From the NCBI RefSeq assembly GCF_033170385.1, contig NZ_CP126170.1, forward strand, positions 2,070,001 through 2,134,000: a DNA stretch of 64,000 bases, read 5' to 3'. The notes below the pieces were generated by a model. It was not told the origin of the DNA. It was given only the letters and a program-made list of their open reading frames with translations, and did not search any database. The DNA comes from Xanthomonas rydalmerensis (lineage in GTDB: Bacteria; Pseudomonadota; Gammaproteobacteria; Xanthomonadales; Xanthomonadaceae). Positions within the stretch are counted from its first letter, which is position 1. Every line of letters starts with the position of its first letter. Shown piece after piece: positions 1 to 64,000 of this stretch. Made by a program: the position numbers and the translations under genes.

Positions 1-837
1 CAGCGCCCAGTTGTCGCGGTCCAGGCCGATGTTGAGCATCGCCCGGTTCCAACTGCGTGACAGCGGATCGCTGCGGCCGTTGGACTGGTGGGTCAGCTGG
101 ATGCCGGTCATCCGTCCCTTCCAGCCGAACAGGCTGTAGTTGTTGCGGAACACCAGCATCAGTTCCGGCTCGTAGTTGGTCTCGCGGAACGGGCGCGACT
201 GCTCCGAGTTGTAGACCTGCCAGCGCGAGCTCTGGGTGTAGGCACCCCACAGGTCGCCGTTGTCACCGAAGATGTTCTCCACGATCTTGGTCTTGAAGCT
301 CAGCTGGAACTTCGCCTCCACGCTGTCCAGCGGTTCGGCGGTGGTCACCGTGTTGACCGGGTTCGGCGAGGACGGCAGCTCGTTCTTCTTGCTGGTCCAG
401 AACGCCGGCAGCAGGTATACCGGCTTGTAGGCGCGCAGCTGGAAGGTGCCCAGCTTGGAGTCCTTGGCCAGTTCCCAGCGGCTATCCAGCAGCGAACCCT
501 TGCCGGCATTGGCGATGGTGCTGTCGTAGCGGTCCTGCTTGAAGATCGCGGCGGCGCGCTGGCGGGTGCGCTCGGCGACGCCGGCATCCTCCGGCACGCT
601 GGCGTCCAGTTGCTGCTTCTGGCGTTCGCTGGCGACCTGCGCGGCGGCATCGGCCGCCTGCGGGTCGGCGGTCCGGCGCGACAGCGCCTGGTCGTAGCAG
701 GCCAGGCGGGCGGCGTCGCTGGAGATGGCCACGCAGGCTTCCGGCGAGGCGGGAGTGGGCAGGACTTCCTGCGCATGTGCAAGCGGCACGGCCGCGATCG
801 ACAGCAGTAACAGGGGGCGGACCTGGCGGTGGGACAT
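1..837 (-). CDS. pldA: Outer-membrane phospholipase A (OMPLA), N-terminal part, cut by window edge
   Basis: An open frame starts at the ATG at 837 and runs off the left edge, so 279 residues are visible and the C-terminal barrel strands are missing. A signal peptide ends near LAHA, residue 26. The OMPLA catalytic signature HQSNGRSDPLSRSWNR is present, with the family's His and Ser at residues 250 and 252. The family forms a 12-strand outer-membrane barrel that dimerises with calcium and hydrolyses phospholipids misplaced in the outer leaflet. The stretch between signal peptide and barrel (residues about 30-120) is longer and more Gln/Ala-rich than in the enteric enzyme. It carries a CYDQALSRR segment, as in other Xanthomonadaceae homologues. 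The family assignment is firm; the true C-terminus cannot be seen. Confidence 0.9.
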   Translation of the reverse strand, partial: MSHRQVRPLLLLSIAAVPLAHAQEVLPTPASPEACVAISSDAARLACYDQALSRRTADPQAADAAAQVASERQKQQLDASVPEDAGVAERTRQRAAAIFKQDRYDSTIANAGKGSLLDSRWELAKDSKLGTFQLRAYKPVYLLPAFWTSKKNELPSSPNPVNTVTTAEPLDSVEAKFQLSFKTKIVENIFGDNGDLWGAYTQSSRWQVYNSEQSRPFRETNYEPELMLVFRNNYSLFGWKGRMTGIQLTHQSNGRSDPLSRSWNRAMLNIGLDRDNWAL

Positions 838-979
838 GCGGTTCTCGCTGCAACGGGCGGCGCGGGCGGGTGGTGCGCTGCCGGGGTGAATGGCCGGCAG
901 CGAAAATACAGGAAGTGACGACAACAGGGTCATCACGCGTTCATGCTGTCGCCGCGACGCCGTCTTCAGGCCGGCGTCT

Positions 980-1465
980 TCAGAGCAGCCAGGCCACCGC
1001 GAACACCGCGAGCATCGCCAGCGCCAGGCCGAGTTTGGCGGCGGTGCCCAGCACGATCCCCAGCCAGGTGCCGACGCCGACCCGGGTCGCCTGGCGCAGT
1101 TCGCGGCCGTGCCAGTACTCCCCGGCCAGGGCGCCGACGAAGGGGCCGACGAACAGCCCGATCGGCATGAAGAACATGCCGGCGATCCCGCCCAGCACCG
1201 ATCCCCACAGCGCCTTGCGACTGGCGCCGACGCGCTGCGCGCCGAACGCAGTGGCCAGCAGGTCGACCAGCAGCGACAGCGCGGTGAGCACGCCCAGCAC
1301 GGTCAGCGTCGGCCAGCCGAGGCGTTGGAAGCCATCGGCCCAGGCCGCCAGCAGCATCCCGGCGAACATCAGCGGCGTGCCGGGCAGGGCCGGCAGCAGC
1401 ACCCCCGCCAGCCCGACCAGCACCAGCAGCCCGGCGCACAGGTAATAGATGAACGCAGGGTCCAC
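980..1465 (-). CDS. DUF456-family integral membrane protein
   Basis: About 161 residues, almost all hydrophobic, with Gly-rich membrane segments such as LVGLAGVLLPALPGTPLMF near the N-terminus and GLFVGPFVGALAGEYW in the middle. These are hallmarks of the DUF456 family, whose function is unknown. The start chosen is GTG at 1465, just before the first membrane helix; a second in-frame GTG three codons upstream is also possible, and neither has a strong ribosome-binding site. The frame stays open far upstream, but that part overlaps the cold-shock gene and has no membrane character. It stands alone, divergent from the cold-shock gene. Confidence 0.75.
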   Translation of the reverse strand: MDPAFIYYLCAGLLVLVGLAGVLLPALPGTPLMFAGMLLAAWADGFQRLGWPTLTVLGVLTALSLLVDLLATAFGAQRVGASRKALWGSVLGGIAGMFFMPIGLFVGPFVGALAGEYWHGRELRQATRVGVGTWLGIVLGTAAKLGLALAMLAVFAVAWLL

Positions 1466-1493
1466 GTGGCTCACCGCGGGGGAGATTTGGGGG

Positions 1494-1522
1494 TTGACAG
1501 ATGGGGTCTTTTTGCTGATTGC
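1494..1522 (+). promoter_or_regulatory. Candidate promoter of the cold-shock gene
   Basis: A perfect TTGACA at 1494-1499 is followed after 17 bases by a weak GATTGC-like -10 in a locally AT-rich stretch. It would give a leader of about 170 bases before the cold-shock ATG. Long leaders are typical of cspA-type genes. The -10 match is poor, so this is tentative. Confidence 0.3.
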
Positions 1523-1703
1523 ATTTTCATTTTGACCGGGGTAAGTTGCAGCCGCTGCGTTTGCAAAGGTCACCGTGAATCGTGGCCTGATGCGGTAGAT
1601 CCATCGATCCGCTACATCGTTATACCTCGCTTCCTCCTTGCAACCAGCCGCCGCCCCCACGGCGTACCCACCCCTGAGACGAGTTCCAAGGAGTAAGTCC
1701 ATC

Positions 1704-1922
1704 ATGAACGGCACTGGCAATCGCGAAAACGGCACCGTGAAGTGGTTCAACGATGCCAAGGGTTTCGGTTTCATCAGCCGCGAAAACGGCGAGGACGTGT
1801 TCGTGCACTTCCGGGCCATCCAGACCCAGGGCTTCAAGAGCCTGAAGGAAGGCCAGAAGGTCAGCTTCACCGTGGTGCAGGGCCAGAAGGGCCTGCAGGC
1901 CGACGCGGTGCAGCCCATCTGA
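1704..1922 (+). CDS. CspA-family cold-shock protein (single CSD)
   Basis: A 72-residue protein consisting of one cold-shock domain. The RNA-binding motifs RNP1 (KGFGFIS) and RNP2 (VFVHF) are both intact. Such proteins bind single-stranded RNA and melt secondary structure, acting as RNA chaperones in cold or stationary phase. The ATG at 1704 follows an AAGGAG ribosome-binding site at 1689-1694. The first eight residues (MNGTGNRE) extend slightly beyond the minimal 66-70 residue form. The gene is monocistronic and followed at once by a strong terminator. The family is certain; which numbered csp paralogue it is cannot be told from sequence alone. Confidence 0.95.
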
Positions 1923-1950
1923 GGATTGCCGCGCGATGTGGCGCGCAGCA

Positions 1951-1976
1951 AAAAGGCCCGCATTGCGGGCCTTTTT
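1951..1976 (+). terminator. Bidirectional intrinsic terminator after the cold-shock gene
   Basis: An AAAAGGCCCGC stem pairs with GCGGGCCTTTTT, with a three-base loop, and has A and T runs on either side. It can stop transcription of the cold-shock gene and of the convergent lipoprotein gene. Confidence 0.9.
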
Positions 1977-1997
1977 GCGTTTTCAGGGGATATCGGA

Positions 1998-2480
1998 TCA
2001 GCGCGGCACGACGCGCCCGTTGACCACGCGCACGTAGGTGTTCTCGCGCACCCCGGCCAGGTCGCGCTGGTTGACCACGATCACCCGGCCATCGTCCATC
2101 TGCACGTGCACGTCGTAGGTGTCGCTGGTGACGTTCTTCTGGATCTCGTTGCCGGCGAGCGCGCCGGCTGCCGCGCCGGCCACGGCGGACACGTTCTGGT
2201 TGCCCTTGCTGCCGCCGGTGTGGTCGGAAATCTCGTGGCCGGCGACCGCGCCGACGATGCCGCCCAGAATCGCGCCGGTCGCCGATGGCGCCGTGCGCCC
2301 GGACGCCACGGTGTCGATGCGGGTGACGATGCCGCAGTCGGCGCAGCGCGTCTGGGTGTAACCACCGCGCGCCGGCTGGCTGTAGCCGCCGCCGTACCCG
2401 CCGCCATAGCCGGGGGACGTGGCGCAGCCTGCCAGCGCCAGGGTCGCCACGGCAGCGGTGGCCATCAATTGGATCTTCAT
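1998..2480 (-). CDS. Glycine-zipper lipoprotein (17-kDa surface antigen-like)
   Basis: A 160-residue precursor. A lipoprotein signal peptide ends in LALAGC, so Cys22 is the likely lipidation site. A Gly/Tyr-rich linker follows (GYGGGYGGGYSQ). Then comes a glycine-zipper hairpin of two Gly/Ala-rich segments (GAILGGIVGAVAGHEISDH and a second around AVAGAAAGALAGNEIQ). The C-terminal part is a soluble strand-rich region (YDVHVQMDDGRVIVVNQRD). The layout matches SlyB/PcpY-like 17-kDa antigen proteins of the outer membrane. The ATG at 2480 has a GAGGAG site seven bases upstream. Two more glycine-zipper genes lie in this window, at 7307 and 17202. Confidence 0.85.
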   Translation of the reverse strand: MKIQLMATAAVATLALAGCATSPGYGGGYGGGYSQPARGGYTQTRCADCGIVTRIDTVASGRTAPSATGAILGGIVGAVAGHEISDHTGGSKGNQNVSAVAGAAAGALAGNEIQKNVTSDTYDVHVQMDDGRVIVVNQRDLAGVRENTYVRVVNGRVVPR

Positions 2481-2823
2481 GGGTGCTCTCCTCAAACAGT
2501 GATGGAGCGCGGCGGCAGCGCCGCGTTCGCACGCATCCTGTCCACCCCTGCGTGAATGCAACGCCAACCCTGGCGGGTGCCGTTCAGCCTCGCGGCGGCT
2601 GGCGTCAGCGCCAATTCATCCACACGCACGGGTGTGGATCAGCACAAAAACCGGCCCGCAGGCACCGAGAGGGGTAACGGCGGGACAGCCTGAGCATCTG
2701 CCGGCGGATGATGGGAACAGCACGATGCCACGTCGCCAGCAAGGCACACCGGGTTTTATCGACACGGGCCACGCCACTTCGGCGAAACCCGCATGACCGG
2801 TCGGTGCCGATCCCGCCGGAGCC

Positions 2824-3252
2824 TCAGCGGAAATCGCGATGGCAGGCGTCGCAGCGTTCGTCGATCTGCTGGCGTGCCTGCGCCAGCGCGGCGCAGTCGG
2901 CCGGCGGTTGTGCCAGCGCCGCGTCCACGCCGGTGCGTAGCGCATCGGCGTGCTCGCGAAAGCGGCTGTCGTCGGCCAGGTCGGGGAATGCCGTGTCCAG
3001 CTCGTCGCCGAGCAGGCGCAACGTGCGCAGCCGCGCCTGCGGCCCCGCGCCGCTGCATTGTCGATGCGCGGTGTCGCGTTCGAGCAGCGCCAGTTGCTTG
3101 CCCATGACCTGCATCAGGCTGCGCGGGAACGGATCCTGCCGCGCCTGCACCGCACGCAGTGCCATCACCGTCAGCACCAGGCCGAGCAGCAGCCCGGCCA
3201 GCAACACGAACAGATAGCGGGACGCGGAGGCGGGCGGAGGCGGCTTGGCCAT
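2824..3252 (-). CDS. Membrane-anchored c-type haem protein (cytochrome c'-like)
   Basis: A 142-residue protein with one N-terminal membrane helix (YLFVLLAGLLLGLVLTVMAL, residues about 13-32) and a predicted helical periplasmic domain. It ends in a single CDACH haem-binding motif at the extreme C-terminus. A CXXCH near the end of a four-helix domain is how cytochrome c'/c-556 proteins look, but overall similarity is low, so the fold is inferred. The Lys/Pro-rich cytoplasmic start begins at the ATG at 3252. It would carry electrons at the outer face of the inner membrane; the partner is not evident from the neighbours. Confidence 0.65.
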   Translation of the reverse strand: MAKPPPPASASRYLFVLLAGLLLGLVLTVMALRAVQARQDPFPRSLMQVMGKQLALLERDTAHRQCSGAGPQARLRTLRLLGDELDTAFPDLADDSRFREHADALRTGVDAALAQPPADCAALAQARQQIDERCDACHRDFR

Positions 3253-3320
3253 GGCGGCATGCGCGGCGGGAAAGGAATCCCGATGGTACGCCTGCCGTCG
3301 CCTGCGCAGCCCAGCGGCGC

Positions 3321-3369
3321 AATCCCGAATCCCGAATCCCCAATCCCCAATCCCCAATCCCCAATCCCG
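3321..3369. repeat. Heptad repeat tract (AATCCCC-type)
   Basis: Seven near-identical 7-base units (AATCCCG/AATCCCC) stand head to tail about 30 bases before the tcdA start. It is one member of a dispersed family in this window. Confidence 0.85.
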
Positions 3370-3399
3370 GCCCCACCGGCAATCCCCTAAAATGGGCGC

Positions 3400-4212
3400 A
3401 TGAACGAACAATGGCGCGAGCGCTTCGCCGGCATCGACCGGCTCTACGGGCAAGGCACGATCGAGCGGCTGGCGCACTGCCGGGTGGCGGTGGTGGGCAT
3501 GGGCGGGGTCGGCTCGTGGGTCGTCGAGGCCTTGGCGCGCTCGGCGGTCGGGCATCTGACCCTGATCGACGCCGACGACATCTGTGTGTCCAACACCAAC
3601 CGGCAGCTGCCGGCGCTGGCCGGGCAGTACGGACGCAACAAGGCGGTGGCGATGGCCGAGCGCTGCGTAGCGATCAATCCGCAGATCGAGGCGCTCGCGG
3701 TCGAAGCGTTCCTGACGCCGACCAACATCGCCGAACTGCTCGATGCCGGCTTCGACCTGGTGATCGACGCCTGCGACAGCTTCCGGGTCAAGGTCGAGAC
3801 CATCGCCTGGTGCCGGCGGCGCAAGCTGCCGCTGCTGACGGTGGGCTCGGCCGGCGGACGCACCGATCCGACCCTGGTGCGGATCCGCGACGTGTCGCGC
3901 ACCGAGCACGACGCGATGCTGGCGCTGATCCGCAAGAAGCTGCGCAGCGAATTCAACTTCCCCAAGAACCCGCAGCGCTACTTCGGCGTGCCGGCGGTGT
4001 ACTCGCTGGAGAACGTGCGCTATCCGCAGGCCGACGGCAGCGTCTGCGGACTGCGCCCAGTGTTGGGTCCGGATGCCGCCTTGAACCTGGACTGCGGCGC
4101 CGGGCTGGGCGCCGCCACGCACATCACCGGGGCCTTCGCCTTCGCCGCGGTCGGCAAGGCGCTGGAGATGCTGTTGAAGCGCGCCGCGGCGCGCGAGGCG
4201 GCGGCCGCCTGA
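3400..4212 (+). CDS. tcdA: tRNA threonylcarbamoyladenosine dehydratase TcdA (CsdL)
   Basis: A 270-residue E1-like enzyme. The nucleotide-binding loop VVGMGGVGSW lies at residues about 30-40, followed by LIDADDICVSNTNRQ, the E1/MoeB/TcdA signature that contacts ATP. The end of the protein has the TcdA pattern FPKNPQRYFGVPAVYS and a hydrophobic Gly-rich tail (THITGAFAFAAVGKALE). TcdA cyclises t6A to ct6A at position 37 of ANN-decoding tRNAs, using ATP and sulfur-relay partners. Length and motifs match the family. The ATG at 3400 lies just after a heptad repeat and lacks a classical ribosome-binding site. The gene is convergent with the EAL gene, six bases from its stop. Confidence 0.92.
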   Translation: MNEQWRERFAGIDRLYGQGTIERLAHCRVAVVGMGGVGSWVVEALARSAVGHLTLIDADDICVSNTNRQLPALAGQYGRNKAVAMAERCVAINPQIEALAVEAFLTPTNIAELLDAGFDLVIDACDSFRVKVETIAWCRRRKLPLLTVGSAGGRTDPTLVRIRDVSRTEHDAMLALIRKKLRSEFNFPKNPQRYFGVPAVYSLENVRYPQADGSVCGLRPVLGPDAALNLDCGAGLGAATHITGAFAFAAVGKALEMLLKRAAAREAAAA

Positions 4213-4218
4213 CGCCTG

Positions 4219-5625
4219 CTAGGTCGGCGCCGTCGCGCCGGTCGCCAGGTTGCGCTCGGTGGCCGCCTGCAGGACGGCCAGCCGTTCCAGGTCCTGCGCC
4301 GGCTGCGGCCGGCCGAACAGGAAGCCCTGGAAGTGCCGGCAGCCCATCGCCGAGAGCATCTCGCACTGCTGCGCCTCCTCGATGCCTTCGGCGAGCGCGA
4401 CCATGCCCATCACCTCGGAGATCTCCACGATCTTGGCCAGCAGGCGCCGCGAGGACTCGTCGGCCTTGGCGTCGTTGACGAACTGCCGGTCGATCTTGAG
4501 TTTGGTGACCGGCAAGGTCCGGAGCATCGCCAGCGACGAGAAGCCGGTGCCGAAGTCATCCAGCGCCCAGCCGATGCCGAATGCCTTGAGTTCGTGCATC
4601 TTGGTGCGCACTCCGGCGGTGTCCACGTACAGCGCCGACTCGGTCAGTTCGAATTCCAGCGATGCCGGCGCCACGCCCTCGCTGCTGATCACCTGCTTCA
4701 CCGAGGCCACGAAGTTGGGATCGAGCAACTGCACCGGGCTGACGTTCACCGCCACCACCAGCGCATGCAGGTCCGGCTCCTGCGACCAGCGCCGCAGCGT
4801 GCGGCAGACCTGACGCAGCACTTCCAGCCCCACTTCGCGGATCAACTGGCTCTCTTCGGCCAGCGGGATGAACTTGTCCGGGGTCAGCAACCTGCCGCTG
4901 GGATGGCGCCAGCGCACCAGCGCCTCGGCGCCGAGCATGCGGCCGTTCGCGTTGACCTGCGGCTGGTACAGCACCTCGATCTCGCCGTTGCCGACCGCAC
5001 GCGACAGTTCCCGCTCCAGCGAAATGCGCGCGTTCACGTCGTTGCGGTAGATGTGCAGGATCGCCGCCAGCAGGCCGGCGGCGCAGGCAAGGTTGGAGAT
5101 CGCGCCGAGCCGGCGCATCCCCAGCGGCGGCGAGGACGCCGGCGCCAGCCAGTCCAGTTCGCCCGAGCCGAACGCGACGAAGGCGCCCAGGCAGGCCATC
5201 GGGAACACCAGTGCGCGGTAGCGGCGGCTGCGGTCGAACACGAACAGCGCGCCGGCCGCCAACGGCAGGAAGAAGGTGTGCACCGAGCGCGGCACCGTGC
5301 CGATCGGCGCGTCGATGATCGAGATCACCAGTACCACGACGAAGATGCCGTGCGCCACCAGCGACAGCGAGGCCTCGTCGCAATGGCGGCGACGGCCGAG
5401 CGCGAGCAGCCCGACCGCAGTCAGTCCGACGAAGGCGAATGCCAGTTCTGGCCGCCCGTAGTACAGGTAGCACACGGTCCAGAAGGTGCCGAGTGTGGTG
5501 CACGAGACCCCGGCCAGGGTCAGGGTGCTGCGCATCTTGCGGCTGCGATTGCTGTCGCGGAACTTCAGAGAGACCCAGCTTTCGCCGTTGGAGGCGTGTT
5601 TTTCCGAATTCGCGACGCTTTTCAT
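4219..5625 (-). CDS. Membrane-bound EAL-domain c-di-GMP phosphodiesterase
   Basis: A 468-residue protein. The N-terminal half (residues about 30-205) has six hydrophobic segments and no recognisable sensory domain. The C-terminal EAL domain looks catalytically complete: EALVRW near residue 255, NVSPVQL, ELTES, ALDDFGTGFSS, KIDRQFV, AEGIE and QGFLFGRP. The domain hydrolyses c-di-GMP to pGpG, which in xanthomonads affects motility, biofilm and virulence. There is no GGDEF domain. The membrane part resembles MASE-type sensors in outline only. The ATG at 5625 is the first in the frame. It is monocistronic, with a gene-free stretch upstream. Confidence 0.88.
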   Translation of the reverse strand: MKSVANSEKHASNGESWVSLKFRDSNRSRKMRSTLTLAGVSCTTLGTFWTVCYLYYGRPELAFAFVGLTAVGLLALGRRRHCDEASLSLVAHGIFVVVLVISIIDAPIGTVPRSVHTFFLPLAAGALFVFDRSRRYRALVFPMACLGAFVAFGSGELDWLAPASSPPLGMRRLGAISNLACAAGLLAAILHIYRNDVNARISLERELSRAVGNGEIEVLYQPQVNANGRMLGAEALVRWRHPSGRLLTPDKFIPLAEESQLIREVGLEVLRQVCRTLRRWSQEPDLHALVVAVNVSPVQLLDPNFVASVKQVISSEGVAPASLEFELTESALYVDTAGVRTKMHELKAFGIGWALDDFGTGFSSLAMLRTLPVTKLKIDRQFVNDAKADESSRRLLAKIVEISEVMGMVALAEGIEEAQQCEMLSAMGCRHFQGFLFGRPQPAQDLERLAVLQAATERNLATGATAPT

Positions 5626-6096
5626 CGTCGCAGCGCCCGCCTATGCGCCGTCGTTGCTCGCACCGGAACGTCGGCGAAGCACGCGATCGCACACGTGCGC
5701 GGCGCGCTGTGGAGAAGCGGGTAGGGGATGCGGCTTGCCGGTTGTTTCACGCCAGGAGGATCCGATCTGCCAGAACGCGTGCCATCGAGCCGGCCGCCGA
5801 GCCTTTGCTGAGAGCGAACGGGTTCACACTCCGGTGCCTGGCGGACAAAAGATCCGCTCGCCGTTTCAGCGCGGTGCACAGTAGCAGAAGCAAGCGTGCC
5901 GAAACGCTATCGAAAGGCGACGTTCCGGCTGCTCAGTTCACAGTTTCGTGCGAAAGGTGCGCGGCAAGCGGATTTTCAGTGCGCTGGTGCGTCATGCGAG
6001 GGCGTTGGCCGCTCCGCGCGGTCCGCGATGGTGGTGGTTGCGGACGGCGGCGACACCGTGGCAAGGGCCGTCGACTGTCTGCGAGACAGTCCTGCG
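5626..6096. other. Intergenic stretch without a supported gene
   Basis: It lies between the EAL gene start and the TatD gene stop, both on the minus strand, so it should hold the EAL gene promoter. Short open frames exist, but none has a ribosome-binding site or recognisable protein. A small hairpin, ACTGTCTGCGAGACAGT, sits near 6077-6093, just downstream of the TatD gene, and may act as its transcript end. Confidence 0.5.
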
Positions 6097-6891
6097 TCAG
6101 GCCGGATCGGTCGCGCCAGCGAGCGTGTCGGGCAAGCCGAACAGGCGTCGTGCATTGGCCGTGGTCTGTGCGGCGATGGAGGCGGCAGGTGCGTCGCGCA
6201 ACTCGGCGATGGTGTCCAGCACCGTGCGCAGCCGCGCCGGTTCGTTGCGCTGGCCGCGGATCGACGCATCGGGCTGGTCCGGCGCATCGGTTTCCAGTAG
6301 CACCTGTTGCAACGGCACCACGGCCGCCAGCCGGCGCAGGCGCTGCGCGCGTTCGTAGGTGACCGGCCCGCCGAGGCCGATCAGGAAATCCAGCGATTGC
6401 AACTGCGCGGCCTGTTCGGCGCTGCCGGCGAAACTGTGCACCACGCCACGCAGGCGCCCGACCTGGCGGATCGCCAGGATCACCGCGTCCACCGCGCGCC
6501 TGGCGTGCACGATCACCGGCAGGTCGAACGCGCGCGCCAGCTGCAGTTGGCCGACGAAGTAACGCTGCTGCTCGGCTTCGTCCAATCCTTCGACGAAGAA
6601 GTCCAGGCCGCACTCGCCGATGGCGCAGGGACGCTCGCGTTCGATCCACTCGCCGAGCAACGGCAGGTGCTCGGGACGATGCTGGTCCAGAAACAGCGGA
6701 TGCATGCCATACGCGGGATACAGGCCGGGGGCGGCCGCGCAGACCGCGCGCAGCTTGGGCCAGGACGCCGCGGTCACCGCCGGCACCACCTGCGCCCGCA
6801 CGCCCGCCGCCTGCGCGCGTGCGATCACCGCGGCGCGGTCCGGGTCGAACTCCTCCGCATCCAGGTGGCAGTGGCTGTCGATCAGTTGCAT
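6097..6891 (-). CDS. TatD-family metal-dependent DNase/hydrolase
   Basis: A 264-residue TIM-barrel hydrolase with all metal-ligand motifs of the TatD family: DSHCHLD at residues 5-11, GIGECGLDF near 93, VIVHAR near 127, VVHSFAG near 150 and LETDAPDQ near 201. TatD proteins are magnesium-dependent 3'-5' exonucleases linked to DNA repair and degradation; other members act as D-aminoacyl-tRNA deacylases or have no known substrate. The sequence is closer to the YjjV branch than to canonical TatD, judging by its length and LxxAR.FDLPVIVHAR block. It follows the small membrane-protein gene by five bases, so the two are probably cotranscribed. Confidence 0.85.
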   Translation of the reverse strand: MQLIDSHCHLDAEEFDPDRAAVIARAQAAGVRAQVVPAVTAASWPKLRAVCAAAPGLYPAYGMHPLFLDQHRPEHLPLLGEWIERERPCAIGECGLDFFVEGLDEAEQQRYFVGQLQLARAFDLPVIVHARRAVDAVILAIRQVGRLRGVVHSFAGSAEQAAQLQSLDFLIGLGGPVTYERAQRLRRLAAVVPLQQVLLETDAPDQPDASIRGQRNEPARLRTVLDTIAELRDAPAASIAAQTTANARRLFGLPDTLAGATDPA

Positions 6892-6896
6892 GGCGC

Positions 6897-7133
6897 TCAG
6901 CGGCGCACGCGCTGCGCGGTGGAGGTCAGCGGTTCGGTGGCCGGCACCGGCGTGCGGGTCTTCCAGTTGGCCAGCAGCAGGGTGCCCAGGCCGAACACGA
7001 TCTCGTCGATGAAGGGCACCGGATCGGGCAGCAGCACGCTCAGTACGAACAGGCCGGCGGTGATCTTGAACAGCGTCGGGTAGCGCAATTTGCCCGCCCA
7101 GCGCAGCAGCGGATAGACGATGGGATTGGGCAT
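6897..7133 (-). CDS. Small membrane protein, probably DUF6116-type
   Basis: A 78-residue protein. An amphipathic start (MPNPIVYPLLRWAGKLRYPT) is followed by two hydrophobic segments around residues 22-36 and 42-56, with PDPVPFIDEI between them, and a polar C-terminal tail. The pattern resembles small hypothetical membrane proteins conserved in Xanthomonadaceae (DUF6116, from memory; not checked). Its function is unknown. It is the first gene of a likely two-gene unit with the downstream TatD-family gene. Confidence 0.7.
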   Translation of the reverse strand: MPNPIVYPLLRWAGKLRYPTLFKITAGLFVLSVLLPDPVPFIDEIVFGLGTLLLANWKTRTPVPATEPLTSTAQRVRR

Positions 7134-7306
7134 GGCACGTTCTCCGGGGCAGCGGTGGAAACGCTAACAGCCTCGATATGGCGACGTTCCGGCGGTGTTA
7201 CCAGCCGCGGCGCCGGCGTATTGCTGAATAGGGAGCGGATTGGTTCAGCTTCCGCATGGTAATCACAGCACCGTAGACAACGCGGTCAGCCCGCAGGAGA
7301 GCACAT

Positions 7307-8122
7307 ATGAAAAGCACTACGACAACCGTTCTGGTCGCGGCTGGCGCCTTGCTGGTCGGCGGCGTGGCCACTGCGGCCTTCATGAACAATCGCGACAAAC
7401 CCGTGGACGTCGCCAACAGCGACGTGCGCCCAGCCCTGGACAATACGCGCGGCGACAGCGCGCTGGACAACAGCGTCGGCGGCAAGCTGGAGTACGCCGA
7501 CGTGGTGCGGGTCGACCCGATCACCCAGAAGCAGCAGCGCTACGCCGAGGTGATCGGCACCGAGCCGCTGCGCGAGACCTCCACCACCACGACGCCGCGC
7601 CAGGTGTGCAACGACGTGGTGGTGCAGGAGCGCTTGCCCGAGCGCGACGGCAACGTCGGCGGCACCGTGGTCGGCGCGCTGGTCGGCGGCCTGCTCGGCA
7701 ACCAGGTCGGCCACGGCAATGGCCGCAAGGCCGCCACCGCGGCCGGCGCGGTGGCCGGCGGCTTCATCGGCAACCGCATCGACCAGAATCACGTCGGCGG
7801 CCGCGTGGTCGACCGCACCGAGCGCCAGTGCCACACAGAGAACAGCACGGCGCAGTCCTCGACCATCACCGGCTACAACGTGACCTACCGCAACGACGAC
7901 GGCACCACCGGCACCATGCGCATGGACAGCAAGCCGGGCAACCGCATCGCCATGGGTTCGCAGGACGTGGTCAAGGGCTACGACGTGACCTACCGCTACG
8001 ACGGCCAGGAAAAGACCGTGCGCATGGACGACCGCCCGAACAGCGACCGCCTGCCGGTGCTGGACGGCCGCCTGGTCACCCAGACCGCCTCGGCCGGCGA
8101 CACCGCCGTCAGCCAGCGCTGA
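7307..8122 (+). CDS. Glycine-zipper 2TM envelope protein
   Basis: 271 residues. An N-terminal hydrophobic segment (VLVAAGALLVGGVATAAF) acts as signal or anchor. A polar region with a lone Cys (QVCNDVVVQERLP) is followed by a glycine-zipper hairpin (GTVVGALVGGLLGNQVGHG, then AGAVAGGFIGNRID) at residues about 120-160. The C-terminal third contains two similar strand-rich units, GYNVTYRNDDGTTGTMRMD and GYDVTYRYDGQEKTVRMDD, which look like an internal duplication. It belongs to the same broad class as 17-kDa surface antigens and is presumably in the outer membrane or periplasm. An AGGAG site lies upstream of the ATG at 7307, and a hairpin follows the stop. Confidence 0.82.
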   Translation: MKSTTTTVLVAAGALLVGGVATAAFMNNRDKPVDVANSDVRPALDNTRGDSALDNSVGGKLEYADVVRVDPITQKQQRYAEVIGTEPLRETSTTTTPRQVCNDVVVQERLPERDGNVGGTVVGALVGGLLGNQVGHGNGRKAATAAGAVAGGFIGNRIDQNHVGGRVVDRTERQCHTENSTAQSSTITGYNVTYRNDDGTTGTMRMDSKPGNRIAMGSQDVVKGYDVTYRYDGQEKTVRMDDRPNSDRLPVLDGRLVTQTASAGDTAVSQR

Positions 8123-8144
8123 GTCGCAGTTTGGATGCACCCCC

Positions 8145-8170
8145 GAAGGCCGGCGCTTGCGCCGGCCTTC
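8145..8170 (+). terminator. Terminator-like hairpin
   Basis: GAAGGCCGGC and GCCGGCCTTC form a perfect 10-bp stem with a six-base loop, 22 bases after the stop. The following T run is weak. Confidence 0.7.
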
Positions 8171-8234
8171 GTCTATCTGGAGGCGGTGGCGCGGGCGGGG
8201 CCGATACAATGCGGTTTTCGCCGTGGACACCGCC

Positions 8235-9398
8235 ATGCCCCTGCCTTGCGACGATCTGTTCGACGTAGCCGCGCTGCTCAGCGAGGAGGAGCGTGCGATC
8301 CAGCAGGCGGTGGCGCGCTTCGTCGATGCCAAGGTGCTGCCGGTGATCGGCGATGCGTTCGACCAGGCGCGGTTCCCGCGCGAACTGGTGCCGGAACTGG
8401 CGGAGCTGGGACTGCTCGGCGCCAGCCTGCCGGTCGGGCAGGGCGGCGGCGGCCTCAACGCGGTCTGCTACGGCCTGATCTGCCAGGAACTGGAGCGCGG
8501 CGACAGCGGCCTGCGCAGCTTCGTCAGCGTGCAATCCTCGCTGTGCATGTATCCGATCCACGCCTACGGCAGCGAGGCGCAACGCCAGCGCTGGCTGCCG
8601 GCGATGGCCGCCGGCACCGCGATCGGCTGCTTCGGCCTGACCGAGTCCCAGGGCGGCTCCGACCCGGCGGCGATGCAGACCCGCGCGGTGCGCGACGGCG
8701 ACGGCTGGCGCCTGAGCGGCAGCAAGATGTGGATCACCAACGGCAGCATCGCCGACGTGGCGATCGTGTGGGCGCAGACCGAGGACGGCATCCAGGGCTT
8801 CCTGGTCGAGGCCGGCACGCCGGGCTTCGGCACCCAGGACATCGCGCACAAGATGAGCCTGCGCGCCTCGGTGACCTCGGCGCTGTTCTTCGATGAGGTG
8901 CGCCTGCCCGACAGCCAGCGCCTGCCTGGGGTGCGCGGGCTGAAAGGACCGCTGGGCTGCCTGACCCAGGCCCGCTACGGCATCAGCTGGGGCGCGATCG
9001 GCGCGGCCATCGCCTGCCTGCGCGAGGCGCTGGCCTACGCCGGCGAGCGCATGCTGTTCGGGCGGCCGCTGGCGGCGACCCAGAGCGCGCAGATCAAGCT
9101 CGCCGACATGGCGCGGCGCATCGCCACCGCGCAGTTGCTGGCGCTGCAACTGGGCCGGCTCAAGGATGCCGGCACGCTGCAGCCGGCGCAGGTGTCGCTG
9201 GCCAAGTGGAACAACGTGCGCATGGCCCTGGACATCGCCCGCGAGTGCCGCGACCTGCTCGGCGGCGCCGGCATCACCACCGACTACGGCGCGATCCGGC
9301 ATGCCCTGAACCTGGAATCGGTGATCACCTACGAGGGCACCGAGACCGTGCACCAACTGGTGGTCGGCCGCGAACTGACCGGCATCAATGCGTTTTGA
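8235..9398 (+). CDS. gcdH: Glutaryl-CoA dehydrogenase (acyl-CoA dehydrogenase family)
   Basis: 387 residues with the full acyl-CoA dehydrogenase fold: N-terminal helical domain, middle beta domain with GCFGLTESQGGSDPAAM and WITNGS (FAD contacts), and C-terminal helical domain. The block SFVSVQSSLCMYPIHAYGS, with the following QRQRWLP, is diagnostic of glutaryl-CoA dehydrogenase. The catalytic base is the Glu in ITYEGTE near the C-terminus. The enzyme oxidises and decarboxylates glutaryl-CoA to crotonyl-CoA in lysine and tryptophan breakdown, passing electrons to ETF. The ATG at 8235 was chosen because family members begin close to it; the frame is open further upstream without family-like sequence. 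It is monocistronic, with a terminator following. Confidence 0.88.
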   Translation: MPLPCDDLFDVAALLSEEERAIQQAVARFVDAKVLPVIGDAFDQARFPRELVPELAELGLLGASLPVGQGGGGLNAVCYGLICQELERGDSGLRSFVSVQSSLCMYPIHAYGSEAQRQRWLPAMAAGTAIGCFGLTESQGGSDPAAMQTRAVRDGDGWRLSGSKMWITNGSIADVAIVWAQTEDGIQGFLVEAGTPGFGTQDIAHKMSLRASVTSALFFDEVRLPDSQRLPGVRGLKGPLGCLTQARYGISWGAIGAAIACLREALAYAGERMLFGRPLAATQSAQIKLADMARRIATAQLLALQLGRLKDAGTLQPAQVSLAKWNNVRMALDIARECRDLLGGAGITTDYGAIRHALNLESVITYEGTETVHQLVVGRELTGINAF

Positions 9399-9404
9399 AC
9401 CCAT

Positions 9405-9431
9405 GGCCCGCGCGCGGCGCGGGCCCGTTTT
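9405..9431 (+). terminator. Intrinsic terminator after gcdH
   Basis: GGCCCGCGC pairs with GCGCGGGCC across a three-base loop and is followed by CGTTTT, seven bases after the stop. Confidence 0.8.
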
Positions 9432-9446
9432 GCAGGAGAACCGACG

Positions 9447-9986
9447 ATGAGTGTCTTCGATGTGCGCGTGGAAACCGAGCGCCTGTTGCTGCGTCCGCCG
9501 ACCGCCGAGGATTTCGCGGCGTTCTGCGCATTTTCCGCCGATGCGCAGACCATGCATCACCTCGGCGGCGTGCAGGCGCCGTCGGTCGTCTGGCGCGGCC
9601 TGGCGACGATGGTCGGCAGCTGGCAGTTGCAGGGCTTTGCGATGTTCTCGGTGATCGAGAAGCGCAGCGGGCAGTGGATCGGCCGGGTCGGTCCCTGGCA
9701 GCCGCACGGCTGGCCGGGCACGGAGGTCGGTTGGGGCATCGCGCGTGCGTACTGGGGCCATGGCTATGCGCCGGAGGCGGCCGCGGCGTCGATCGACTGG
9801 GCGTTCGCGCAGTTGGGCTGGAGCGAGGTGATCCATGTGATCGCACCGGACAACGCCAACTCCAAGGCGGTGGCGAGCAAGCTCGGTTCGCAGTATCTGC
9901 GTCCCGGGCAATTGCCGGAGCCGCTGCCGCAGGAGCCGATCGAGGTTTGGGGCCAGTCGCGCGCGCAATGGCAGGCGCGGCGCTGA
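9447..9986 (+). CDS. GNAT-family N-acetyltransferase (RimJ/RimL type)
   Basis: 179 residues. It opens with ETERLLLRPPTAEDF, the usual start of RimJ/RimL-like acetyltransferases. It continues with a VGWGIARAYWGHGYAPEA segment, the acetyl-CoA-binding motif A, at residues about 93-110, and an APDNANSKAVASKLG motif B region. This subfamily transfers acetyl groups to protein N-termini or small amines. The substrate cannot be inferred. A GGAG ribosome-binding site lies just ahead of the ATG at 9447. The following GST and FMN reductase genes point the same way, with spacers of about 100 and 52 bases, so a loose operon is possible. Confidence 0.85.
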   Translation: MSVFDVRVETERLLLRPPTAEDFAAFCAFSADAQTMHHLGGVQAPSVVWRGLATMVGSWQLQGFAMFSVIEKRSGQWIGRVGPWQPHGWPGTEVGWGIARAYWGHGYAPEAAAASIDWAFAQLGWSEVIHVIAPDNANSKAVASKLGSQYLRPGQLPEPLPQEPIEVWGQSRAQWQARR

Positions 9987-10034
9987 CCCGCGGCCGCGGC
10001 GGAGCGTCGTCCGGGGGCCGAGGCCCCGCTCTTG

Positions 10035-10070
10035 CGAATCCCCATTCCCGACTCCCCAATCCCGATCCCG
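10035..10070. repeat. Heptad repeat tract (degenerate)
   Basis: Five imperfect heptads (AATCCCC, ATTCCCG, ACTCCCC, AATCCCG, ATCCCG) occur in the spacer just before the GST gene. Confidence 0.75.
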
Positions 10071-10087
10071 CAAGCAAGGAGCGGCAC

Positions 10088-10765
10088 ATGGCATCCGAAC
10101 GTTTCCCCCTGACCGTGTACGGCATGGCGCTGTCCGGCAATTGCTACAAGGTGCGGCTGTTGCTGGAACAGCTCGGCTGCGCCTACCGTTGGGTGGAGAT
10201 CGACAGCGCCAACGGCCAGACCCGCACCCCGGCGTTCCTGGCGAAGAATCCCAACGGCAAGGTGCCGCTGCTGGAGCGCGAGGACGGGCGCGTGCTGGCC
10301 GAATCCAATGCCATCCTGTGCTGGCTGGCCGAGGGCACCGCGTATCTGCCCGCCGATTCCTGGCAGCGCGCGCAGGCGCTGAGCTGGCTGTTCTTCGAGC
10401 AGTACAGCCATGAACCCTACGTGGCGGTGGCGCGCTTCGTCTGCGGCTGGACGCCGCCCGACTCGCCGCGCCGCGCGGAGTTGCCGCGCCTGCGCGAGGG
10501 CGCGATGCGGGCGCTGGCGGTGATGGAGCAGCATCTGCAGACGCAGGCCTGGTTCACCGGCCCGGCCTACGGCATCGCCGACATCGCGCTGTTCGCCTAC
10601 ACCCACTGCGCCGGCGATGCCGGGATCGCGCTGGCGCACTATCCGGCGCTGTGCGACTGGCTGCAGCGGGTGCGCGCGACGCCGGGTTTCGTGGCGCTGC
10701 CGGAGTTGCCGGACGACGTGCGCGCGCGTCTGGCGCTGAGCGGAACGCAGGCGGCGTTCACCTGA
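10088..10765 (+). CDS. Glutathione S-transferase family protein
   Basis: 225 residues. The N-terminal thioredoxin-like domain begins LTVYGMALSGNCYKVRLLLE. The Ser in SGN is the likely glutathione-activating residue. It contains the family's NPNGKVPLLE cis-Pro loop and ESNAILCWLAE. The C-terminal all-helical domain holds YGIADIALFAYTH, the conserved N-capping region. It conjugates or reduces electrophiles with glutathione in the cytosol; the substrate is unknown. The ATG at 10088 has an AAGGAG site seven bases upstream, immediately after a heptad repeat tract. The frame is open further upstream, but that part overlaps the acetyltransferase gene. Confidence 0.9.
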   Translation: MASERFPLTVYGMALSGNCYKVRLLLEQLGCAYRWVEIDSANGQTRTPAFLAKNPNGKVPLLEREDGRVLAESNAILCWLAEGTAYLPADSWQRAQALSWLFFEQYSHEPYVAVARFVCGWTPPDSPRRAELPRLREGAMRALAVMEQHLQTQAWFTGPAYGIADIALFAYTHCAGDAGIALAHYPALCDWLQRVRATPGFVALPELPDDVRARLALSGTQAAFT

Positions 10766-10817
10766 CTGCCGCGCGCTGGCGGCTAGCCTGCAGGTCCATT
10801 CGGTCAGGAGCAACGCC

Positions 10818-11372
10818 ATGAGCCAGTACCGCATCGCCGTCTTCGTCGGCAGCCTGCGCAAGGAATCGTTCAACCGGCGCCTGGCGCACGCGCTGGAGCA
10901 ACTTGCCGGCGACCGTGCCAGTTTCGAGTACGTCGAGATCGGCGACCTGCCGCTGTACAACCAGGACCACGACCACGACTACCCGGCGCAGGGCCGGCGC
11001 CTGAAGACGCAGGTCAGCAACGCCGACGCGGTGCTGTTCGTGACACCGGAATACAACCGCTCCATCCCCGGCGTGCTCAAGAACGCCATCGACCTGGGCT
11101 CGCGTCCGTATGGCGAGAGCGCCTTCGCCGGCAAGCCGGCGGCGGTGTGCGGGACCTCGCCGGGGGCGATCGGCACGGCCATGGCGCAGCAGCACCTGCG
11201 CAACGTGCTGGCCTATCTGGACATGCCGGTGTTGGGCCAGCCGGAGATCTTTCTGCAGTTCAAGGAAGGCCTGATCGCCGAGGACGGCACGATCGACGAC
11301 GAGCGCACGCGCAAATTCCTCGCCGGCTTCGTCGACAAATTCGTCGCCTGGATCGACGAACTGCAGGCCTGA
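10818..11372 (+). CDS. NAD(P)H-dependent FMN reductase (flavodoxin-fold)
   Basis: 184 residues with the NADPH-dependent FMN reductase signature: GSLRKESFNR for FMN phosphate binding at residues 11-20, then VTPEYNRSIPGVLKNAID and a GTSPGAIGTAMAQQHLRNVL segment. The family reduces FMN, quinones, azo dyes or chromate (ChrR/YieF type) in the cytosol and helps against oxidative stress. The ATG at 10818 follows a CAGGAG site. The gene lies 52 bases after the GST, and both fit xenobiotic or redox defence. Confidence 0.9.
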   Translation: MSQYRIAVFVGSLRKESFNRRLAHALEQLAGDRASFEYVEIGDLPLYNQDHDHDYPAQGRRLKTQVSNADAVLFVTPEYNRSIPGVLKNAIDLGSRPYGESAFAGKPAAVCGTSPGAIGTAMAQQHLRNVLAYLDMPVLGQPEIFLQFKEGLIAEDGTIDDERTRKFLAGFVDKFVAWIDELQA

Positions 11373-11458
11373 GCGCTGCCGCGGCATGTGCCGTCGGTGG
11401 CGCACGGGCAGGGCGGGGCGAGCCTTGTGCGGCGGGGCATCGGCGAGGTTCTCAACCG

Positions 11459-11525
11459 CTTGTCCCCAGACTTGTCCCCAGCCCTGGCGCGCGGCGGCGA
11501 CGCTCGCGGCGCCACCCTGGGGACA
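11459..11525. repeat. Repeated TGTCCCCAG motif upstream of dnaB
   Basis: CTTGTCCCCA occurs twice in direct orientation 12 bases apart (11459-11468, 11471-11480). The inverted copy CTGGGGACA is at 11517-11525. It could be a paired operator or a long-loop hairpin 100-160 bases before the dnaB start. Its function is unknown. Confidence 0.5.
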
Positions 11526-11621
11526 CGCCCTAGCCGCAGCCGGGCGCGGCGACTAAAATCGGCGCCCGGGCCGCGGTGAGGCCGCGCCCGGCGCCCGCGC
11601 CCCACAGAGAAGACCCAGCCT

Positions 11622-13040
11622 ATGTCCGCCCGTCCCGGCTACCGCGGCGATCGCAAGAGCGAACGCAGCGAACGCAGCGAGCCGCGTCTCGACCAGTTGC
11701 GCGTGCCGCCGCACTCGACCGAGGCCGAACAGGCCGTGCTCGGCGGCCTGATGCTGGCGCCGGATGCCTATGACCGGGTCAACGATCAGCTCACCGACAA
11801 CGATTTCTATCGGCGCGATCACCAACTGATCTATCGCGCGATCCGCGAGCTGGCCGAGAAGGGACGCCCGTTCGACGCGGTGACCCTGGGTGAATGGTTC
11901 GAATCGCAAGGCAAGCTGGAGATGGTTGGCGACGGCGCCTACCTGATCGAACTGGCCAGCACCACGCCCTCGGCGGCCAACATCGTCGCCTATGCGGAAA
12001 TCGTCCGCGACAAGGCGGTGCTGCGGCAGTTGATCGAGGTCGGCACCACCATCGTCAACGACGGCTTCCAGCCGGAAGGGCGCGAGAGTTCGGAACTGCT
12101 GGCGTCGGCGGAAAAGGCCGTGTTCCAGATCGCCGAGGCCGGCGCGCGCGGACGCAGCGACTTCGTGGCGATGCCCGGCGCGTTGAAGGACGCGTTCGAG
12201 GAACTGCGCAACCGCTTCGAGAACGGCGGCAACATCACCGGCCTGCCGACCGGCTACAACGACTTCGACGCGATGACCGCCGGCCTGCAGCCGACCGACC
12301 TGATCATCCTCGCCGCACGTCCGGCGATGGGCAAGACCACCTTCGCGCTGAACATCGCCGAGTACGCGGCGATCAAGTCGAAGAAGGCGGTGGCGGTGTT
12401 CTCGATGGAAATGTCCGCCTCGCAGCTGGCGATGCGCCTGATTTCCTCCAACGGCCGCATCAATGCGCAGCGCCTGCGTACCGGCCAGCTCGAGGACGAG
12501 GACTGGGCACGGGTCACCGGCGCGATCAAGATGCTCAAGGAGACCAAGATCTTCATCGACGACACGCCGGGCGTGTCGCCGGAAGTGCTGCGTTCCAAAG
12601 CGCGTCGGCTCAAGCGCGAGCACGACCTGGGCCTGATCGTGATCGACTACCTGCAGCTGATGTCGGTGCCGGGCAACAGCGAGAACCGCGCGACTGAGAT
12701 TTCGGAGATCTCGCGTTCGCTCAAGGGCCTGGCCAAGGAGCTGGGGGTGCCGGTGATCGCGCTGTCGCAGCTCAACCGCTCGCTGGAAACGCGCACCGAC
12801 AAGCGCCCGGTGATGGCCGACCTGCGCGAATCGGGCGCGATCGAGCAGGACGCGGACATGATCGTGTTCATCTACCGCGACGACTACTACAACAAGGAAA
12901 ATTCGCCGGACAAGGGCCTGGCCGAAATCATCATCGGCAAGCACCGCGGCGGCCCGACCGGGTCGTGCAAGCTCAAGTTCTTCGGCGAATACACCCGCTT
13001 CGACAATCTCGCCCACGATTCGGTGGGTGCGTTCGAGTAA
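11622..13040 (+). CDS. dnaB: Replicative DNA helicase DnaB
   Basis: A 472-residue hexameric helicase. The N-terminal helical domain (residues about 30-130) starts with VPPHSTEAEQAVLGGLML, typical of DnaB. A linker follows. The RecA-like ATPase has Walker A AARPAMGKTT near residues 230-240 and Walker B LIVIDYLQLM. It also has the conserved ALSQLNRSLE and RPVMADLRESGAIEQDAD segments and a terminal IIIGKHRGGPTG. It unwinds DNA at the replication fork and interacts with DnaG. A polar lead-in, SERSERSE (encoded by a GAACGCAGC repeat), precedes the domain. No intein is present. It stands alone in its transcription unit. Confidence 0.98.
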   Translation: MSARPGYRGDRKSERSERSEPRLDQLRVPPHSTEAEQAVLGGLMLAPDAYDRVNDQLTDNDFYRRDHQLIYRAIRELAEKGRPFDAVTLGEWFESQGKLEMVGDGAYLIELASTTPSAANIVAYAEIVRDKAVLRQLIEVGTTIVNDGFQPEGRESSELLASAEKAVFQIAEAGARGRSDFVAMPGALKDAFEELRNRFENGGNITGLPTGYNDFDAMTAGLQPTDLIILAARPAMGKTTFALNIAEYAAIKSKKAVAVFSMEMSASQLAMRLISSNGRINAQRLRTGQLEDEDWARVTGAIKMLKETKIFIDDTPGVSPEVLRSKARRLKREHDLGLIVIDYLQLMSVPGNSENRATEISEISRSLKGLAKELGVPVIALSQLNRSLETRTDKRPVMADLRESGAIEQDADMIVFIYRDDYYNKENSPDKGLAEIIIGKHRGGPTGSCKLKFFGEYTRFDNLAHDSVGAFE

Positions 13041-13073
13041 GCCCGCGCGCCGCACGCACTCCACCTGACAGCG

Positions 13074-13099
13074 CGGCGCCCGCAACGTTCCGGGCGCCG
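13074..13099. terminator. Hairpin between dnaB and the convergent gene
   Basis: CGGCGCCCG and CGGGCGCCG form a perfect 9-bp stem with an 8-base loop in the 81-base gap between two convergent genes. It lacks a T run, so termination is inferred from position. Confidence 0.55.
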
Positions 13100-13121
13100 G
13101 CTCGGTGGCGTGACGCGACGA

Positions 13122-13616
13122 TCAGTAGGGAATCTCGATCTCGGCGTTGCTGGTGGCGTCGTAGGTGTTGGCGCCGTACTCGGCGTGGTGGGTGCAGACC
13201 ACGGTGATCTTGCGGTAGATCCCGTAGACGAAGTTGGACGTGAAGTGCACGTCCACCAGTGCACCGTTGCCTTCCTCGTCGTAATCGGTGGTGTAGCCGT
13301 TGCCGAACGGGTCGTAGGCGTTGCAGCGCACGTTGATGTAGCGGGCGTCGACGCGATCGTTGTTGGCGTTGGCGAAGCGCGAGTAGGCGCGGATCTTCAG
13401 GCGCTTGCCGCCGGCGGGGCGGTTGTCGGACTCGTAGCCCTGGTTCTGGATCACGCCCTGCAGCGTGTAGACCGGCGTGCTGCCGCCGCCGCTGCCCGGC
13501 GGTTGGTAGCCGCAGGAGCCCGGGCCTTCCTCGATCTCGGTACTGCAGGCCATCGCCAGCGGGGCGGCGAGGCTCAGTGCCAGGGTGAGGGCGGCTTTTG
13601 CGATGCGCTTGTCCAT
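13122..13616 (-). CDS. Secreted hypothetical protein
   Basis: A 164-residue precursor. The signal peptide ALTLALSLAAPLAMA is followed by Cys at the first mature position; the -3/-1 pattern AMA suits signal peptidase I rather than a lipobox. The mature part has a Gly/Pro/Ser linker (GYQPPGSGGGSTP) and then a strand-rich domain with several Cys, including INVRCNAYDPFGNG and ITVVCTHHAEYG, which could form disulfides. I do not recognise the family. The ATG at 13616 has an AGGAG site eight bases upstream. It is convergent with dnaB. It probably works in the periplasm or outside the cell. Confidence 0.75.
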   Translation of the reverse strand: MDKRIAKAALTLALSLAAPLAMACSTEIEEGPGSCGYQPPGSGGGSTPVYTLQGVIQNQGYESDNRPAGGKRLKIRAYSRFANANNDRVDARYINVRCNAYDPFGNGYTTDYDEEGNGALVDVHFTSNFVYGIYRKITVVCTHHAEYGANTYDATSNAEIEIPY

Positions 13617-14129
13617 GGGTGTTGCTCTCCTGAGGTCATTGCGGATGTCGGCGATGGGCATGGCCGTGCTGCGCCGTTCGCTGCCCGCAGCGCGTCCGCG
13701 GCCCTGGCGATGCAGGGCCGGGCGCGCGGGCGGTTCGGGGCGCACGCAACCGCGCTCACCGGTCGTGGTGGCCGTGAGGTCGCAGAGGCGATGGCGGATG
13801 TTCCCCGTGCGCGCGAAATGGCCGTGGCCATGTCGTGCGCGGTGCAGCGAAAGCACGGATGACGTCCTTCCCCGAACGTCATCCGACAGTAGCGGTCGCG
13901 GCGCCGCTTCGACATGACGGCGCCCGCCTCGGCGTTATAGCAGGGCAGGCGAGGCGCACGAGCGCGGCGTGTGGCGATGTCTACGAAATCCTGTCAGTGC
14001 GCACTCGCCGGGCCAGCACCGGCACCGCCACCGGCAGCGTCCAAGCGCGTGTGGTTCGCGTCGCGGCATGCTCACCTGGCCGCTGCACGCGATTCGTATC
14101 ATGGCGCGTCCTTCGCTGCGTCCCCTCGC
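13617..14129. other. Intergenic region holding divergent promoters and an inverted repeat
   Basis: It separates the secreted-protein gene (minus strand) from the photolyase gene (plus strand), so both promoters should lie here. The only clear structure is a perfect inverted repeat, CGGATGACGT at 13856-13865 and ACGTCATCCG at 13876-13885, with a 10-base spacer; it could be an operator or hairpin. No open frame here has a credible start or protein character. Confidence 0.5.
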
Positions 14130-15551
14130 ATGAGCTACGCCATCGTCTGGTTCCGGCGCGATCTGCGCCTGCACGATCAACCCGCCTTGCAGGCTGCGCT
14201 GGATGCCGGGCACACGCCGGTGCCGGTGTATCTTCACAGCCCGGAGGACGAGGGTGCCTGGGCCGCAGGCGCGGCCTCGCGTCGCTGGCTGCAGCGCTCG
14301 CTGGCGGCACTGGACGCGCAACTGCGCGAATGCGGTTCGCGCCTGATCCTGCGCCAGGGCCCGGCCGAAACCGCATTGCGCCAGGTGATCGCTGAGTGCG
14401 GCGCCGTAGCGGTGTACTGGAACCGCCGCTACGAGCCGGCCACGCAGCCGCGCGATGCGCGGCTCAAGCGCGAATTGCGCGAGCAGGGCCTGGAGGTGCA
14501 CAGCCACAACAGCGCGTTGCTGTTCGAACCCTGGCAACTGGCGACGCAGCAGGGCGGCCCGTACAAGGTGTTCACCCCGTTCTGGCGCAGCGCCTTGAGC
14601 CATTGGCAGGTGCCGGCACTGCAGCCTGCGCCGAAGACGTTGCCGCCGCTGCCCGCGGAGCTGGAGAGTCTGCCGCTTGAGCGGCTCGGCCTGGCGCCGG
14701 CACTGGACTGGGATCGCGGCTTCTGGGAAGTCTGGCAGCCGGGCGAGGCGGGCGCGCACGAGGCGCTGGACGTGTTCGTCGATGGCGCGCTGCGCGACTA
14801 CCTCGCCGGCCGCGACCGCCCCGACCAGGTCGGTACCTCGCGGTTGTCGCCGCATCTGCATTTCGGCGAGATCGCGCCGTGGCGCATCGTTGCGACGCTG
14901 GAACAGCAGCGCCGCGCCGCCACCGCCGCGGCGATCGACGGCTACATCCGCCAGCTCGGCTGGCGCGACTTCGCCCATCATTTGCTGCACCACTTTCCCG
15001 AGACGCCCGAGCGCAATCTCAATCCGCGCTTCGATCGCTTCCGCTGGGCGAAGCCGGATGCGGCGAAACTGCACGCGTGGCAGCGCGGACGCACCGGCGT
15101 GCCGATCGTCGATGCCGGCCTGCGCGAGTTGTGGCACACCGGCTGGATGCACAACCGCGTGCGCATGATCGTCGCCAGCTACCTGTGCAAGCACCTGCGC
15201 GTGCATTGGTCCGAGGGCGCGCGCTGGTTCTGGGACACCCTGGTCGATGCCGACCTGGCCAACAACACCCTGGGCTGGCAGTGGGTGGCCGGCACCGGCG
15301 CCGATGCCGCGCCGTATTTCCGGGTGTTCAATCCGGTGACGCAGGCGCAGAAGTTCGATCCGAAGGGCGAGTACATCGCGCGCTGGGTGCCGGAGCTGGC
15401 GGCGCTGCCGTTGGCCGACCGCTTCGCGCCCTGGCAGGCGCCGCAGCGGCTGGCGCACGCTGCGCCGCAGTATCCGCGGCAGCCGATCGTGGACCTGGCG
15501 GCCGGCCGCGATGCGGCATTGGCCGCCTACCGCGAGACCGCCGCCGGCTGA
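14130..15551 (+). CDS. phrB: Class I CPD photolyase (deoxyribodipyrimidine photolyase)
   Basis: 473 residues. An N-terminal Rossmann antenna-binding domain (IVWFRRDLRLHDQPAL) is followed by a helical FAD domain. Conserved photolyase blocks are TSRLSPHLHFGEI, IRQLGWRDF, GVPIVDAGLRELWHTGWMHN, LGWQWVAGTGADAAPYFR, and FNPVTQAQKFDPKGEYI. The Trp residues of the electron-transfer chain are retained in these blocks. The enzyme uses blue light to split cyclobutane pyrimidine dimers. The ATG at 14130 begins the antenna domain directly; the frame is open further upstream without family sequence. Confidence 0.95.
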   Translation: MSYAIVWFRRDLRLHDQPALQAALDAGHTPVPVYLHSPEDEGAWAAGAASRRWLQRSLAALDAQLRECGSRLILRQGPAETALRQVIAECGAVAVYWNRRYEPATQPRDARLKRELREQGLEVHSHNSALLFEPWQLATQQGGPYKVFTPFWRSALSHWQVPALQPAPKTLPPLPAELESLPLERLGLAPALDWDRGFWEVWQPGEAGAHEALDVFVDGALRDYLAGRDRPDQVGTSRLSPHLHFGEIAPWRIVATLEQQRRAATAAAIDGYIRQLGWRDFAHHLLHHFPETPERNLNPRFDRFRWAKPDAAKLHAWQRGRTGVPIVDAGLRELWHTGWMHNRVRMIVASYLCKHLRVHWSEGARWFWDTLVDADLANNTLGWQWVAGTGADAAPYFRVFNPVTQAQKFDPKGEYIARWVPELAALPLADRFAPWQAPQRLAHAAPQYPRQPIVDLAAGRDAALAAYRETAAG

Positions 15552-15651
15552 AGTGCTGCGTTGCACTGGCGGAGCGCACGTGCAGCGCGAGGCGCGCGAT
15601 TGACGCCCTTCGCCGGCGCATGATTCACTCCGGGCTCGGACAGGAGCCCGC

Positions 15652-17106
15652 ATGGCCACCAGCTCAGCTCGCCGCAAGCCGCAGCGCGAACCGATGTCGC
15701 GCGTGGACACCGCCTGGTTGCGGATGGACCGGCCGACCAACCCGATGATGATCACCGGCGTGCTGATGTTCGACGAGCCGCTGACCTTGCCTGCGCTCAA
15801 GCAACTGGTGCGCAAGCGCTTCCTGGCCTTCCCGCGGTTCCTGCAGAAGCCGGTGGAAACCGCCACCGGCGCCTACTGGCAGCGCGACGACGATTTCGAC
15901 CTGGACTGGCACGTGCGCCTGTCGGCCTTGCCCGGGCGCGGCCAGAAGAAGGCACTGGAGCGCTTCGCCGGGCAGATGGCGTCCACGCCCTTGGACAAGA
16001 CCAAGCCGCTGTGGCAGTTCCACCTGATCGAACGCTACGAAGGCGGCTCGGCGCTGGTGGCGCGCATCCACCACAGCTATGCCGATGGCATCGCCCTGGT
16101 GCAGGTGCTGCTGTCGCTGACCGATACCCAGCGCATCCCGGAGCCGTCGGCGCAGCTCGAGCGCGCCTGGCTCAAGGACGACGGCAAGGAAGTGGTGCGT
16201 CGCGTCGGCGCGGTCGACCGCTATCTCAAGCTCGGCGGGCGCATGCTCGACAAGGGCCGGGCCATGGCGCAGGACCCGAACCTGCCGCAGATGCTGGCCC
16301 GCGAAGGCGGACTGATCGGCCGCGAGCTGGTCAATGCCTTGCTGCTGGCCGACGATCCGCCGACGCTGCTGCGCGGGCGCCTGGGCGTCAGCAAGCGCGT
16401 GGCCTGGGCCGAGCCGCTGGACCTGGACGAGGTCAAGGCGGTCGGCCGCGCCTGCGACTGCACGGTCAACGACGTGCTGATGGCGACCATGGCCGGCGCC
16501 CTGCGCGATTACATGCTCGAACGCGGCGAACGCCTGGACGGGGTGACCCTGCGCGCCACCGTGCCGGTCAACCTGCGGCCGCTGGAGCACGCACGCAAGC
16601 TCGGCAACCACTTCGGCCTGGTGTTCCTGGACCTGCCGGTGGGCGAGGCCAATCCGGTGCGGCGCCTGCAGTGCGTGGCCGCGTCGATGCAGCAGCTCAA
16701 GCAGTCGCGCCAGGCGATGGTGGTGTTCGGCCTGCTGGCGGCGGTGGGCATGGCGCCGGCGGCGCTGCAGTCGGCGGCGCTGGACCTGTTCAGCCGCAAG
16801 GCCACCACCGTGGCGACCAACGTGCCGGGCCCGCAGCAGCCGCTGTACCTGGCCGGCAGCCGCGTGCGCGAGATGATGTTCTGGGTGCCGCAGACCGGTT
16901 CGATCGGCGTCGGCGTATCGATCATGAGCTACAACCACCGCGTGCATTTCGGCCTGATCGGCGATGCGCGGCTGATTCCCGATCCGGACGCGGTGATGCG
17001 CCGGGTCGGTGCCGAATTCGAGAAGCTGCTGTATCTGGCGCTGATGGGCGATTGGGAGCAACCGCTGCGCGCGGCCGACGCCGAAGCCCTGCTGCCGTCT
17101 TCCTGA
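15652..17106 (+). CDS. WS/DGAT-family O-acyltransferase
   Basis: 484 residues. The catalytic HHxxxDG motif appears as IHHSYADG near residue 140. The C-terminal DUF1298-type region includes TVPVNLRP, LGNHFGLVFLDLPVGE, ATTVATNVPGPQQPLYLAG and SIMSYNHRVHFGLIGD. These bifunctional wax ester synthase/diacylglycerol acyltransferases join acyl-CoA to fatty alcohols or diacylglycerol at the inner membrane, making storage lipid or surface esters. Length and motifs are typical of the family. The substrate preference is unknown. A CAGGAG site precedes the ATG at 15652. Confidence 0.9.
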   Translation: MATSSARRKPQREPMSRVDTAWLRMDRPTNPMMITGVLMFDEPLTLPALKQLVRKRFLAFPRFLQKPVETATGAYWQRDDDFDLDWHVRLSALPGRGQKKALERFAGQMASTPLDKTKPLWQFHLIERYEGGSALVARIHHSYADGIALVQVLLSLTDTQRIPEPSAQLERAWLKDDGKEVVRRVGAVDRYLKLGGRMLDKGRAMAQDPNLPQMLAREGGLIGRELVNALLLADDPPTLLRGRLGVSKRVAWAEPLDLDEVKAVGRACDCTVNDVLMATMAGALRDYMLERGERLDGVTLRATVPVNLRPLEHARKLGNHFGLVFLDLPVGEANPVRRLQCVAASMQQLKQSRQAMVVFGLLAAVGMAPAALQSAALDLFSRKATTVATNVPGPQQPLYLAGSRVREMMFWVPQTGSIGVGVSIMSYNHRVHFGLIGDARLIPDPDAVMRRVGAEFEKLLYLALMGDWEQPLRAADAEALLPSS

Positions 17107-17201
17107 ACCGGGCGCATCGCGCGCCGGGCTGCGTTCATCCGCGCCTCGCGTACCGCTGTTTATCCTGCGGCCACGTCAAACCAGGTTCGGGAGAGAACAC
17201 G

Positions 17202-17906
17202 ATGAAAACGACCGCCCTTCGCGGCATGTCTGTGGCCCTGGCCAGTGCGCTGGTGCTGTCCGCCTGCGCCACCGGCGGCTCCTACGTGCAGCGCGACCAG
17301 TACGGCAATCCCACCGAGCAGCAGAACCGCACCGGCCGCGGCGCGCTGATCGGCACCGCGGTCGGCGTCGCCGCCGGCCTGCTCAGCGGCAGCAGCGCCA
17401 CCGAGCGCCGCCAGCACGCGATGATCGGCGCCGGCATCGGCGCGCTCAGCGGCGCGGCGATCGGCAACTACCAGGATCGGCAGGAGCGCGCGCTGCGCGA
17501 GCGCACCGCCAACACCGGCATCGACGTGCGCCGCGACGGCGACAACATTACCCTCAACCTGCCCGACGGCATCACCTTCGACTTCAACCAGTCCACGCTC
17601 AAGCCGCAGTTCTATTCGGCGCTCAACGGCGTGGCCCAGACCCTGGGCGAATACAACCAGACCATGATCGAAGTGGTCGGGCATACCGACAGCATCGGCA
17701 GCGATGCGGTCAACCAGCGCCTGTCCGAACAGCGCGCGTCCTCGGTCGCCGCCTATCTGACCGCGCAGGGCGTGCAGCCCGAGCGTATCCAGACGCTGGG
17801 CGCCGGCAAGAAGTATCCGATCGCCGACAACAGCACCGAGGCCGGCCGCGCGCAGAACCGCCGCGTGGAAATCCGCGTGGTCCCGCTGCGCTCCTCCGCC
17901 GGCTGA
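17202..17906 (+). CDS. OmpA-family lipoprotein with glycine zipper (YiaD-like)
   Basis: A 234-residue precursor. The lipobox VLSAC puts the lipidated Cys near residue 25. A glycine-zipper hairpin follows (ALIGTAVGVAAGLLSGSS and MIGAGIGALSGAAIGNY). The C-terminal OmpA/MotB domain binds peptidoglycan: FDFNQSTLKPQF, VVGHTDSIGSDAVNQRLSEQ, RASSVAAYL and AQNRRVEIRV. The layout is that of YiaD/Pal-like envelope tethers. A GGGAGAG ribosome-binding site precedes the ATG at 17202. It is monocistronic, with a strong terminator behind it. Confidence 0.93.
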   Translation: MKTTALRGMSVALASALVLSACATGGSYVQRDQYGNPTEQQNRTGRGALIGTAVGVAAGLLSGSSATERRQHAMIGAGIGALSGAAIGNYQDRQERALRERTANTGIDVRRDGDNITLNLPDGITFDFNQSTLKPQFYSALNGVAQTLGEYNQTMIEVVGHTDSIGSDAVNQRLSEQRASSVAAYLTAQGVQPERIQTLGAGKKYPIADNSTEAGRAQNRRVEIRVVPLRSSAG

Positions 17907-17927
17907 CCGATCCGGCGACGGCAACAA

Positions 17928-17954
17928 CGAACGGGCCGCATTGCGGCCCGTTCG
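17928..17954. terminator. Intrinsic terminator between convergent OmpA-family and lysR genes
   Basis: CGAACGGGCCGC pairs with GCGGCCCGTTCG across a three-base loop; the stem is 12 bp and perfect. Confidence 0.88.
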
Positions 17955-17996
17955 CGTTTCTGCGCTGCTGCTGTGACGCGTCGCGCGCGGCGCGGC

Positions 17997-19094
17997 TCAG
18001 ACCAGCGCCGCGTCCTCTTCGTCCTCGGCTTCCGTCTCCAGTGCCGCGTCCGTCGGCACCGGTGCGGCGGCCACGCGCGGCAGGCTGGGCAGCGACTGCG
18101 TGTTCATCGCCACGCCGCTGCACAGGGTGAACTCGGCGCCGTCCTCGGCCTGCTGCGTGGCCAGCTTGGCCGGGCACTGCGCCATCATGTAGCTGACGTC
18201 GAAGTTGAGCTTGTCGACCAGGAAGTCGACGAAGGCGCGCACCTTCGGCGAGAGCATGCGCCCGCCCGGGAACACCGCGTTGAAGTCCAGGTCCGGCCCG
18301 ACCCAGCCGCCGAGCACGCGCCGCGCCTTGCCGGCCTCGATCAACGGCTTGATCGTCGCATCGCTGGCCAGCACCAGGCCTTCGCCGCAGACCAGCCCGC
18401 CGATCAGCGCGGCCGAATCGTTGGCCAGCAGGATCGGCTGGACCAGGAACTCGCCGCTCTGCTTGCCGTTGCGCAGCGGCCAGCACAGTCGGTTGCCACC
18501 GCCGCGGCCGGTGCTCAGCGCCAGCGTGCGGTGGTGCTGCAGGTCGTCCGGATGCAGCGGTTCGCCATGGCGTTCGATGTAGTAGGGGCTGGCGAAGACC
18601 TGGGTGCGGAAGGTGGCGAGCTTGCGCGCGACCATGGTCGAATCCGGCAGCGTGCCCATGTGCAGGGCCACGTCCACGCCTTCGGCGATCGGGTCGACCT
18701 TGTCGCTGGTCATGATCATTTCCAGCCGCACTTCCGGGTGCTGGCGGTGGAACTCGCCCAGGATCGGCGCCACCCAGGAGATGCCGGCCGAGTAGGGCAC
18801 GCTGAAACGCAGCCAGCCGCGCGGGCCGGCCTGCAGTTGGCCCACCGCGCTCTCGGCTTCCTCCAGTTCGCGGGCGATGCGCTGGCAATGCTCGTGGTAG
18901 ACCGCGCCGGCCTCGGTCAGCCCGAGCCGGCGCGTGGTCCGGTGCAGCAGGCGCGCGCCCAGCCGCGCCTCCAGGTCCTGCACCTTGCGGCTGACGGTGG
19001 TCTTGGGCAGGCCGAGGGCATTGGCCGCGGCGATGAAGCTGCCTTGCTCGACCACCTTGACGAAGATCAGGGTGTCGTTCAGATCGTGGCTCAT
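17997..19094 (-). CDS. LysR-family regulator divergent from the RND efflux operon
   Basis: 365 residues, longer than the usual 290-310. The N-terminal winged helix-turn-helix (residues about 3-62) contains GSFIAAANALGLPKTTVSRKV. The effector domain spans roughly 90-300. About 60 extra residues follow, ending in an acidic tail, ETEAEDEEDAALV, not seen in typical members. It resembles the CrgA/AaeR branch. LysR proteins bind divergent promoters and respond to a small ligand. Placement back to back with the efflux operon, across a 347-base AT-richer gap, makes it the probable regulator of that operon. Confidence 0.9.
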   Translation of the reverse strand: MSHDLNDTLIFVKVVEQGSFIAAANALGLPKTTVSRKVQDLEARLGARLLHRTTRRLGLTEAGAVYHEHCQRIARELEEAESAVGQLQAGPRGWLRFSVPYSAGISWVAPILGEFHRQHPEVRLEMIMTSDKVDPIAEGVDVALHMGTLPDSTMVARKLATFRTQVFASPYYIERHGEPLHPDDLQHHRTLALSTGRGGGNRLCWPLRNGKQSGEFLVQPILLANDSAALIGGLVCGEGLVLASDATIKPLIEAGKARRVLGGWVGPDLDFNAVFPGGRMLSPKVRAFVDFLVDKLNFDVSYMMAQCPAKLATQQAEDGAEFTLCSGVAMNTQSLPSLPRVAAAPVPTDAALETEAEDEEDAALV

Positions 19095-19441
19095 GACGGT
19101 TCCTTGAGGTGGAGACGATTGGACCGGTAGCGGGACGATTATTCCCCTTAATTCGGACTAATCAAGTGCGGCTTTGGCGCCTAATTTGTCCGCATTCGCC
19201 ATCACCGACGGTCTTTGCCCATGTCGATGCGCACCCTGTTCCAGTTTTTCGCCTGCCCCGATCGCCAGCCGCGGCGCCGTTCCGCGCCGGCGGCGCCGGC
19301 GCAATCCCTTTACCCGAAAGCGTTTCGCGAGTTCACCCCGCCACCGCGGCGGCAGGGCGGCAGCAGTCTGCGCCTGGGTACGTCCGGCACCGACCGTCTG
19401 GGTCGAATCGCGATTGTCCCGTCCGCGGGAGGAAAAGTCCC
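19095..19441. promoter_or_regulatory. Divergent regulatory region between lysR and the efflux operon
   Basis: A locally AT-rich block at about 19130-19190 contains TTAATTCGGACTAA at 19148-19161, which fits the LysR T-N11-A pattern with dyad symmetry. A related inverted motif, CTAATTTGTCCGC, lies about 20 bases on. Together they look like a regulator-binding site with overlapping divergent promoters. The remaining 250 bases before the first operon gene hold no gene I can support. Confidence 0.5.
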
Positions 19442-20215
19442 GTGAGCGGGATGTTGGCCCCCGAGGTCCTGGTCCTCGGCGGCAGCGGCACGGTCGGCCA
19501 GGGTGTGGTACGGGCGCTGCTGGAGGCGGGCAGCCCGGTGCTGGCAGTGGCGCGCGACCGCGCCCGCCTGGCCGAACTGCGCGATCGCCACCGCGACGAA
19601 CCCGGTCTGGACGTGCTGTGCGGCTCGGTCGGCACCGATGCCGCCGCCGCGGCCTTGGTGGCCGAGATCGCACAGCGGCCGCGGCCGCTGGCCGCGGTGG
19701 TCGCCGCCCTGGGCAGTCCGCTGCGGCCGGGGCGTCTGCTGGAGCGGCCGCTGGGTGCGCTGCGCCGGCGCCTGGATGCCGACCTGCTGCCGCATCTGGC
19801 TGCGGCCCGGCATCTGCTGCCGTTGCTGGCGCAGCACGAGCGCGGCGCCCGCTATGTACTGCTGGGCAGCCCCTGCGCGCTGCGCGCCTGGTCCGGGCAT
19901 GGCGACAGTTCGGTGGCGGCGGCGGCGATCCGCATGCTCGCCCAGGTGCTGCACGAGGAAGCCAAGCCGCTGGGCGTGCACGTGCACCTGCTGTCGCTGT
20001 CCGAGCCGGTGTGCCGCAGCGACGACGCCATCGGCGAGTGCCCGGACTGGTTCACCACCCTCGGCGTTGGCCGCGCCGTGGTTCACCTGCTCGCCGATCC
20101 GCAGCGACCGGACCGCGCCCTGGTCGAGATCGACCGCCGCCACGTCGCCCGTCCACGCAGCGCCCTGCTCAACGCCTTGCCGTTTTCCTTCTCCACCCAC
20201 GAGGTCTCTCCATGA
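19442..20215 (+). CDS. NAD(P)-binding SDR-like protein, first gene of the efflux operon
   Basis: About 257 residues. A Rossmann nucleotide-binding loop, VLGGSGTVGQGVVRALLEAG, lies at the N-terminus. The body is SDR-like, but the canonical YxxxK catalytic pair is not obvious: the expected region reads WSGHGDSSVAAAAIRML, with Ser instead of Tyr and no matching Lys. It may be an atypical or non-catalytic SDR. GTG at 19442 is chosen because GGAGG lies eight bases before it; an ATG three codons later is the alternative. Its stop overlaps the adaptor gene start (ATGA), so translation is probably coupled. Confidence 0.75.
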   Translation: MSGMLAPEVLVLGGSGTVGQGVVRALLEAGSPVLAVARDRARLAELRDRHRDEPGLDVLCGSVGTDAAAAALVAEIAQRPRPLAAVVAALGSPLRPGRLLERPLGALRRRLDADLLPHLAAARHLLPLLAQHERGARYVLLGSPCALRAWSGHGDSSVAAAAIRMLAQVLHEEAKPLGVHVHLLSLSEPVCRSDDAIGECPDWFTTLGVGRAVVHLLADPQRPDRALVEIDRRHVARPRSALLNALPFSFSTHEVSP

Positions 20216-21417
20216 ATCCGATTCCGATGCCGTCGCGCCTGCTGCCTGGCGCCTTGCGCCCGCTGGCGGTGGCGCTGCTGGTCGCCACGCTCGCCGCCTG
20301 TGGCGGCAAGGCCAACGAACAGGGCGCGCCGCCGCCGCCGAGCGTGGGCGTGGCGCCCGCACTGCAGAAGCAGATCAGTCAGTGGGACGAGTTCAGCGGC
20401 CGCGTCGAGGCGGTCGAGCACGTCGACCTGCGCCCGCGCGTGTCCGGCTACATCGACAAGGTCAACTACGTCGAAGGGCAGGAGGTGAAGAAGGGCGACG
20501 TGCTGTTCACCATCGATGCGCGCAGCTACCGTGCCGAACTGGCCCGCGCCGAGGCCGACCTGGCGCGCGCACGCACCCAGGCCAAGCTCAGCGCCAGCGA
20601 GGCCGCGCGTGCCAAGACCCTGTCCGAACAGCAGGCCATCTCCACCGAGAGCTGGGAACAGAAGCGCGCCGCCGCCGAGCAGGCGCAGGCCGACGTGCTG
20701 GCCGCGCAGGCGGCGGTGGACACCGCGCGTTTGAACCTGGAATGGACCCAGGTACGTGCGCCGATCGCCGGCCGCGCCGGCCGCGCCATGGTCACCGCCG
20801 GCAACCTGGTCAGCGCCGGCGACAGCGCCAGCGTGCTGACCACGCTGGTGTCGCTGGACAAGGTGCACGTGTACTTCGACGCCGACGAAGGCACCTTCCT
20901 GCGCTATGCGCAGATGGCGCGCGACGGCCAGCGTCCGAGCGAACGCGACGGCAGCCTGCCGGTGCAGGTCGGCCTGGTCGGCGAGGACGGCTATCCGCAC
21001 GCCGGCAAGGTCGATTTCCTCGACAACCAGTTGGTACGCAGCACCGGCACCATCCACGTGCGCGCGTTGCTGGACAACGCCGATCGCCGCTTCACTCCCG
21101 GCCTGTTCGCGCGGGTGCGGCTGCTCGGCAGCGGCCGCTTCGATGCGGTGCTGATCGACGACCGCGCGGTGCTCACCGACCAGGACCGCAAGTACGTGTA
21201 CGTGGTCGACAAGGACGGCAAGGCGCAGCGGCGCGACGTGCAGCTCGGCCGCAGCGCCGAGGGCCTGCGCATCGTGACCAAGGGGCTGGCCGCCGGCGAC
21301 AAGGTCATCGTCGACGGCGTGCAGAAGGTGTTCATGCCCGGCATGCCGGTGCAGGCCAAGCCGATCGCGCAGACCACGTCGCCGGCCGCACCGCGCCAGG
21401 CCGTCGCCCTCGACTGA
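20212..21417 (+). CDS. RND efflux periplasmic adaptor (membrane-fusion protein, MexE-like)
   Basis: A 401-residue precursor. A lipoprotein signal peptide ends LVATLAAC, so it is probably anchored to the outer face of the inner membrane. It shows the HlyD/AcrA order: barrel-sandwich half-motif (VDLRPRVSGYIDKVNYVEGQEVKKGDVLFTID split around residues 80-105), alpha-helical hairpin of Ala/Arg-rich heptads (residues about 105-170), second lipoyl half (VRAPIAGRAGRAMVTAGNLV), and beta-barrel domain. It links the RND pump to the outer-membrane channel. It overlaps the upstream SDR-like gene by four bases and is followed by the pump gene. Confidence 0.95.
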   Translation: MNPIPMPSRLLPGALRPLAVALLVATLAACGGKANEQGAPPPPSVGVAPALQKQISQWDEFSGRVEAVEHVDLRPRVSGYIDKVNYVEGQEVKKGDVLFTIDARSYRAELARAEADLARARTQAKLSASEAARAKTLSEQQAISTESWEQKRAAAEQAQADVLAAQAAVDTARLNLEWTQVRAPIAGRAGRAMVTAGNLVSAGDSASVLTTLVSLDKVHVYFDADEGTFLRYAQMARDGQRPSERDGSLPVQVGLVGEDGYPHAGKVDFLDNQLVRSTGTIHVRALLDNADRRFTPGLFARVRLLGSGRFDAVLIDDRAVLTDQDRKYVYVVDKDGKAQRRDVQLGRSAEGLRIVTKGLAAGDKVIVDGVQKVFMPGMPVQAKPIAQTTSPAAPRQAVALD

Positions 21418-21557
21418 GTCGCGGGCGCCGACGCAGCACCGGCCGGGTCGTTACGTATCGGCCCCGCCCGCCGGGCCTGTGATGGCCCGGCACCGCCACC
21501 GGCATGCCTGCGTCCGCGCCCAGTCCCCCGTTTCACCCGTTTCCAGGACCACCACCC

Positions 21558-24500
21558 ATGGACTTTTCCAGATTCTTCATCGACCGGCCGATCTTCGCCG
21601 CCGTGCTGTCGATCGTCATCTTCGCCGCGGGCCTGATCGCCATCCCGCTGCTGCCCATCGGCGAATACCCGGACGTGGTGCCGCCCTCGGTGGTGGTACG
21701 CACGGTGTATCCGGGCGCCAACCCCAAGGTCATCGCCGAGACCGTCGCCACGCCGCTGGAGGAAGCGATCAACGGCGTGGAGAACATGATGTACATCAAG
21801 TCGGTCGCCGGCTCCGACGGCGTGCTGCAGATGACCGTGACCTTCCGCCCGGGCACCGATCCGGACGATGCCGCGGTCAAGGTGCAGAACCGCGTGGCGC
21901 AGGCGCAGGCGCGCCTGCCCGAGGACGTGCGCCGGCAGGGGGTGACCACGCAGAAGCAGTCGCCCACCTTCCTGATGGTGGTGCACCTGACCTCGCCCAA
22001 GGGCAAGTACGACACGCTGTACCTGCGCAACTACGCACGCCTGCACGTCAAGGATGCGCTGGCGCGGATCCAGGGCGTGGGCGATGCGCAGGTGTTCGGC
22101 GGTGGCGACTATGCGATGCGCGCCTGGCTGGACCCGGAGCGGGTGGCCGCGCGCGGGCTCACCGCCAGCGACGTGGTCGCGGCGATGCGCGAGCAGAACG
22201 TGCAGGTCTCGGCCGGCCAGCTCGGCGCCGAGCCGATGCCGGAGAGCAAGTTCCTGACCCTGATCAACGCACAGGGCCGCCTGCGCACCGAACAGGAGTT
22301 CGGCGACATCGTGCTCAAGGTCGGTGCGGACGGCCAGACCGTGCGCCTGTCCGACGTCGCGCGCCTGCAGCTGGGCGCCGGCGACTACACCTTGCGCGCG
22401 CAGCTGGACGGCAAGAACGCGGTCGGCATCGGCATCTTCCAGGCGCCGGGCGCCAATGCGCTGCAGATCCGCGACCAGGTCATCGCCAAGATGGACGAGC
22501 TGACCAAGCAGTTCCCCGACGACGTGAAGTACGAGGCGGTGTACGACACCACCATCTTCGTGCGCGACTCGATCAGCGCGGTGGTGCACACCCTGCTGGA
22601 GGCGGTGCTGCTGGTGGTGCTGGTGGTGATCCTGTTCCTGCAGACCTGGCGCGCCTCGATCATTCCGCTGATCGCGGTGCCGGTGTCGGTGGTCGGCACC
22701 TTTGCCGCGCTGTACCTGCTGGGCTTCTCGATCAACACGCTGACCCTGTTCGGGCTGGTGCTGGCGATCGGCATCGTGGTCGACGATGCGATCGTGGTGG
22801 TGGAGAACGTGGAGCGCAACATCGAGGAGGGGCTGACCCCGCTGGCGGCGGCGCACCAGGCCATGCGCGAGGTGTCCGGGCCGATCATCGCGATCGCGCT
22901 GGTGCTGTGCGCGGTGTTCGTGCCGATGGCGTTCCTGTCCGGGGTGACCGGGCAGTTCTACAAGCAGTTCGCGGTGACCATCGCCATCTCCACGGTGATC
23001 TCGGCGATCAACTCGCTGACCCTGTCGCCGGCGCTGGCCGCGCGCCTGCTGCAAGCCCATGACGCGCCCAAGGACCGCCTGTCGCGCGGCATGGAGCGGC
23101 TGTTCGGCGGCTGGCTGTTCCGCCCCTTCAACCGTTTCTTCAACCGCAGCTCCGACCGCTACCAGGGCGCGGTGTCGCGCATCCTCGGCCGCCGCGGCGC
23201 GGTGTTCGCGGTGTACGTGGCGCTGCTGCTGGTCACGGGGCTGATGTTCAAGGCGGTGCCGGGCGGCTTCATCCCGACCCAGGACAAGATGTACCTGATC
23301 GCCGGCGTCAAGCTGCCGGAAGGCGCCTCGATCGAGCGCACCGACGCGATGCTGCGCAAGGTCGCCACCATCGCCATGCAGACCGATGGCGTGGCCCATG
23401 CGATCTCGTTCCCCGGCCTCAACGCGCTGCAGTTCACCAATACGCCCAACACCGGCGTGGTGTTCCTGCCGCTGAAGCCGTTCGCCGAGCGCCACCGCAG
23501 CGCGCTGGAGATCAATGCCGAGATCAACCAGCGCATCTCGCAGCTGGGCGAGGGCATGTCGTTCGCCTTCATGCCGCCGCCGATCCTCGGCCTGGGCAAC
23601 GGCAACGGCTACCAGCTGTTCATCGAGGACCGCGCCAACCTCGGCTACGGCGCGCTGCAGAACGCGGTCAGCGCCATGCAGGGCGCGGTGGCGCAGACCC
23701 CGGGCATGAGCTTCCCGATCGGCACCTACCAGGCCAACGTGCCGCAGCTCGATGCCGAGGTCGACCGGGTCAAGGCCAAGGCCCAGGGCGTGGCCCTGAC
23801 CGATCTGTTCGACACCTTGCAGACCTACCTGGGCTCGACCTACGTCAACGACTTCAACCAGTTCGGCCGCACCTGGCAGGTGATCGCCCAGGCCGATGCG
23901 CCGTTCCGCGAGAGCGTGGAGGACATCGCCCGGCTGCGCACCCGCAATGCCCAGGGCGAGATGGTGCCGATCGGCTCGATGGTGACGATCAAGCAGACCT
24001 ACGGCCCGGATCCGGTGCTGCGCTACAACGGCTATCCGGCCGCCGACCTGGCCGGCGAAGCGGATGCGCGATCGCTGTCCTCGGCCGAGGCGATGGCCAA
24101 GATCACCCAGATCGCCAAGCAGGTGCTGCCCAACGGCATGGAGATCGAGTGGACCGACCTGAGCTACCAGCAGGCCACCCAGGGCAATGCGGCGCTGGTG
24201 GTGTTTCCACTGGCGGTGCTGCTGGCGTTCCTGGTGCTGGCCGCGCTGTACGAGAGCTGGACGCTGCCGCTGGCGGTGATCCTGATCGTACCGATGACGC
24301 TGCTGTCGGCGCTGTTCGGGGTGTGGCTGAGCGGCGGCGACAACAACGTGTTCGTGCAGGTCGGTCTGGTGGTGCTGATGGGCCTGGCGTGCAAGAACGC
24401 GATCCTGATCGTCGAGTTCGCCCGCGAACTGGAACTGCAGGGCAAGGGCATCGTCGAGTCGGCGCTGCAGGCCTGCCGCCTGCGCCTGCGTCCGATCGTG

Positions 24501-24728
24501 ATGACCTCCATCGCCTTCATCGCCGGCACGGTGCCGCTGGTGTTCTCGCATGGTGCGGGTGCGGAAGTGCGCTCTGCCACCGGCATCACCGTGTTCGCCG
24601 GCATGCTGGGCGTGACCCTGTTCGGTCTGTTCCTCACCCCCGTGTTCTATGTCGCCCTGCGCAAGCTGGCCGGGCGGCCGCTGGTCTCGCATGCGCCGGC
24701 CCACGCCGACGCGCCGGCGCACGGCTGA
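21558..24728 (+). CDS. RND multidrug efflux transporter permease (HAE1 family, MexF-like)
   Basis: A 1056-residue inner-membrane proton-driven pump. It starts MDFSRFFIDRPIFAAVLSIV, the hallmark N-terminal helix of AcrB/MexF proteins. Both halves carry large periplasmic loops. The proton-relay region FGLVLAIGIVVDDAIVVVEN (TM4) holds the paired Asp residues, and the TM10-11 region reads GLACKNAILIVEFARE with the conserved Lys. The opening and TM6 flank FVPMAFLSGVTGQFYKQFA resemble the MexF subgroup. It exports hydrophobic drugs or plant compounds; substrates cannot be read from sequence. The ATG at 21558 follows CAGGACC; an upstream in-frame ATG at 21504 would add 18 residues. Confidence 0.96.
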   Translation: MDFSRFFIDRPIFAAVLSIVIFAAGLIAIPLLPIGEYPDVVPPSVVVRTVYPGANPKVIAETVATPLEEAINGVENMMYIKSVAGSDGVLQMTVTFRPGTDPDDAAVKVQNRVAQAQARLPEDVRRQGVTTQKQSPTFLMVVHLTSPKGKYDTLYLRNYARLHVKDALARIQGVGDAQVFGGGDYAMRAWLDPERVAARGLTASDVVAAMREQNVQVSAGQLGAEPMPESKFLTLINAQGRLRTEQEFGDIVLKVGADGQTVRLSDVARLQLGAGDYTLRAQLDGKNAVGIGIFQAPGANALQIRDQVIAKMDELTKQFPDDVKYEAVYDTTIFVRDSISAVVHTLLEAVLLVVLVVILFLQTWRASIIPLIAVPVSVVGTFAALYLLGFSINTLTLFGLVLAIGIVVDDAIVVVENVERNIEEGLTPLAAAHQAMREVSGPIIAIALVLCAVFVPMAFLSGVTGQFYKQFAVTIAISTVISAINSLTLSPALAARLLQAHDAPKDRLSRGMERLFGGWLFRPFNRFFNRSSDRYQGAVSRILGRRGAVFAVYVALLLVTGLMFKAVPGGFIPTQDKMYLIAGVKLPEGASIERTDAMLRKVATIAMQTDGVAHAISFPGLNALQFTNTPNTGVVFLPLKPFAERHRSALEINAEINQRISQLGEGMSFAFMPPPILGLGNGNGYQLFIEDRANLGYGALQNAVSAMQGAVAQTPGMSFPIGTYQANVPQLDAEVDRVKAKAQGVALTDLFDTLQTYLGSTYVNDFNQFGRTWQVIAQADAPFRESVEDIARLRTRNAQGEMVPIGSMVTIKQTYGPDPVLRYNGYPAADLAGEADARSLSSAEAMAKITQIAKQVLPNGMEIEWTDLSYQQATQGNAALVVFPLAVLLAFLVLAALYESWTLPLAVILIVPMTLLSALFGVWLSGGDNNVFVQVGLVVLMGLACKNAILIVEFARELELQGKGIVESALQACRLRLRPIVMTSIAFIAGTVPLVFSHGAGAEVRSATGITVFAGMLGVTLFGLFLTPVFYVALRKLAGRPLVSHAPAHADAPAHG

Positions 24729-24764
24729 TTCCTACCTTTCCTTACCCTACTCAGGAGTTTCGCA

Positions 24765-25499
24765 ATGAACGCAGCACACAAGATCGCCCTGGTCACCGGC
24801 GCCACCCGCGGCATCGGCCTGCACACCGTGCGGCAACTGGCCGAAGCCGGCGTGCACACCCTGCTGGCCGGGCGCGACGCCACCCGCGCCAGCGCCGCGG
24901 CCCTGGAACTGCAGGGCGAAGGCCTGCCGGTCGAACCGCTGACCCTGGACGTCACCGACGCCGCCAGCATCGCCGCCGCGGTGGAGACGGTGCGCGCACG
25001 CTATGGGCGGCTGGACATCCTGGTCAACAACGCCGGCATCCTGCGCGACGACCTGCGCCTGAGCGTGTCGCAGCAGCCCCTGGAGACCTGGCGCGAGACC
25101 TTCGACACCAACCTGTTCGGCCTGATCGCGGTCACCCAGGCGTTCCTGCCGCTGCTGCGCGAAGCGCCGGCCGCGCGCATCGTCAACGTTTCCAGCGTGC
25201 TCGGCTCGCTCGCGCTGCACAGCCAGCCGGGCTCGCCGATCTACGACTTCAAGGTGCCGGCCTACAACGTCTCCAAGAGCGCCGTGAATGCCTGGACCAT
25301 CCAGTTGGCCTACGAACTGCGCGAGACCCCGATCAAGGTCAACACCATCCACCCCGGCTACGTGAAGACCGACATGAACTCGGGCGAGGGCGAGCTGGAA
25401 GTGGCCGACGGCGCGCGCAGCAGCGTGATGATGGCGCTGCTCGACGCCGACGGCCCGACCGGCAGCTACACCCATGTCGGACAGGTGCTGCCATGGTGA
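24765..25499 (+). CDS. Short-chain dehydrogenase/reductase inside the efflux operon
   Basis: 244 residues and a complete classical SDR: cofactor loop TGATRGIG at residues 13-20, NNAG near 89-92, the catalytic Ser in VNVSSVLG, and YNVSK as the catalytic Tyr-Lys pair. The C-terminal part HPGYVKTDMN is typical of carbonyl-reductase-like SDRs. It uses NAD(P)H in the cytosol; the substrate is unknown. A CAGGAG site precedes the ATG at 24765. It lies 36 bases after the pump gene and overlaps the outer-membrane channel gene, so it is an integral operon member. It may reduce a quinone or carbonyl ligand that the pump or regulator sees. Confidence 0.9.
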   Translation: MNAAHKIALVTGATRGIGLHTVRQLAEAGVHTLLAGRDATRASAAALELQGEGLPVEPLTLDVTDAASIAAAVETVRARYGRLDILVNNAGILRDDLRLSVSQQPLETWRETFDTNLFGLIAVTQAFLPLLREAPAARIVNVSSVLGSLALHSQPGSPIYDFKVPAYNVSKSAVNAWTIQLAYELRETPIKVNTIHPGYVKTDMNSGEGELEVADGARSSVMMALLDADGPTGSYTHVGQVLPW

Positions 25500-26953
25500 T
25501 CCGTCCCGTATTGGGCGCGCTGGCGCTGGCGCTGCTCAGCGCCTGCGCCAGCGTCGGCCCCAATTACCGCGCACCGGCGCAGCCGCCGGTGACGCTGCAG
25601 GGCGCGGCGTCGCCGGTGTTCGCGACCGACTCGCCGGTTGCGTCCTGGTGGGCGCAGTTCGACGATCCGGTGCTGGAACAACTGGTGCACGACGGCCTGG
25701 TCGCCAACCTGGACCTGCGCATCGCCCTGGCGCGCGTGCACGAGGCGCGCGCGGTCTTCGCTGAGCAGCGCCTGGACCAGGCGCCGCACGTCACCGCCGG
25801 CGGCGACTACACCCGTGGCAAGGCGCCGGACGCGGACGCCGGCGGCGCGCGCGTGCTGACCGAGAGCTACCGGCTCGGCTTCGATGCCGGCTGGGAGCTG
25901 GACCTGTTCGGGCGCCAGCGCCGTGCCAGCGAAGCGGCACGCGCGAACCTGGAGGCCGAACAGGCCGGCTTGGCCGATGCCCAGGTCACCGTGGCCGCGG
26001 AGGTGGCACGCAACTACTTCGCCCTGCGTGGTGCGCAGAAGCGCATCGCACTGGCGCGCACCACGCTGGACAACCTGCGCGATACCCAGCGCCTGACCGA
26101 GACCCGTTGGCGGCTGGGCGCGGGCAGCGAACTGGACGTGCAGAGCAGCCGCGCACGGCTGAAGGCGATCGAGGCCGATATTCCGCTGCTGGAAGTCGAC
26201 GCCGCGCAGGCGAGGCACCGGCTGGCGGTGCTGCTGGGCAAGCCGCCGGGCACGCTCGACGCACTGCTGGCGCCGCAGTCGACCCCGGCCTATGCGCGGG
26301 CCTTGCCGTTGGGCGACACCACGCAGTTGCTGCGCCGGCGTCCCGATGTGCGCATCGCCGAACGCAACCTGGCGGCGGCGACCGCGCGGGTCGGCGTGGC
26401 CACCGCCGACCTGTTCCCGCGGATCAGCCTGTCCGGCTTCGTCGGCTTCCTGTCCGGCGACGCCGGCGCCTTGTTGCACGGTCGCAGCAAGGCCTGGTCG
26501 CTGACCCCGTCGATCCAGTGGGCGGCGTTCGACTTAGGCAGCGTGCGGGCACGCCTGCGCGCGAGCGAGGCGCAGGCCGATGGCGCCGCCGCCGACTACG
26601 AGAAGGCCGTGCTCGGTGCGCTGGAAGACACCGAGAACGCCTTGACCGCCTATGCGCATGAACAGGCGCGGCTGGCGATCGTGGCCGAACAGACGCAGGC
26701 GGCGCAGCGTGCAGCGGCGCTGGCGCAGATCCGTTACCGCGAAGGCTCGGAGGATTTCCTGACCCTGCTCGATGCGCAGCGCACGCAATTGACCGCCGAG
26801 GCCACCCTGGCCGACGCCGAAGCGGCGGTGAACATCGGCGTGGTGCGGGTGTACAAGGCGCTCGGCGGCTGGGGCCAGGATGCGGGCACGGACGCGGGCA
26901 GCAAGGATGTCGCAACCACGGCCGTGGCGGCATCTGCGGTGCGGTCGCGCTGA
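25493..26953 (+). CDS. Outer-membrane efflux lipoprotein (OprN/NodT family, TolC-like)
   Basis: A 486-residue precursor with lipobox LALLSAC and the family opening ASVGPNYRAPAQP. The two OEP repeats each give an alpha-helical barrel half; recognisable blocks are WWAQFDDPVLEQLV, GFDAGWELDLFGRQRRASEAA, LLRRRPDVRIAERNLAAATA and RYREGSEDFLTLLDAQRTQL. It forms the trimeric exit channel of the tripartite pump. The ATG at 25493 overlaps the SDR stop by seven bases; a GTG one codon later is possible. The operon therefore encodes all three pump parts. Confidence 0.95.
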   Translation: MVIRPVLGALALALLSACASVGPNYRAPAQPPVTLQGAASPVFATDSPVASWWAQFDDPVLEQLVHDGLVANLDLRIALARVHEARAVFAEQRLDQAPHVTAGGDYTRGKAPDADAGGARVLTESYRLGFDAGWELDLFGRQRRASEAARANLEAEQAGLADAQVTVAAEVARNYFALRGAQKRIALARTTLDNLRDTQRLTETRWRLGAGSELDVQSSRARLKAIEADIPLLEVDAAQARHRLAVLLGKPPGTLDALLAPQSTPAYARALPLGDTTQLLRRRPDVRIAERNLAAATARVGVATADLFPRISLSGFVGFLSGDAGALLHGRSKAWSLTPSIQWAAFDLGSVRARLRASEAQADGAAADYEKAVLGALEDTENALTAYAHEQARLAIVAEQTQAAQRAAALAQIRYREGSEDFLTLLDAQRTQLTAEATLADAEAAVNIGVVRVYKALGGWGQDAGTDAGSKDVATTAVAASAVRSR

Positions 26954-27060
26954 GCAGGGCGCCGCAAGCCGCGGTGCGGGCCGACCGCCCGTACCGCCGC
27001 GCCCGTCGCCTGGCGGGGCAGCCTTGGTTACCCGCGTTCGCCACCATCAAGCCGCATGCA

Positions 27061-27128
27061 GGGCTGCGGCGTCAGCCGCGACGGGCGTTGCCGAGGAAAC
27101 TCGTCGCGGCTGAGCGGCTCCCACAGGA
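27061..27128. repeat. REP-like palindrome pair (degenerate)
   Basis: GCGGCGTCAGCCGCGAC and an inverse GTCGCGGCTGAGCGGCTCC face each other about 25 bases apart in the 279-base gap after the efflux operon. It is a diverged copy of the REP-like family seen elsewhere here. No gene is seen in this gap. Confidence 0.65.
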
Positions 27129-27232
27129 TGCTTCTTGCCTTATTCAGAGCCGCCCTGGTGACGGCTGCCGAACCGAAGGCCAGTCGGGCGACGCGGCGGA
27201 TCGCGTCGCGTCTGCCGGCGGCTGCCGGCCGC

Positions 27233-28225
27233 TCAGTCCTGCGCCACGTCCTCGGCGATCACGTAGCGGTCGCGTCCGCTGTTCTTGGCCTGGTACAGCG
27301 CGGTGTCGGCGCGCGAAAACCAGTCGTGCCACTGCACCTCGTCGCAGAGCATCGCCGCGCCCAGCGACACGGTGATCGTGCCGTTGGGACCGCGCAGCGC
27401 CGTGCGCGCGGCATCGTGCAGACGCCTTGCGAAAGCGGACAGTTCGGTTGCGGACTGCAGTCGCGCCACCACCACGAACTCCTCGCCGCCGAACCGGAAC
27501 ACCTCGTCCGGCGCGCGCACCTGCGCGCGCAGCAGCGCGGCCAGCTCCGTCAGCACCCGATCGCCCTCGGCATGGCCATAGAGGTCGTTGACCTCCTTGA
27601 AGTGATCGATGTCGAGCACGATCAGCCCATGCCGGCGGGTCGCCCGGCGCGGATCGGCTACCCGTTGCGACAGGCTGCGCTCGAGCATGCGCCGGTTCGG
27701 CAGGCCGGTGAGCGAGTCGTGCGACGCCAGTTGCTCCAGTTGCACGCGATCGCCTTCCACGCGCAACGCCAGCATGTAGCCCAGCCCGGTGATCAGCAAA
27801 GACACCGCCAGCAGCGAGAAGAAATGCTCGGCGCCCAGCGTGCTCGGCGTGACCACAAGCAGCACCGCGATCAGGGTGGCGTTGCAGGCCAAGGCGACAT
27901 GGCGCGTCACCACGAAGAAGTTGCTCATCATCACCAGGTACAGCCACGGCACCGCGGCATGGCGCAGTGCATGGCAGGCCAGGGCGCTGCCGAGCAGCCA
28001 GCTCAGCGACAGCAAGGGATCCATGCGGCCGTCGCCGCGGTGCAGCGCCAGCCAGGTCGCCAGCGTGGCCAGGCCGGCCAGCGCCGCGCCGGCCAGTGCG
28101 GTCCACGGCGCACCGATCGCCATCTGGTAGATGGCGAACAGCAGCAGCACGCCTGCCGTGGACGGGCCGAGCGCCTTGATGATGCCGAGCCGGAAGTGCC
28201 GGCGCAGGGTCAAGCCCGCGCTCAC
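27233..28225 (-). CDS. Membrane-bound diguanylate cyclase (GGDEF)
   Basis: About 330 residues. The N-terminal half has five to six hydrophobic helices (residues about 15-165) without a recognisable sensor domain. The GGDEF domain spans about 175-325, with SHDSLTGLPNRRMLERS, LDIDHFKEVNDLYGH and active-site motif FGGEEF. The domain makes c-di-GMP from two GTP. No RxxD inhibitory site is seen at the usual place before GGEEF (the residues read VRAPDEVF). GTG at 28225 is chosen because GGAG lies nine bases upstream; a TTG two codons earlier is the alternative. Monocistronic. Confidence 0.88.
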   Translation of the reverse strand: MSAGLTLRRHFRLGIIKALGPSTAGVLLLFAIYQMAIGAPWTALAGAALAGLATLATWLALHRGDGRMDPLLSLSWLLGSALACHALRHAAVPWLYLVMMSNFFVVTRHVALACNATLIAVLLVVTPSTLGAEHFFSLLAVSLLITGLGYMLALRVEGDRVQLEQLASHDSLTGLPNRRMLERSLSQRVADPRRATRRHGLIVLDIDHFKEVNDLYGHAEGDRVLTELAALLRAQVRAPDEVFRFGGEEFVVVARLQSATELSAFARRLHDAARTALRGPNGTITVSLGAAMLCDEVQWHDWFSRADTALYQAKNSGRDRYVIAEDVAQD

Positions 28226-28724
28226 GGACAAGAACTCCGGAACGGCACACGGTCATTGCGGACGAGCTGGCGAGGGCGGGCGACGAACATGGCGACGGCA
28301 GGATGGCGAAGAGGCGTTCCGGTGTCATCTGCAATTTCCATGCCTGGAACTCTTTTGTGGTCGATATCCCGAAGCTGACCGAGCGCACCGGGATTGCCGG
28401 CACGTAGGGCGCCACGACGCCGTCGCATTGGCGCAGGGATCGGAGTCGCACCTTTCTCCCTGCGCCACGCGCCGGAGGTTGCATGCGGCGAGTCGGGCAG
28501 AGCCGATGCGAGGACGCTCGCGCCTGACCCTTCTCCGGGGGGGGAAAGTGGGGCGCAGCGCCGGATGAGGGGACGGGTGAAGCAGGGCGCCAGCCAAACA
28601 AGCCCAAGCCGTACGGTGGCCGCGTGGGACGACGCTGCGCGCAGCGCCGACCTGACGGGCTATGTCTGCGCCGCTAACGTCACCGGCGTGATGGGATGAG
28701 CAGATGCGCCGGCCAGAGGTACGG
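28226..28724. other. Intergenic stretch with a remnant repeat
   Basis: This should hold the promoter of the diguanylate cyclase gene. Around 28523-28580, CCTTCTCCGGGGGGGGAAAG and CGGATGAGGGGACGGGTG match, in degraded form, the palindromic repeat unit found at 43640-43951. No supported gene. Confidence 0.5.
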
Positions 28725-28898
28725 CTACGCTTCGCTGCCGTCGATGACCTTCAGCCCCTTCTGGCTCAGTGCCAGATCGCCGTCCTCGCCCTGAGCCGCA
28801 TAGTTCTCGCGCACCGCCCAAGTGGCGTCTGCTTCGCTGACCGGCTTGGTGGCGTGGATGTCCTGCAGGATGCGCAGTTGTTCCTGGGTCAATGGCAT
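28725..28898 (-). CDS. Small hypothetical protein
   Basis: 57 residues from the ATG at 28898, acidic and predicted helical (TQEQLRILQDIHATKPVSEA), with a C-terminal LALSQKGLKVIDG that looks like a short winged-helix-type ending. No ribosome-binding site is evident, and a GTG at 28931 would add 11 residues. I do not recognise a family. Amino-acid composition is protein-like, unlike competing frames here, which supports it as a gene. Confidence 0.5.
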   Translation of the reverse strand: MPLTQEQLRILQDIHATKPVSEADATWAVRENYAAQGEDGDLALSQKGLKVIDGSEA

Positions 28899-29441
28899 GG
28901 CGGAGGTCCGAGTCGTGGAGGGTATCCCCACCGTACAGACCAGCGGTGACGGGTATGTCGGCGCCTCGTCGCGATGTCCAGATCGCCCAACGTCCGTGTC
29001 ACGCGATCATGGCAACGTCGAGATCGACAAGCACCGCCTCATCGCACGGCCACGACGCCGCCGACATCATTTCGCAACGCGTCGAGGACGCCGGCGTAAC
29101 GGTCGTCCACGCATGATGCGCATACCAGCTGTGCGGCCGGGGCGATGCCTGGGGCTGCTTCAAGGATGCAGGCATCCGCGGCTGGACCACATTCTTCGCG
29201 CATCGGCAGGTCTCCGCCTGCCGGTGCGTTCGCGTGTCCGTGTAGTGCTTTGGCAGTGCACGACACGTTGCCGCCCTGCACGCCGCTACGTTGTCATCGC
29301 AGATCGGCTGCCCGCGGCGGCACCGGCCAAGCCCGCTGCCGCTGACCCGTTGTCGCTGACTTTTGCGACAGTACCTCGGAGCCAACCGTCTGCGAGTCGA
29401 TCTGCGCGGAGCGATCGGCCCGAATTCACGACGCTGCGGAT
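28899..29441. other. Gene-poor stretch
   Basis: Five hundred and forty bases with no open frame that has a ribosome-binding site and plausible protein composition. It is somewhat less GC-rich than the surroundings. It may be a decayed gene; nothing more can be said from sequence alone. Confidence 0.4.
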
Positions 29442-29825
29442 CTAGGTCGCCAGTGGATTGAGGACGGCCTCGATGCGGTGCCCATCCGGGTCGACGACGA
29501 ACGCGGCGTAGTAGGCGTCCCCATAGTCGGGGCGCAGGCCGGGCGCGCCATTGTCGCGACCGCCGGCCTGCAGTGCGGCGCGGTGGAATGCGTCCACCTG
29601 CAACTGCGTTGCCGCCGCGAACGCCAGATGGAAGCCGGGCCCTGGCGCCGTGGCGGCTTCGTGCAGTTTCAGGCAGAACAGATCGTCGGCGCCCTCGGTG
29701 ATGCCATACCCGATCGCGGTCTCGTCTTCGAACACGCGGAGGTAGCCCAACGGCCGCAGCACGGCATCGTAGAACGCGCCTGCCACGGCAAGATCGCGGA
29801 CGCCAAACGAGACATGATGGAGCAT
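29442..29825 (-). CDS. VOC-family protein (glyoxalase/bleomycin-resistance fold)
   Basis: 127 residues from the ATG at 29825. It starts MLHHVSFGVRDLAVAGAFYD, the characteristic first beta-alpha unit of VOC proteins. It ends AAFVVDPDGHRIEAVLNP, the conserved last strand with a metal-ligand-type Glu. The likely metal ligands are His4 and the C-terminal Glu. Members include lactoylglutathione lyases and small-molecule-binding proteins; the substrate is unknown. A CAGG site lies upstream. It stands alone between two gene-poor stretches. Confidence 0.82.
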   Translation of the reverse strand: MLHHVSFGVRDLAVAGAFYDAVLRPLGYLRVFEDETAIGYGITEGADDLFCLKLHEAATAPGPGFHLAFAAATQLQVDAFHRAALQAGGRDNGAPGLRPDYGDAYYAAFVVDPDGHRIEAVLNPLAT

Positions 29826-30271
29826 CCGGCTACCTGCAAGAAGAATGGCGACTGTCGGCACGCCGGCGGGGTGCGATGGCACGCAGCGCACCGGAGAGCA
29901 ACGGGTTCGCTGCTGGCCGGTCCGCCCGGCGCCGTTCGGCAGGCGGCGGTTGGAATGGACGGCAGCTGTCCAGATGCATGGACGATTTTTCCCAAGCGCC
30001 TGGACGCCGATTATGAGCTTCGCCCGGCAGTATTGCCGATTGTGTCGCATGCCCCCGGGGAGCGCTCGCTGCGGAGTGCAGGGAGCGCAGCAGCATGGAG
30101 TGCGTCAAGACGTCGACATGCAGCGTCATTGCGTGGAGCATTGCAGAGGCACACGCACCGTTGACGTCGCCCGCCCGCAGCGACACAAATGAGACATGAA
30201 GTGGCGGCCATGCAAGCAAATGCGCGCCTCGGCGCGCACCTGCCTGGATCGTGCACCTGTCCCGCTACGCG
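29826..30271. other. Gene-poor stretch
   Basis: It lies between the VOC gene start and the stop of the next minus-strand gene. No convincing open frame, RNA or repeat is seen. It presumably holds the VOC promoter. Confidence 0.4.
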
Positions 30272-31165
30272 TCAGGCAACGCCTGCGCCACCCGTCGCGC
30301 CGAACACTTCGCCGGTCAGGTAGCTGCCTTCCTGGCTGGCAAGCAGCACATACAGCGGCGCGATTTCCACCGGCTGGCCCGGACGCTTGAAGTGCGTCTT
30401 CGAACCGAACTGGGTGACCGCGTCCATCGGTTGACCGCCGGAGGACTGCAGCGCGGTCCAGAACGGGCCCGGGGCCACCACGTTCGCCCTCACGCCCTTG
30501 TCGCTCAACTGCGCCGCCAGCGCCTTGGTGTAGGCGACGATGCCGGCCTTGGTGGTCGCGTAGTCGAGCAGGATCGCTGAGGGATCGTAGGCCTGGATGG
30601 ACGCGGTGGTGATCACCGCGGCGCCCGGCGGGAGGTGGGGGACCGCGGCGCGGCAGATCCAGTGCATCGCGTAGAGATTGGTCTTCAGCGTCTTGTCGAA
30701 ATCCTCGTCGCTGACGTCCCCAATTTCTTCCCGATACTGCTGCCGGCCCGCGTTGATCACCAGGATGTCCAGGCCGCCCAGGCCGGCCACGGCTTTCTCG
30801 ACGAGCTCCGCGCACCATTGCCGATCGGTGATGTCGCCGGGCAGACTGATCGCCTTGCGTCCTTCGGCCTCGATGAGGGCGATCACCTCCTGTGCGTCCG
30901 ACGTTTCCTCGTCCAGGAAGGAGATCGCCACATCGGCGCCTTCGCGCGCGAACGCGATGGCCGCGGCGCGGCCGATGCCGCTGTCGCCGCCGGTGACCAG
31001 GGCGCGGCGGCCGGTCAGCTTGCCCGCGCCGCGATAGCTCGTCTCGCCGTGGTCGGGAACCGGGTCCATGTCCGAGGCCTTCCCCGGAACCGGCTGCGGC
31101 TGCCGCGGAAACGGCGGCTTGGGATATTGTTCGCGCGGGTCCTGCATCTTCAGTCGATCGTTCAT
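30272..31165 (-). CDS. SDR oxidoreductase with N-terminal extension (YghA-like)
   Basis: 297 residues. About 50 residues of Pro-rich lead (QYPKPPFPRQPQPVPGK, DMDPVPDHGETSYRG) precede a classical SDR: TGGDSGIGRAAAIAFAREGA, INAG, Ser in TTASIQAYD, YATTK as the catalytic Tyr-Lys, and GPFWTALQSSG. This extended form matches YghA/general-stress-protein-39-like NADP-dependent oxidoreductases. It overlaps the GH15 gene by four bases (ATGA) and lies downstream of it, so the two are translationally coupled. The substrate is unknown; association with a glucan-cleaving enzyme suggests sugar or polyol metabolism or osmotic stress. Confidence 0.9.
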   Translation of the reverse strand: MNDRLKMQDPREQYPKPPFPRQPQPVPGKASDMDPVPDHGETSYRGAGKLTGRRALVTGGDSGIGRAAAIAFAREGADVAISFLDEETSDAQEVIALIEAEGRKAISLPGDITDRQWCAELVEKAVAGLGGLDILVINAGRQQYREEIGDVSDEDFDKTLKTNLYAMHWICRAAVPHLPPGAAVITTASIQAYDPSAILLDYATTKAGIVAYTKALAAQLSDKGVRANVVAPGPFWTALQSSGGQPMDAVTQFGSKTHFKRPGQPVEIAPLYVLLASQEGSYLTGEVFGATGGAGVA

Positions 31166-32958
31166 CGTGTCTTCCTCTTCTTGGCGTGTGGACGGAGTTT
31201 TACCGGGTTAGTTGTCGTGTTCTCGATGGTCGACATCGCCATGATCTGGGCGAGATGGCTCAGTCCTTGCGGAAAGTTCCCCAGGAAAGCGCCACTGTGC
31301 GGATCGACCATCTCGCTCAACAGGCCGTTGCAGCGATCGAGCGCGGCATTGAGTTGGGCCAGCCGTTTCCTGGCCTTGGCTTTCTGTCCCAGGCGGGCAT
31401 AGGCTTCGGCGATCCAGTAGGAGCAGGCGACGAAGCAACCTTCTTCCTGCGGCATGCCGGAGTAGCGGTAATGGAACGCGCCGGCCCCCAGCGCGCGGTC
31501 GATCGCGTCGAGCGTGGCCAACAAGCGATCCTTGCCGTCGAAACGGAAGCGCGCGGCCAACGCCACCGACGCATCCAGCTTGTCGCTGCCCGGATACATC
31601 ACGAACGCCTGCTGCGCGTCCGACCAGCAGTGGACTTCGATCCAGGTCTTGATCCTGTCGCGCTCCCGTTCCCAGCGATCGCGACACGTGGTCGGCAGTT
31701 GGCCCTGGTCGGCCAATTCCACGGCTCTGGCCAGCGCCTGCCAGCAACTCACCTTGGACATGGTGTAGTGCTGCAACTCGGGCAATTCCCAGATCCCCGA
31801 GTCGGCCTTGCGCCAGTGATCGGCGCATTGGTCGGCAAGGCGCGACAGCAGTTCGGCGCTGGACGCGTCCAAGATGTTGCCGCGACTCACGAAGCAATAG
31901 GCGGTCTCGAAGATGTCGCCGTAGATGCCGTGCTGGTGTTGCCCGCCGGCGAGATTGCCCTTCACCACCGGCACCGTGTTGCGGTAGCCGGCGGCCTCCA
32001 GTTCGGTGACGTCGGGAACCAAGCCGCCGTCCAGGGTGAACACGACTTTCGGGCCGTGCTTTCGCAGTTGCCGGATCAGCCAGGTGAACGCCGCCTTCGA
32101 TTCCGCTTCCAGGCCCGCGGCCAGAAACGCCTGGATGGTGTAGCCGGCATCGCGAACCCAGGCGTAGCGATAGTCGAAGTTCTTGTCGCCGCCGATCCGT
32201 TCCGGCAGCGACGTCGTCGCGGCCGCGGCGATGGCACCCGAGGGCGAGTACAGCAGCAACTTGAGCGCAAGCGCGCTGCGCACGAAAAAGTCCCGGCCGT
32301 CGCGGGGGAAGGTCACGTTCTTCGCCCACGCTCGCCATTCCTTGTCGGTCAGATCGATGCGGCTGTCGATTTCCTCGATGGTGGGAGCGACCAGCGGCTC
32401 GTCTTCGCCGACGACCAGGGCGATCGTCGCGCGTTGCCCCTTCGCCACGGTGATGTCGCCGCGCGCGCCGTGGTCCGACCACGCGCACCTCAGCCTGTCG
32501 TCATGGATCATGACGCCGAGCAGGCGGTCGACATGGAACACCGTGTGCGGGCCGATCGCCGCGCAGTAGGGGCTGGCGTTCTGCGCCCGCAAGCTGAACT
32601 TCAACTCCAGGCGGAAGCGCATTTTCCCGCGCTGGCACTCGATCCGCCGTGCAAGTTCGCACCACGGCAGGCGCCCCGCATGCCCGCTGTTGAGCGACTC
32701 GGTCAGCGTGGCCTGTCCGGATGCGGTGGTGAACGTGGTGACCAGGACATTGCTGTCTTGCCGATAGTGTCGCTCGGTGCTGAACGGCTGGTCCGGGGCG
32801 AGGACGAAGTAGCCGCCTTCCTCGGCGTCCACCAGCCGGTCGAACAGTGGCGCACTGTCCATGTTGGGGGCGCACCACCAATCGATGGAGCCGTCCGCGC
32901 CGGTCAGCGCGACCGAACGTCCTTCTCCAAGCGCGCCGTACTGCTCGATGGGCAACAC
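31162..32958 (-). CDS. Glycoside hydrolase family 15 protein (glucoamylase/trehalase-like)
   Basis: About 598 residues from the GTG at 32958. The N-terminal beta-sandwich starts IEQYGALGEGRSVALTGADG and SIDWWCAPNMDSAPLF, as in GH15 proteins of the trehalase/glucoamylase type. The catalytic (alpha/alpha)6 barrel has the DYRYAWVRDAGYTIQAFL block. The general-acid and general-base glutamates are expected near SGIWELPE and in the late PQEEGCFVACSYWIAEAY block. It ends in a basic tail, LRPHAKKRKTR. The frame stays open to an ATG at 33207, which would add about 83 low-complexity residues. No signal peptide is seen in either form, so it is probably cytosolic. First gene of a coupled pair with the SDR gene. 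Confidence 0.88.
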   Translation of the reverse strand: MLPIEQYGALGEGRSVALTGADGSIDWWCAPNMDSAPLFDRLVDAEEGGYFVLAPDQPFSTERHYRQDSNVLVTTFTTASGQATLTESLNSGHAGRLPWCELARRIECQRGKMRFRLELKFSLRAQNASPYCAAIGPHTVFHVDRLLGVMIHDDRLRCAWSDHGARGDITVAKGQRATIALVVGEDEPLVAPTIEEIDSRIDLTDKEWRAWAKNVTFPRDGRDFFVRSALALKLLLYSPSGAIAAAATTSLPERIGGDKNFDYRYAWVRDAGYTIQAFLAAGLEAESKAAFTWLIRQLRKHGPKVVFTLDGGLVPDVTELEAAGYRNTVPVVKGNLAGGQHQHGIYGDIFETAYCFVSRGNILDASSAELLSRLADQCADHWRKADSGIWELPELQHYTMSKVSCWQALARAVELADQGQLPTTCRDRWERERDRIKTWIEVHCWSDAQQAFVMYPGSDKLDASVALAARFRFDGKDRLLATLDAIDRALGAGAFHYRYSGMPQEEGCFVACSYWIAEAYARLGQKAKARKRLAQLNAALDRCNGLLSEMVDPHSGAFLGNFPQGLSHLAQIMAMSTIENTTTNPVKLRPHAKKRKTR

Positions 32959-33234
32959 GCCATCGGTGCGGTCGGCGCTGTCGGTCGCGCGGCGTCGCCG
33001 GGCTGTGCTGGGCACGCGCTCAGTCCCTGCGCCGACACGCGCAGTGACAGCGCTGGCGCGTCGTCGATTCCAGGCTGACGTGTCGATGGAACATGGAGAA
33101 GGCGCGAAGGGGAGGGCAGCCCGACGGTAGAGGCCTGTGTGCCGACACGCGGTGAAGACGGCATGCGCTTGCTGGCCTGCACGTGGCGTGGACGAGTGCT
33201 GGTCCATCGTGCGTGACCGTCATCGAGGTGCGCC

Positions 33235-34593
33235 ATGGGTAAGCCGGTCCTGTACTTCCTGCACGCCCTCGGCTCGAGCGGTCGTGAGTGGTCTTCGGTG
33301 ATCGAGATTCTGCAAACGCGCTTCGACTGCATCGCATTGGATATTCCCGGCTTCGGCAATGCGCCGGCGTTGCAACGCTCCGATGTGGAGGCGCTGGTCG
33401 ATTGGTTCGCAGGCGAGGTTGCGCGGGATGCGCCCCACTGCTGGTATGTCGTGGGCCACAGCATGGGCGGGAAGATCGCCACCCTGGCCGCCGCACGCGC
33501 ACGCGACGGCATGGCAGGCCTCGCGGGCCTGGCCGGGGTCGTCCTGGTGGCCGCATCGCCGCCCGCGCCCGAGCCGATGGACGAATCCCGGCGACAGACC
33601 ATGTTGTCCTGGTTCGACGCCGCTGGTCCCACACGGCAACAGGCCGAGCAGTTCATCGACGACAATTGCGCGGCGCCATTGCCGACACCGCCGCGCAATG
33701 GTGCCGTCGACGATGTCCTGCGCAGCACCGCGCGCGCATGGAACGCCTGGCTCACGCATGGCAGTCGCGAGGATTGCGCCGCGCAAGCCGGCTGCATCGC
33801 GGTGCCCGCCCTGGTCGTGGCCGGTAGCGAGGATGGCGATCTCGACGAGGCGGCGCAACGCCGCTGGAACCTGCCGCATTATCGCGACGCCCACCTCACC
33901 GTGGTGGCGCAAGCGGCGCACTTGATTCCCTACGAGCGACCGCAGGCGCTCGCGGACTTGATCGCCGCGCATGTCGACGGCACCGCGGCACGCCGTCTGC
34001 CCGACGACTTCGTGGCGTTGCTCAACGCGGAGCGTGTCGCGCCACAGATCAGGAAAACGCTGCTGCATCGCCACGCCGGGCCATCCAGTGCGGAAGCAGG
34101 GGTGTTGAGCGAGCGGCAGTCGACCACACTGGCCGCGGTGGTCCAGCGCGTCCTCGACGGTGCGGGCGACGCCAAGGACATCGCGCGCCGCATCGACGTC
34201 GATCTCGCGAACGCGGTGGGAGACGGGTGGCGGTTCGCCGACCTTCCGCCCGATCGTCTCGCCTGGCCGCTGGGGCTCGATGCGCTGGACGCGCTGACGG
34301 GCGGGTTCGCCGCCTTGCAGGCACAGGAGCAGGATCGCTGGCTGCACGCCATCGCCCTGCGCGACGCGGGCGATTGTGCCGATTGTGGATGGAGCGCGGC
34401 GCAGCTTGCCTCCTGGTTCGAAGACGTGCGCGCCGAAACGGTGCGGATCTGGACTAGCCTTCCGGTCACCATGGTGGCGTTGGGCTACGACGGCTTCGCC
34501 GTGGGCGGATTGGGCGCGGGCAGCCCTGGCTATCAGGAGACGGCCGCCGACCGGCGCGAGGCCTGGCAGCTGCGGCCCAAGGCGCAACCATGA
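33235..34593 (+). CDS. Alpha/beta hydrolase fused to a gluconate 2-dehydrogenase subunit 3-like domain
   Basis: 452 residues in two parts. Residues 1-245 form an alpha/beta hydrolase: YFLHALGSSGREW oxyanion region, VVGHSMGGKIA with nucleophile Ser76, acid in AGSEDGD near 200, and His in QAAHLIPYE near 228. Residues about 255-450 are a helical domain ending in RIWTSLPVTMVALGYDGFA and GSPGYQETAADRREAW, which resembles the small subunit of FAD-dependent gluconate/glucose dehydrogenases. That subunit normally comes as a separate protein next to a GMC flavoprotein, and a GMC gene indeed follows, overlapping by four bases. There is no Tat or Sec signal. Inference: the tail binds the GMC subunit and the hydrolase acts on a linked lactone or ester. 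The family call for the tail is moderate. Confidence 0.78.
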   Translation: MGKPVLYFLHALGSSGREWSSVIEILQTRFDCIALDIPGFGNAPALQRSDVEALVDWFAGEVARDAPHCWYVVGHSMGGKIATLAAARARDGMAGLAGLAGVVLVAASPPAPEPMDESRRQTMLSWFDAAGPTRQQAEQFIDDNCAAPLPTPPRNGAVDDVLRSTARAWNAWLTHGSREDCAAQAGCIAVPALVVAGSEDGDLDEAAQRRWNLPHYRDAHLTVVAQAAHLIPYERPQALADLIAAHVDGTAARRLPDDFVALLNAERVAPQIRKTLLHRHAGPSSAEAGVLSERQSTTLAAVVQRVLDGAGDAKDIARRIDVDLANAVGDGWRFADLPPDRLAWPLGLDALDALTGGFAALQAQEQDRWLHAIALRDAGDCADCGWSAAQLASWFEDVRAETVRIWTSLPVTMVALGYDGFAVGGLGAGSPGYQETAADRREAWQLRPKAQP

Positions 34594-36113
34594 GCGGCGC
34601 ATCGCCTGCCGCGGTGGATGCCGTGGTGGTCGGCAGCGGCGCCGGCGGCGGTCCGCTCGCCGCGCGATTGGCCCAGGCCGGCGTCTCGGTGGTGGTGCTG
34701 GAGGCCGGCGCCGCATTTGGTCCGGACGCGCACCGCGCGGACGAGCTGGCGACGGATATCTACTGGATGGAAGAGCGCCTCAGCGGCGGGCGGACGCCGA
34801 CGGCGTTCGGCCCGAACAATTCCGGCGCCGGGCTGGGCGGATCGACGCTGCACTGGGGTGCGTTCTGTCCGCGCCCGGACCCGCGCGACCTGCAACTGCG
34901 GACGCAGACCGGCCAGGGCGAAGACTGGCCGATCCCGCACCGGGAACTGCAGTCCTACATCGAGCGCGTCGAACGCTTCATCGGCGTGTCCGGGCCGGCC
35001 GTCTATCCGTGGGATGGCGAGCGCTGCTATGCCTTTCCGCCCGCCCAGCGCAACGCCCCGGCCGAGGCGATGGAGCGCGGCTGCCGTGCCCTCGGCCTCA
35101 CCGCCGCCGATGCACCGGCGGCGCTGGTCACCCGTACGCACCAACAGCCGCACTGGGGCACGCGGGTCGCCTGCAACAATTGCGGTGCCTGCCATCAGGG
35201 CTGCAGCAACGGCGCCAAGGTCAGCGTCGACACGACCTGGTTGCCGCTGGCACGGGCGCATGGCGCCGATCTGCGCACCGATTGCCGCGTGGTCGGGATC
35301 GAGCGCGACGGCCGTGGTGCGGTCAGCGGCGTGGTCTACCGGCAGGGCGAACGTGAGCTGCGCCAGCGTTGCGCGGCCTTGTTCCTGTGCGCAGGCGGCG
35401 TGGAAACCCCGCGCTTGCTGCTGAACCTGGGACTGGCCAACTCCAGCGGCCAGGTCGGGCGCAATTTCATGGCGCATGTCGCTACCCAGGTCTGGGGCAC
35501 GTTCGACATGGACATGCGCATGAACCGCGGCTACCCGTCGTCGCTGATGAGCGAGGACATGCTGCGCCCCGCGCATGCCGGCTTCGCCGGGGGCTATCTG
35601 ATCCAGAGCCTGGGCGTGCAGCCGGTGACGCTCGCCAACACGCTGGCGCGCGGCGCCGGACGCTGGGGCGCCGCGCTGGCGCGGACCATGACGCGCTACA
35701 ACCGCCTGGCCGGCATCGGCATCAATGGCGAATGCCTGCCGCAGGACGCCAATCGCCTGACGCTCGCCGACGAGCGCGACGCCTTCGGCCTGCGCAAGGC
35801 GCGGGTCGACTTCAGCTATGGTCCCAACGAACAGGCGCTCGATGCCCACGCCAGGCGCACGCTGCAGGCGATCTGGGAGGCGGCCGGCGCCGAGGACATC
35901 TTCGCCGCCGCGCGCTCGGCGCACACGCTCGGCACCTGCCGGATGGGCCGCGATCCCGCGCAGGCCGTGGTCGATCCGGATGGCCGTTCGTTCGACATCG
36001 ACAATCTCTACGTCTGCGACAACTCGGTGTTCCCCAGTGCGCTGGCGGCCAATCCGGGCTTGACCCAGATGGCGCTCGGCCTGCGCACGGCGGAGCGGTT
36101 TCTCGCGCACTAG
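34590..36113 (+). CDS. GMC-family FAD oxidoreductase with Cys-rich (Fe-S type) motif
   Basis: 507 residues. The FAD-binding dinucleotide fold is at the N-terminus (DAVVVGSGAGGGPLAARLA), followed by NNSGAGLGGSTLHWGAF. The C-terminal GMC block AHTLGTCRMG holds the catalytic His, and the last FAD contact is CDNSVFPSALAANPGLTQMA. A CNNCGACHQGC motif near residues 195-205 parallels the 3Fe-4S binding Cys of FAD glucose/fructose/gluconate dehydrogenases. This suggests a dye- or quinone-linked dehydrogenase rather than an oxidase. The likely substrates are sugars, sugar acids or polyols. It starts within the stop of the fusion gene (ATGA), and the SDR gene follows after 36 bases. No export signal is seen. 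Confidence 0.9.
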   Translation: MSGASPAAVDAVVVGSGAGGGPLAARLAQAGVSVVVLEAGAAFGPDAHRADELATDIYWMEERLSGGRTPTAFGPNNSGAGLGGSTLHWGAFCPRPDPRDLQLRTQTGQGEDWPIPHRELQSYIERVERFIGVSGPAVYPWDGERCYAFPPAQRNAPAEAMERGCRALGLTAADAPAALVTRTHQQPHWGTRVACNNCGACHQGCSNGAKVSVDTTWLPLARAHGADLRTDCRVVGIERDGRGAVSGVVYRQGERELRQRCAALFLCAGGVETPRLLLNLGLANSSGQVGRNFMAHVATQVWGTFDMDMRMNRGYPSSLMSEDMLRPAHAGFAGGYLIQSLGVQPVTLANTLARGAGRWGAALARTMTRYNRLAGIGINGECLPQDANRLTLADERDAFGLRKARVDFSYGPNEQALDAHARRTLQAIWEAAGAEDIFAAARSAHTLGTCRMGRDPAQAVVDPDGRSFDIDNLYVCDNSVFPSALAANPGLTQMALGLRTAERFLAH

Positions 36114-36149
36114 GCGCTTGCTTCCCCTTTATCCAACGAGGAAATCGAC

Positions 36150-36953
36150 ATGGACCTTGGAATCAACCAGCGCATCGCCCTGATCAGCGGCGCCGACTCG
36201 GGCATGGGCAAGGAAACCGCGCGGCAGCTATTGCAGGCCGGCGTCCGCGTGGCCATCACCGACCGTGCCGACGGCACGCTCGATGAGGCCCTATCCGAAC
36301 TGTCGAGCCTGGGCGAGGTGATCGCCGTGGCAGGCGATGTGACGCGCGCAAACGAGGTGGCGGACATCTGGGCGCAGGTCCGGGCGCAGTTGGGCGACCC
36401 GGATATCTACGTCAACGCGGCCGGCGTCACCGGCGCGACCGGCGACTTCCTGGACGTGAGCGATGCGGGGTGGCTCGAAACGCTGGACATCAACCTGATG
36501 GGCGCGGTGCGGATGTGTCGCGAAGCGATTCCCGCGATGCGCCGAAACGGCTGGGGGCGCATCGTCCTGTTCGCGTCCGAGGACGCCGTGCAGCCTTACG
36601 TGGACGAGCTGGCCTATTGCGCTTCGAAGGCCGGGATCCTGAGCCTCGCCAAGGGCCTGTCCAAGGCCTATGGCGGCGACAAGGTGCTGGTCAATACGGT
36701 GTCGCCCGCGTTCATCCATACCCCGATGACCGACGCGATGATGCACAAGCGCGCGAAGGAGAAGGGGGTGACCTTCGATGAAGCGGTGTCCTCGTTCCTG
36801 GACGAGGAACGCCCCGGCATGGTCCTCAAGCGGCGCGGTCGGCCGGAAGAGGTGGCGGCGGCGGTCGCGTTCCTCTGCTCCGAGCGTGCCAGCTTCATCA
36901 ATGGTGCCGGCATCCGGGTCGATTCGGGGTCTGTGCAGACCATCGCGGGCTGA
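36150..36953 (+). CDS. SDR-family oxidoreductase
   Basis: 267 residues with a classical SDR layout: SGADSGMGKETARQLLQAG, DVTRANEVADIW, VNAAG, Ser in LFASEDAVQPY, and YCASK as the catalytic Tyr-Lys. The end VAFLCSERASFINGAGIRVDSG is the standard SDR finish. It resembles 3-oxoacyl-ACP reductase/glucose dehydrogenase-type enzymes; the substrate is unknown. An ACGAGG-type site precedes the ATG at 36150. It is the third gene of the operon with the hydrolase fusion and GMC enzyme, and could reduce or oxidise their product. Confidence 0.9.
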   Translation: MDLGINQRIALISGADSGMGKETARQLLQAGVRVAITDRADGTLDEALSELSSLGEVIAVAGDVTRANEVADIWAQVRAQLGDPDIYVNAAGVTGATGDFLDVSDAGWLETLDINLMGAVRMCREAIPAMRRNGWGRIVLFASEDAVQPYVDELAYCASKAGILSLAKGLSKAYGGDKVLVNTVSPAFIHTPMTDAMMHKRAKEKGVTFDEAVSSFLDEERPGMVLKRRGRPEEVAAAVAFLCSERASFINGAGIRVDSGSVQTIAG

Positions 36954-37166
36954 GTCGGAACTGACATCGGGACGGCGGCGATGCTCCTGTGCGTTGCGCA
37001 GGAGCCGATGGTCGACGCTAAAGGTGTTTTCGGCTGCTGCTCCAAATGCTGTCGGTTCCCACGCCAGCAAGCGTGATGGGGTACGGCGCGTTTGGTTCTC
37101 TGGCAACGTGACGGTCGTCAGGGCCGTTTACGAAGAACAACTGCGTGAGTGCTGCTTTCGACGCGG

Positions 37167-37676
37167 CTAGCGCGACAACAGCTTGGCTTTCTGCGCCTGG
37201 AACTCGGCATCGGTGAGCAGACCTTTCTTCCGTAGGTCGTCGAGCTTCAGCAGTTCGGTGTATAGATCAAGCTGCGCGCCGAATGCGTGCGGAGCGTCGC
37301 CGGTTGCGGCCGGCGATTTCGCGCTCGCATTTATCTCGATTTGCATGTCGGCTCGCGGCTGCAACCCGACGGTCTCATCGGAACCTTGCGGAACTAGACG
37401 GAACTGATACTCGACGTACGGCCACTGGCCAGGTCCGCTCGCGTCCACCGCTTCCATTGCCACCGGTACCGCCTGCATGTTCTTGGCGGAGGCGAACGCG
37501 TTAGCGGCGAGAAGCGCTTTGCGCTTGGTCGTCGCAGCGCTCGCGAAGATGCCGGCGTGGTTCTTGACCGTCACCATCCACACGCCGGGTGACACCTGCG
37601 CAAACTCTGGTTCACCGGCCTGCGCGGTGCCGGCCAGTGCCATCCATAGCATGGACACGAAAAGAATGCGTTTCAT
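37167..37676 (-). CDS. Secreted protein with C-terminal SHOCT-like domain
   Basis: A 169-residue precursor. A signal peptide ends ALAGTAQA. A small mixed domain follows (WMVTVKNHAGIFASAATTKRK and YVEYQFRLVPQG). The end LYTELLKLDDLRKKGLLTDA is a SHOCT-type short helical hairpin, a domain thought to mediate oligomerisation. Base composition is visibly less GC-rich than neighbouring genes and codon choice more mixed, so it may have been acquired. It lies 230 bases from the 3' end of the tmRNA gene, a common integration site for islands. Function unknown. Confidence 0.78.
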   Translation of the reverse strand: MKRILFVSMLWMALAGTAQAGEPEFAQVSPGVWMVTVKNHAGIFASAATTKRKALLAANAFASAKNMQAVPVAMEAVDASGPGQWPYVEYQFRLVPQGSDETVGLQPRADMQIEINASAKSPAATGDAPHAFGAQLDLYTELLKLDDLRKKGLLTDAEFQAQKAKLLSR

Positions 37677-37838
37677 GGTTCTTCCTCAGCGAGTGGCCGC
37701 GGCACCTGGTAACGCTGCTGGGCCGTTGGCGTCCCCGCTCATCATGGCATGCGACCGCGTGACCGACCGAGCCAAGGTTGGCGAACGCGGCGCTTTGCGC
37801 AGGGTCCATCCCGCGTGTCGCCGGCCAGCATCAGGCAC

Positions 37839-37880
37839 AAAAAAAGCCGGAAACCTCGATGCGATCGGGATTCCAGCTTT
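37839..37880 (-). terminator. Intrinsic terminator of the tmRNA gene
   Basis: Read on the minus strand, AAAGCTGGAA pairs with TTTCCGGCTTT (one G-T pair) and is followed by a run of seven T. It lies about 25 bases past the mature tmRNA 3' end. Confidence 0.8.
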
Positions 37881-37905
37881 GTTTGCACGTCCATGGACGT
37901 TTGGA

Positions 37906-38257
37906 TGGTGGAGGTGGGCGGAATCGAACCGCCGTCCGAAGGCACTCCATCCCCGGCACTACATGCTTAGCTCATCGTTGGATCTCGCCCCGGAACAGCA
38001 CGATGTGCGAAGCGCATCCCGGGACCAGCCTGCTTGATTTAGCCAATGGCTGACAGGCAGCCACCACCGGCGATTCCGTGATAATGACCCTACGTCGCGA
38101 GCACGGACACAAGCGATTTCGGGGCTAGGCCTTAAGCGGCCAGTGCGTAGTTGTCGTCGTTGGCAACTATAAGTTTGCGGCTGGATTTACGAGGAAAGCT
38201 GCCCCCTCGGCATGCGCCAAGCGATTTTGCAACCCCCGTCGAAACCAGTGCACCCCC
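37906..38257 (-). ncRNA. ssrA: tmRNA (transfer-messenger RNA, SsrA)
   Basis: A 352-base single-piece tmRNA. The 5' end GGGGGTGCACTGGTTTCGAC pairs with the 3' end CACCTCC-ACCA, giving a 7-bp acceptor stem with the family's G-U pair at position 3. The T-arm reads GGTTCGATTCC, and CCA is encoded at 37908-37906. The tag frame runs from 38164 to 38132 and encodes ANDDNYALAA followed by TAA. It rescues stalled ribosomes with SmpB, whose gene lies about 3.1 kb to the right, and marks the products for ClpXP. The S8 peptidase gene between ssrA and smpB is unusual. Confidence 0.97.
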
Positions 38258-38285
38258 GGGGACAACGTCAAACGCTGACCTGCAC

Positions 38286-38314
38286 AGTGTAGGGATCGGG
38301 GAGGCCAGTCACAA
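38286..38314 (-). promoter_or_regulatory. Sigma-70 type promoter of ssrA
   Basis: On the minus strand, TTGTGA (38314-38309) and TACACT (38291-38286) are separated by exactly 17 bases. Transcription would begin about 25 bases before the mature tmRNA 5' end, consistent with processing by RNase P. Confidence 0.6.
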
Positions 38315-38398
38315 GTCTTGAGACAGGCCACGCTTAAGCTGGCTTCACTCCGGTGCTGCCCCTGCGGCGCCGCGGTTCCCCCAGCATGGAGCAGCGCT

Positions 38399-41068
38399 AT
38401 GGCAAGCAGACAGCCGCGTGGCCGCAGCAGCGGGCGCGCGCGGAAAGCACCGGTCACGTCCTCCGCGTCCACGCCCGGCAAGGCGCCGGTCAAGGCATCG
38501 GCAAAATCCGCCGCCAAGCCGACAGCAACGCCGCGCAAGACGACAGCGGGCAGTGCCCGTGCTGCCAAGGCGGCGAAGACGCCGGCACCGGCAGCCACAT
38601 CGACGAAGGCAACTGCATCGGCACGTGCCGATGCACTGCGCAGGTCCAACGTCACGACTCCCGGCGCGAGCGGACGCGCTACCGCGACATCCGCCGCCAC
38701 GGCACCGGCCGGCACCGCACCGCGGCCCAAGGCCACGGGCGAAGGCTCGCTGGCGCAAGGGCGCGCACGTACGGTCGTCTACATCCATGGCATCGGCAAC
38801 AAGCCGCCGGCCGAGGTGTTGCGCTGCCAGTGGGACCGCGCCCTGTTCGGCCGCGCGATGGGCGAGCGCACGCGCATGGCCTACTGGGTCAATCGCGAGC
38901 GCTATCCGTCGCCGGAACCGGGCGATTGTCAGGATCAGGACCGCGGCCCGGTGTTGAACCAGGCCGAGCAGCGCGTGCTCAGCGCGCTCGGCGTGGTGCC
39001 GCAATTGGCCGATCTGCGCCAGCTCGCCGACACGTTGGCCGCCAGCGACGCCGAGCGCGCAAGGCTGCAGCAACTGCTGGACGAGGTGGAGACGGCCGCG
39101 CCGGCACCGGCTGCGGCGGCCGCCGAGGTGCATGCGCAGGGCGTGATCGACGTGGTCAACCGCGCGCTGCTCAAGCTGATCTCCGCGGCGCTGCTGCAGG
39201 ACGTGCACGACTTCTTCTTCGTGCCGGCGCGGCACACGCAGATGCGCGAGAGCCTGCTGCAGCGCATCCGCGCCGGCGGCGGCCCGTTCGTGGTGATCGC
39301 GCACAGCCAGGGCTCGCTGATCGCCTACGACGTGCTGCGCGAGTTGCAGCCGCAGGACTGCGAGGTCTCCCTGCTGCTCACGCTCGGCTCGCCACTAGGG
39401 CTGCCGGTGGTGCGCAGCATGTTCAAGGAGTGGACCGGTACGCCGAAGCTGCCGTTTCCGCCCTGCGTGGCGCGCTGGGTCAACGTCGCCGAGCGGCGCG
39501 ACCCGGTGGCGCTGGACGACGATCTGAGCGACGACATCGCCGATGCCGGCGGGCGCTTCCAGAACATCGCCGGGTCGAAGATCAACCCGGATTGGCAGCA
39601 CAACCCGCATTCGGCCGCCGGCTACCTGTCCATCCCCGACGTGCGGGCCGAGGTGCGGCGCGCGGTGGGCGTGGGCTTCGATCAGCCGATCGCGCATCCG
39701 GTACTGATAAAGGACCTGTCCGACCAGTTGGAGGCGCGCGCGCCGGACTATCGTCACGAGGTGCTGATCGAACTTGAGAAGCTGTCCGATGCCGGCGATC
39801 CGGCGCAGCGCAAGCATGACCTGATCGCCGCATTGCGTACGCTCGCCCAGGCGTCCACCGGCCTGCACGACGAGGCGCTGGATGCGCAGATCGAACTGGA
39901 GGACACCATGCAGCGCTACGTGTCGGCGCGGCTGACCCGGTTCGAGATCGAAAGCCTGCGCGAGCGCTATCGCGACCTCAACCTCAAGCGCCTGTGGCGC
40001 GATGCCGGCAAGCGCGCGCTGATCTACCAGTCGCGCAGCACGATCCAGGTGGACGCGGCGCAGGTGGCCTATCGCGCGCTCGGCGCCGGCATCGGCTGGG
40101 CGGTGCTGGACAGCGGCATCGCCGCGGCGCATCCGCACTTCCACAGCGCCGGTCAGCCGTCGACCGTGCTTGCCCAGTGGGACTGCACCCAGCGCGGGCG
40201 CCCGCGTGCGTTGCGTCCGGGCGAGGCCGGCTTCGACACGCTCGACGGCAACGGTCACGGCACGCACGTGGCCGGCATCATCGCCGGGCAATGCGCCGCG
40301 CCGTTGCCGGGCGTGCCGACCTCAGCGCCGCTGCAGTTCGCCGGCATGGCGCCGCTGGCGCGGCTGTACGGGCTGAAGGTGCTGGACGACGACGGCAATG
40401 GCCGCGATTCCTGGATCATCAAGGGCGTGCAGCAGGTGGCCGAGCTCAACGAGCGTGCCGGGGGACTGGTGGTGCACGGGGTCAACCTGAGCCTGGGCGG
40501 CTACTTCGACGCCGAGAGCTACGGCTGCGGCTTCACCCCGCTGTGCAACGAATTGCGCCGTCTCTGGCGGCAGGGCGTGGTGGTGGTGATCGCGGCCGGC
40601 AACGATGGCCTGGCCTGGCTGATGCAGGGCGATGGCGAGGCCTATCCGCTGAACCTGGACCTGAGCATCGGCGACCCGGCCAACCTGGAGGAATCGCTGG
40701 CGGTGGGCTCGGTGCACAAGAGCAGCCCGCACAGCTACGGCATTTCGTATTTTTCGTCGCGCGGCCCCACGGCCGATGGCCGCTACAAGCCCGACCTGGT
40801 CGCGCCGGGCGAAAAGATCCTGTCGGCGCACCATGGTTATGTGGTCGAGGATCCAGGCACCTGGATGGTGGAAATGAGTGGCACCAGCATGGCCGCGGCG
40901 CATGTCTCGGGGCTGATCGCCGCGTTCCTGTCGGTGCGCCGCGAGTTCATCGGCACCCCGGACCGGGTCAAGCAACTGACGCTGGCGCAGTGCCTGGACC
41001 TGCAGCGCGATCGCTACATGCAGGGCGCCGGCCTGCCCAGCTTGATGCGGATGCTTGGCGGGACGTGA
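38399..41068 (+). CDS. Lipase-like domain fused to S8 (subtilisin) serine peptidase
   Basis: 889 residues. Residues 1-115 are an Ala/Lys/Thr/Arg-rich disordered lead without a signal peptide. Residues about 120-430 form an alpha/beta-hydrolase-like domain: VVYIHGIGNKPP, and VVIAHSQGSLIAYD with the putative nucleophile Ser near 303. Residues about 545-885 are a subtilase with an apparently complete triad: Asp in AVLDSGIAAAHP near 570, His in GNGHGTHVAGI near 619, Asn in IAAGNDGLAW, and Ser in MSGTSMAAAHVSG near 827. No propeptide or secretion signal is visible, so it may act in the cytosol. The target is unknown. ATG at 38399 is the first Met of the arginine-rich lead; upstream Met codons overlap the tmRNA promoter. 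Confidence 0.85.
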   Translation: MASRQPRGRSSGRARKAPVTSSASTPGKAPVKASAKSAAKPTATPRKTTAGSARAAKAAKTPAPAATSTKATASARADALRRSNVTTPGASGRATATSAATAPAGTAPRPKATGEGSLAQGRARTVVYIHGIGNKPPAEVLRCQWDRALFGRAMGERTRMAYWVNRERYPSPEPGDCQDQDRGPVLNQAEQRVLSALGVVPQLADLRQLADTLAASDAERARLQQLLDEVETAAPAPAAAAAEVHAQGVIDVVNRALLKLISAALLQDVHDFFFVPARHTQMRESLLQRIRAGGGPFVVIAHSQGSLIAYDVLRELQPQDCEVSLLLTLGSPLGLPVVRSMFKEWTGTPKLPFPPCVARWVNVAERRDPVALDDDLSDDIADAGGRFQNIAGSKINPDWQHNPHSAAGYLSIPDVRAEVRRAVGVGFDQPIAHPVLIKDLSDQLEARAPDYRHEVLIELEKLSDAGDPAQRKHDLIAALRTLAQASTGLHDEALDAQIELEDTMQRYVSARLTRFEIESLRERYRDLNLKRLWRDAGKRALIYQSRSTIQVDAAQVAYRALGAGIGWAVLDSGIAAAHPHFHSAGQPSTVLAQWDCTQRGRPRALRPGEAGFDTLDGNGHGTHVAGIIAGQCAAPLPGVPTSAPLQFAGMAPLARLYGLKVLDDDGNGRDSWIIKGVQQVAELNERAGGLVVHGVNLSLGGYFDAESYGCGFTPLCNELRRLWRQGVVVVIAAGNDGLAWLMQGDGEAYPLNLDLSIGDPANLEESLAVGSVHKSSPHSYGISYFSSRGPTADGRYKPDLVAPGEKILSAHHGYVVEDPGTWMVEMSGTSMAAAHVSGLIAAFLSVRREFIGTPDRVKQLTLAQCLDLQRDRYMQGAGLPSLMRMLGGT

Positions 41069-41078
41069 GTGGGGGGCG

Positions 41079-41115
41079 GGGATTGGGGATTGGGGATTCG
41101 GGAATGGGGATTCGC
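41079..41115. repeat. Heptad repeat tract (GGGGATT orientation)
   Basis: Several heptads of the form GATTGGG/GATTCGG occur directly after the S8 peptidase stop. It pairs in inverted orientation with the tract at 41323-41352. Confidence 0.8.
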
Positions 41116-41243
41116 AACGACGGCTCCCCGGTTGCTTGCCCGTCTGCGGGTGTCGGCTTTAGCCGCCAGACGCTGAGATTGGAGTTAGAAGGTTCGGGAT
41201 TTGGAATTCGCAACGGCGATTCCCTGTGCAGCGCGGCCTGCCG

Positions 41244-41266
41244 TGTGGGAGCGGCTTCAGCCGCGG
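41244..41266. repeat. Single REP-like palindrome
   Basis: GTGGGAGCGGCTTCAGCCGC is a single, slightly diverged copy of the REP-like family, lying between two heptad tracts. Confidence 0.7.
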
Positions 41267-41322
41267 CGCGATGCGGCTGGGGTTGGTGATTCGGGATTGG
41301 CGGGCAGGGCGCCCGCCGTTGC

Positions 41323-41352
41323 GAATCCCCAATCCCCAATCCCCAATCCCGG
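41323..41352. repeat. Heptad repeat tract (AATCCCC orientation)
   Basis: Four units of CAATCCC/GAATCCC lie immediately before the smpB stop, in inverted orientation to the tract at 41079-41115. A degenerate copy is also seen near 41289-41300. Confidence 0.8.
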
Positions 41353-41356
41353 CCCC

Positions 41357-41860
41357 TCAGGCATTCTTGTTGTGCCGGCGCATGATCCGCTGCTTGTCGC
41401 GAGCCCAGTCGCGGTCCTTGGCCGCGTTGCGCTTGTCGTGGTCCTGCTTGCCCTTGGCCAGCGCGATCTCGAGCTTGATCTTGTTCTTGCTCCAGTACAT
41501 CGCGGTGGGTACGAGGGTGTAGCCGTCGCGTTCGACACGGCCGATCAGCTTGTCGATCTCGTTCCGGTGCAGCAGCAGCTTGCGCGTGCGCCGGTCGTCG
41601 GCGACCACGTGGGTGGAGGCCTGGATCAACGGGGTGATCTGCGCGCCGAACAGGAACAGCTCGCCCTGGCGCACGAACGCATAGCTCTCGCCGATGTTGG
41701 CGCGGCCTGCGCGGATCGACTTCACCTCCCAGCCTTGCAGGGCCAGGCCCGCCTCGTAGCGGTCCTCCAGGTGGTACTCGTGGCGCGCGCGCTTGTTCAG
41801 GGCGATGGTCTTGTTGGCCGCCGCGCCGTTTGCTTTATCCTTGACGGGTTTCTTGCTCAT
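41357..41860 (-). CDS. smpB: SsrA-binding protein SmpB
   Basis: 167 residues with the SmpB oligonucleotide-binding barrel: [54 protein letters not shown], and the basic C-terminal tail [20 protein letters not shown] that mimics the codon-anticodon helix in the ribosome. It delivers alanyl-tmRNA to stalled ribosomes. The tmRNA gene is in the same window, about 3.1 kb away. It is divergent from ratA with a 59-base gap. Confidence 0.97.
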
Positions 41861-41919
41861 CTTGCTATTGTCTCCGATTCGGGGCCTCCCGAACGTCTTG
41901 GTCCCACTTCCCGTCCCGA

Positions 41920-42351
41920 ATGCCTATCATCCGCCGCAGCGCTCTGGTCGAACACGCCGCAACGCGCATGTTCGATCTGGTCAACGACGTCGCCGCCTAT
42001 CCGCGCCGGTTCGCCTGGTGCGACGCGGCCCATATTCTCGAGCAGAGCGACCGCTTCCTGGTGGCGCGGCTGGACCTGGGGCTGGGCTCGTTCCGCACCT
42101 GGTTCACCACCGAAAACAGCCTTGAGCGCCCGGATCGCATCGATATGCAGCTGCGCGACGGTCCGTTCAAGCGCCTGCAGGGGCAGTGGACCTTCCAGGG
42201 CTTCAACGAGCACGCCAGCAAGGTCAGCCTGATGCTCGACTTCGAGCCCGCCTCGCGCCTGCTGGGGCCCGCGCTGGCGCTGGGTTTCCAGAGCCTGGCC
42301 GACCGCATGGTCAACGACTTCGTGCGCGTGGCCGACCGGGAACAGGCCTAG
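41920..42351 (+). CDS. ratA: RatA-family START/SRPBCC protein (CoQ-binding, Coq10-like)
   Basis: 143 residues. It opens [20 protein letters not shown] and contains [11 protein letters not shown]; both are conserved in RatA/Coq10 START-domain proteins. This family was first called a ribosome-association toxin (RatA) and is related to mitochondrial Coq10, a ubiquinone-binding protein for respiration. The rnfH gene follows five bases after the stop, reproducing the ratA-rnfH (ratAB) pair beside smpB that is widespread in gammaproteobacteria. The toxin role is debated, so the START-family name is safer. Confidence 0.9.
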
Positions 42352-42356
42352 CCGCC

Positions 42357-42611
42357 ATGCAGGTCGAGGTGGTGCTGGCCTGGCCGGAGCGCTTCGTGTC
42401 GCAGCGGCTGGAGCTGCCGGAGGGCGCGACGGTGGCCGATGCGCTGGCCGCTGCCGCGATGCCCGAGGCGACGCCGGGCATGCCGTGCGCGGTCTATGGC
42501 GAAGTCGCCGCACCGACGCGGCTGCTGCAGGACGGCGACCGGGTGGAACTGCTCAGGCCGTTGCTGATCGACCCCAAGGACGCCAGGCGGCGCCGCGCCA
42601 AGCCGCGCTGA
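42357..42611 (+). CDS. rnfH: RnfH/RatB-family ubiquitin-like protein
   Basis: 84 residues with the RnfH beta-grasp pattern: VEVVLAWPERFVSQRLELPE, GATVADALAAAAMPE, CAVYGEVA and LQDGDRVELLRPLLIDPKDA, which ends this family almost invariantly. The basic tail RRRRAKPR follows. The function is unknown. It is cotranscribed with ratA and convergent with bamE. Confidence 0.93.
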   Translation: MQVEVVLAWPERFVSQRLELPEGATVADALAAAAMPEATPGMPCAVYGEVAAPTRLLQDGDRVELLRPLLIDPKDARRRRAKPR

Positions 42612-42638
42612 GCGGCGGGGCGCGACGCGGCCGCCGGG

Positions 42639-43037
42639 TCATTCGCCGCGGCGCTGCTTCTTCTTGTCCTTGGCCAGGTTGCGGCCGAACTGGCGCACGC
42701 TGTTCTTGGCCAGCTCTTCGTCCTGATCCGGGAAGTAGTCGCCTTCCCAGCGGGTGACCATGTCGTTGTCGAAGAACACGACGAAGTTCTTGATCTCGGT
42801 ATGGCCCACGCGATCGACACGCTCGGTGGAGGTGTAGTCCCAGCGCTGCGCGTGGAACGGATCCGGGATCGAGGGGCTGCCCAGCAGCGCGCTGACTTGC
42901 TGCTTGCTTTGTCCGACCTTGAGCTGGTCCACGGCCGACGGCTTGATCAGGTTGCCCTGGTAGATGGGCTGCTTGTAAATGATGCCGCAGCCAGCGGTGG
43001 ACAGGGCAACAGCGGCGACCAGCAGGAGATTGCGCAT
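42639..43037 (-). CDS. bamE: Outer-membrane assembly lipoprotein BamE (SmpA/OmlA)
   Basis: A 132-residue precursor. The signal peptide ends ALSTAGC, and Cys17 is the lipidation site. The BamE fold follows: YQGNLIKPSAVDQLKVGQSK, GSPSIPDPFHAQRWDY and IKNFVVFFDND, with a C-terminal charged extension, LAKDKKKQRRGE. BamE stabilises the BamABCDE machine that inserts beta-barrels into the outer membrane. It is divergent from fur across about 100 bases; a divergent omlA-fur pair with overlapping promoters is established for Pseudomonas aeruginosa and conserved in xanthomonads. Confidence 0.95.
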   Translation of the reverse strand: MRNLLLVAAVALSTAGCGIIYKQPIYQGNLIKPSAVDQLKVGQSKQQVSALLGSPSIPDPFHAQRWDYTSTERVDRVGHTEIKNFVVFFDNDMVTRWEGDYFPDQDEELAKNSVRQFGRNLAKDKKKQRRGE

Positions 43038-43140
43038 CGGGGACAGGGCTGAATGAAATCGTGTCGATGATACACTCCCAGGGACCGCCGCGACCCATTC
43101 CCAGGCAGCTGGCGATAAACCAGCTATGAACGGAGACGCC
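43038..43140. promoter_or_regulatory. Divergent bamE (omlA)-fur promoter region
   Basis: About 100 bases serve both genes. ATGATACACT near 43067-43076 provides a plausible -10 (TACACT) for fur. Its reverse complement contains TATCAT for bamE, so the two promoters appear to overlap. A GGAG at 43131-43134 is the fur ribosome-binding site. Confidence 0.5.
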
Positions 43141-43563
43141 ATGGAATCCCACGATCTGCGCAAAGTCGGCCTGAAGGTCACGCATCCGCGGATGCGCATC
43201 CTCGAGCTGCTGGAGCAGAAATCGGCGCGGCACCACATGACCGCCGAGGAGATCTATCGGCAGTTGCTGGACCACGGCGACGAGATCGGCCTGGCCACGG
43301 TGTACCGGGTGCTGACCCAGTTCGAGGCGGCCGGCTTGGTGCTCAAGCACAACTTCGAGGGCGGCCAGGCGGTGTACGAACTGGACCGCGGTGGCCACCA
43401 CGACCACATGGTGGACGTGGATACCGGCAAGATCATCGAGTTCGAAAGCGCGGAAATCGAGGAATTGCAGCGCAAGATCGCCGCCGATCACGGCTACGAG
43501 CTGGAAGAGCATTCTCTGGTGCTGTACGTGCGCAGCAAGCGGCCGAGCGGCAGGAAGGGGTAA
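43141..43563 (+). CDS. fur: Ferric uptake regulator Fur
   Basis: 140 residues. The winged-helix DNA-binding domain (residues 5-80) has LKVTHPRMRILELLEQ and GLATVYRVLTQFEAAGLV. The dimerisation and metal domain has GGHHDHMVDVDTGKIIEFES. The regulatory-site His/Glu ligands are retained, but the protein contains no cysteine at all; the CxxC that holds structural zinc in enteric Fur is replaced by VDVD. The ATG at 43141 is chosen because GGAG lies six bases upstream; an in-frame ATG five codons earlier would place that site inside the gene. Fur represses iron uptake when iron-loaded. Confidence 0.97.
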   Translation: MESHDLRKVGLKVTHPRMRILELLEQKSARHHMTAEEIYRQLLDHGDEIGLATVYRVLTQFEAAGLVLKHNFEGGQAVYELDRGGHHDHMVDVDTGKIIEFESAEIEELQRKIAADHGYELEEHSLVLYVRSKRPSGRKG

Positions 43564-43639
43564 GTGTTGGCGCCGGTGAAGTCGGCCGGTGTTGTCCTTT
43601 CCTGTGCTGGCGATGCGCGAGGCTTCGCCGACGTACCCT

Positions 43640-43951
43640 CACCCCAACCCCTCTCCCGGTGGGAGAGGGGCTAGCGCCTGTTCCCTTCTCCCACCGGGAG
43701 ACACTGCCCCGAAGGGACGGATGAGGGTCCGGGTGTAGCCGCGTGGATCACGTCGGCGGGTCGCTCCGCGCCGGACCTTCACCCCAACGCTCTCCCGGCG
43801 GGAGAGGGGCTAGCGGCTGTTCCCTTCTCCCACCGGGAGAAGGTGCCCCGAAGGGGCGGATGAGGGTCCGGGTGTAGCCGCGTGGATCACGTCGGCGGGT
43901 CGCTCCGCCCCTAACCCTCACCAACCCCTCTCCCGGCGGGAGAGGGGCTTC
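43640..43951. repeat. Tandem array of palindrome-bearing units, about 139 bases each
   Basis: Two full units and the start of a third begin at about 43651, 43790 and 43928. Each carries CTCTCCCGGCGGGAGAG and CTTCTCCCACCGGGAGAAG palindromes, then GAAGGGGCGGATGAGGGTCC, then a shared GTGTAGCCGCGTGGATCACG stretch. It fills most of the 565-base gap between fur and recN. No gene is seen in it. A degraded single unit lies near 28523. Confidence 0.88.
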
Positions 43952-44128
43952 AGCTTCCTGTGCTTAACTTCCGTCGCGGCTGGTGCGGGCCAGGGCGCCG
44001 GCCCTTGCGAATTCGCACAGGTGCCTAACGCCAGAGCTTAGCCAACCTGTGATCGGGCGTCGGCCGCCTGTATCGAGCAGGGCGGTACGCGCAAGGGTCG
44101 GCGCACCCTGGACCCGGCGACCGGCCAG

Positions 44129-45790
44129 TCAGCCCGCGCTGAGCAGCAGCCGCTTGGCGGCCGCGCGAGCTTCCTTGCTGACCTCGACACCGCCCAGCAT
44201 CCGTGCCAGTTCTTCTTCGCGCTGGCGCGGCGCCAGCAGTTCCACCGAGCTCTGGGTCATGCCTTCGACCGGTGCCTTGCTGACCCGGTAGTGGGCGTGG
44301 CCTTGCGCGGCGACCTGCGGCAGGTGGGTCACGCACAGCACCTGGCGCTGCTCGCCGAGCGCGCGCAGCTTCTTGCCGACGATGTCGGCGACGGCGCCGC
44401 CGATGCCCGAGTCCACTTCGTCGAAAACCATGGTCGGGACGGCGTCCAGGCCCAGCGCGGCGACCTCGATCGCCAGCGAGATGCGCGACAGTTCGCCGCC
44501 GGAGGCGACCTTGCGCAGGGCGCGCGGCGGCTGCCCGGCATTGGCGGCGACCAGGAACTCGACCCGCTCGGCGCCGGCCGGGTCCGGCCGTTCGGTGTCG
44601 TGCGGTTCGAGCTGGATCAGGAAGCGGCCGCCGCCCATGCCCAGTTCACCGATCAGGGCGGTGGTGTCGTGCGACAGCGCCTGTGCGCTGCGGTCGCGGG
44701 TGGCGGTCAGGGCGGCCGCGGCGTCGCGCCAGGCCTGGGTGGCCTGGGCGATCTCGGCATCGAGCACGTCCAGCCGCTCGCCGGCGCCACGCAGGCTCTC
44801 CACTTCGGCGAGCAGGGCGTCGCGGTGGTCGGCCAGCGCGTCCACGCCGATCCGGTGCTTGCGCGCCAGGTCGTGCAGGCGGCCGAGCTTGCGTTCCATT
44901 TCATCGAACTGCGCCGGGTCGGCGTCCAGGTCGTCGCGGACCCGGTCGATCAGCGCCAGCGCCTCCTCCAACTGGATGCCGGCGCTGTCGATCAGCGCCT
45001 GCACTTCGGCCAGGCGCGGGTCGTACTCGCCGACCTTGCCGAGTTCGTGGCGGGTCTGCTGCAACAGGTCCAGCACGGCCGGCGCCTCGTCGCCGTTGAG
45101 CCGCTGCGCCGCCCCCTCGCAGGCGCCGATCAGCGCGGCGGCGTGGGCCTGGCGACGGTGGTTGGCATCCAGGGCGGCGATCGCCGCCGGGTCCAGGTCC
45201 TCGCGCTGCAGTTCGGCCAGCTGGTGCTGCAGGAAACCGATGCGGTCGCTGACATCGCCCTGCGCCAGCAAGGTCTCGCGCTCGCTGAGCAGGCCCTGCC
45301 AGCGGGCGGCGGCGGCGCGCACCGCGGCGCGCTCGGCGTCGTTGCGGGCGTAGGCGTCGAGCAGGCCGAGCTGGCTGCCGCGCGAGAGCAGGGCCTGGTG
45401 TTCGTGCTGGCCATGGATCTCGACCAGGTGGCCAGCCAGCTCCGCCAGTTGCGACAGGGTCACTGGACGCCCGTTGATCCAGGCGCGGGAGCCGCCATCG
45501 GCGCGGATCACCCGGCGCAGTTGGCAGTGCTCCTCGTCGTCGAGTTCGTTCTCGCGCAGCCAGGCGCGAGCGGGGGCGGGGGCGACGAACTCGGCCGACA
45601 ACTCGGCGCGGTCGGCGCCGTGGCGGACCACGCCGCTGTCGGCGCGCAGCCCGGACAGGAAGCCGAGCGCGTCCACCATCAGCGACTTGCCGGCGCCGGT
45701 TTCGCCGGACACCACGGTCATGCCTGGGCCGAATTCCAGTTCGGTGCCGCGTACGACGGCGAAATCCTTGATCGAGAGATGTCTGAGCAT
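44129..45790 (-). CDS. recN: DNA repair protein RecN (SMC-like ATPase)
   Basis: 553 residues. It starts MLRHLSIKDFAVVRGTELEF. Walker A is SGETGAGKSLMVDA at residues about 28-41. Coiled-coil arms rich in Ala/Arg/Glu/Leu follow (residues about 150-360). The C-terminal ABC signature is VASGGELSRISLA, the Walker B is MVFDEVDSGIGG, and the H-loop is CVTHLPQVAAQ. RecN helps join DNA ends in double-strand-break repair and is usually SOS-induced. I found no clear LexA box in the 111-base gap shared with hrcA. It is divergent from hrcA. Confidence 0.97.
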   Translation of the reverse strand: MLRHLSIKDFAVVRGTELEFGPGMTVVSGETGAGKSLMVDALGFLSGLRADSGVVRHGADRAELSAEFVAPAPARAWLRENELDDEEHCQLRRVIRADGGSRAWINGRPVTLSQLAELAGHLVEIHGQHEHQALLSRGSQLGLLDAYARNDAERAAVRAAAARWQGLLSERETLLAQGDVSDRIGFLQHQLAELQREDLDPAAIAALDANHRRQAHAAALIGACEGAAQRLNGDEAPAVLDLLQQTRHELGKVGEYDPRLAEVQALIDSAGIQLEEALALIDRVRDDLDADPAQFDEMERKLGRLHDLARKHRIGVDALADHRDALLAEVESLRGAGERLDVLDAEIAQATQAWRDAAAALTATRDRSAQALSHDTTALIGELGMGGGRFLIQLEPHDTERPDPAGAERVEFLVAANAGQPPRALRKVASGGELSRISLAIEVAALGLDAVPTMVFDEVDSGIGGAVADIVGKKLRALGEQRQVLCVTHLPQVAAQGHAHYRVSKAPVEGMTQSSVELLAPRQREEELARMLGGVEVSKEARAAAKRLLLSAG

Positions 45791-45846
45791 GGGGTCTGCT
45801 TCCGGGGCCGCGCAACGCTAGCATGCGCGGGTAGGTGGGCCAATGA

Positions 45847-45874
45847 CTTGCCAAGCCGGCGTGCAGCCATTATC
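45847..45874 (+). promoter_or_regulatory. Sigma-32-like promoter before hrcA
   Basis: CTTGCC at 45847-45852 and CCATTATC at 45867-45874 are separated by 14 bases, 28 bases before the hrcA start. The match to CTTGAA-N14-CCCCATNT is partial. No CIRCE inverted repeat is present. Confidence 0.4.
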
Positions 45875-45901
45875 TAAGGGCCAGTCTCACGGGTTGATTC
45901 C

Positions 45902-46960
45902 ATGCGCGCTTCCCCGGTCCATTCCAGCCTCGATCCGCGTGCCCGGCAGCTGCTGCGGACGCTGATCTCGCGCTATATCCGCGACGGCGAGCCGGTCGGC
46001 TCGCAGACCCTGGCCCGGCACGCCGGCCTGGACGTGAGTCCGGCGACGATCCGCAACATCCTCGCCGACCTGGAGGACGCCGGCCTGCTCAGCTCGCCGC
46101 ACACCTCGGCCGGGCGCGTGCCCACCGCCACCGGCTACCGGGTGTTCGTCGACAGCCTGGTGCAGATGCGCCCGCCGGCCGAAGGCGAGGTGGCGCGGCT
46201 GCGCGCGGAGATGGCCAATGCCGCCGGCACCCAGGCGCTGCTGGGCAGTGCCTCGGAACTGCTGTCGGCGATGACCCACTTCGTCGGCGTGGTGAGTGCG
46301 CCCAAGCGCGAGCAGTTCGCCTTCCGGCACATCGACTTTGTGCCGCTGGACGCGCGGCGGGTGCTGGCGATCCTGGTGTTCGCCGACAACGAGGTGCAGA
46401 ACCGGGTCATCGAGCCGCGCAAGGCCTACGAGCCGGCCGAGCTGGAGCAGGTGGCCAATTATCTGAACCACCATTTCGCCGGGCGCGCGCTGGCCGACAT
46501 CCGCGCCAGCCTGCTGCGCGACCTGCGCCATGCGCGCGACGAGATGGAGCAGTTGCTGGCGCACAGCGTCGAGCTGGCCGAGCAGGCGCTGGCGCCGGCC
46601 GGCGACGACATGGTGCTGGCTGGGCAGACCAAGCTGATGGGCGTGCAGGACCTGTCGGACCTGGAGCGGCTGCGCGAACTGTTCGAGGTCTTCGCCAGCA
46701 AGCGCGAGATCCTGCAGCTGCTCGAACGCACCATCCGCGCACCCGGCGTGCGCATCTTCATCGGCGAGGAGACCGGCATGGTGCCGCTGGAGAGCGTGTC
46801 GCTGGTGACCGCCCCGTACATGGCCGGCGGCCAGGTGCTGGGCGTGCTCGGCGTGATCGGCCCCAAGCGCATGGACTACGACCGGGTCATCCCCCTGGTC
46901 CAGACCGCCGCCGACGTCCTCGGCGCCCGCCTGGACCCGTCCCCGCCCGGCGACCGCTGA
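45902..46960 (+). CDS. hrcA: Heat-inducible transcription repressor HrcA
   Basis: 352 residues. The N-terminal winged helix contains DPRARQLLRTLISRYIRDGE, PVGSQTLARHAGLDVSPATI and LISSP-like LLSSPHTSAGRVPTATGYR, which are HrcA hallmarks. The GAF-like middle domain and C-terminal VSLVTAPYMAGGQVLGVLGV and GPKRMDYDRVIPLV complete the family. HrcA represses chaperone genes by binding CIRCE elements, often with help from GroEL. No CIRCE is visible anywhere in this operon, so its target is probably elsewhere, such as groESL. First gene of the hrcA-grpE-dnaK-dnaJ cluster. Confidence 0.97.
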   Translation: MRASPVHSSLDPRARQLLRTLISRYIRDGEPVGSQTLARHAGLDVSPATIRNILADLEDAGLLSSPHTSAGRVPTATGYRVFVDSLVQMRPPAEGEVARLRAEMANAAGTQALLGSASELLSAMTHFVGVVSAPKREQFAFRHIDFVPLDARRVLAILVFADNEVQNRVIEPRKAYEPAELEQVANYLNHHFAGRALADIRASLLRDLRHARDEMEQLLAHSVELAEQALAPAGDDMVLAGQTKLMGVQDLSDLERLRELFEVFASKREILQLLERTIRAPGVRIFIGEETGMVPLESVSLVTAPYMAGGQVLGVLGVIGPKRMDYDRVIPLVQTAADVLGARLDPSPPGDR

Positions 46961-47020
46961 GCCAGCGCTGGCAAAAGCGCCGCCGCTCATCCGTCAGCAG
47001 GCCATCCAGCCGCGCTCGGG

Positions 47021-47052
47021 CGAATCCCCAATCCCGAATCCCCACTCCCGGC
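47021..47052. repeat. Heptad repeat tract before grpE
   Basis: Four imperfect heptads (GAATCCCC, AATCCCG, AATCCCC, ACTCCCG) lie in the hrcA-grpE gap, just upstream of a sigma-32-like promoter. Confidence 0.78.
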
Positions 47053-47056
47053 CTCA

Positions 47057-47082
47057 CTTGAATCCGCCGGCACCGCCCACAT
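47057..47082 (+). promoter_or_regulatory. Sigma-32-like promoter before grpE
   Basis: A perfect CTTGAA at 47057-47062, then 13 bases, then CCCACAT at 47076-47082, about 45 bases before the grpE start. Confidence 0.5.
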
Positions 47083-47126
47083 AGGTGGTCCGGTAAGGCG
47101 GGACGCACCCCGCCAGGGACCCGGAC

Positions 47127-47648
47127 ATGACGCAAGAACACCCCGAATTCGATTCCGAACACCTGACCGAGGCGCAGCAGCCCTCGACCGATCCGCTGCA
47201 GGCGGAAGTGGAGACGCTGCGCAGTGAGCTGGCCCTGGTCAAGGCCGACGTCCTGCGCGAGCGGGCCGACCTGGAGAACCAGCGCAAGCGCATCGCCCGC
47301 GACGTGGAGCAGGCGCGCAAGTTCGCCAACGAGCGCCTGCTCGGCGACCTGTTGCCGGTGTTCGACAGTCTGGATGCGGGCCTGACCGCCGCCGGCAGCG
47401 AGCCCAGCCCGCTGCGCGACGGCCTGGAGCTGACCTACAAGCAGCTGCTCAAGGTCGCCGCCGACAACGGCCTGACCCTGCTCGACCCGACCGGCGAGCC
47501 GTTCAACCCGGAGCATCACCAGGCGATCAGCCAGGCCGAGGCCGAGGGCGTCGCCCCGGGCCACGTGATCCAGGTGTTCCAGAAGGGCTACCTGCTCAAC
47601 GACCGCCTGCTGCGGCCCGCCCTGGTGGTGGTGGCCAAGCACGACTGA
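47127..47648 (+). CDS. grpE: Nucleotide exchange factor GrpE
   Basis: 173 residues. An acidic N-terminus is followed by a long coiled coil (residues about 25-80: [20 protein letters not shown]). The C-terminal beta-wing includes [14 protein letters not shown] and [20 protein letters not shown], the GrpE signature. It releases ADP from DnaK and acts as a thermosensor. It lies 166 bases after hrcA and 144 before dnaK, with separate heat-shock-type promoter motifs on both sides. Confidence 0.98.
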
Positions 47649-47711
47649 GTTCGCGGCCGCCCGCGCCTGAACCCGGTGCGGCGGCAGTGGAACGCTAATT
47701 TGCGGCGATGG

Positions 47712-47739
47712 CTTGAATGACTGGCGGCCATCCCTATAT
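47712..47739 (+). promoter_or_regulatory. Sigma-32 type promoter before dnaK
   Basis: A perfect CTTGAA at 47712-47717 and CCCTATAT at 47732-47739, separated by 14 bases. It is the best heat-shock promoter match in the window, about 50 bases before the dnaK start. Confidence 0.65.
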
Positions 47740-47792
47740 CCGAACCAGATCCCGGCACTGGCCGGCTACACGACCTTTCAGGAGTCATTGCA

Positions 47793-49718
47793 ATGGGCAA
47801 GATCATCGGCATCGACCTGGGCACGACCAACTCGTGCGTGGCGATCATGGACGGCGGCAAGGCCCGCGTCATCGAGAATTCCGAGGGTGACCGCACCACG
47901 CCTTCGATCGTCGCCTACACCAAGGACGGCGAAGTGTTGGTGGGCGCCTCGGCCAAGCGCCAGGCCGTCACCAACCCCAAGAACACCTTCTATGCAGTCA
48001 AGCGCCTGATCGGCCGCAAGTTCACCGACGCCGAGGTGCAGAAGGACATCGGCCTGGTCCCGTACGGCATCGTCCAGCACGACAACGGCGACGCCTGGGT
48101 GGCCACCGCCGACGGCCGCAAGCTGGCCTCGCAGGAAATCTCCGCGCAGGTGCTGGAGAAGATGAAGAAGACCGCCGAGGCGTTCCTGGGCGAGACCGTC
48201 ACCGAGGCGGTCATCACCGTGCCGGCGTACTTCAACGACAGCCAGCGCCAGGCGACCAAGGACGCCGGCCGCATCGCCGGCCTGGACGTCAAGCGCATCA
48301 TCAACGAGCCGACCGCCGCGGCGCTGGCCTACGGCCTGGACAAGGGCCAGGGCGGCGACCGCAAGATCGCGGTGTACGACCTGGGCGGCGGCACCTTCGA
48401 CGTGTCGATCATCGAGATCGCCAACGTCGACGGCGAGAAGCAGTTCGAAGTGCTGGCCACCAACGGCGACACCTTCCTGGGCGGCGAAGACTTCGACAAA
48501 CGCGTCATCGACTACCTGGTGGAAGAGTTCAACAAGGATCAGGGCATCGACCTGCGCAAGGATCCGCTGGCGCTGCAGCGCCTGAAGGACGCCGCCGAGC
48601 GCGCCAAGATCGAGCTGTCGTCCTCGCAGCAGACCGAAGTCAACCTGCCGTACGTCACCGCCGACGCGTCGGGCCCGAAGCACCTCAACATCAAGCTGAC
48701 CCGGGCCAAGCTCGAGGCGCTGGTGGAGGACCTGGTCAAGCGCACCATCGACCCGTGCCGCACCGCGCTGAACGACGCCGGCCTGCGCGCCAGCGACATC
48801 ACCGAGGTGATCCTGGTCGGTGGGCAGACCCGCATGCCGAAGGTGCAGCAGGCGGTGGCCGAGTTCTTCGGCAAGGAGCCGCGCAAGGACGTCAACCCCG
48901 ACGAGGCCGTGGCGCTGGGCGCCGCGATCCAGGGCGGCGTGCTGGCCGGCGACGTCAAGGACGTGCTGCTGCTCGACGTGACCCCGCTGAGCCTGGGCAT
49001 CGAGACCCTGGGCGGCGTGTTCACCAAGATCATCGAGAAGAACACCACCATCCCGACCAAGGCCTCGCAGGTGTTCTCCACCGCCGAGGACAACCAGTCG
49101 GCGGTGACCGTGCACGTGCTGCAGGGCGAGCGCGAACAGGCCCGCTACAACAAGTCGCTGGCCAAGTTCGACCTGTCCGGCATCGAGCCGGCGCCGCGCG
49201 GCCTGCCGCAGGTGGAGGTGTCCTTCGACATCGACGCCAACGGCATCCTGCACGTGTCGGCCAAGGACAAGAAGACCAACAAGGAACAGAAGGTCGAGAT
49301 CAAGGCCGGTTCCGGTCTGTCGGACGACGAGATCCAGCGGATGGTCGCCGACGCGGAAGCCAACCGCGAGGAAGACAAGAAGTTCCACGAGCTGGTGCAG
49401 GCGCGCAACCAGGCCGACGGCCTGATCCACGCCACCCGCAGCGCGATCACCGAGCACGGCAGCAAGGTCGGCGGCGACGTGATCGGCAAGGTCGAGTCGG
49501 CGCTGGCGGACCTGGAAACCGCGATGAAGGGCGACGACAAGGGCCAGATCGAGGCCAAGACCAAGGCGCTGGAAGAGGCCGGTCAGTCGCTGTACGCGGC
49601 CGCGGCGGCGGGCGAGCAGCAGCCGGGCGGCAACGCCGGCGGCGCGCATGCGTCCTCGGCCCAGTCCGACGACGTGGTCGACGCCGAGTTCACCGAGGTC
49701 AAGGACGACAAGAAGTAA
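47793..49718 (+). CDS. dnaK: Molecular chaperone DnaK (Hsp70)
   Basis: 641 residues. The ATPase domain has [12 protein letters not shown] (phosphate 1), [15 protein letters not shown] and [13 protein letters not shown] (phosphate 2) and [11 protein letters not shown]. The substrate domain starts after the linker [18 protein letters not shown]. The helical lid and a disordered tail end in [16 protein letters not shown], the conserved EVKD-type terminus. It folds nascent and heat-damaged proteins with DnaJ and GrpE. An AGGAG site precedes the ATG at 47793. An 85-base-plus repeat-rich spacer separates it from dnaJ. Confidence 0.99.
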
Positions 49719-49720
49719 GG

Positions 49721-49749
49721 CCGGGATCGGGGATTGGGGATTGGGGATG
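49721..49749. repeat. Heptad repeat tract after dnaK
   Basis: GGATCGG-GGATTGG-GGATTGG-GGAT lies within a few bases of the dnaK stop. It is in inverted orientation to the tract at 49843-49876 just before dnaJ. Confidence 0.8.
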
Positions 49750-49806
49750 CGCAAGGCGTCGCCTTGCGGTCTCCGCTCCCGTTCCCTGTCCATGCAGTGC
49801 TTGCAG

Positions 49807-49836
49807 AAGCGGAAGAGCCGAGGCTCTCCGCTTTTG
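49807..49836 (+). terminator. Hairpin between dnaK and dnaJ
   Basis: AAGCGGAAGAGCC pairs with GGCTCTCCGCTT with a one-base bulge and a short loop, followed by TTT. It looks like a partial terminator that could lower dnaJ expression relative to dnaK. Confidence 0.55.
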
Positions 49837-49842
49837 CGTTGA

Positions 49843-49876
49843 ACGAATCCCGACTCCCGAATCTCGAATCCCCGCC
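49843..49876. repeat. Heptad repeat tract before dnaJ
   Basis: Degenerate heptads (GAATCCC, GACTCCC, GAATCTC, GAATCCC) run up to three bases before the dnaJ start codon, occupying the place of a ribosome-binding site. Confidence 0.75.
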
Positions 49877-49878
49877 CC

Positions 49879-51012
49879 ATGAGCAAACGCGACTATTACG
49901 AAGTGCTGGGTGTGGCCCGCACCGCCAGCGACGACGAGCTGAAGAAGGCCTATCGCCGTTGCGCGATGAAGTTCCACCCGGACCGCAATCCCGGCGACCA
50001 CGCCGCCGAGGCCGCGTTCAAGGAATGCAAGGAAGCCTATGAGGTGCTGTCCGATGGCAACCGCCGGCGCATGTACGACGCGCACGGCCACGCCGCGTTC
50101 GAGCACGGCATGGGCGGGATGGGCGGCGGCCCTGGCGGCCCGGACATGGGCGACATCTTCGGCGACATCTTCGGCAACATCTTCGGTGGCGCCGGTGGTG
50201 GTGGCGGGCGTGCGCCGCGGCGTGGCGCCGACATCGGCTACGTGCTGGAGCTGGACCTGGAAGAAGCGGTGGCCGGCATCGAGCGCCGCATCGAGATTCC
50301 GACCCTGAGCGAATGCGAGCACTGCCACGGCAGCGGCTCGGAGGACGGCAAGGTCGAGACCTGCGTGACCTGCCACGGGCGCGGCCAGGTCCGCATCCAG
50401 CGCGGCATCTTCGCCATGCAGCAGACCTGCCCGCATTGTGCCGGCCGCGGCCAGACCGTGCAGAACCCGTGCGGCGTGTGCCATGGCGCAGGGCGCGTGG
50501 AAGAGACCAAGGTGCTGTCGGTGAAGATCCCCGCCGGCGTCGACAACGGCGACCGCATCCGCCTGTCGGGCGAGGGCGAAGCCGGCCCGGCCGGCACTCC
50601 GCCAGGCGATCTGTACGTGGAAGTGCGGGTGCGTGAGCATCCGATCTTCCAGCGCGACGGCGACGATCTGCACTGCGAAGTGCCGATCCGCATCTCGCAG
50701 GCGGCCCTGGGCGACACCGTGCGCGTGGCCACCCTCGGCGGCGAGGCGGAGATCCGCATTCCGGCCGAGACCCAGACCGGCAAGCTGTTCCGCCTGCGCG
50801 GCAAGGGCGTGCGTTCGGTGCGCAGCCGCAGCGAAGGCGACCTGTACTGCCGGGTGGTGGTGGAGACGCCGGTCAACCTCACCGCCGACCAGCGCAAGCT
50901 GCTGGAGCAGTTCGAGGCCACCTTCACCGGCGAGGATGCGCGCAAGCATTCGCCCAAGTCGGCGACCTTCATCGATGGGGTGAAGGGGTTCTGGGATCGG
51001 ATGACGTCGTAA
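49879..51012 (+). CDS. dnaJ: Chaperone DnaJ (Hsp40)
   Basis: 377 residues. The J domain has [20 protein letters not shown] and the HPD motif in [10 protein letters not shown], at residues 5-70. A Gly/Phe-rich linker follows ([19 protein letters not shown]). Four CxxCxGxG zinc repeats ([32 protein letters not shown]) occupy residues about 146-205. Two beta-sandwich C-terminal domains complete the protein. It delivers substrates to DnaK and stimulates its ATPase. The ATG is preceded by a heptad repeat, not a Shine-Dalgarno sequence, so initiation may be weak. Last gene of the heat-shock cluster. Confidence 0.98.
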
Positions 51013-51014
51013 GG

Positions 51015-51050
51015 CTGGGATTCGGGATTGGTGATTCGGGATTCGGGATG
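51015..51050. repeat. Heptad repeat tract after dnaJ
   Basis: Five units (GGGATTC, GGGATTG, GTGATTC, GGGATTC, GGGATGG) begin a few bases after the dnaJ stop. Confidence 0.8.
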
Positions 51051-51120
51051 GCCAGCCTGCGGCTATTGAAAGCCGGGGTCTTGGATGTTCCCGGTGTTGT
51101 TCCGCGTCGCAGTGTTTTTT

Positions 51121-51185
51121 TGTGGAAGGGGCTTCAGCCCCGATGCGTTATCGCCAAAGCGTCGCGGCTGAAGCTGCTCCTTGTA
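51121..51185. repeat. REP-like palindrome pair left of the IS element
   Basis: GGAAGGGGCTTCAGCCCCGA and an inverse GTCGCGGCTGAAGCTGCTCC face each other, about 240 bases left of the transposase start. Confidence 0.72.
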
Positions 51186-51189
51186 TCTG

Positions 51190-51424
51190 GACCTGTCGCC
51201 CCTAAACAGGCGTCATGTCTTCCGACTGATCATCGGAGGAGGTGTGGGAAGTCCAGTCGCTCCTGAAGCTTCGAGCTTGCATCGTAGATCGGCTCCCCTC
51301 TCCACATGCTGGCCCTTGGGTGTCCGAACGGTATCCAGAGTCCGCCCCCGGCGTGAACTCGCATCGACAAGGCAGGACCGGGCACAGCGCCGATCATGAC
51401 CCTGACACGATGGAGGAATCGCGT
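51190..51424 (+). ncRNA. Candidate IS110 bridge-RNA region (non-coding left end)
   Basis: For IS110-group elements such as IS621, the non-coding end upstream of the transposase gene encodes a structured bridge RNA that pairs with target and donor DNA. Here about 235 bases upstream of the transposase are non-coding and contain a dyad near the left end (CCGACTGATCATCGG, about 51218-51232). No folding was computed. The assignment rests on position and family knowledge only. Confidence 0.35.
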
Positions 51425-52396
51425 ATGTCTCCCGTCATCGGCATCGACGTCGCCAAACGCAGTTTCGATGTGGCCAGCGAGCTGACCAATGGCAAGCACC
51501 GTACCAAGGCCAAGTTGTCCAACGATGCCAAGGGCTTCCAGGCCCTGCAGGCATGGCTGCAGACGCATGCGCAGCCCGATAGCTGGATCGCCATGGAGGC
51601 CACTGGCACCTACCACCAGGCACTGGCCGAGTTCCTCCACGCACGAGGCTATCGGGTGTGCGTGCTCAACCCGGCGCAGACGGCCGCGTACGCACGCAGC
51701 CAGCTCAGCCGGGTCAAGACCGATCGCAGCGATGCCAAGCTGATCGCCAGCTATGCCCTGCGTCACCGCGAGCAGTTACGCCGTTGGCACCCTGATCCGC
51801 CGGCGCTCAAGCAGCTCAAGGCACTGGTGCGCCGGCGCCAGGACTTGCAACAGATGCTGCAGATGGAGCGCAACCGGCTGGACGTCGCTCCGGCCCAGGT
51901 GAAGGACTCGATCCAGGTCCATCTGGCCGATCTGCAACATCACATCGCCCAGATCGAGCAGGCCATCGATGACCATATCGACCAGGATCCGACCTTGCGG
52001 GGGCAGCGCGAGTTACTGGTGAGCATCCAGGGCATCGCCGACACCAGTGCGGCCTTGATGCTGGCCGAGCTTGGCGATGTGAGGCGCTTTGCCGATGCCT
52101 CGGCGGTGACCGCCTTCGCCGGCCTGAATCCGTGCCTGCAGGAGTCGGGCGACCGCAAAGGCCATGTCTGCATCTCGCGCACCGGCTCGCCCCACCTGCG
52201 CGCGGGCCTGTTCATGCCGGCCCTGGTGGCCATGACCCACAACCCGGTCATCCGGGCGCTGAAACAGCGGCTAAGCGAACGCGGCAAAGCCGGCAAGCAG
52301 ATCGTGTGCGCCGCCATGCGCAAGCTCCTGCACCTCGCCTATGGCGTCCTCAAATCGGGCACCGCGTTCGACCCGAAAAGGGGCCTTGCCTGCTAG
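51425..52396 (+). CDS. IS110-family transposase (DEDD recombinase)
   Basis: 323 residues. The N-terminal RuvC-like DEDD domain has GIDVAKRSFDVA (first Asp), AMEATGTYHQALA (Glu) and VKTDRSDAKLIASYAL (two Asp). A coiled middle (QLKALVRRRQDLQQMLQMER) follows. The C-terminal Transposase_20 domain has LLVSIQGIADTSAALMLAE, FAGLNPCLQESGDRKG and ISRTGSPHLRAGL, containing the conserved Ser. The gene looks intact, so the element may be active. A GGAGG site precedes the ATG at 51425; another in-frame ATG is five codons upstream. Confidence 0.95.
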   Translation: MSPVIGIDVAKRSFDVASELTNGKHRTKAKLSNDAKGFQALQAWLQTHAQPDSWIAMEATGTYHQALAEFLHARGYRVCVLNPAQTAAYARSQLSRVKTDRSDAKLIASYALRHREQLRRWHPDPPALKQLKALVRRRQDLQQMLQMERNRLDVAPAQVKDSIQVHLADLQHHIAQIEQAIDDHIDQDPTLRGQRELLVSIQGIADTSAALMLAELGDVRRFADASAVTAFAGLNPCLQESGDRKGHVCISRTGSPHLRAGLFMPALVAMTHNPVIRALKQRLSERGKAGKQIVCAAMRKLLHLAYGVLKSGTAFDPKRGLAC

Positions 52397-52502
52397 GGGG
52401 TAAGACGGTATCTACGCTGGAATGTTCTGCTCGCTGAGCAGAGCGGAAATGGAAACTTTAGATTCCGGATGCGTGGGCTTTTTCCCGCATCCTGGCCCCC
52501 GT

Positions 52503-52567
52503 TGTAGAAGCGGCTTCAGCCGCGACGCTTTCTCGTCGGAGCGTCGCAGCTGAGGCCGTTGTTGCTG
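52503..52567. repeat. REP-like palindrome pair right of the IS element
   Basis: GTAGAAGCGGCTTCAGCCGC and an inverse GCGTCGCAGCTGAGGCCGTT flank a short spacer, ending about 65 bases before the pdxY start. Confidence 0.75.
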
Positions 52568-52633
52568 AAAGCCTCGCAACGCCACGGATGCGCGCGCCGC
52601 TGGGCGTCATTGCGCCGGCGCTACACTACGGCG

Positions 52634-53554
52634 ATGAACACTCCCGCCGACAGTTCCGCCGCCAGTCATCTCATCCATGGTCGCCGCCAGCGACCCGACG
52701 GGCCGGTGCCGGTCGACGTCATTTCCGTGCAGTCGCAACTCGTCTACGGCCACGCCGGCAACAGCGCGGCAGTGCCGCCGTTGCGCGCGCTGGGCCTGCG
52801 CGTGGCGGAGATTCCGACCACGCTGCTGAGCAATGCGCCGTTCTACGCGACCTTGCGCGGCAAGGTGCTGCCGTCGGACTGGTTCGCCGACCTGCTGCTC
52901 GGCGCCAGCGAACGCGGCCTGCCGCAACGCGCGCGCATGCTGGTGTCCGGCTACTTCGGCAGCGTCGGCAATGGCGCCGCCTTCGCCGACTGGCTCGACG
53001 CCACGCTGCCGCAGTGCCCGACGCTGCGCTACTGCCTGGACCCGGTGATCGGCGATACGCATACCGGTCCCTACGTGGAACCGGGACTGGAAGCGATCTT
53101 CGCCGAGCGCCTGTTGCCGCGTGCGTGGCTGGTGACGCCGAATGCATTCGAACTCGGCCGCCTGACCGGCATGCCGGCGCTGGCCCAGGACGAGGCGATC
53201 GCCGCGGCGCGCGTGTTGCTGGCGCGCGGCCCGCAGTGGGTGCTCGCCCACAGCGTCGGCGGCGATGCCGGGCAACTGGTGACGCTGGCGGTGAGCCGCG
53301 AGGCGGTCTATCGCTGGTGCTCGCCGCTGCTGCCGGTGGACGTGGCCGGCACCGGCGATGTGCTGATGGCGCTGCTGGTGGCGTTCCTGCTGCGCGGCGA
53401 CAGTTTCGAAGCGGCGATCGGCCGCGCCATCGCCGGCGTGCATGCGGCGCTGGAGGCGACCCTGGCCGCGGATGTGGAAGAACTGGACGTGCTGGCAGCG
53501 GCGCCGGCCGCGCTGGCGACGCCGCTGCGCTTCGTCGCCGAGCGCCTGGCGTGA
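52634..53554 (+). CDS. pdxY: Pyridoxal kinase PdxY
   Basis: 306 residues of ribokinase fold. It opens VDVISVQSQLVYGHAGNSAA, the vitamin-B6 kinase signature. It continues with VSGYFGS, LDPVIGDTHTGPYV and VTPNAFELGRLTG, and has the catalytic DVAGTGDVLMALLVAFLL near residues 235-252, which includes the anion-hole GTGD and base Asp. It phosphorylates pyridoxal to PLP in salvage. The ATG at 52634 is the best start; about 17 residues precede the conserved core. The next gene overlaps its stop by four bases (GTGA), so the two are cotranslated. Confidence 0.93.
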   Translation: MNTPADSSAASHLIHGRRQRPDGPVPVDVISVQSQLVYGHAGNSAAVPPLRALGLRVAEIPTTLLSNAPFYATLRGKVLPSDWFADLLLGASERGLPQRARMLVSGYFGSVGNGAAFADWLDATLPQCPTLRYCLDPVIGDTHTGPYVEPGLEAIFAERLLPRAWLVTPNAFELGRLTGMPALAQDEAIAAARVLLARGPQWVLAHSVGGDAGQLVTLAVSREAVYRWCSPLLPVDVAGTGDVLMALLVAFLLRGDSFEAAIGRAIAGVHAALEATLAADVEELDVLAAAPAALATPLRFVAERLA

Positions 53555-54663
53555 GTCTGCGCCCGGTCGTCGGCATCGTCGGCAGTGCCGGCGCCTATGG
53601 CCGCTGGCTAAGCCGCTTCTTCCGCGAGCGCATGCAGTTGGAGGTGATCGGCCACGACCCGGCAGACCCGCAGTCGCTGGCGCCGGAGGCGCTGCTGCAA
53701 CAGGCGCAGGTGCTGATCTTCTCCGCCCCGATCCGGCACACGCCGGCGCTGATCGGCGAGTACGTGCAGCGCGCCGGCGGCCGCGAACGCGGCCAGCTGT
53801 GGCTGGACGTCACCTCGGTCAAGGCCGCGCCGGTGGCGGCGATGCTGGCCTCGCAGGCGGAAGTGGCCGGGCTGCATCCGATGACGGCGCCGCCGAAGTC
53901 GCCCACGCTCAAGGGCCGCGTGCTGGTCGTCTGCGAGGCGCGGGTGGCGCAGTGGCAGCCCTGGCTGCAGCGCATGTGCACGGCGCTGGAAGGCGAGTGC
54001 GTGCGCACCACGCCCGAGCACCACGACCGGGTGATGGCGCTGGTGCAGGCGATGGTCCATGCCACGCACCTGGCCCAGGCCGGCGTGCTGCGCGAGCATG
54101 CGCCAGCGTTGGGGCCGTTGCAGGCCTTGCTGCCATACCGCTCGGCCTCGTTCGAACTGGACACCGCGATCATCGCGCGCATCCTGGCCCTGAATCCTGC
54201 CATCTACGAAGACATTCAGTTCGGCAATCCGCATGTCGGTAGCGTGCTCGATGGACTGATCGCGCAGCTGTCGCGGCTGCGCGACCAGGTCGGCCGCGGC
54301 GACGATGCGGCACGTGCGCAGTTCCGCGCGGAGTTCCTCGACGCCAACCGCCAGGCGCTGGGTGAGGCGGCGATCGCCCAGGGCAACTACAGCTACGAGC
54401 GGGTGGGATACCTGCTGGCCGATCTGACCGAGCAGATGACGCTCAGCGTGTATCTGCCCGAGGACCGCGCCGGCTCGCTGCGCGCGCTGTTGCACGTGTT
54501 CGAACGCCATGGCGTCAACCTGGCCTCGATCCATTCTTCGCGCACGCAGGCGGGCGAACTGCATTTCCGGCTCGGCTTCGATCCGGGCAGCGACGCTGCG
54601 GCAGTGCGTGCCGCTGCGGCGGAAATCGATGCCAGCGGGATTGGGCGGGTGCTGGTGGGTTGA
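53551..54663 (+). CDS. Prephenate dehydrogenase (TyrA-type) with C-terminal ACT domain
   Basis: 370 residues from the GTG at 53551. The NAD-binding domain is RPVVGIVGSAGAYGRWLSRF (GxxGxxG variant), then VLIFSAPIRHTPALI, LDVTSVKAAPVAAM and AGLHPMTAPPKSPTLKG with the catalytic His. The helical dimer domain includes MALVQAMVHATHLAQAGVL. The C-terminal part (residues about 295-370) is an ACT domain (LSVYLPEDRAGSLRALLHVF, GVNLASIHSSRTQAG), expected to bind Tyr or Phe. It makes 4-hydroxyphenylpyruvate in tyrosine synthesis. It is translationally coupled to pdxY, an unexpected pairing, though tyrosine transamination needs PLP. Confidence 0.9.
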   Translation: MSLRPVVGIVGSAGAYGRWLSRFFRERMQLEVIGHDPADPQSLAPEALLQQAQVLIFSAPIRHTPALIGEYVQRAGGRERGQLWLDVTSVKAAPVAAMLASQAEVAGLHPMTAPPKSPTLKGRVLVVCEARVAQWQPWLQRMCTALEGECVRTTPEHHDRVMALVQAMVHATHLAQAGVLREHAPALGPLQALLPYRSASFELDTAIIARILALNPAIYEDIQFGNPHVGSVLDGLIAQLSRLRDQVGRGDDAARAQFRAEFLDANRQALGEAAIAQGNYSYERVGYLLADLTEQMTLSVYLPEDRAGSLRALLHVFERHGVNLASIHSSRTQAGELHFRLGFDPGSDAAAVRAAAAEIDASGIGRVLVG

Positions 54664-54704
54664 GTTGCGCGGTGATTGTCGATTGCGCGATTTCTCGGGT
54701 TCAT

Positions 54705-54778
54705 GGTCGCGGCTGAAGCCGCTCCTACAAGGACCCAACGACCTCTACGCTGCCGTAGGAGCGGCTTCAGCCGCGACC
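54705..54778. repeat. REP-like pair: perfect 24-bp inverted copies
   Basis: GGTCGCGGCTGAAGCCGCTC at 54705 and its exact reverse complement ending at 54778 are separated by about 26 bases. Each copy is itself palindromic (GCGGCTGAAGCCGC). It is the best-preserved pair in the window. Confidence 0.88.
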
Positions 54779-54831
54779 GTGCAGCCTGAACCACGTGGGA
54801 TCACCCGACGGACGACCCCACCCCGAAATCC

Positions 54832-54875
54832 ATCCACAGCGCATGTGGATGGTCACGGCGCAAACGTGTGGATAA
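54832..54875. promoter_or_regulatory. Cluster of DnaA-box-like motifs
   Basis: ATCCACA (54832-54838) and TGTGGAT (54844-54850) form a perfect inverted repeat, and an exact DnaA box, TGTGGATAA, lies at 54867-54875. The rest of the 335-base gap holds the REP pair and no gene. Confidence 0.45.
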
Positions 54876-54998
54876 CTGTCGGCGCGCCTTGCGTAGCGGG
54901 CCTGTCAAGTCACCTGGCGAAAAAATGACCAGCGCATCGCCAGCGCCCCGAACGCCAGAGGCGATGACGGGGCGCGACCACAGCGCGAGGCCGTAACG

Positions 54999-55211
54999 CT
55001 AGACTGCAGTCAAGGTCAGTTCGCCGCCGGTGGTGACGAACTGCTGGCCGCGGCGGATCAGCTTGCGGCCATCGGCCAATTCGTAGCGCAGTCCGCTGTC
55101 GGCGTGCGGGTCGTGCTGCGCCTGCTGCTGGCGCGGCGCATCGTCCTGGAACTCAGTGATCAGATAGGCCTCGCCGTCGGGACCGAGGGCAGGCAATTGG
55201 CGAAAGGACAT
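54999..55211 (-). CDS. Small hypothetical protein
   Basis: 70 residues from the ATG at 55211, which has a strong AGGAGG site six bases upstream; this decides the start against an ATG further upstream. Visible segments are FRQLPALGPDGEAYLITEFQ, a Gln/Asp-rich linker (APRQQQAQHDPHAD), and GLRYELADGRKLIRRGQQF with FVTTGGELTL, a short strand-rich end. It looks like a small cytosolic beta protein, and I do not recognise the family. Monocistronic. Confidence 0.7.
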   Translation of the reverse strand: MSFRQLPALGPDGEAYLITEFQDDAPRQQQAQHDPHADSGLRYELADGRKLIRRGQQFVTTGGELTLTAV

Positions 55212-55329
55212 CGGGAGCCTCCTGTCGAACGCTGCATCGAATGCGGGACGCTGCAGCGGTGGCCGCGACACGCGCGGACCGCAGCAGACGCGGCTCGACC
55301 GTAGTCCCGCCGCCGTTAGCGCGGCGTGC

Positions 55330-57096
55330 TCAGTCGATGAACTGCAGGCGAGCGAGTTCCGCGTATAGCCCGTCCTGCGCCAGCAGCTCGGCGTGGGTGC
55401 CCTGGGCGACGATGCGGCCGTGATCCATCACCACGATGCGGTCGGCCTTGAGCACGGTGGCCAGGCGGTGCGCGATCACCAGGGTGGTGCGTCCGGCCAT
55501 CAGCCGCTCCAGCGCATGCTGCACGGCATTTTCGCTCTGCGCGTCCAGGGCGCTGGTGGCTTCGTCCAGCAGCAGGATCGGCGCGTCCTTGAGCAGGGCG
55601 CGGGCGATGGCGATGCGCTGCTGCTGGCCGCCGGACAGGCGTGCGCCGCGCTCGCCCAGTTCGCTGGCGTAGCCGTCGGGCAACTGTCGCAGGAACGCAT
55701 CGGCTTCGGCCGCGCGCGCCGCGGCCTCGACCTCGGCCTCGCTGGCCTCGAGCCGGCCGTAGCGGATGTTGTCGGCGGCGCTGGCGGCGAACAGGGTCGG
55801 GTGCTGCGGCACCAGCCCGATCGCCTCGCGCAGCTGCGATGGATCCAATGTGCGCAGGTCGCGGCCGTCCACCTGCACGCTGCCCGATTGCGGATCGTGG
55901 AAGCGCATCAGCAGCGCCAGCACCGTGCTCTTGCCGGCGCCGGAGGGGCCGACCAGCGCCACGCTCTCGCCGGGTCGCACGTGCAGATCGAAGCCGTCCA
56001 GCGCCGGGTGGTCTGGGCGCTGCGGATAGCGGAAGCTGACGTTGTCGAAGCGCACCTCGCCGCGCAGCGGCTGCGGCAGCGCAAGCGGCTGCGCCGGCGC
56101 GACGATTTCGGGGCGTTCCTGAAACAGTTCGGCGATGCGGCCCATGCCGCCGGCCGCGCGCTGCAGGTCGTTCCAGACTTCGGCCAGCGAGGCGACCGAG
56201 CCGCCGCCGAACATGGCGTACAGCACGAACTGGCCGAGCGCGCCGGCGCTGAGTTCGCCGGCGGCCACTTCGTGCGCGCCCGACCACAGCACCAGCACGA
56301 TGGCGCCGAAGATCAGCACGATCGCGGCGGCGGTGATCACTGCCTGCGCGCCGACCCGGCGCCGCGCCACCGCCACGGTCTGCGCCAGCGCCTCGCCGAA
56401 GCGGCCGCGTTCGTACCTTTCGCGCGCATACGCCTGCACCGTGCGCACCGCGCCCAGGGTCTCGGCGGCCAGGGTGTTGGCGTCGGCGACGCGGTCCTGG
56501 CTGGCGCGCGAGATCTTCTGCAGCCGCCGCGCGCCGAGCACGATCGGCAGGACCGCCAGCGGGATGCCGAGCAGGGTATAGGCGGCCAGATGCGGGCTGG
56601 TGACGCACAGCATCACCACGCTGCCGATCGCCGTGACCGTGCTGCGCAACGCCACCGACATGGTGCTGCCGATCACCCCGCGCAGCAGTTCGCTGTCGGC
56701 GGACAGGCGCGAGACCAGTTCGCCGCTGCGGTTGCGGTCGTGGAAGCCGGCATGCAGGCCGATCAGATGCGTGTACAGGCGTTCGCGCAGATCGGCGACC
56801 ACCTTCTCGCCGAGCAGCGACACGAAGTAGAAGCGCGTGGCGGTGGCCACCGCCAGCACCAGCGCGACCGCGAACAGCAGGGCGAAGGATTGATTGATGC
56901 GGCTGCTGTCGCTGAAGCCGTGGTCGATCATCTGTCGCACCGCCACCGGCAGGCTCAGCGTGGCGCTGGAGGAGATCGCCAGCGCCACCAGCCAGGCGAC
57001 GAGCAGGCCGCGCCGACGACGCACGAACGGCCACAGGGTGCGCAGGCTGCCGAGTCTGCGCAGCGACTTGGCCTGGTCGGCCGACGGGGTGTTCAT
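55330..57096 (-). CDS. ABC transporter, fused permease-ATPase (ABCB/MsbA-like exporter)
   Basis: 588 residues. Six membrane helices lie in residues about 25-310. The ATPase domain follows: Walker A ALVGPSGAGKSTVLALL near 375, Q-loop GLVPQHPTLFAASAADNIRY, signature LSGGQQQRIAIARALL, Walker B PILLLDEATSALD and H-loop VIAHRLATVL. It works as a homodimeric exporter. The substrate is unknown; true MsbA is usually clustered with lpxK, which is not here. It overlaps the upstream YigZ gene by four bases (ATGA). Confidence 0.93.
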   Translation of the reverse strand: MNTPSADQAKSLRRLGSLRTLWPFVRRRRGLLVAWLVALAISSSATLSLPVAVRQMIDHGFSDSSRINQSFALLFAVALVLAVATATRFYFVSLLGEKVVADLRERLYTHLIGLHAGFHDRNRSGELVSRLSADSELLRGVIGSTMSVALRSTVTAIGSVVMLCVTSPHLAAYTLLGIPLAVLPIVLGARRLQKISRASQDRVADANTLAAETLGAVRTVQAYARERYERGRFGEALAQTVAVARRRVGAQAVITAAAIVLIFGAIVLVLWSGAHEVAAGELSAGALGQFVLYAMFGGGSVASLAEVWNDLQRAAGGMGRIAELFQERPEIVAPAQPLALPQPLRGEVRFDNVSFRYPQRPDHPALDGFDLHVRPGESVALVGPSGAGKSTVLALLMRFHDPQSGSVQVDGRDLRTLDPSQLREAIGLVPQHPTLFAASAADNIRYGRLEASEAEVEAAARAAEADAFLRQLPDGYASELGERGARLSGGQQQRIAIARALLKDAPILLLDEATSALDAQSENAVQHALERLMAGRTTLVIAHRLATVLKADRIVVMDHGRIVAQGTHAELLAQDGLYAELARLQFID

Positions 57097-57695
57097 GCGG
57101 GGGCGGGTTCCGAACAGCGGACACGATTGCGAGTGGCGTCGCGCAGGCGGGTTTTCAAGGCGTCCACGCGATCGCTGGGCAGGCGCAGGCGCAGTTCGGC
57201 GCCGCCGGCATCGAAGCGTTCATCGAGTTTCTCCGCGGCGCAGGCGCTGAGCGCGGCATGCACCGCGCCCAGGTCGTCGAAGCCGCAGTGTAGGGTGAGC
57301 AGGCTCAAGGCCAGCAGCGGTTGCCGCGGCGCCAGCCGCAGGCATTCTGCGGCGCTGCCGCCGTAGGCGCGGACCAGGCCGCCGGCGCCGAGCTTGATGC
57401 CGCCGTACCAGCGTGTGACCACCACCACCACGCGGTCGAAGCCCTGACCGTCGATCGCCGCCAGGATCGGGCGGCCGGCGGTGCCGGCGGGCTCGCCGTC
57501 GTCGCTGGAGCGGTACTCGTCGCCATGGCGGTAGGCCCAGCAATTGTGGGTGGCGTCGGCCACCGTCACCTGTTGCAGGAACGCCAGGGCCGCACCGGCG
57601 TCGGCGATCGGTGCGGCGTGGGCCAGGAAGCGGCTGTGCTTGATCTCCACGCTGTGGCTGACGGGGTGCGGGAGCGTATCGGGCATCGGCGGCAT
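57093..57695 (-). CDS. YigZ/IMPACT-family protein
   Basis: 200 residues. The family core is IKHSRFLAHAAPI, THNCWAYRHGDEYRSSDDGE, PAGTAGRPIL and VVVVTRWYGGIKLGAGGLVR. The C-terminal ferredoxin-like DUF1949-type part ends the protein. The function in bacteria is uncertain; the family is linked to translation control in eukaryotes and to nucleic-acid binding by its EF-G-like fold. A second Met three codons in is a possible start. The gene is coupled to the ABC exporter gene behind it. Confidence 0.92.
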   Translation of the reverse strand: MPPMPDTLPHPVSHSVEIKHSRFLAHAAPIADAGAALAFLQQVTVADATHNCWAYRHGDEYRSSDDGEPAGTAGRPILAAIDGQGFDRVVVVVTRWYGGIKLGAGGLVRAYGGSAAECLRLAPRQPLLALSLLTLHCGFDDLGAVHAALSACAAEKLDERFDAGGAELRLRLPSDRVDALKTRLRDATRNRVRCSEPAPA

Positions 57696-57746
57696 TGTAG
57701 ACGAGACGCGACGCCGGCCTGCTGCGCAAGCGCCGCACCACGCCGC

Positions 57747-58904
57747 TCAGTCGTGCAACAGCGTGCGCAGGTCGGCGGGCACCGCGCGCTGCGGGTGTGT
57801 GCGCTGGAAGCGCAGCAGGCTGGCACGGGCGGCGTCCAGTTCGCCGCTGTCGCGGCGCTCGCGGATCCGCTGCAGCCAGCGGCGTGGCGACAGCTGCGCG
57901 TCTGCCTCCACTGCCACCTCCACTGTGGCTGCGGCGGGCAGGGGCTGCGGCAACGCGGCAGCGGGCGCAGCAGGCGACGTCGATGGGCGCAGCGAGAGGG
58001 CATCTGACGATTCGGCCGCACTGGCCTGCGGGCGCGCGGAGTTCGCCAGCTTGGCCTGGCGGGCGTTGTCGCTGGGTGCGCTGCGGGCCAAGCTGTCCTG
58101 CGCCATTGTCGCGCGCGCCGGTGCGCGCAAGGTCTTCGCGGCAGGGACGGCTTGCTGTTCGGTAGCCGGTTCCGGAGACGACTCGCTGCTGTCGGCTGCG
58201 ATTGCCGGCGGCGGTGGGGCCGGGGCCGGCGGCGCCGCGGGCGTCACCACGGCCGCTGGTGCGGGAGGCGTCATGCTCTGCGCGGGCGTCGGCTTGTGCG
58301 CCTGCGCCTGCGGTGCACGCTCCGGCAGTGGTGCGGCAGGTGCCTCCGTGGCCATACGCACCGAGGCCGCAGGGGCGGGCGCTGCTGTCTCGGAGGCCGC
58401 CGGCGCGTCGGTGGCCGGCGCCTGCTGCTCTGAGGAAGGTGCCGGCGATGCGACGGGCGCAGGCCTGGCGTCGGTGGCGGGAGCGGCTGCCGGGGCAGGC
58501 GCAGGCACCGCTGCCGGTGCGGGTGCCGGCACGGAGGACGCAGGCGGGCGCCCGCGCCAGGCGATGCCCGCCACCAGCACCAGCGAGGCAGCCAGGCCGA
58601 GCCAGGTCGGCCAGCGCGAGCGCGCTGCGGCGCGCGGCGCGGGGGGCGGCGCTGTGGGGAGAGAGGTCGTTGCCGGCGCTGGTGCCGGTATCGGCGTGGG
58701 CGTCGCCGCGGCGGTCTGCGCCCGAGCCCTTTCCGCAGCGCTGCTGGGATATTCCGCGATCTCGTTGGCACCCGGCGCGACCGCCGCGCGCGCGGCGGCC
58801 AGGATCGCCGCATCCAGCGCCGGCGGCGGCAGCGCCTGCCGGCCCAGGCGCAAGTGTTCGGCGAGCGCGCGCTCTTCCGGGGTCAGCGGTTCGTCGGCAC
58901 TCAT
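57747..58904 (-). CDS. Putative anti-sigma factor, Pro/Ala-rich, single-pass membrane protein
   Basis: 385 residues. Residues 1-60 are a short helical N-terminus (LTPEERALAEHLRLGRQALP). A single membrane helix is at about 98-116 (WPTWLGLAASLVLVAGIAW). Then comes a very long low-complexity Pro/Ala region (residues about 118-320). The C-terminal helical unit (RRWLQRIRERRDSGELDAAR) is conserved in similar proteins. It overlaps the sigma-factor gene by four bases and lies downstream of it, the standard position of an anti-sigma gene. No zinc anti-sigma HxxxCxxC motif is present, so the role is inferred from context. Confidence 0.72.
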   Translation of the reverse strand: MSADEPLTPEERALAEHLRLGRQALPPPALDAAILAAARAAVAPGANEIAEYPSSAAERARAQTAAATPTPIPAPAPATTSLPTAPPPAPRAAARSRWPTWLGLAASLVLVAGIAWRGRPPASSVPAPAPAAVPAPAPAAAPATDARPAPVASPAPSSEQQAPATDAPAASETAAPAPAASVRMATEAPAAPLPERAPQAQAHKPTPAQSMTPPAPAAVVTPAAPPAPAPPPPAIAADSSESSPEPATEQQAVPAAKTLRAPARATMAQDSLARSAPSDNARQAKLANSARPQASAAESSDALSLRPSTSPAAPAAALPQPLPAAATVEVAVEADAQLSPRRWLQRIRERRDSGELDAARASLLRFQRTHPQRAVPADLRTLLHD

Positions 58905-59563
58905 CCGCCCAACCTCGCGCGCAGTTTGTCCATCGCATAACGCAGCCGCGACTTGACCGTCTCGCGGCCGACACCGGTGATCTGCCCGATCTCGTCCAGG
59001 CTCAATTCCTGCTCCAGGCGCAGCAGCAGCACGTCGCGTTGCTCCTCGGGAAGCGCATCCAGGGCCAGTTGCAGTTGGCGCCGTTGTTCGAAGGCCGACA
59101 ATTGCCGCTCCGGGGTGTCGGGGTCCTGCACGCGGGCCGTGCGCAGGTCGGCGTCGGCCGGTGCCGGCGGACGATGCCTAGCCGCGCGCCAATGGTCGCC
59201 GAGCCGATTGTGGGCGATGCGCAGCAGCCAAGTGGTGAACGCGGCCTGCGGCTGCCAGTCCAGGCGTGCGGCGATCACCCGCTGCCACACGTCCTGGAAC
59301 AGTTCTTCGGCCAGCGCACGGTCGCGCAGCTGCCGCAGCAGGTATTGGTACAGGCGGCCGCGGTGACGCAGGTACAAGGTCTCGAACGCACGCGCGTCGC
59401 CGGCCGCGTAGGCCAGCATCAGGGCTTCGTCGCTCGCTTCGACCGGGGCGTCCACGGCGGCAAGCCTAAGCGTTCCCCGGGCCGGCGCATAGTCGGGAGG
59501 CGGGAGCCGCAACGCGGGCGGCGATGGCGGAAGTTCGGGCAACATCTGTAGACAAACGCCCAT
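58901..59563 (-). CDS. ECF-type RNA polymerase sigma factor
   Basis: About 220 residues from the ATG at 59563 (a second ATG at 59545 would give 214). Region 2 is DARAFETLYLRHRGRLYQYL followed by ALAEELFQDVWQRVI. Region 4 is LDALPEEQRDVLLLRLEQEL and the helix-turn-helix SLDEIGQITGVGRETVKSRL. Region 3 is missing, as in ECF factors. The 40-residue Pro-rich lead is unusual. It directs RNA polymerase to a stress regulon. It forms an operon with the anti-sigma-like gene behind it and is divergent from the large c-di-GMP gene across about 70-110 bases. The frame stays open far upstream, antisense to that gene, with no protein character. Confidence 0.92.
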   Translation of the reverse strand: MGVCLQMLPELPPSPPALRLPPPDYAPARGTLRLAAVDAPVEASDEALMLAYAAGDARAFETLYLRHRGRLYQYLLRQLRDRALAEELFQDVWQRVIAARLDWQPQAAFTTWLLRIAHNRLGDHWRAARHRPPAPADADLRTARVQDPDTPERQLSAFEQRRQLQLALDALPEEQRDVLLLRLEQELSLDEIGQITGVGRETVKSRLRYAMDKLRARLGG

Positions 59564-59671
59564 CTCGCCACTTCGGGGTCGAGCGGGCGTCGATCGGCGC
59601 ATGCAACGGGTATGCTGATGTGAAGGGCGAGCGTGGAGCAGTTCCGGGGGGCCCTGCAGGAGTTGTCGTCG

Positions 59672-62557
59672 ATGCTGTTCAATTCGTCCACCACCGTCCG
59701 TGAAGACCCCTCTGGCGGCCATGCTCCCGCCCGCACGGCGCAGGCCTTGTGCGGCCTGCTGCCGCCGGGCAGCGCCGTGGCGATCGGCTGCGGCGACGGC
59801 GTGGTCGGCCGCCTGCACGGGGCCAGCGCGGATGCGCCGGGGTGGTTGCAGGCGCTGGTCGCGGAGGCGCTGGCCGATACCGCGCCGCTGCCGTCGACGG
59901 TGCCGGCCGTGCTGCACGTGCATCGCACCGCCGAGGGCGCCTGCGTGGCCATCGGCGCGGAACTGGCGCACCCCCTGGATGAGGCGCAACGCACGGCCTG
60001 GTGCGATGCCGCGGTCGCCTTCGGCCTGAATCTGCTCGACACCGAGCGCATGCGCGCGCGCATCGAGGGCCTGGAAAAATCCAAGCAGCTGCAGCAGGCG
60101 CTGTACGAGATCGCCGACCTGGCCGGCGCCGATCTGGAGATGAGCCAGATGCTGCAGCGCGTGCACGCCGTGCTGGAATCGCTGATGTATGCGGAGAACT
60201 GCTACATCGTCGAGTACGACGAAGACCAGCAGAGCATGCGCTTCCTGTACTTCTCCGACCGCCACGACGACTTCGTCGCCGATCCGGAGCAGACCTACTT
60301 CCTGCGCGACATGCCGTACAGCCTCACCTTCGCCCTGCTGCGCCACGGCCGCGCGGTGCGCGGGCCGTCGGAACAGGTGCGCGAACGCCTGCAGTTGGGC
60401 GACAACATCGGCCACGGTCCGGAGAGCCGCGACTGGCTCGGCGTGCCGATGCTGCGCGAAGGCCGCGTGTGCGGCGCCATCGTGGTGCAGAACTACGACT
60501 ACGCGTTGCGCTACACCGATGCCGACCGCGCGCTGCTGGCCTACGTGGCGCAGCACGTGCAGACCGCAATGGACCGGCGCCACGCGCAGGTGCAGCTGGA
60601 GCGGCGGGTGGACCTGCGCACACAGGAACTGCAGCGGGCCAACTGCGACCTGCAGGACGAGATCCAGGAGCGCAAGCGCGCCGAGATGTTGCAGTTGGCG
60701 CTGTTCCGCATCGCCGAGCTGGCGATCCGGTCGGAGAGCCTGCAGCAGTTCTACACCGAGGTGCATGCCATCATCGGTGGGCTGATCGACGCACGCAATC
60801 TGTACATCGCCCTGCTGTCCGACGACGACACCATGCTGGAGTTCGTGTATTCGGTGGACGAGTTCACCCCGTACCGGCCGCAACGGCGCCGCGGCCGCGG
60901 CCTGACCGAATACGTTATGCGGGTGCGGCGCCCGCAACTGCTCGAACTGTCCGACATCGATGCCTTGCTGGCGCAGGGCGAGGTGCAGGAATACGGCCAG
61001 CGTCCCTACAGCTGGCTGGGCGCGCCGCTGTTCGACGAGGGCGAGGTGATCGGCGCGATCGTGGTGCAGAGCTACGTCGCCAAGGTGCGCTTCACCGAGC
61101 ACGACCAGCGCCTGCTGACCTTCGTCGCGCACAACGTCGGCAGCGGCCTGGCGCGGCAGCGCGCGCAGGAGCGGTTGCGGCTGGCGCATGCGGAGCTGGA
61201 GCAGCGCGTGGACGAGCGCACCCGCGAACTGGCCGAGGTCAACGAGCAGTTGCTGGCGCAGATCGCCGAACGCTGGCGCGCCGAGCAGCGCCTGACCCAT
61301 CAGGCGCTGCACGATGCGCTGACCGGCTTGCCGAACCGCTCGCATCTGCTGGACCGGCTCAGCGAGGCGATCTCGCGTGCCCGCGGCGGCGGCAGGACCT
61401 TTGCCGTGCTGTTCCTGGACCTGGACCGGTTCAAGCTGGTCAACGACAGCATCGGCCACGCTGCCGGCGACGAGATGCTGGTGCAGGTGGCCAAGCGCAT
61501 CGTGTCCACGATCCGCGGCCAGGACGTGGTGGCGCGCCTGGGCGGCGACGAGTTCGCGGTGCTGACGCCCTGCGAGCACGGCCTGGATGGTGCGCGCGAG
61601 CTGGCGCGACGCCTGCTGCACGTGCTCGGCCAACCGATGTGGGTGGCCGGCCGCGAACTGTTTCCGTCCGGCAGCCTGGGCATCGCCGCCTGGCATCCGC
61701 GCTACCACAACGGCGAGGAGATGCTGCGCGATGCGGACGCGGCCATGTACCGGGCCAAGGCGCAGAGCCAGGACCGCTGCGTGGTGTTCGACGAGGCCAT
61801 GCGCGAGGCGGCGCTGCGCAGCCTCGACCTGGAGGCGGACCTGCGTCGTGCGATCAACAACCGCGACTTCGAGCCGTTCTACCAGCCGATCGTGCGCCTG
61901 CACGATGGCGAGGTGATCGGCCACGAAGCCCTGTTGCGCTGGCGTCACGAGAGCCGCGGGCTGCTGGTGCCGAGCCAGTTCATCGACCTGGGCGAGGAGA
62001 GCGGCCTGATCGAGCAGGTGGACTGGCTGCTGTACGCGCAGGTGATCCGGCGCCTGGCGCAGAGCGAGGGCGGCTACGTTTCGGTCAACGTCTCGCCGCG
62101 GCACTTCCGCTCGCCGGATTTCACCGAGCGGCTGTTCGGGCTGATCGACACCGCCGGCGCCGATCCGCGTCGCCTGCGCGTGGAAATCACCGAGGTGGCG
62201 CTGCTCGACGACGCGCCACGCACCCTGACCATCCTGCAGGCCTTGCGCGAGCGCGGCGTGCTGGCGCAGCTGGACGACTTCGGTACCGGCTTCTCGGCGC
62301 TGTCGTACCTGCACCGCTTCCCGATCTCGGTGCTGAAGATCGACCAGAGCTTCGTCGCCGGCCTGCAGGACGAGGGGAGCACCGGCAGCCACGCACTGGT
62401 GCGCGGCATTCTCGCCCTGGCCAGCACGCTGGGCATCGAGACGGTGGGCGAGGGCATCGAGACCGAACAACAACTGGCGACCCTGCGCGAACTGGGCTGC
62501 GATTATGGGCAGGGCTATCTGCTCGGGCGCCCGGCCGCCGCGCCGCAACAGCTCTGA
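59672..62557 (+). CDS. GAF-GAF-GGDEF-EAL dual c-di-GMP enzyme
   Basis: About 961 residues. Two GAF domains (about 140-300 and 340-500), each beginning with an ALYEIADLA / ALFRIAELA helix, are joined by coiled coils (QLERRVDLRTQELQRANCDL and QRVDERTRELAEVNEQLLA). The GGDEF domain has ALTGLPNRSHLLDRL, FLDLDRFKLVNDSIGHAAGD and intact RLGGDEFAVL. The EAL domain has HEALLRWRHES, VNVSPRHF, LDDFGTGFSALSYLHRF and VGEGIETE. Both active sites look complete, so it could make and degrade c-di-GMP. ATG at 59672 has AGGAG nine bases upstream; a GTG at 59633 would add 13 residues. No membrane helix, so it is a cytosolic sensor. Confidence 0.93.
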   Translation: MLFNSSTTVREDPSGGHAPARTAQALCGLLPPGSAVAIGCGDGVVGRLHGASADAPGWLQALVAEALADTAPLPSTVPAVLHVHRTAEGACVAIGAELAHPLDEAQRTAWCDAAVAFGLNLLDTERMRARIEGLEKSKQLQQALYEIADLAGADLEMSQMLQRVHAVLESLMYAENCYIVEYDEDQQSMRFLYFSDRHDDFVADPEQTYFLRDMPYSLTFALLRHGRAVRGPSEQVRERLQLGDNIGHGPESRDWLGVPMLREGRVCGAIVVQNYDYALRYTDADRALLAYVAQHVQTAMDRRHAQVQLERRVDLRTQELQRANCDLQDEIQERKRAEMLQLALFRIAELAIRSESLQQFYTEVHAIIGGLIDARNLYIALLSDDDTMLEFVYSVDEFTPYRPQRRRGRGLTEYVMRVRRPQLLELSDIDALLAQGEVQEYGQRPYSWLGAPLFDEGEVIGAIVVQSYVAKVRFTEHDQRLLTFVAHNVGSGLARQRAQERLRLAHAELEQRVDERTRELAEVNEQLLAQIAERWRAEQRLTHQALHDALTGLPNRSHLLDRLSEAISRARGGGRTFAVLFLDLDRFKLVNDSIGHAAGDEMLVQVAKRIVSTIRGQDVVARLGGDEFAVLTPCEHGLDGARELARRLLHVLGQPMWVAGRELFPSGSLGIAAWHPRYHNGEEMLRDADAAMYRAKAQSQDRCVVFDEAMREAALRSLDLEADLRRAINNRDFEPFYQPIVRLHDGEVIGHEALLRWRHESRGLLVPSQFIDLGEESGLIEQVDWLLYAQVIRRLAQSEGGYVSVNVSPRHFRSPDFTERLFGLIDTAGADPRRLRVEITEVALLDDAPRTLTILQALRERGVLAQLDDFGTGFSALSYLHRFPISVLKIDQSFVAGLQDEGSTGSHALVRGILALASTLGIETVGEGIETEQQLATLRELGCDYGQGYLLGRPAAAPQQL

Positions 62558-63210
62558 GGCGATCGCATGCGGAGCGCGTCGCCATGCGCGTGGTGTTCGC
62601 TGTCGGCACGCGCGCATTGGCCGCAGCTCGCTGTATTGCGGCGCGTTTGTTCGATTCGCGCCTCCGTCATCCCGGACGCTGGAGTGAACGACGGTTTCGC
62701 CATCGCCGCTTGTCGCGTAGGAGCGGCTTCAGCCGCGACGGGCGTTCCCGGTAAAGCCCGGTCGCGGCTGAAGCCGCTCCTACAGGGCGCTTCCTGTCGT
62801 CATGTGAGGTGCCTTAAGCGCGACACCGAGGGCCCTGCGCTCGCCGCCGACACGCTGCCTTGGGTTTCAATGCAACGCGTTGCGGTGCTTTTCGTCGAGC
62901 CGCGCCGCGCCACGGGAGTAGTGTGAGGCGCCGGAATCTATAACGCGTCGCCACGCGCCAGTCGCTAACCGCTGATCCGATGCTCTCAACGCAGCGCGTT
63001 CCGGCGCTTTTCGTCGATCCGCGCCGCAGGAGCAGCGAGGCGCCGGAATCCATCACGCGTCGCCACGCGCCAAGTGCTTAACCGCTGATCGGCTGCTCTT
63101 AGCGCAGCGCTTTCCGGCGTTTTTCGTCGATCCGCGCCGCAGGAGCAGTGAGACGCCAGAATCCGTCACGCGTCGCCACGCGCCAAGTGCTTACCGCTGA
63201 TTGGCTGCTC
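62558..63210. other. Repeat-filled intergenic region
   Basis: Six hundred and fifty bases between convergent genes with no supported open frame. The left half holds a REP-like pair, the right half the tandem array described separately. Confidence 0.75.
62717..62783. repeat. REP-like pair (inverted copies)
   Basis: GTAGGAGCGGCTTCAGCCGC at 62717 and its inverse ending at 62783 enclose a 21-base spacer that is itself partly palindromic. The arms point the opposite way to those at 54705-54778. Confidence 0.88.
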
Positions 63211-63215
63211 TTAGC
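62872..63215. repeat. Tandem array of 112-119-base units copied from the LOG gene 3' end
   Basis: Three units start at 62872, 62991 and 63104 (periods 119, 113, 112 bases), and the fourth start at 63216 is the real gene end. On the minus strand each unit keeps the last codons of the gene with a stop: DEKHRNALH, RIDEKRRNALR and RIDEKRRKALR, against WIDEKRRNALR in the gene. The rest of each unit matches the next (GCGCCGGAATC, CACGCGTCGCCACGCGCCA). Confidence 0.9.
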
Positions 63216-63804
63216 GCAGCGCGTTGCGGCGCTTTTCGTCAATCCATTTCGACGCCTGCGCAGGCGTGTACTCCCGCATCCAGCCCAGCATCGTCTCGAT
63301 GTCGCTGCCGTACCACAGGTCGGCGCGCTGGTCCGGGTGCAGGAAGCGCTCCTCGACCATGCGATCGATCATGCCGATCAGCGGCGCGTAGAACCCTTCC
63401 ACGTCGAGGAAGGCACAGGGCTTGTTGCCGATGCCGAGCTGGCGCCAGGTCAGCATCTCGAAGATCTCTTCCATGGTGCCGAAGCCGCCGGGCAGGGCGA
63501 CGAAGGCGTCGGACAGATCGAACATGCGCGACTTGCGTTCGTGCATCGAGCCGACGATCTCCAGCTCGGTGAGGCCGCGGTGCGCCACTTCCCAGTCGGC
63601 CAGTTGCTTGGGAATCACGCCGGTGACCTCGCCGCCGGCGGCGAGCACCGCATTGGCCACGGTGCCCATCAGGCCGACATTGCCGCCGCCATAGACCAGG
63701 CGCAGCCCCTGCTCGGCGATGCGCGTGCCCAGCGCGGTGGCGCGTTCGACGTAGGCGGGCTTGTTGCCGGCATTGGAGCCGCAGTAGACGCAGATGCTTT
63801 TCAT
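63211..63804 (-). CDS. LOG-family protein (cytokinin riboside 5'-monophosphate phosphoribohydrolase type)
   Basis: 197 residues. It starts ICVYCGSNAGNKPAYVERA and has LVYGGGNVGLMGTVANAVL. The LOG signature appears as MHERKSRMFDLSDAFVALPG and GGFGTMEEIFEMLTWRQLG. The enzyme removes ribose phosphate from nucleotide 5'-monophosphates; in plants and some bacteria this releases active cytokinins, which is relevant for a plant-associated host. Substrate use here is unproven. It ends WIDEKRRNALR; this segment is duplicated in the tandem array downstream. ATG at 63804 begins the conserved core. Confidence 0.93.
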   Translation of the reverse strand: MKSICVYCGSNAGNKPAYVERATALGTRIAEQGLRLVYGGGNVGLMGTVANAVLAAGGEVTGVIPKQLADWEVAHRGLTELEIVGSMHERKSRMFDLSDAFVALPGGFGTMEEIFEMLTWRQLGIGNKPCAFLDVEGFYAPLIGMIDRMVEERFLHPDQRADLWYGSDIETMLGWMREYTPAQASKWIDEKRRNALR

Positions 63805-63835
63805 GGGATTGGAGAGTCGGGATTGGGGATTCGTA
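63805..63835. repeat. Heptad repeat tract before the LOG gene
   Basis: GGGATTGG-AGAGTCGG-GATTGGGGATTCG units lie directly at the LOG start codon. Another copy begins at 63989 and runs off the right edge. Confidence 0.72.
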
Positions 63836-63925
63836 AAAGCGGTGGGTTTGTCGGGGCGCTGATGCTGCCGGAGCGGGCGCGGGTCATCGCTTGATCGCTT
63901 CACGCGTGAGGCGATCCGCAAAGCA

Positions 63926-63951
63926 CAACGCCGGGCATGTGCCCGGCGTTG
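63926..63951. terminator. Terminator-like hairpin near the right edge
   Basis: CAACGCCGGGC pairs perfectly with GCCCGGCGTTG over a four-base loop. No long T run follows. It probably ends a transcript coming from beyond the right edge. No gene is visible between it and the edge. Confidence 0.6.
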
Positions 63952-64000
63952 CGCGGCTGCCGGGCGGGGCAGGAGAGGGGCGCTGTTGCGAATCCCCACT

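Follow-up and report, generated by a model that had tools for sequence, protein, structure and literature searches.

The window, a 64,000-nucleotide stretch of Xanthomonas rydalmerensis DNA, encodes a protein in which an alpha/beta hydrolase is joined to a helical tail of the PF13618 type, followed directly by a gene for a GMC flavoprotein. The hydrolase-PF13618 fusion is a conserved family. Domain identity, gene order, the existence of fused and separate versions and co-occurrence support well a cytosolic complex of dehydrogenase and hydrolase. That the fusion and the GMC protein physically associate is very probable, and it is just as strongly suggested that hydrolase and GMC serve a shared pathway; complex, shared pathway and cytosolic location are also likely to hold jointly, the lactone step discussed below being set apart.

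Hydrolase domain and PF13618-type tail of the fusion

33235-34593, + strand: fusion open reading frame, 452 amino acids
33235..33984, + strand: alpha/beta hydrolase domain, residues 1-250
33460-33462, 33832-33834 and 33919-33921, + strand: triad codons Ser76, Asp200 and His229
33985..34593, + strand: helical tail, residues 251-452 and stop
34114-34470, + strand: PF13618 match within the tail, residues 294-412

Residues 4-235 match Abhydrolase_1 (Pfam, E 2.3e-19). Ser76 sits in the motif GHSMGGK and is completed to a triad by Asp200 and His229, in agreement with the initial annotation, which had named Ser76, an acid near 200 and a histidine near 228; fold and Ser-acid-His triad together place the domain among the alpha/beta hydrolases. 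The triad is retained in 63-64 of 65 fused and in all 13 separate hydrolases. In a fold comparison with the AlphaFold2 model of the fusion, where the hydrolase domain accounts for all matches listed, aryl esterases were among the nearest by Z, an enol-lactonase fell into the same fold group, and the signalling hydrolases RsbQ and DWARF14 were also found. Curated NCBIfam cut-offs were missed for PcaD (57.9 of 255.85 bits), MenH (63.3 of 208.55), BioH (44.7 of 206.95) and PcaDC (83.7 of 390). Public records name such proteins just 'alpha/beta hydrolase'.

The tail, all-helical in the model, had been likened to gluconate 2-dehydrogenase subunit 3, and a search of the tail region alone against PF13618 (Gluconate_2-dh3) bears this out with 26 bits, the whole fusion scoring 24.3 and the cut-off being 23.4 bits. 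Profile-profile comparison of the tail with stand-alone PF13618 proteins gave a probability of 100 (E 1.1e-41), and the stand-alone tail relatives match the family in 25 of 25 cases (Pfam, best E 5.1e-28), while 10 of 30 fused tails do not reach E 0.001. Against PDB sequences, the tail profile gave only chance matches to short stretches of unrelated chains (best E 0.025); a PDB relative of the ordinary small subunit of this genome was likewise not found by sequence (best E 0.062). The assignment of the tail as a Gluconate_2-dh3-type subunit is supported, and the locus has the PF13618 small subunit expected of a BcGDH/FDH-type complex.

An export signal had been reported as absent from the fusion, and this still holds. 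The ATG lies just 6 codons downstream of an in-frame stop, so a leader peptide cannot have been missed. Leaders were judged by eye and reading frame, and the 19 stand-alone tail subunits inspected by eye showed no Tat leader. The tail itself is fused behind the hydrolase and is not a separate Tat hitchhiker. As no Tat signal is present, the complex would remain in the cytosol.

The adjacent GMC protein and its linkage to the fusion

34590..34593, + strand: ATGA overlap of fusion stop and GMC start, read from the sequence
34590..36113, + strand: GMC flavoprotein, FAD-GDH/FDH type
34851..34853, + strand: GMC His88, counterpart in the alignment of BcGDH His105, which links FAD
35172..35204, + strand: Cys195-X5-Cys201-X3-Cys205, putative 3Fe-4S ligands with BcGDH spacing

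Both the four-base overlap and the cluster-type motif described earlier were recovered, the former as ATGA at 34590-34593 and the latter as CNNCGACHQGC at GMC residues 195-205; the overlap recurs in three annotated plasmid copies. The nearest solved relatives of the GMC protein are FAD-glucose and fructose dehydrogenases (FAD-GDH, FDH), with pyranose and C-glycoside oxidases as the next fold group. In BcGDH, His105 links FAD and Cys212, Cys218 and Cys222 are the 3Fe-4S ligands (PMC6719666, in part). The equivalent of His88 is retained in 91 of 91 GMC relatives. All three Fe-S cysteines are found in 73 of these and none of the three in the other 18, a loss that needs two changes on the tree of relatives, although a single origin was not rejected (one-clade test, p-AU 0.09). 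By subgroup, and by its three cysteines at sequence level, the protein belongs with the BcGDH/FDH type. Its structure model has a pLDDT under 50 at residues 43-91 and 196-209. Going by its putative Fe-S ligands, the GMC protein encoded in the window is more likely a dehydrogenase than an oxidase, although 18 relatives have no such ligands. Of the 'cytosolic oxidase-plus-hydrolase complex' in the initial annotation, the pairing of a dehydrogenase with a hydrolase is well supported by domains, gene order and co-occurrence, while the term oxidase is unproven. Attachment of haem c at the CXXCH-like CGACH was rejected by inference: the protein has no leader, and the motif is missing from that position in some relatives, L025 and L153 among them.

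The same GMC gene lies directly downstream in 64 of 64 fusion-seeded loci (63 distinct), which span Proteobacteria, Actinobacteria and Acidobacteria. Together with the 25 of 25 stand-alone tails that match PF13618, these loci take the observation beyond chance. Whether the fusion always sits beside a GMC gene had been raised as a check, and it does so in every one of these loci; in one further case, G1192, the fusion and its GMC are on different contigs. In Cytophagales-type loci a separate tail gene is immediately upstream of GMC in 16 of 16 cases, and in the order of Hymenobacter hydrolase, tail and GMC are separate genes, with the PF13618 gene before GMC. Within this order the hydrolase is present in 15 of 15 GMC-positive versus 1 of 133 GMC-negative genomes (Fisher p 1.2e-19 for this one order, with genomes treated as unrelated). 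Two near-identical Acidobacteria loci carry an unfused hydrolase-tail-GMC-GH15 set in the same order. The hydrolase need not always have a GMC partner, because L027, L251 and a Roseomonas plasmid have a tail-less hydrolase next to GH15 in a stretch that lacks a GMC gene; G472 also has the hydrolase and lacks GMC. In L252 the tail and the GMC are kept but the hydrolase is degenerate. A 1188-residue open frame in Frigoribacterium, considered as a single hydrolase-tail-GMC polypeptide, was rejected, the hydrolase-tail and GMC matches being in different frames.

Neighbouring genes and possible roles of the proposed complex

36150..36953, + strand: downstream SDR-family dehydrogenase (adh_short_C2, E 3.5e-53)
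31162..33207, - strand: divergent GH15 gene with trehalase-like N-terminal part (Glyco_hydro_15, E 3.5e-44; TREH_N, E 1.1e-9)
30272..31165, - strand: SDR overlapping GH15 by 4 nt (NCBIfam PRK06128, 514.7 bits, cut-off 481)

The annotated start of the GH15 gene is uncertain, homology starting near 32982, and its product misses the curated NCBIfam cut-off for TreH1 (261.4 of 820 bits). A link of this gene to the complex had been proposed, in which GH15 may supply the substrate; the association is recurrent, with GH15 in 26 of 100 loci versus 0 of 62 hydrolase-only controls, but GH15 is absent from the other 74. Relatives above 200 bits were found in 45 of 93 loci for the SDR at 30272..31165 and in 12 of 93 for the downstream SDR, and a GH1-like gene in 15 of 100. 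In 3 of 100 loci a Dps gene is an immediate neighbour. No cytochrome family, such as the multihaem cytochrome c of BcGDH/FDH-type operons, came up when Pfam was run on the six proteins around the fusion. No sigma-70-like promoter was found at the locus, and the number of terminator-like sites, one, is smaller than the mean of 1.9 for shuffled sequence, which is uninformative.

We suggest that the protein at 33235 is a bifunctional subunit. By analogy with the gamma (hitchhiker) subunit of FAD-glucose dehydrogenase, the PF13618 tail would dock on the adjacent GMC protein, and the N-terminal hydrolase would bring a second enzyme of the same pathway to the complex. The GMC enzyme would oxidise a sugar or a sugar-like alcohol, a sugar being somewhat favoured as the substrate, and electrons would leave FAD by way of a 3Fe-4S cluster and reach some acceptor. 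The hydrolase would then most likely open the lactone product, a role we assign tentatively.

All gene-association evidence fits equally well with a hydrolase that acts before GMC and splits an ester or acylated glycoside, freeing an alcohol for oxidation. The aryl esterases among its nearest folds agree with this order of events and nothing specific speaks against it, yet the enol-lactonase shares their fold group, and we consider it unlikely, if a serious contender. Somewhat less probable still is a glucoside 3-dehydrogenase-like GMC whose keto-glycoside product is later split or rearranged, the hydrolase substrate then not being a lactone. The recurrence of GH15 and GH1-like genes and the next fold group of pyranose and C-glycoside oxidases are in favour; the nearest solved relatives, however, are FAD-GDH and FDH. 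Glucoside 3-dehydrogenases have such small subunits; a literature search listed no paper on these enzymes. A hydrolase domain serving as sensor or scaffold, with the tail a mere folding partner of GMC, would account for the RsbQ and DWARF14 matches, the degenerate hydrolase of L252 and the Dps gene next to a few loci; the near-universal retention of the triad in fused and separate hydrolases makes it very improbable.

The bifunctional-subunit reading would give proteins now carrying only a generic hydrolase label a testable function, and the fusion with GMC would offer a natural oxidation-plus-hydrolysis complex. An export-free branch with a catalytic enzyme before the subunit would show a role of PF13618 beyond export. 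We further put forward, as a rather doubtful possibility, that in a cytosolic, signal-less Fe-S GMC branch the gamma-like subunit, whose BcGDH counterpart lies over the 3Fe-4S cluster, became a dock for a pathway enzyme, and that some Microbacteriaceae then lost the cluster ligands as a unit and kept the docked hydrolase. If true, coupling, and not export or the guarding of the cluster, would be the task of the small subunit, and the electron exit would be rewired in the cysteine-less Microbacteriaceae branch. With their missing Fe-S cysteines, the 18 relatives offer a natural test of the cluster's role.

Comparison with known systems

A literature search including passages of PMC6719666, PMC10551460 and PMC12959163 gave no description of the fusion, which may nonetheless already have been published. 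The same genome carries an ordinary Tat-type PF13618/GMC pair (C1:3221744-3222130, L201), also with a small subunit beside GMC, but there the subunit is a separate protein of 190 residues with a leader (MERRELLKMIFAATG..., by eye) and has other neighbours. PcaDC-type bifunctional lactonase fusions likewise consist of a Ser-Asp-His alpha/beta hydrolase whose C-terminus is fused to a pathway protein; in the window's fusion, which scores far below the curated cut-offs, the partner is instead a dehydrogenase subunit.

PF13618-type subunits are described as Tat hitchhikers, their partners being periplasmic dehydrogenases that serve in glucose sensing (PMC6719666, in part). The Burkholderia cepacia FAD-GDH (BcGDH) gamma-alpha complex (6a2u; same source, in part) and Gluconobacter FDH likewise have a GMC protein with CX5CX3C 3Fe-4S ligands, and they have the FAD-linking histidine and a PF13618-type partner subunit in common with the locus. 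Unlike in these systems, the partner subunit of the locus is fused behind a hydrolase and has no Tat leader, no cytochrome gene is among the six neighbours, and the position of Cys213, which forms the inter-subunit disulfide in BcGDH, is Asn196 in the window's GMC.

The hydrolase fusion and its small-subunit tail

The fusion gene and its surroundings comprise, in window numbering:
33235-34593 (+), fusion ORF, 452 residues, alpha/beta hydrolase followed by a PF13618 (Gluconate_2-dh3) tail
34590-36113 (+), GMC flavoprotein of the FAD-GDH/FDH type
31162-33207 (-), GH15
30272-31165 (-), SDR
36150-36953 (+), SDR
38318-41068 (+), ORF of 916 residues, by eye serine-hydrolase-like in its first half and with subtilisin-like motifs (HGTHVAGI, GTSMAAAHVSG) in its second

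In Pfam, Abhydrolase_1 covers residues 4-235 of the fusion (E 2.3e-19) and PF13618 residues 294-412. The latter match bears out the small-subunit resemblance proposed in the initial annotation, slightly above the curated cut-off (24.3 versus 23.4 bits; 26 bits for the tail alone). The AlphaFold2 model is confident (pLDDT 89, pTM 0.87) and shows a hydrolase with an all-helical tail behind it; approximately the last 30 residues are uncertain. The fusion begins with an ATG only six codons after an upstream stop, and the GMC start lies within its stop codon (ATGA, 34590-34593). Ser76, Asp200 and His229 do not vary across 22 aligned sequences, the window's and 21 relatives picked from 120 listed. 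Among fused hydrolases they are kept in 64/65, 63/65 and 64/65, the exceptions being locus L252 and, for Asp200, also L017; all 13 separate hydrolases retain the triad.

When 30 of the 65 fused tails were submitted to Pfam, 10 missed E 0.001 for PF13618. The separate tails matched in 25/25 cases (best E 5.1e-28; 27 less the near-copy L255 and the fragment L259), and the alignment of the separate-tail and fused-tail profiles spans 178 columns (probability 100, E 1.1e-41). As the same gene occurs unfused beside the same GMC and the separate tails match PF13618, the tail is, judged by its sequence relatives, a real dehydrogenase small subunit, although the Pfam score alone is thin.

Association with the GMC flavoprotein

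The expectation that the fusion always adjoins a GMC gene holds at all 64 fusion-seeded loci, where the GMC lies next to the fusion and on its strand, 18-336 nt beyond the end of the tail match; 63 are counted as distinct, because L014 and L221 share an identical GMC and their contigs are equally long. It fails in genome G1192, found through its GMC, where a 468-residue hydrolase-tail frame lies on another contig and no tail match is present within 17 kb of the GMC locus (L253). A 65th fusion (L158), found via the GMC search, again adjoins a GMC.

Among the best 80 of 261 matches in a fusion-profile scan of genome contigs, 16 were full-length fusions, with the GMC directly downstream in 16/16. 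The remaining 64 loci contain the hydrolase domain only; for 62 of them GMC, tail and GH15 were all unmatched within the stretch, and two (L025, L027) carry relatives of the module. The window's genus has the full fusion in 5/20 genomes and the GMC in 5/5 of these. The fusion search matched 45/249 genomes in the family of Frigoribacterium, 44 of them with hydrolase and tail in one frame and an adjoining GMC. These 44 include L252, whose hydrolase is degenerate, and L234, whose tail is interrupted; both, like L229 with its GMC split over two frames, are possibly decaying or mis-sequenced. Of 57 plasmid records matching the fusion, four cover 80% or more of the query. Three of these four were opened, and all show a 4-nt overlap between the hydrolase gene and a gene annotated as 'GMC family oxidoreductase'. 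One of the three, a Comamonadaceae leaf plasmid, also has divergent GH15 and SDR genes, in an order other than the window's.

Residues were counted in 91 GMCs (93 less L229 and the duplicate L221). His88, aligned with the FAD-linking histidine, His445 and Asn488 are kept in 91/91. The putative 3Fe-4S ligands Cys195, Cys201 and Cys205 occur together in 73 GMCs and are missing together from 18; none of the sequences has just one or two of them, and this all-or-none pattern supports their assignment to one cluster. Cys198 is variable (Arg in 27/73, Ala in 2/73 cysteine-bearing GMCs). Since 18 GMCs lack all three cysteines, the comparison shows that the dehydrogenase can do without the predicted cluster in Microbacteriaceae retaining the fusion; one and two losses are not told apart (p-AU 0.09). 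The cysteine-less GMCs (L235, L237-L250, L212, L219, L252) retain His88, His445 and Asn488 and read SLIE, TVIE or ASTD at positions 195, 198, 201 and 205.

The tail would dock onto the GMC, and the fused hydrolase would work in the same pathway. C1 oxidation of an aldose by a dehydrogenase gives a lactone, and esterases and an enol-lactonase are among the folds closest to the hydrolase; lactone opening would therefore be the simplest coupling of the two, fold resemblance not being functional proof. No cytochrome family was found in the six neighbouring proteins scanned with Pfam.

Neighbouring genes

The proposed link to GH15 stands in part: the gene recurs in 26/100 loci from four phyla (Proteobacteria, Actinobacteria, Acidobacteria, Bacteroidota; tblastn E 1e-15), whereas 74/100 lack it. 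Against a naive expectation of 1% per 17 kb this frequency is very unlikely, though the loci are related and unequal in length. The window's genome has three GH15 genes. SDRs resembling the 30272 and 36150 genes (>200 bits) occur in 45/93 and 12/93 loci, respectively, and 15 Cytophagales-type loci (L025, L144-L152, L154-L157, L161) have a GH1-like gene of ~445 residues after the GMC. An old-yellow-enzyme-type gene (Oxidored_FMN) is present in 7/100 loci from Sphingomonas and Bacteroidota (L005, L006, L025, L027, L144, L145, L161), and a Dps-type gene (DNA starvation/stationary phase protection) adjoins the fusion in L158, L277 and L280, two of them Sphingomonas plasmids.

A tailless hydrolase adjoins GH15 in L027, L251 and a Roseomonas plasmid, with no GMC found in the stretch beside it; a GMC search of the L027 genome at 1e-40 gave no match, and in L251, from the Frigoribacterium family, an SDR also adjoins and no GMC was found within 13 kb. 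Hence, the hydrolase is part of a broader GH15/SDR module; speculatively, an SDR might replace the GMC there.

Separate versions and comparison with the Tat-type pair

In the order of Hymenobacter, 15/148 genomes have GMC orthologues. Counting G397 along with these 15 genomes, 16 such loci each have the tail as a gene of its own, 15-352 nt upstream of the GMC. By eye, no Tat leader was recognised on 19 stand-alone tails (those 16 plus L159, L160 and L162), including four with upstream RR pairs (L157, L159, L160, L162). The hydrolase is inside the fetched stretch in 10/16 loci and elsewhere in the genome for the other six. At E 1e-35, 16 of the same 148 genomes were hydrolase-positive, 15/15 with a GMC versus 1/133 (G472) without (Fisher p 1.2e-19, relatedness ignored). 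In two near-identical Acidobacteria loci hydrolase, tail, GMC and GH15 are four separate genes, in that order.

On the 91-row GMC tree the fused label requires two changes. Nine more distant GMCs (~420-520 bits; L159, L160, L162, L207, L208, L256-L259) have a separate tail upstream and no hydrolase found within the stretch. With the tree rooted on them, tail and GMC are therefore probably the older unit, which the hydrolase joined later in one branch. Eight distant loci (L159, L160, L162, L207, L208, L256-L258) have a conserved ORF of ~330 residues directly before the tail, and seven (the same without L207) a thiamine-diphosphate enzyme gene.

No description of the fusion was found in the portions of the literature searched. 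The fusion and its GMC would make up a dehydrogenase complex of a known kind, in a variant that is real and conserved. The sole other PF13618 gene found in the genome (C1:3221744-3222130) encodes a 190-residue protein with an apparent Tat leader and adjoins another GMC; compared with this ordinary Tat-type pair, the window's version is of a different, non-exported type.
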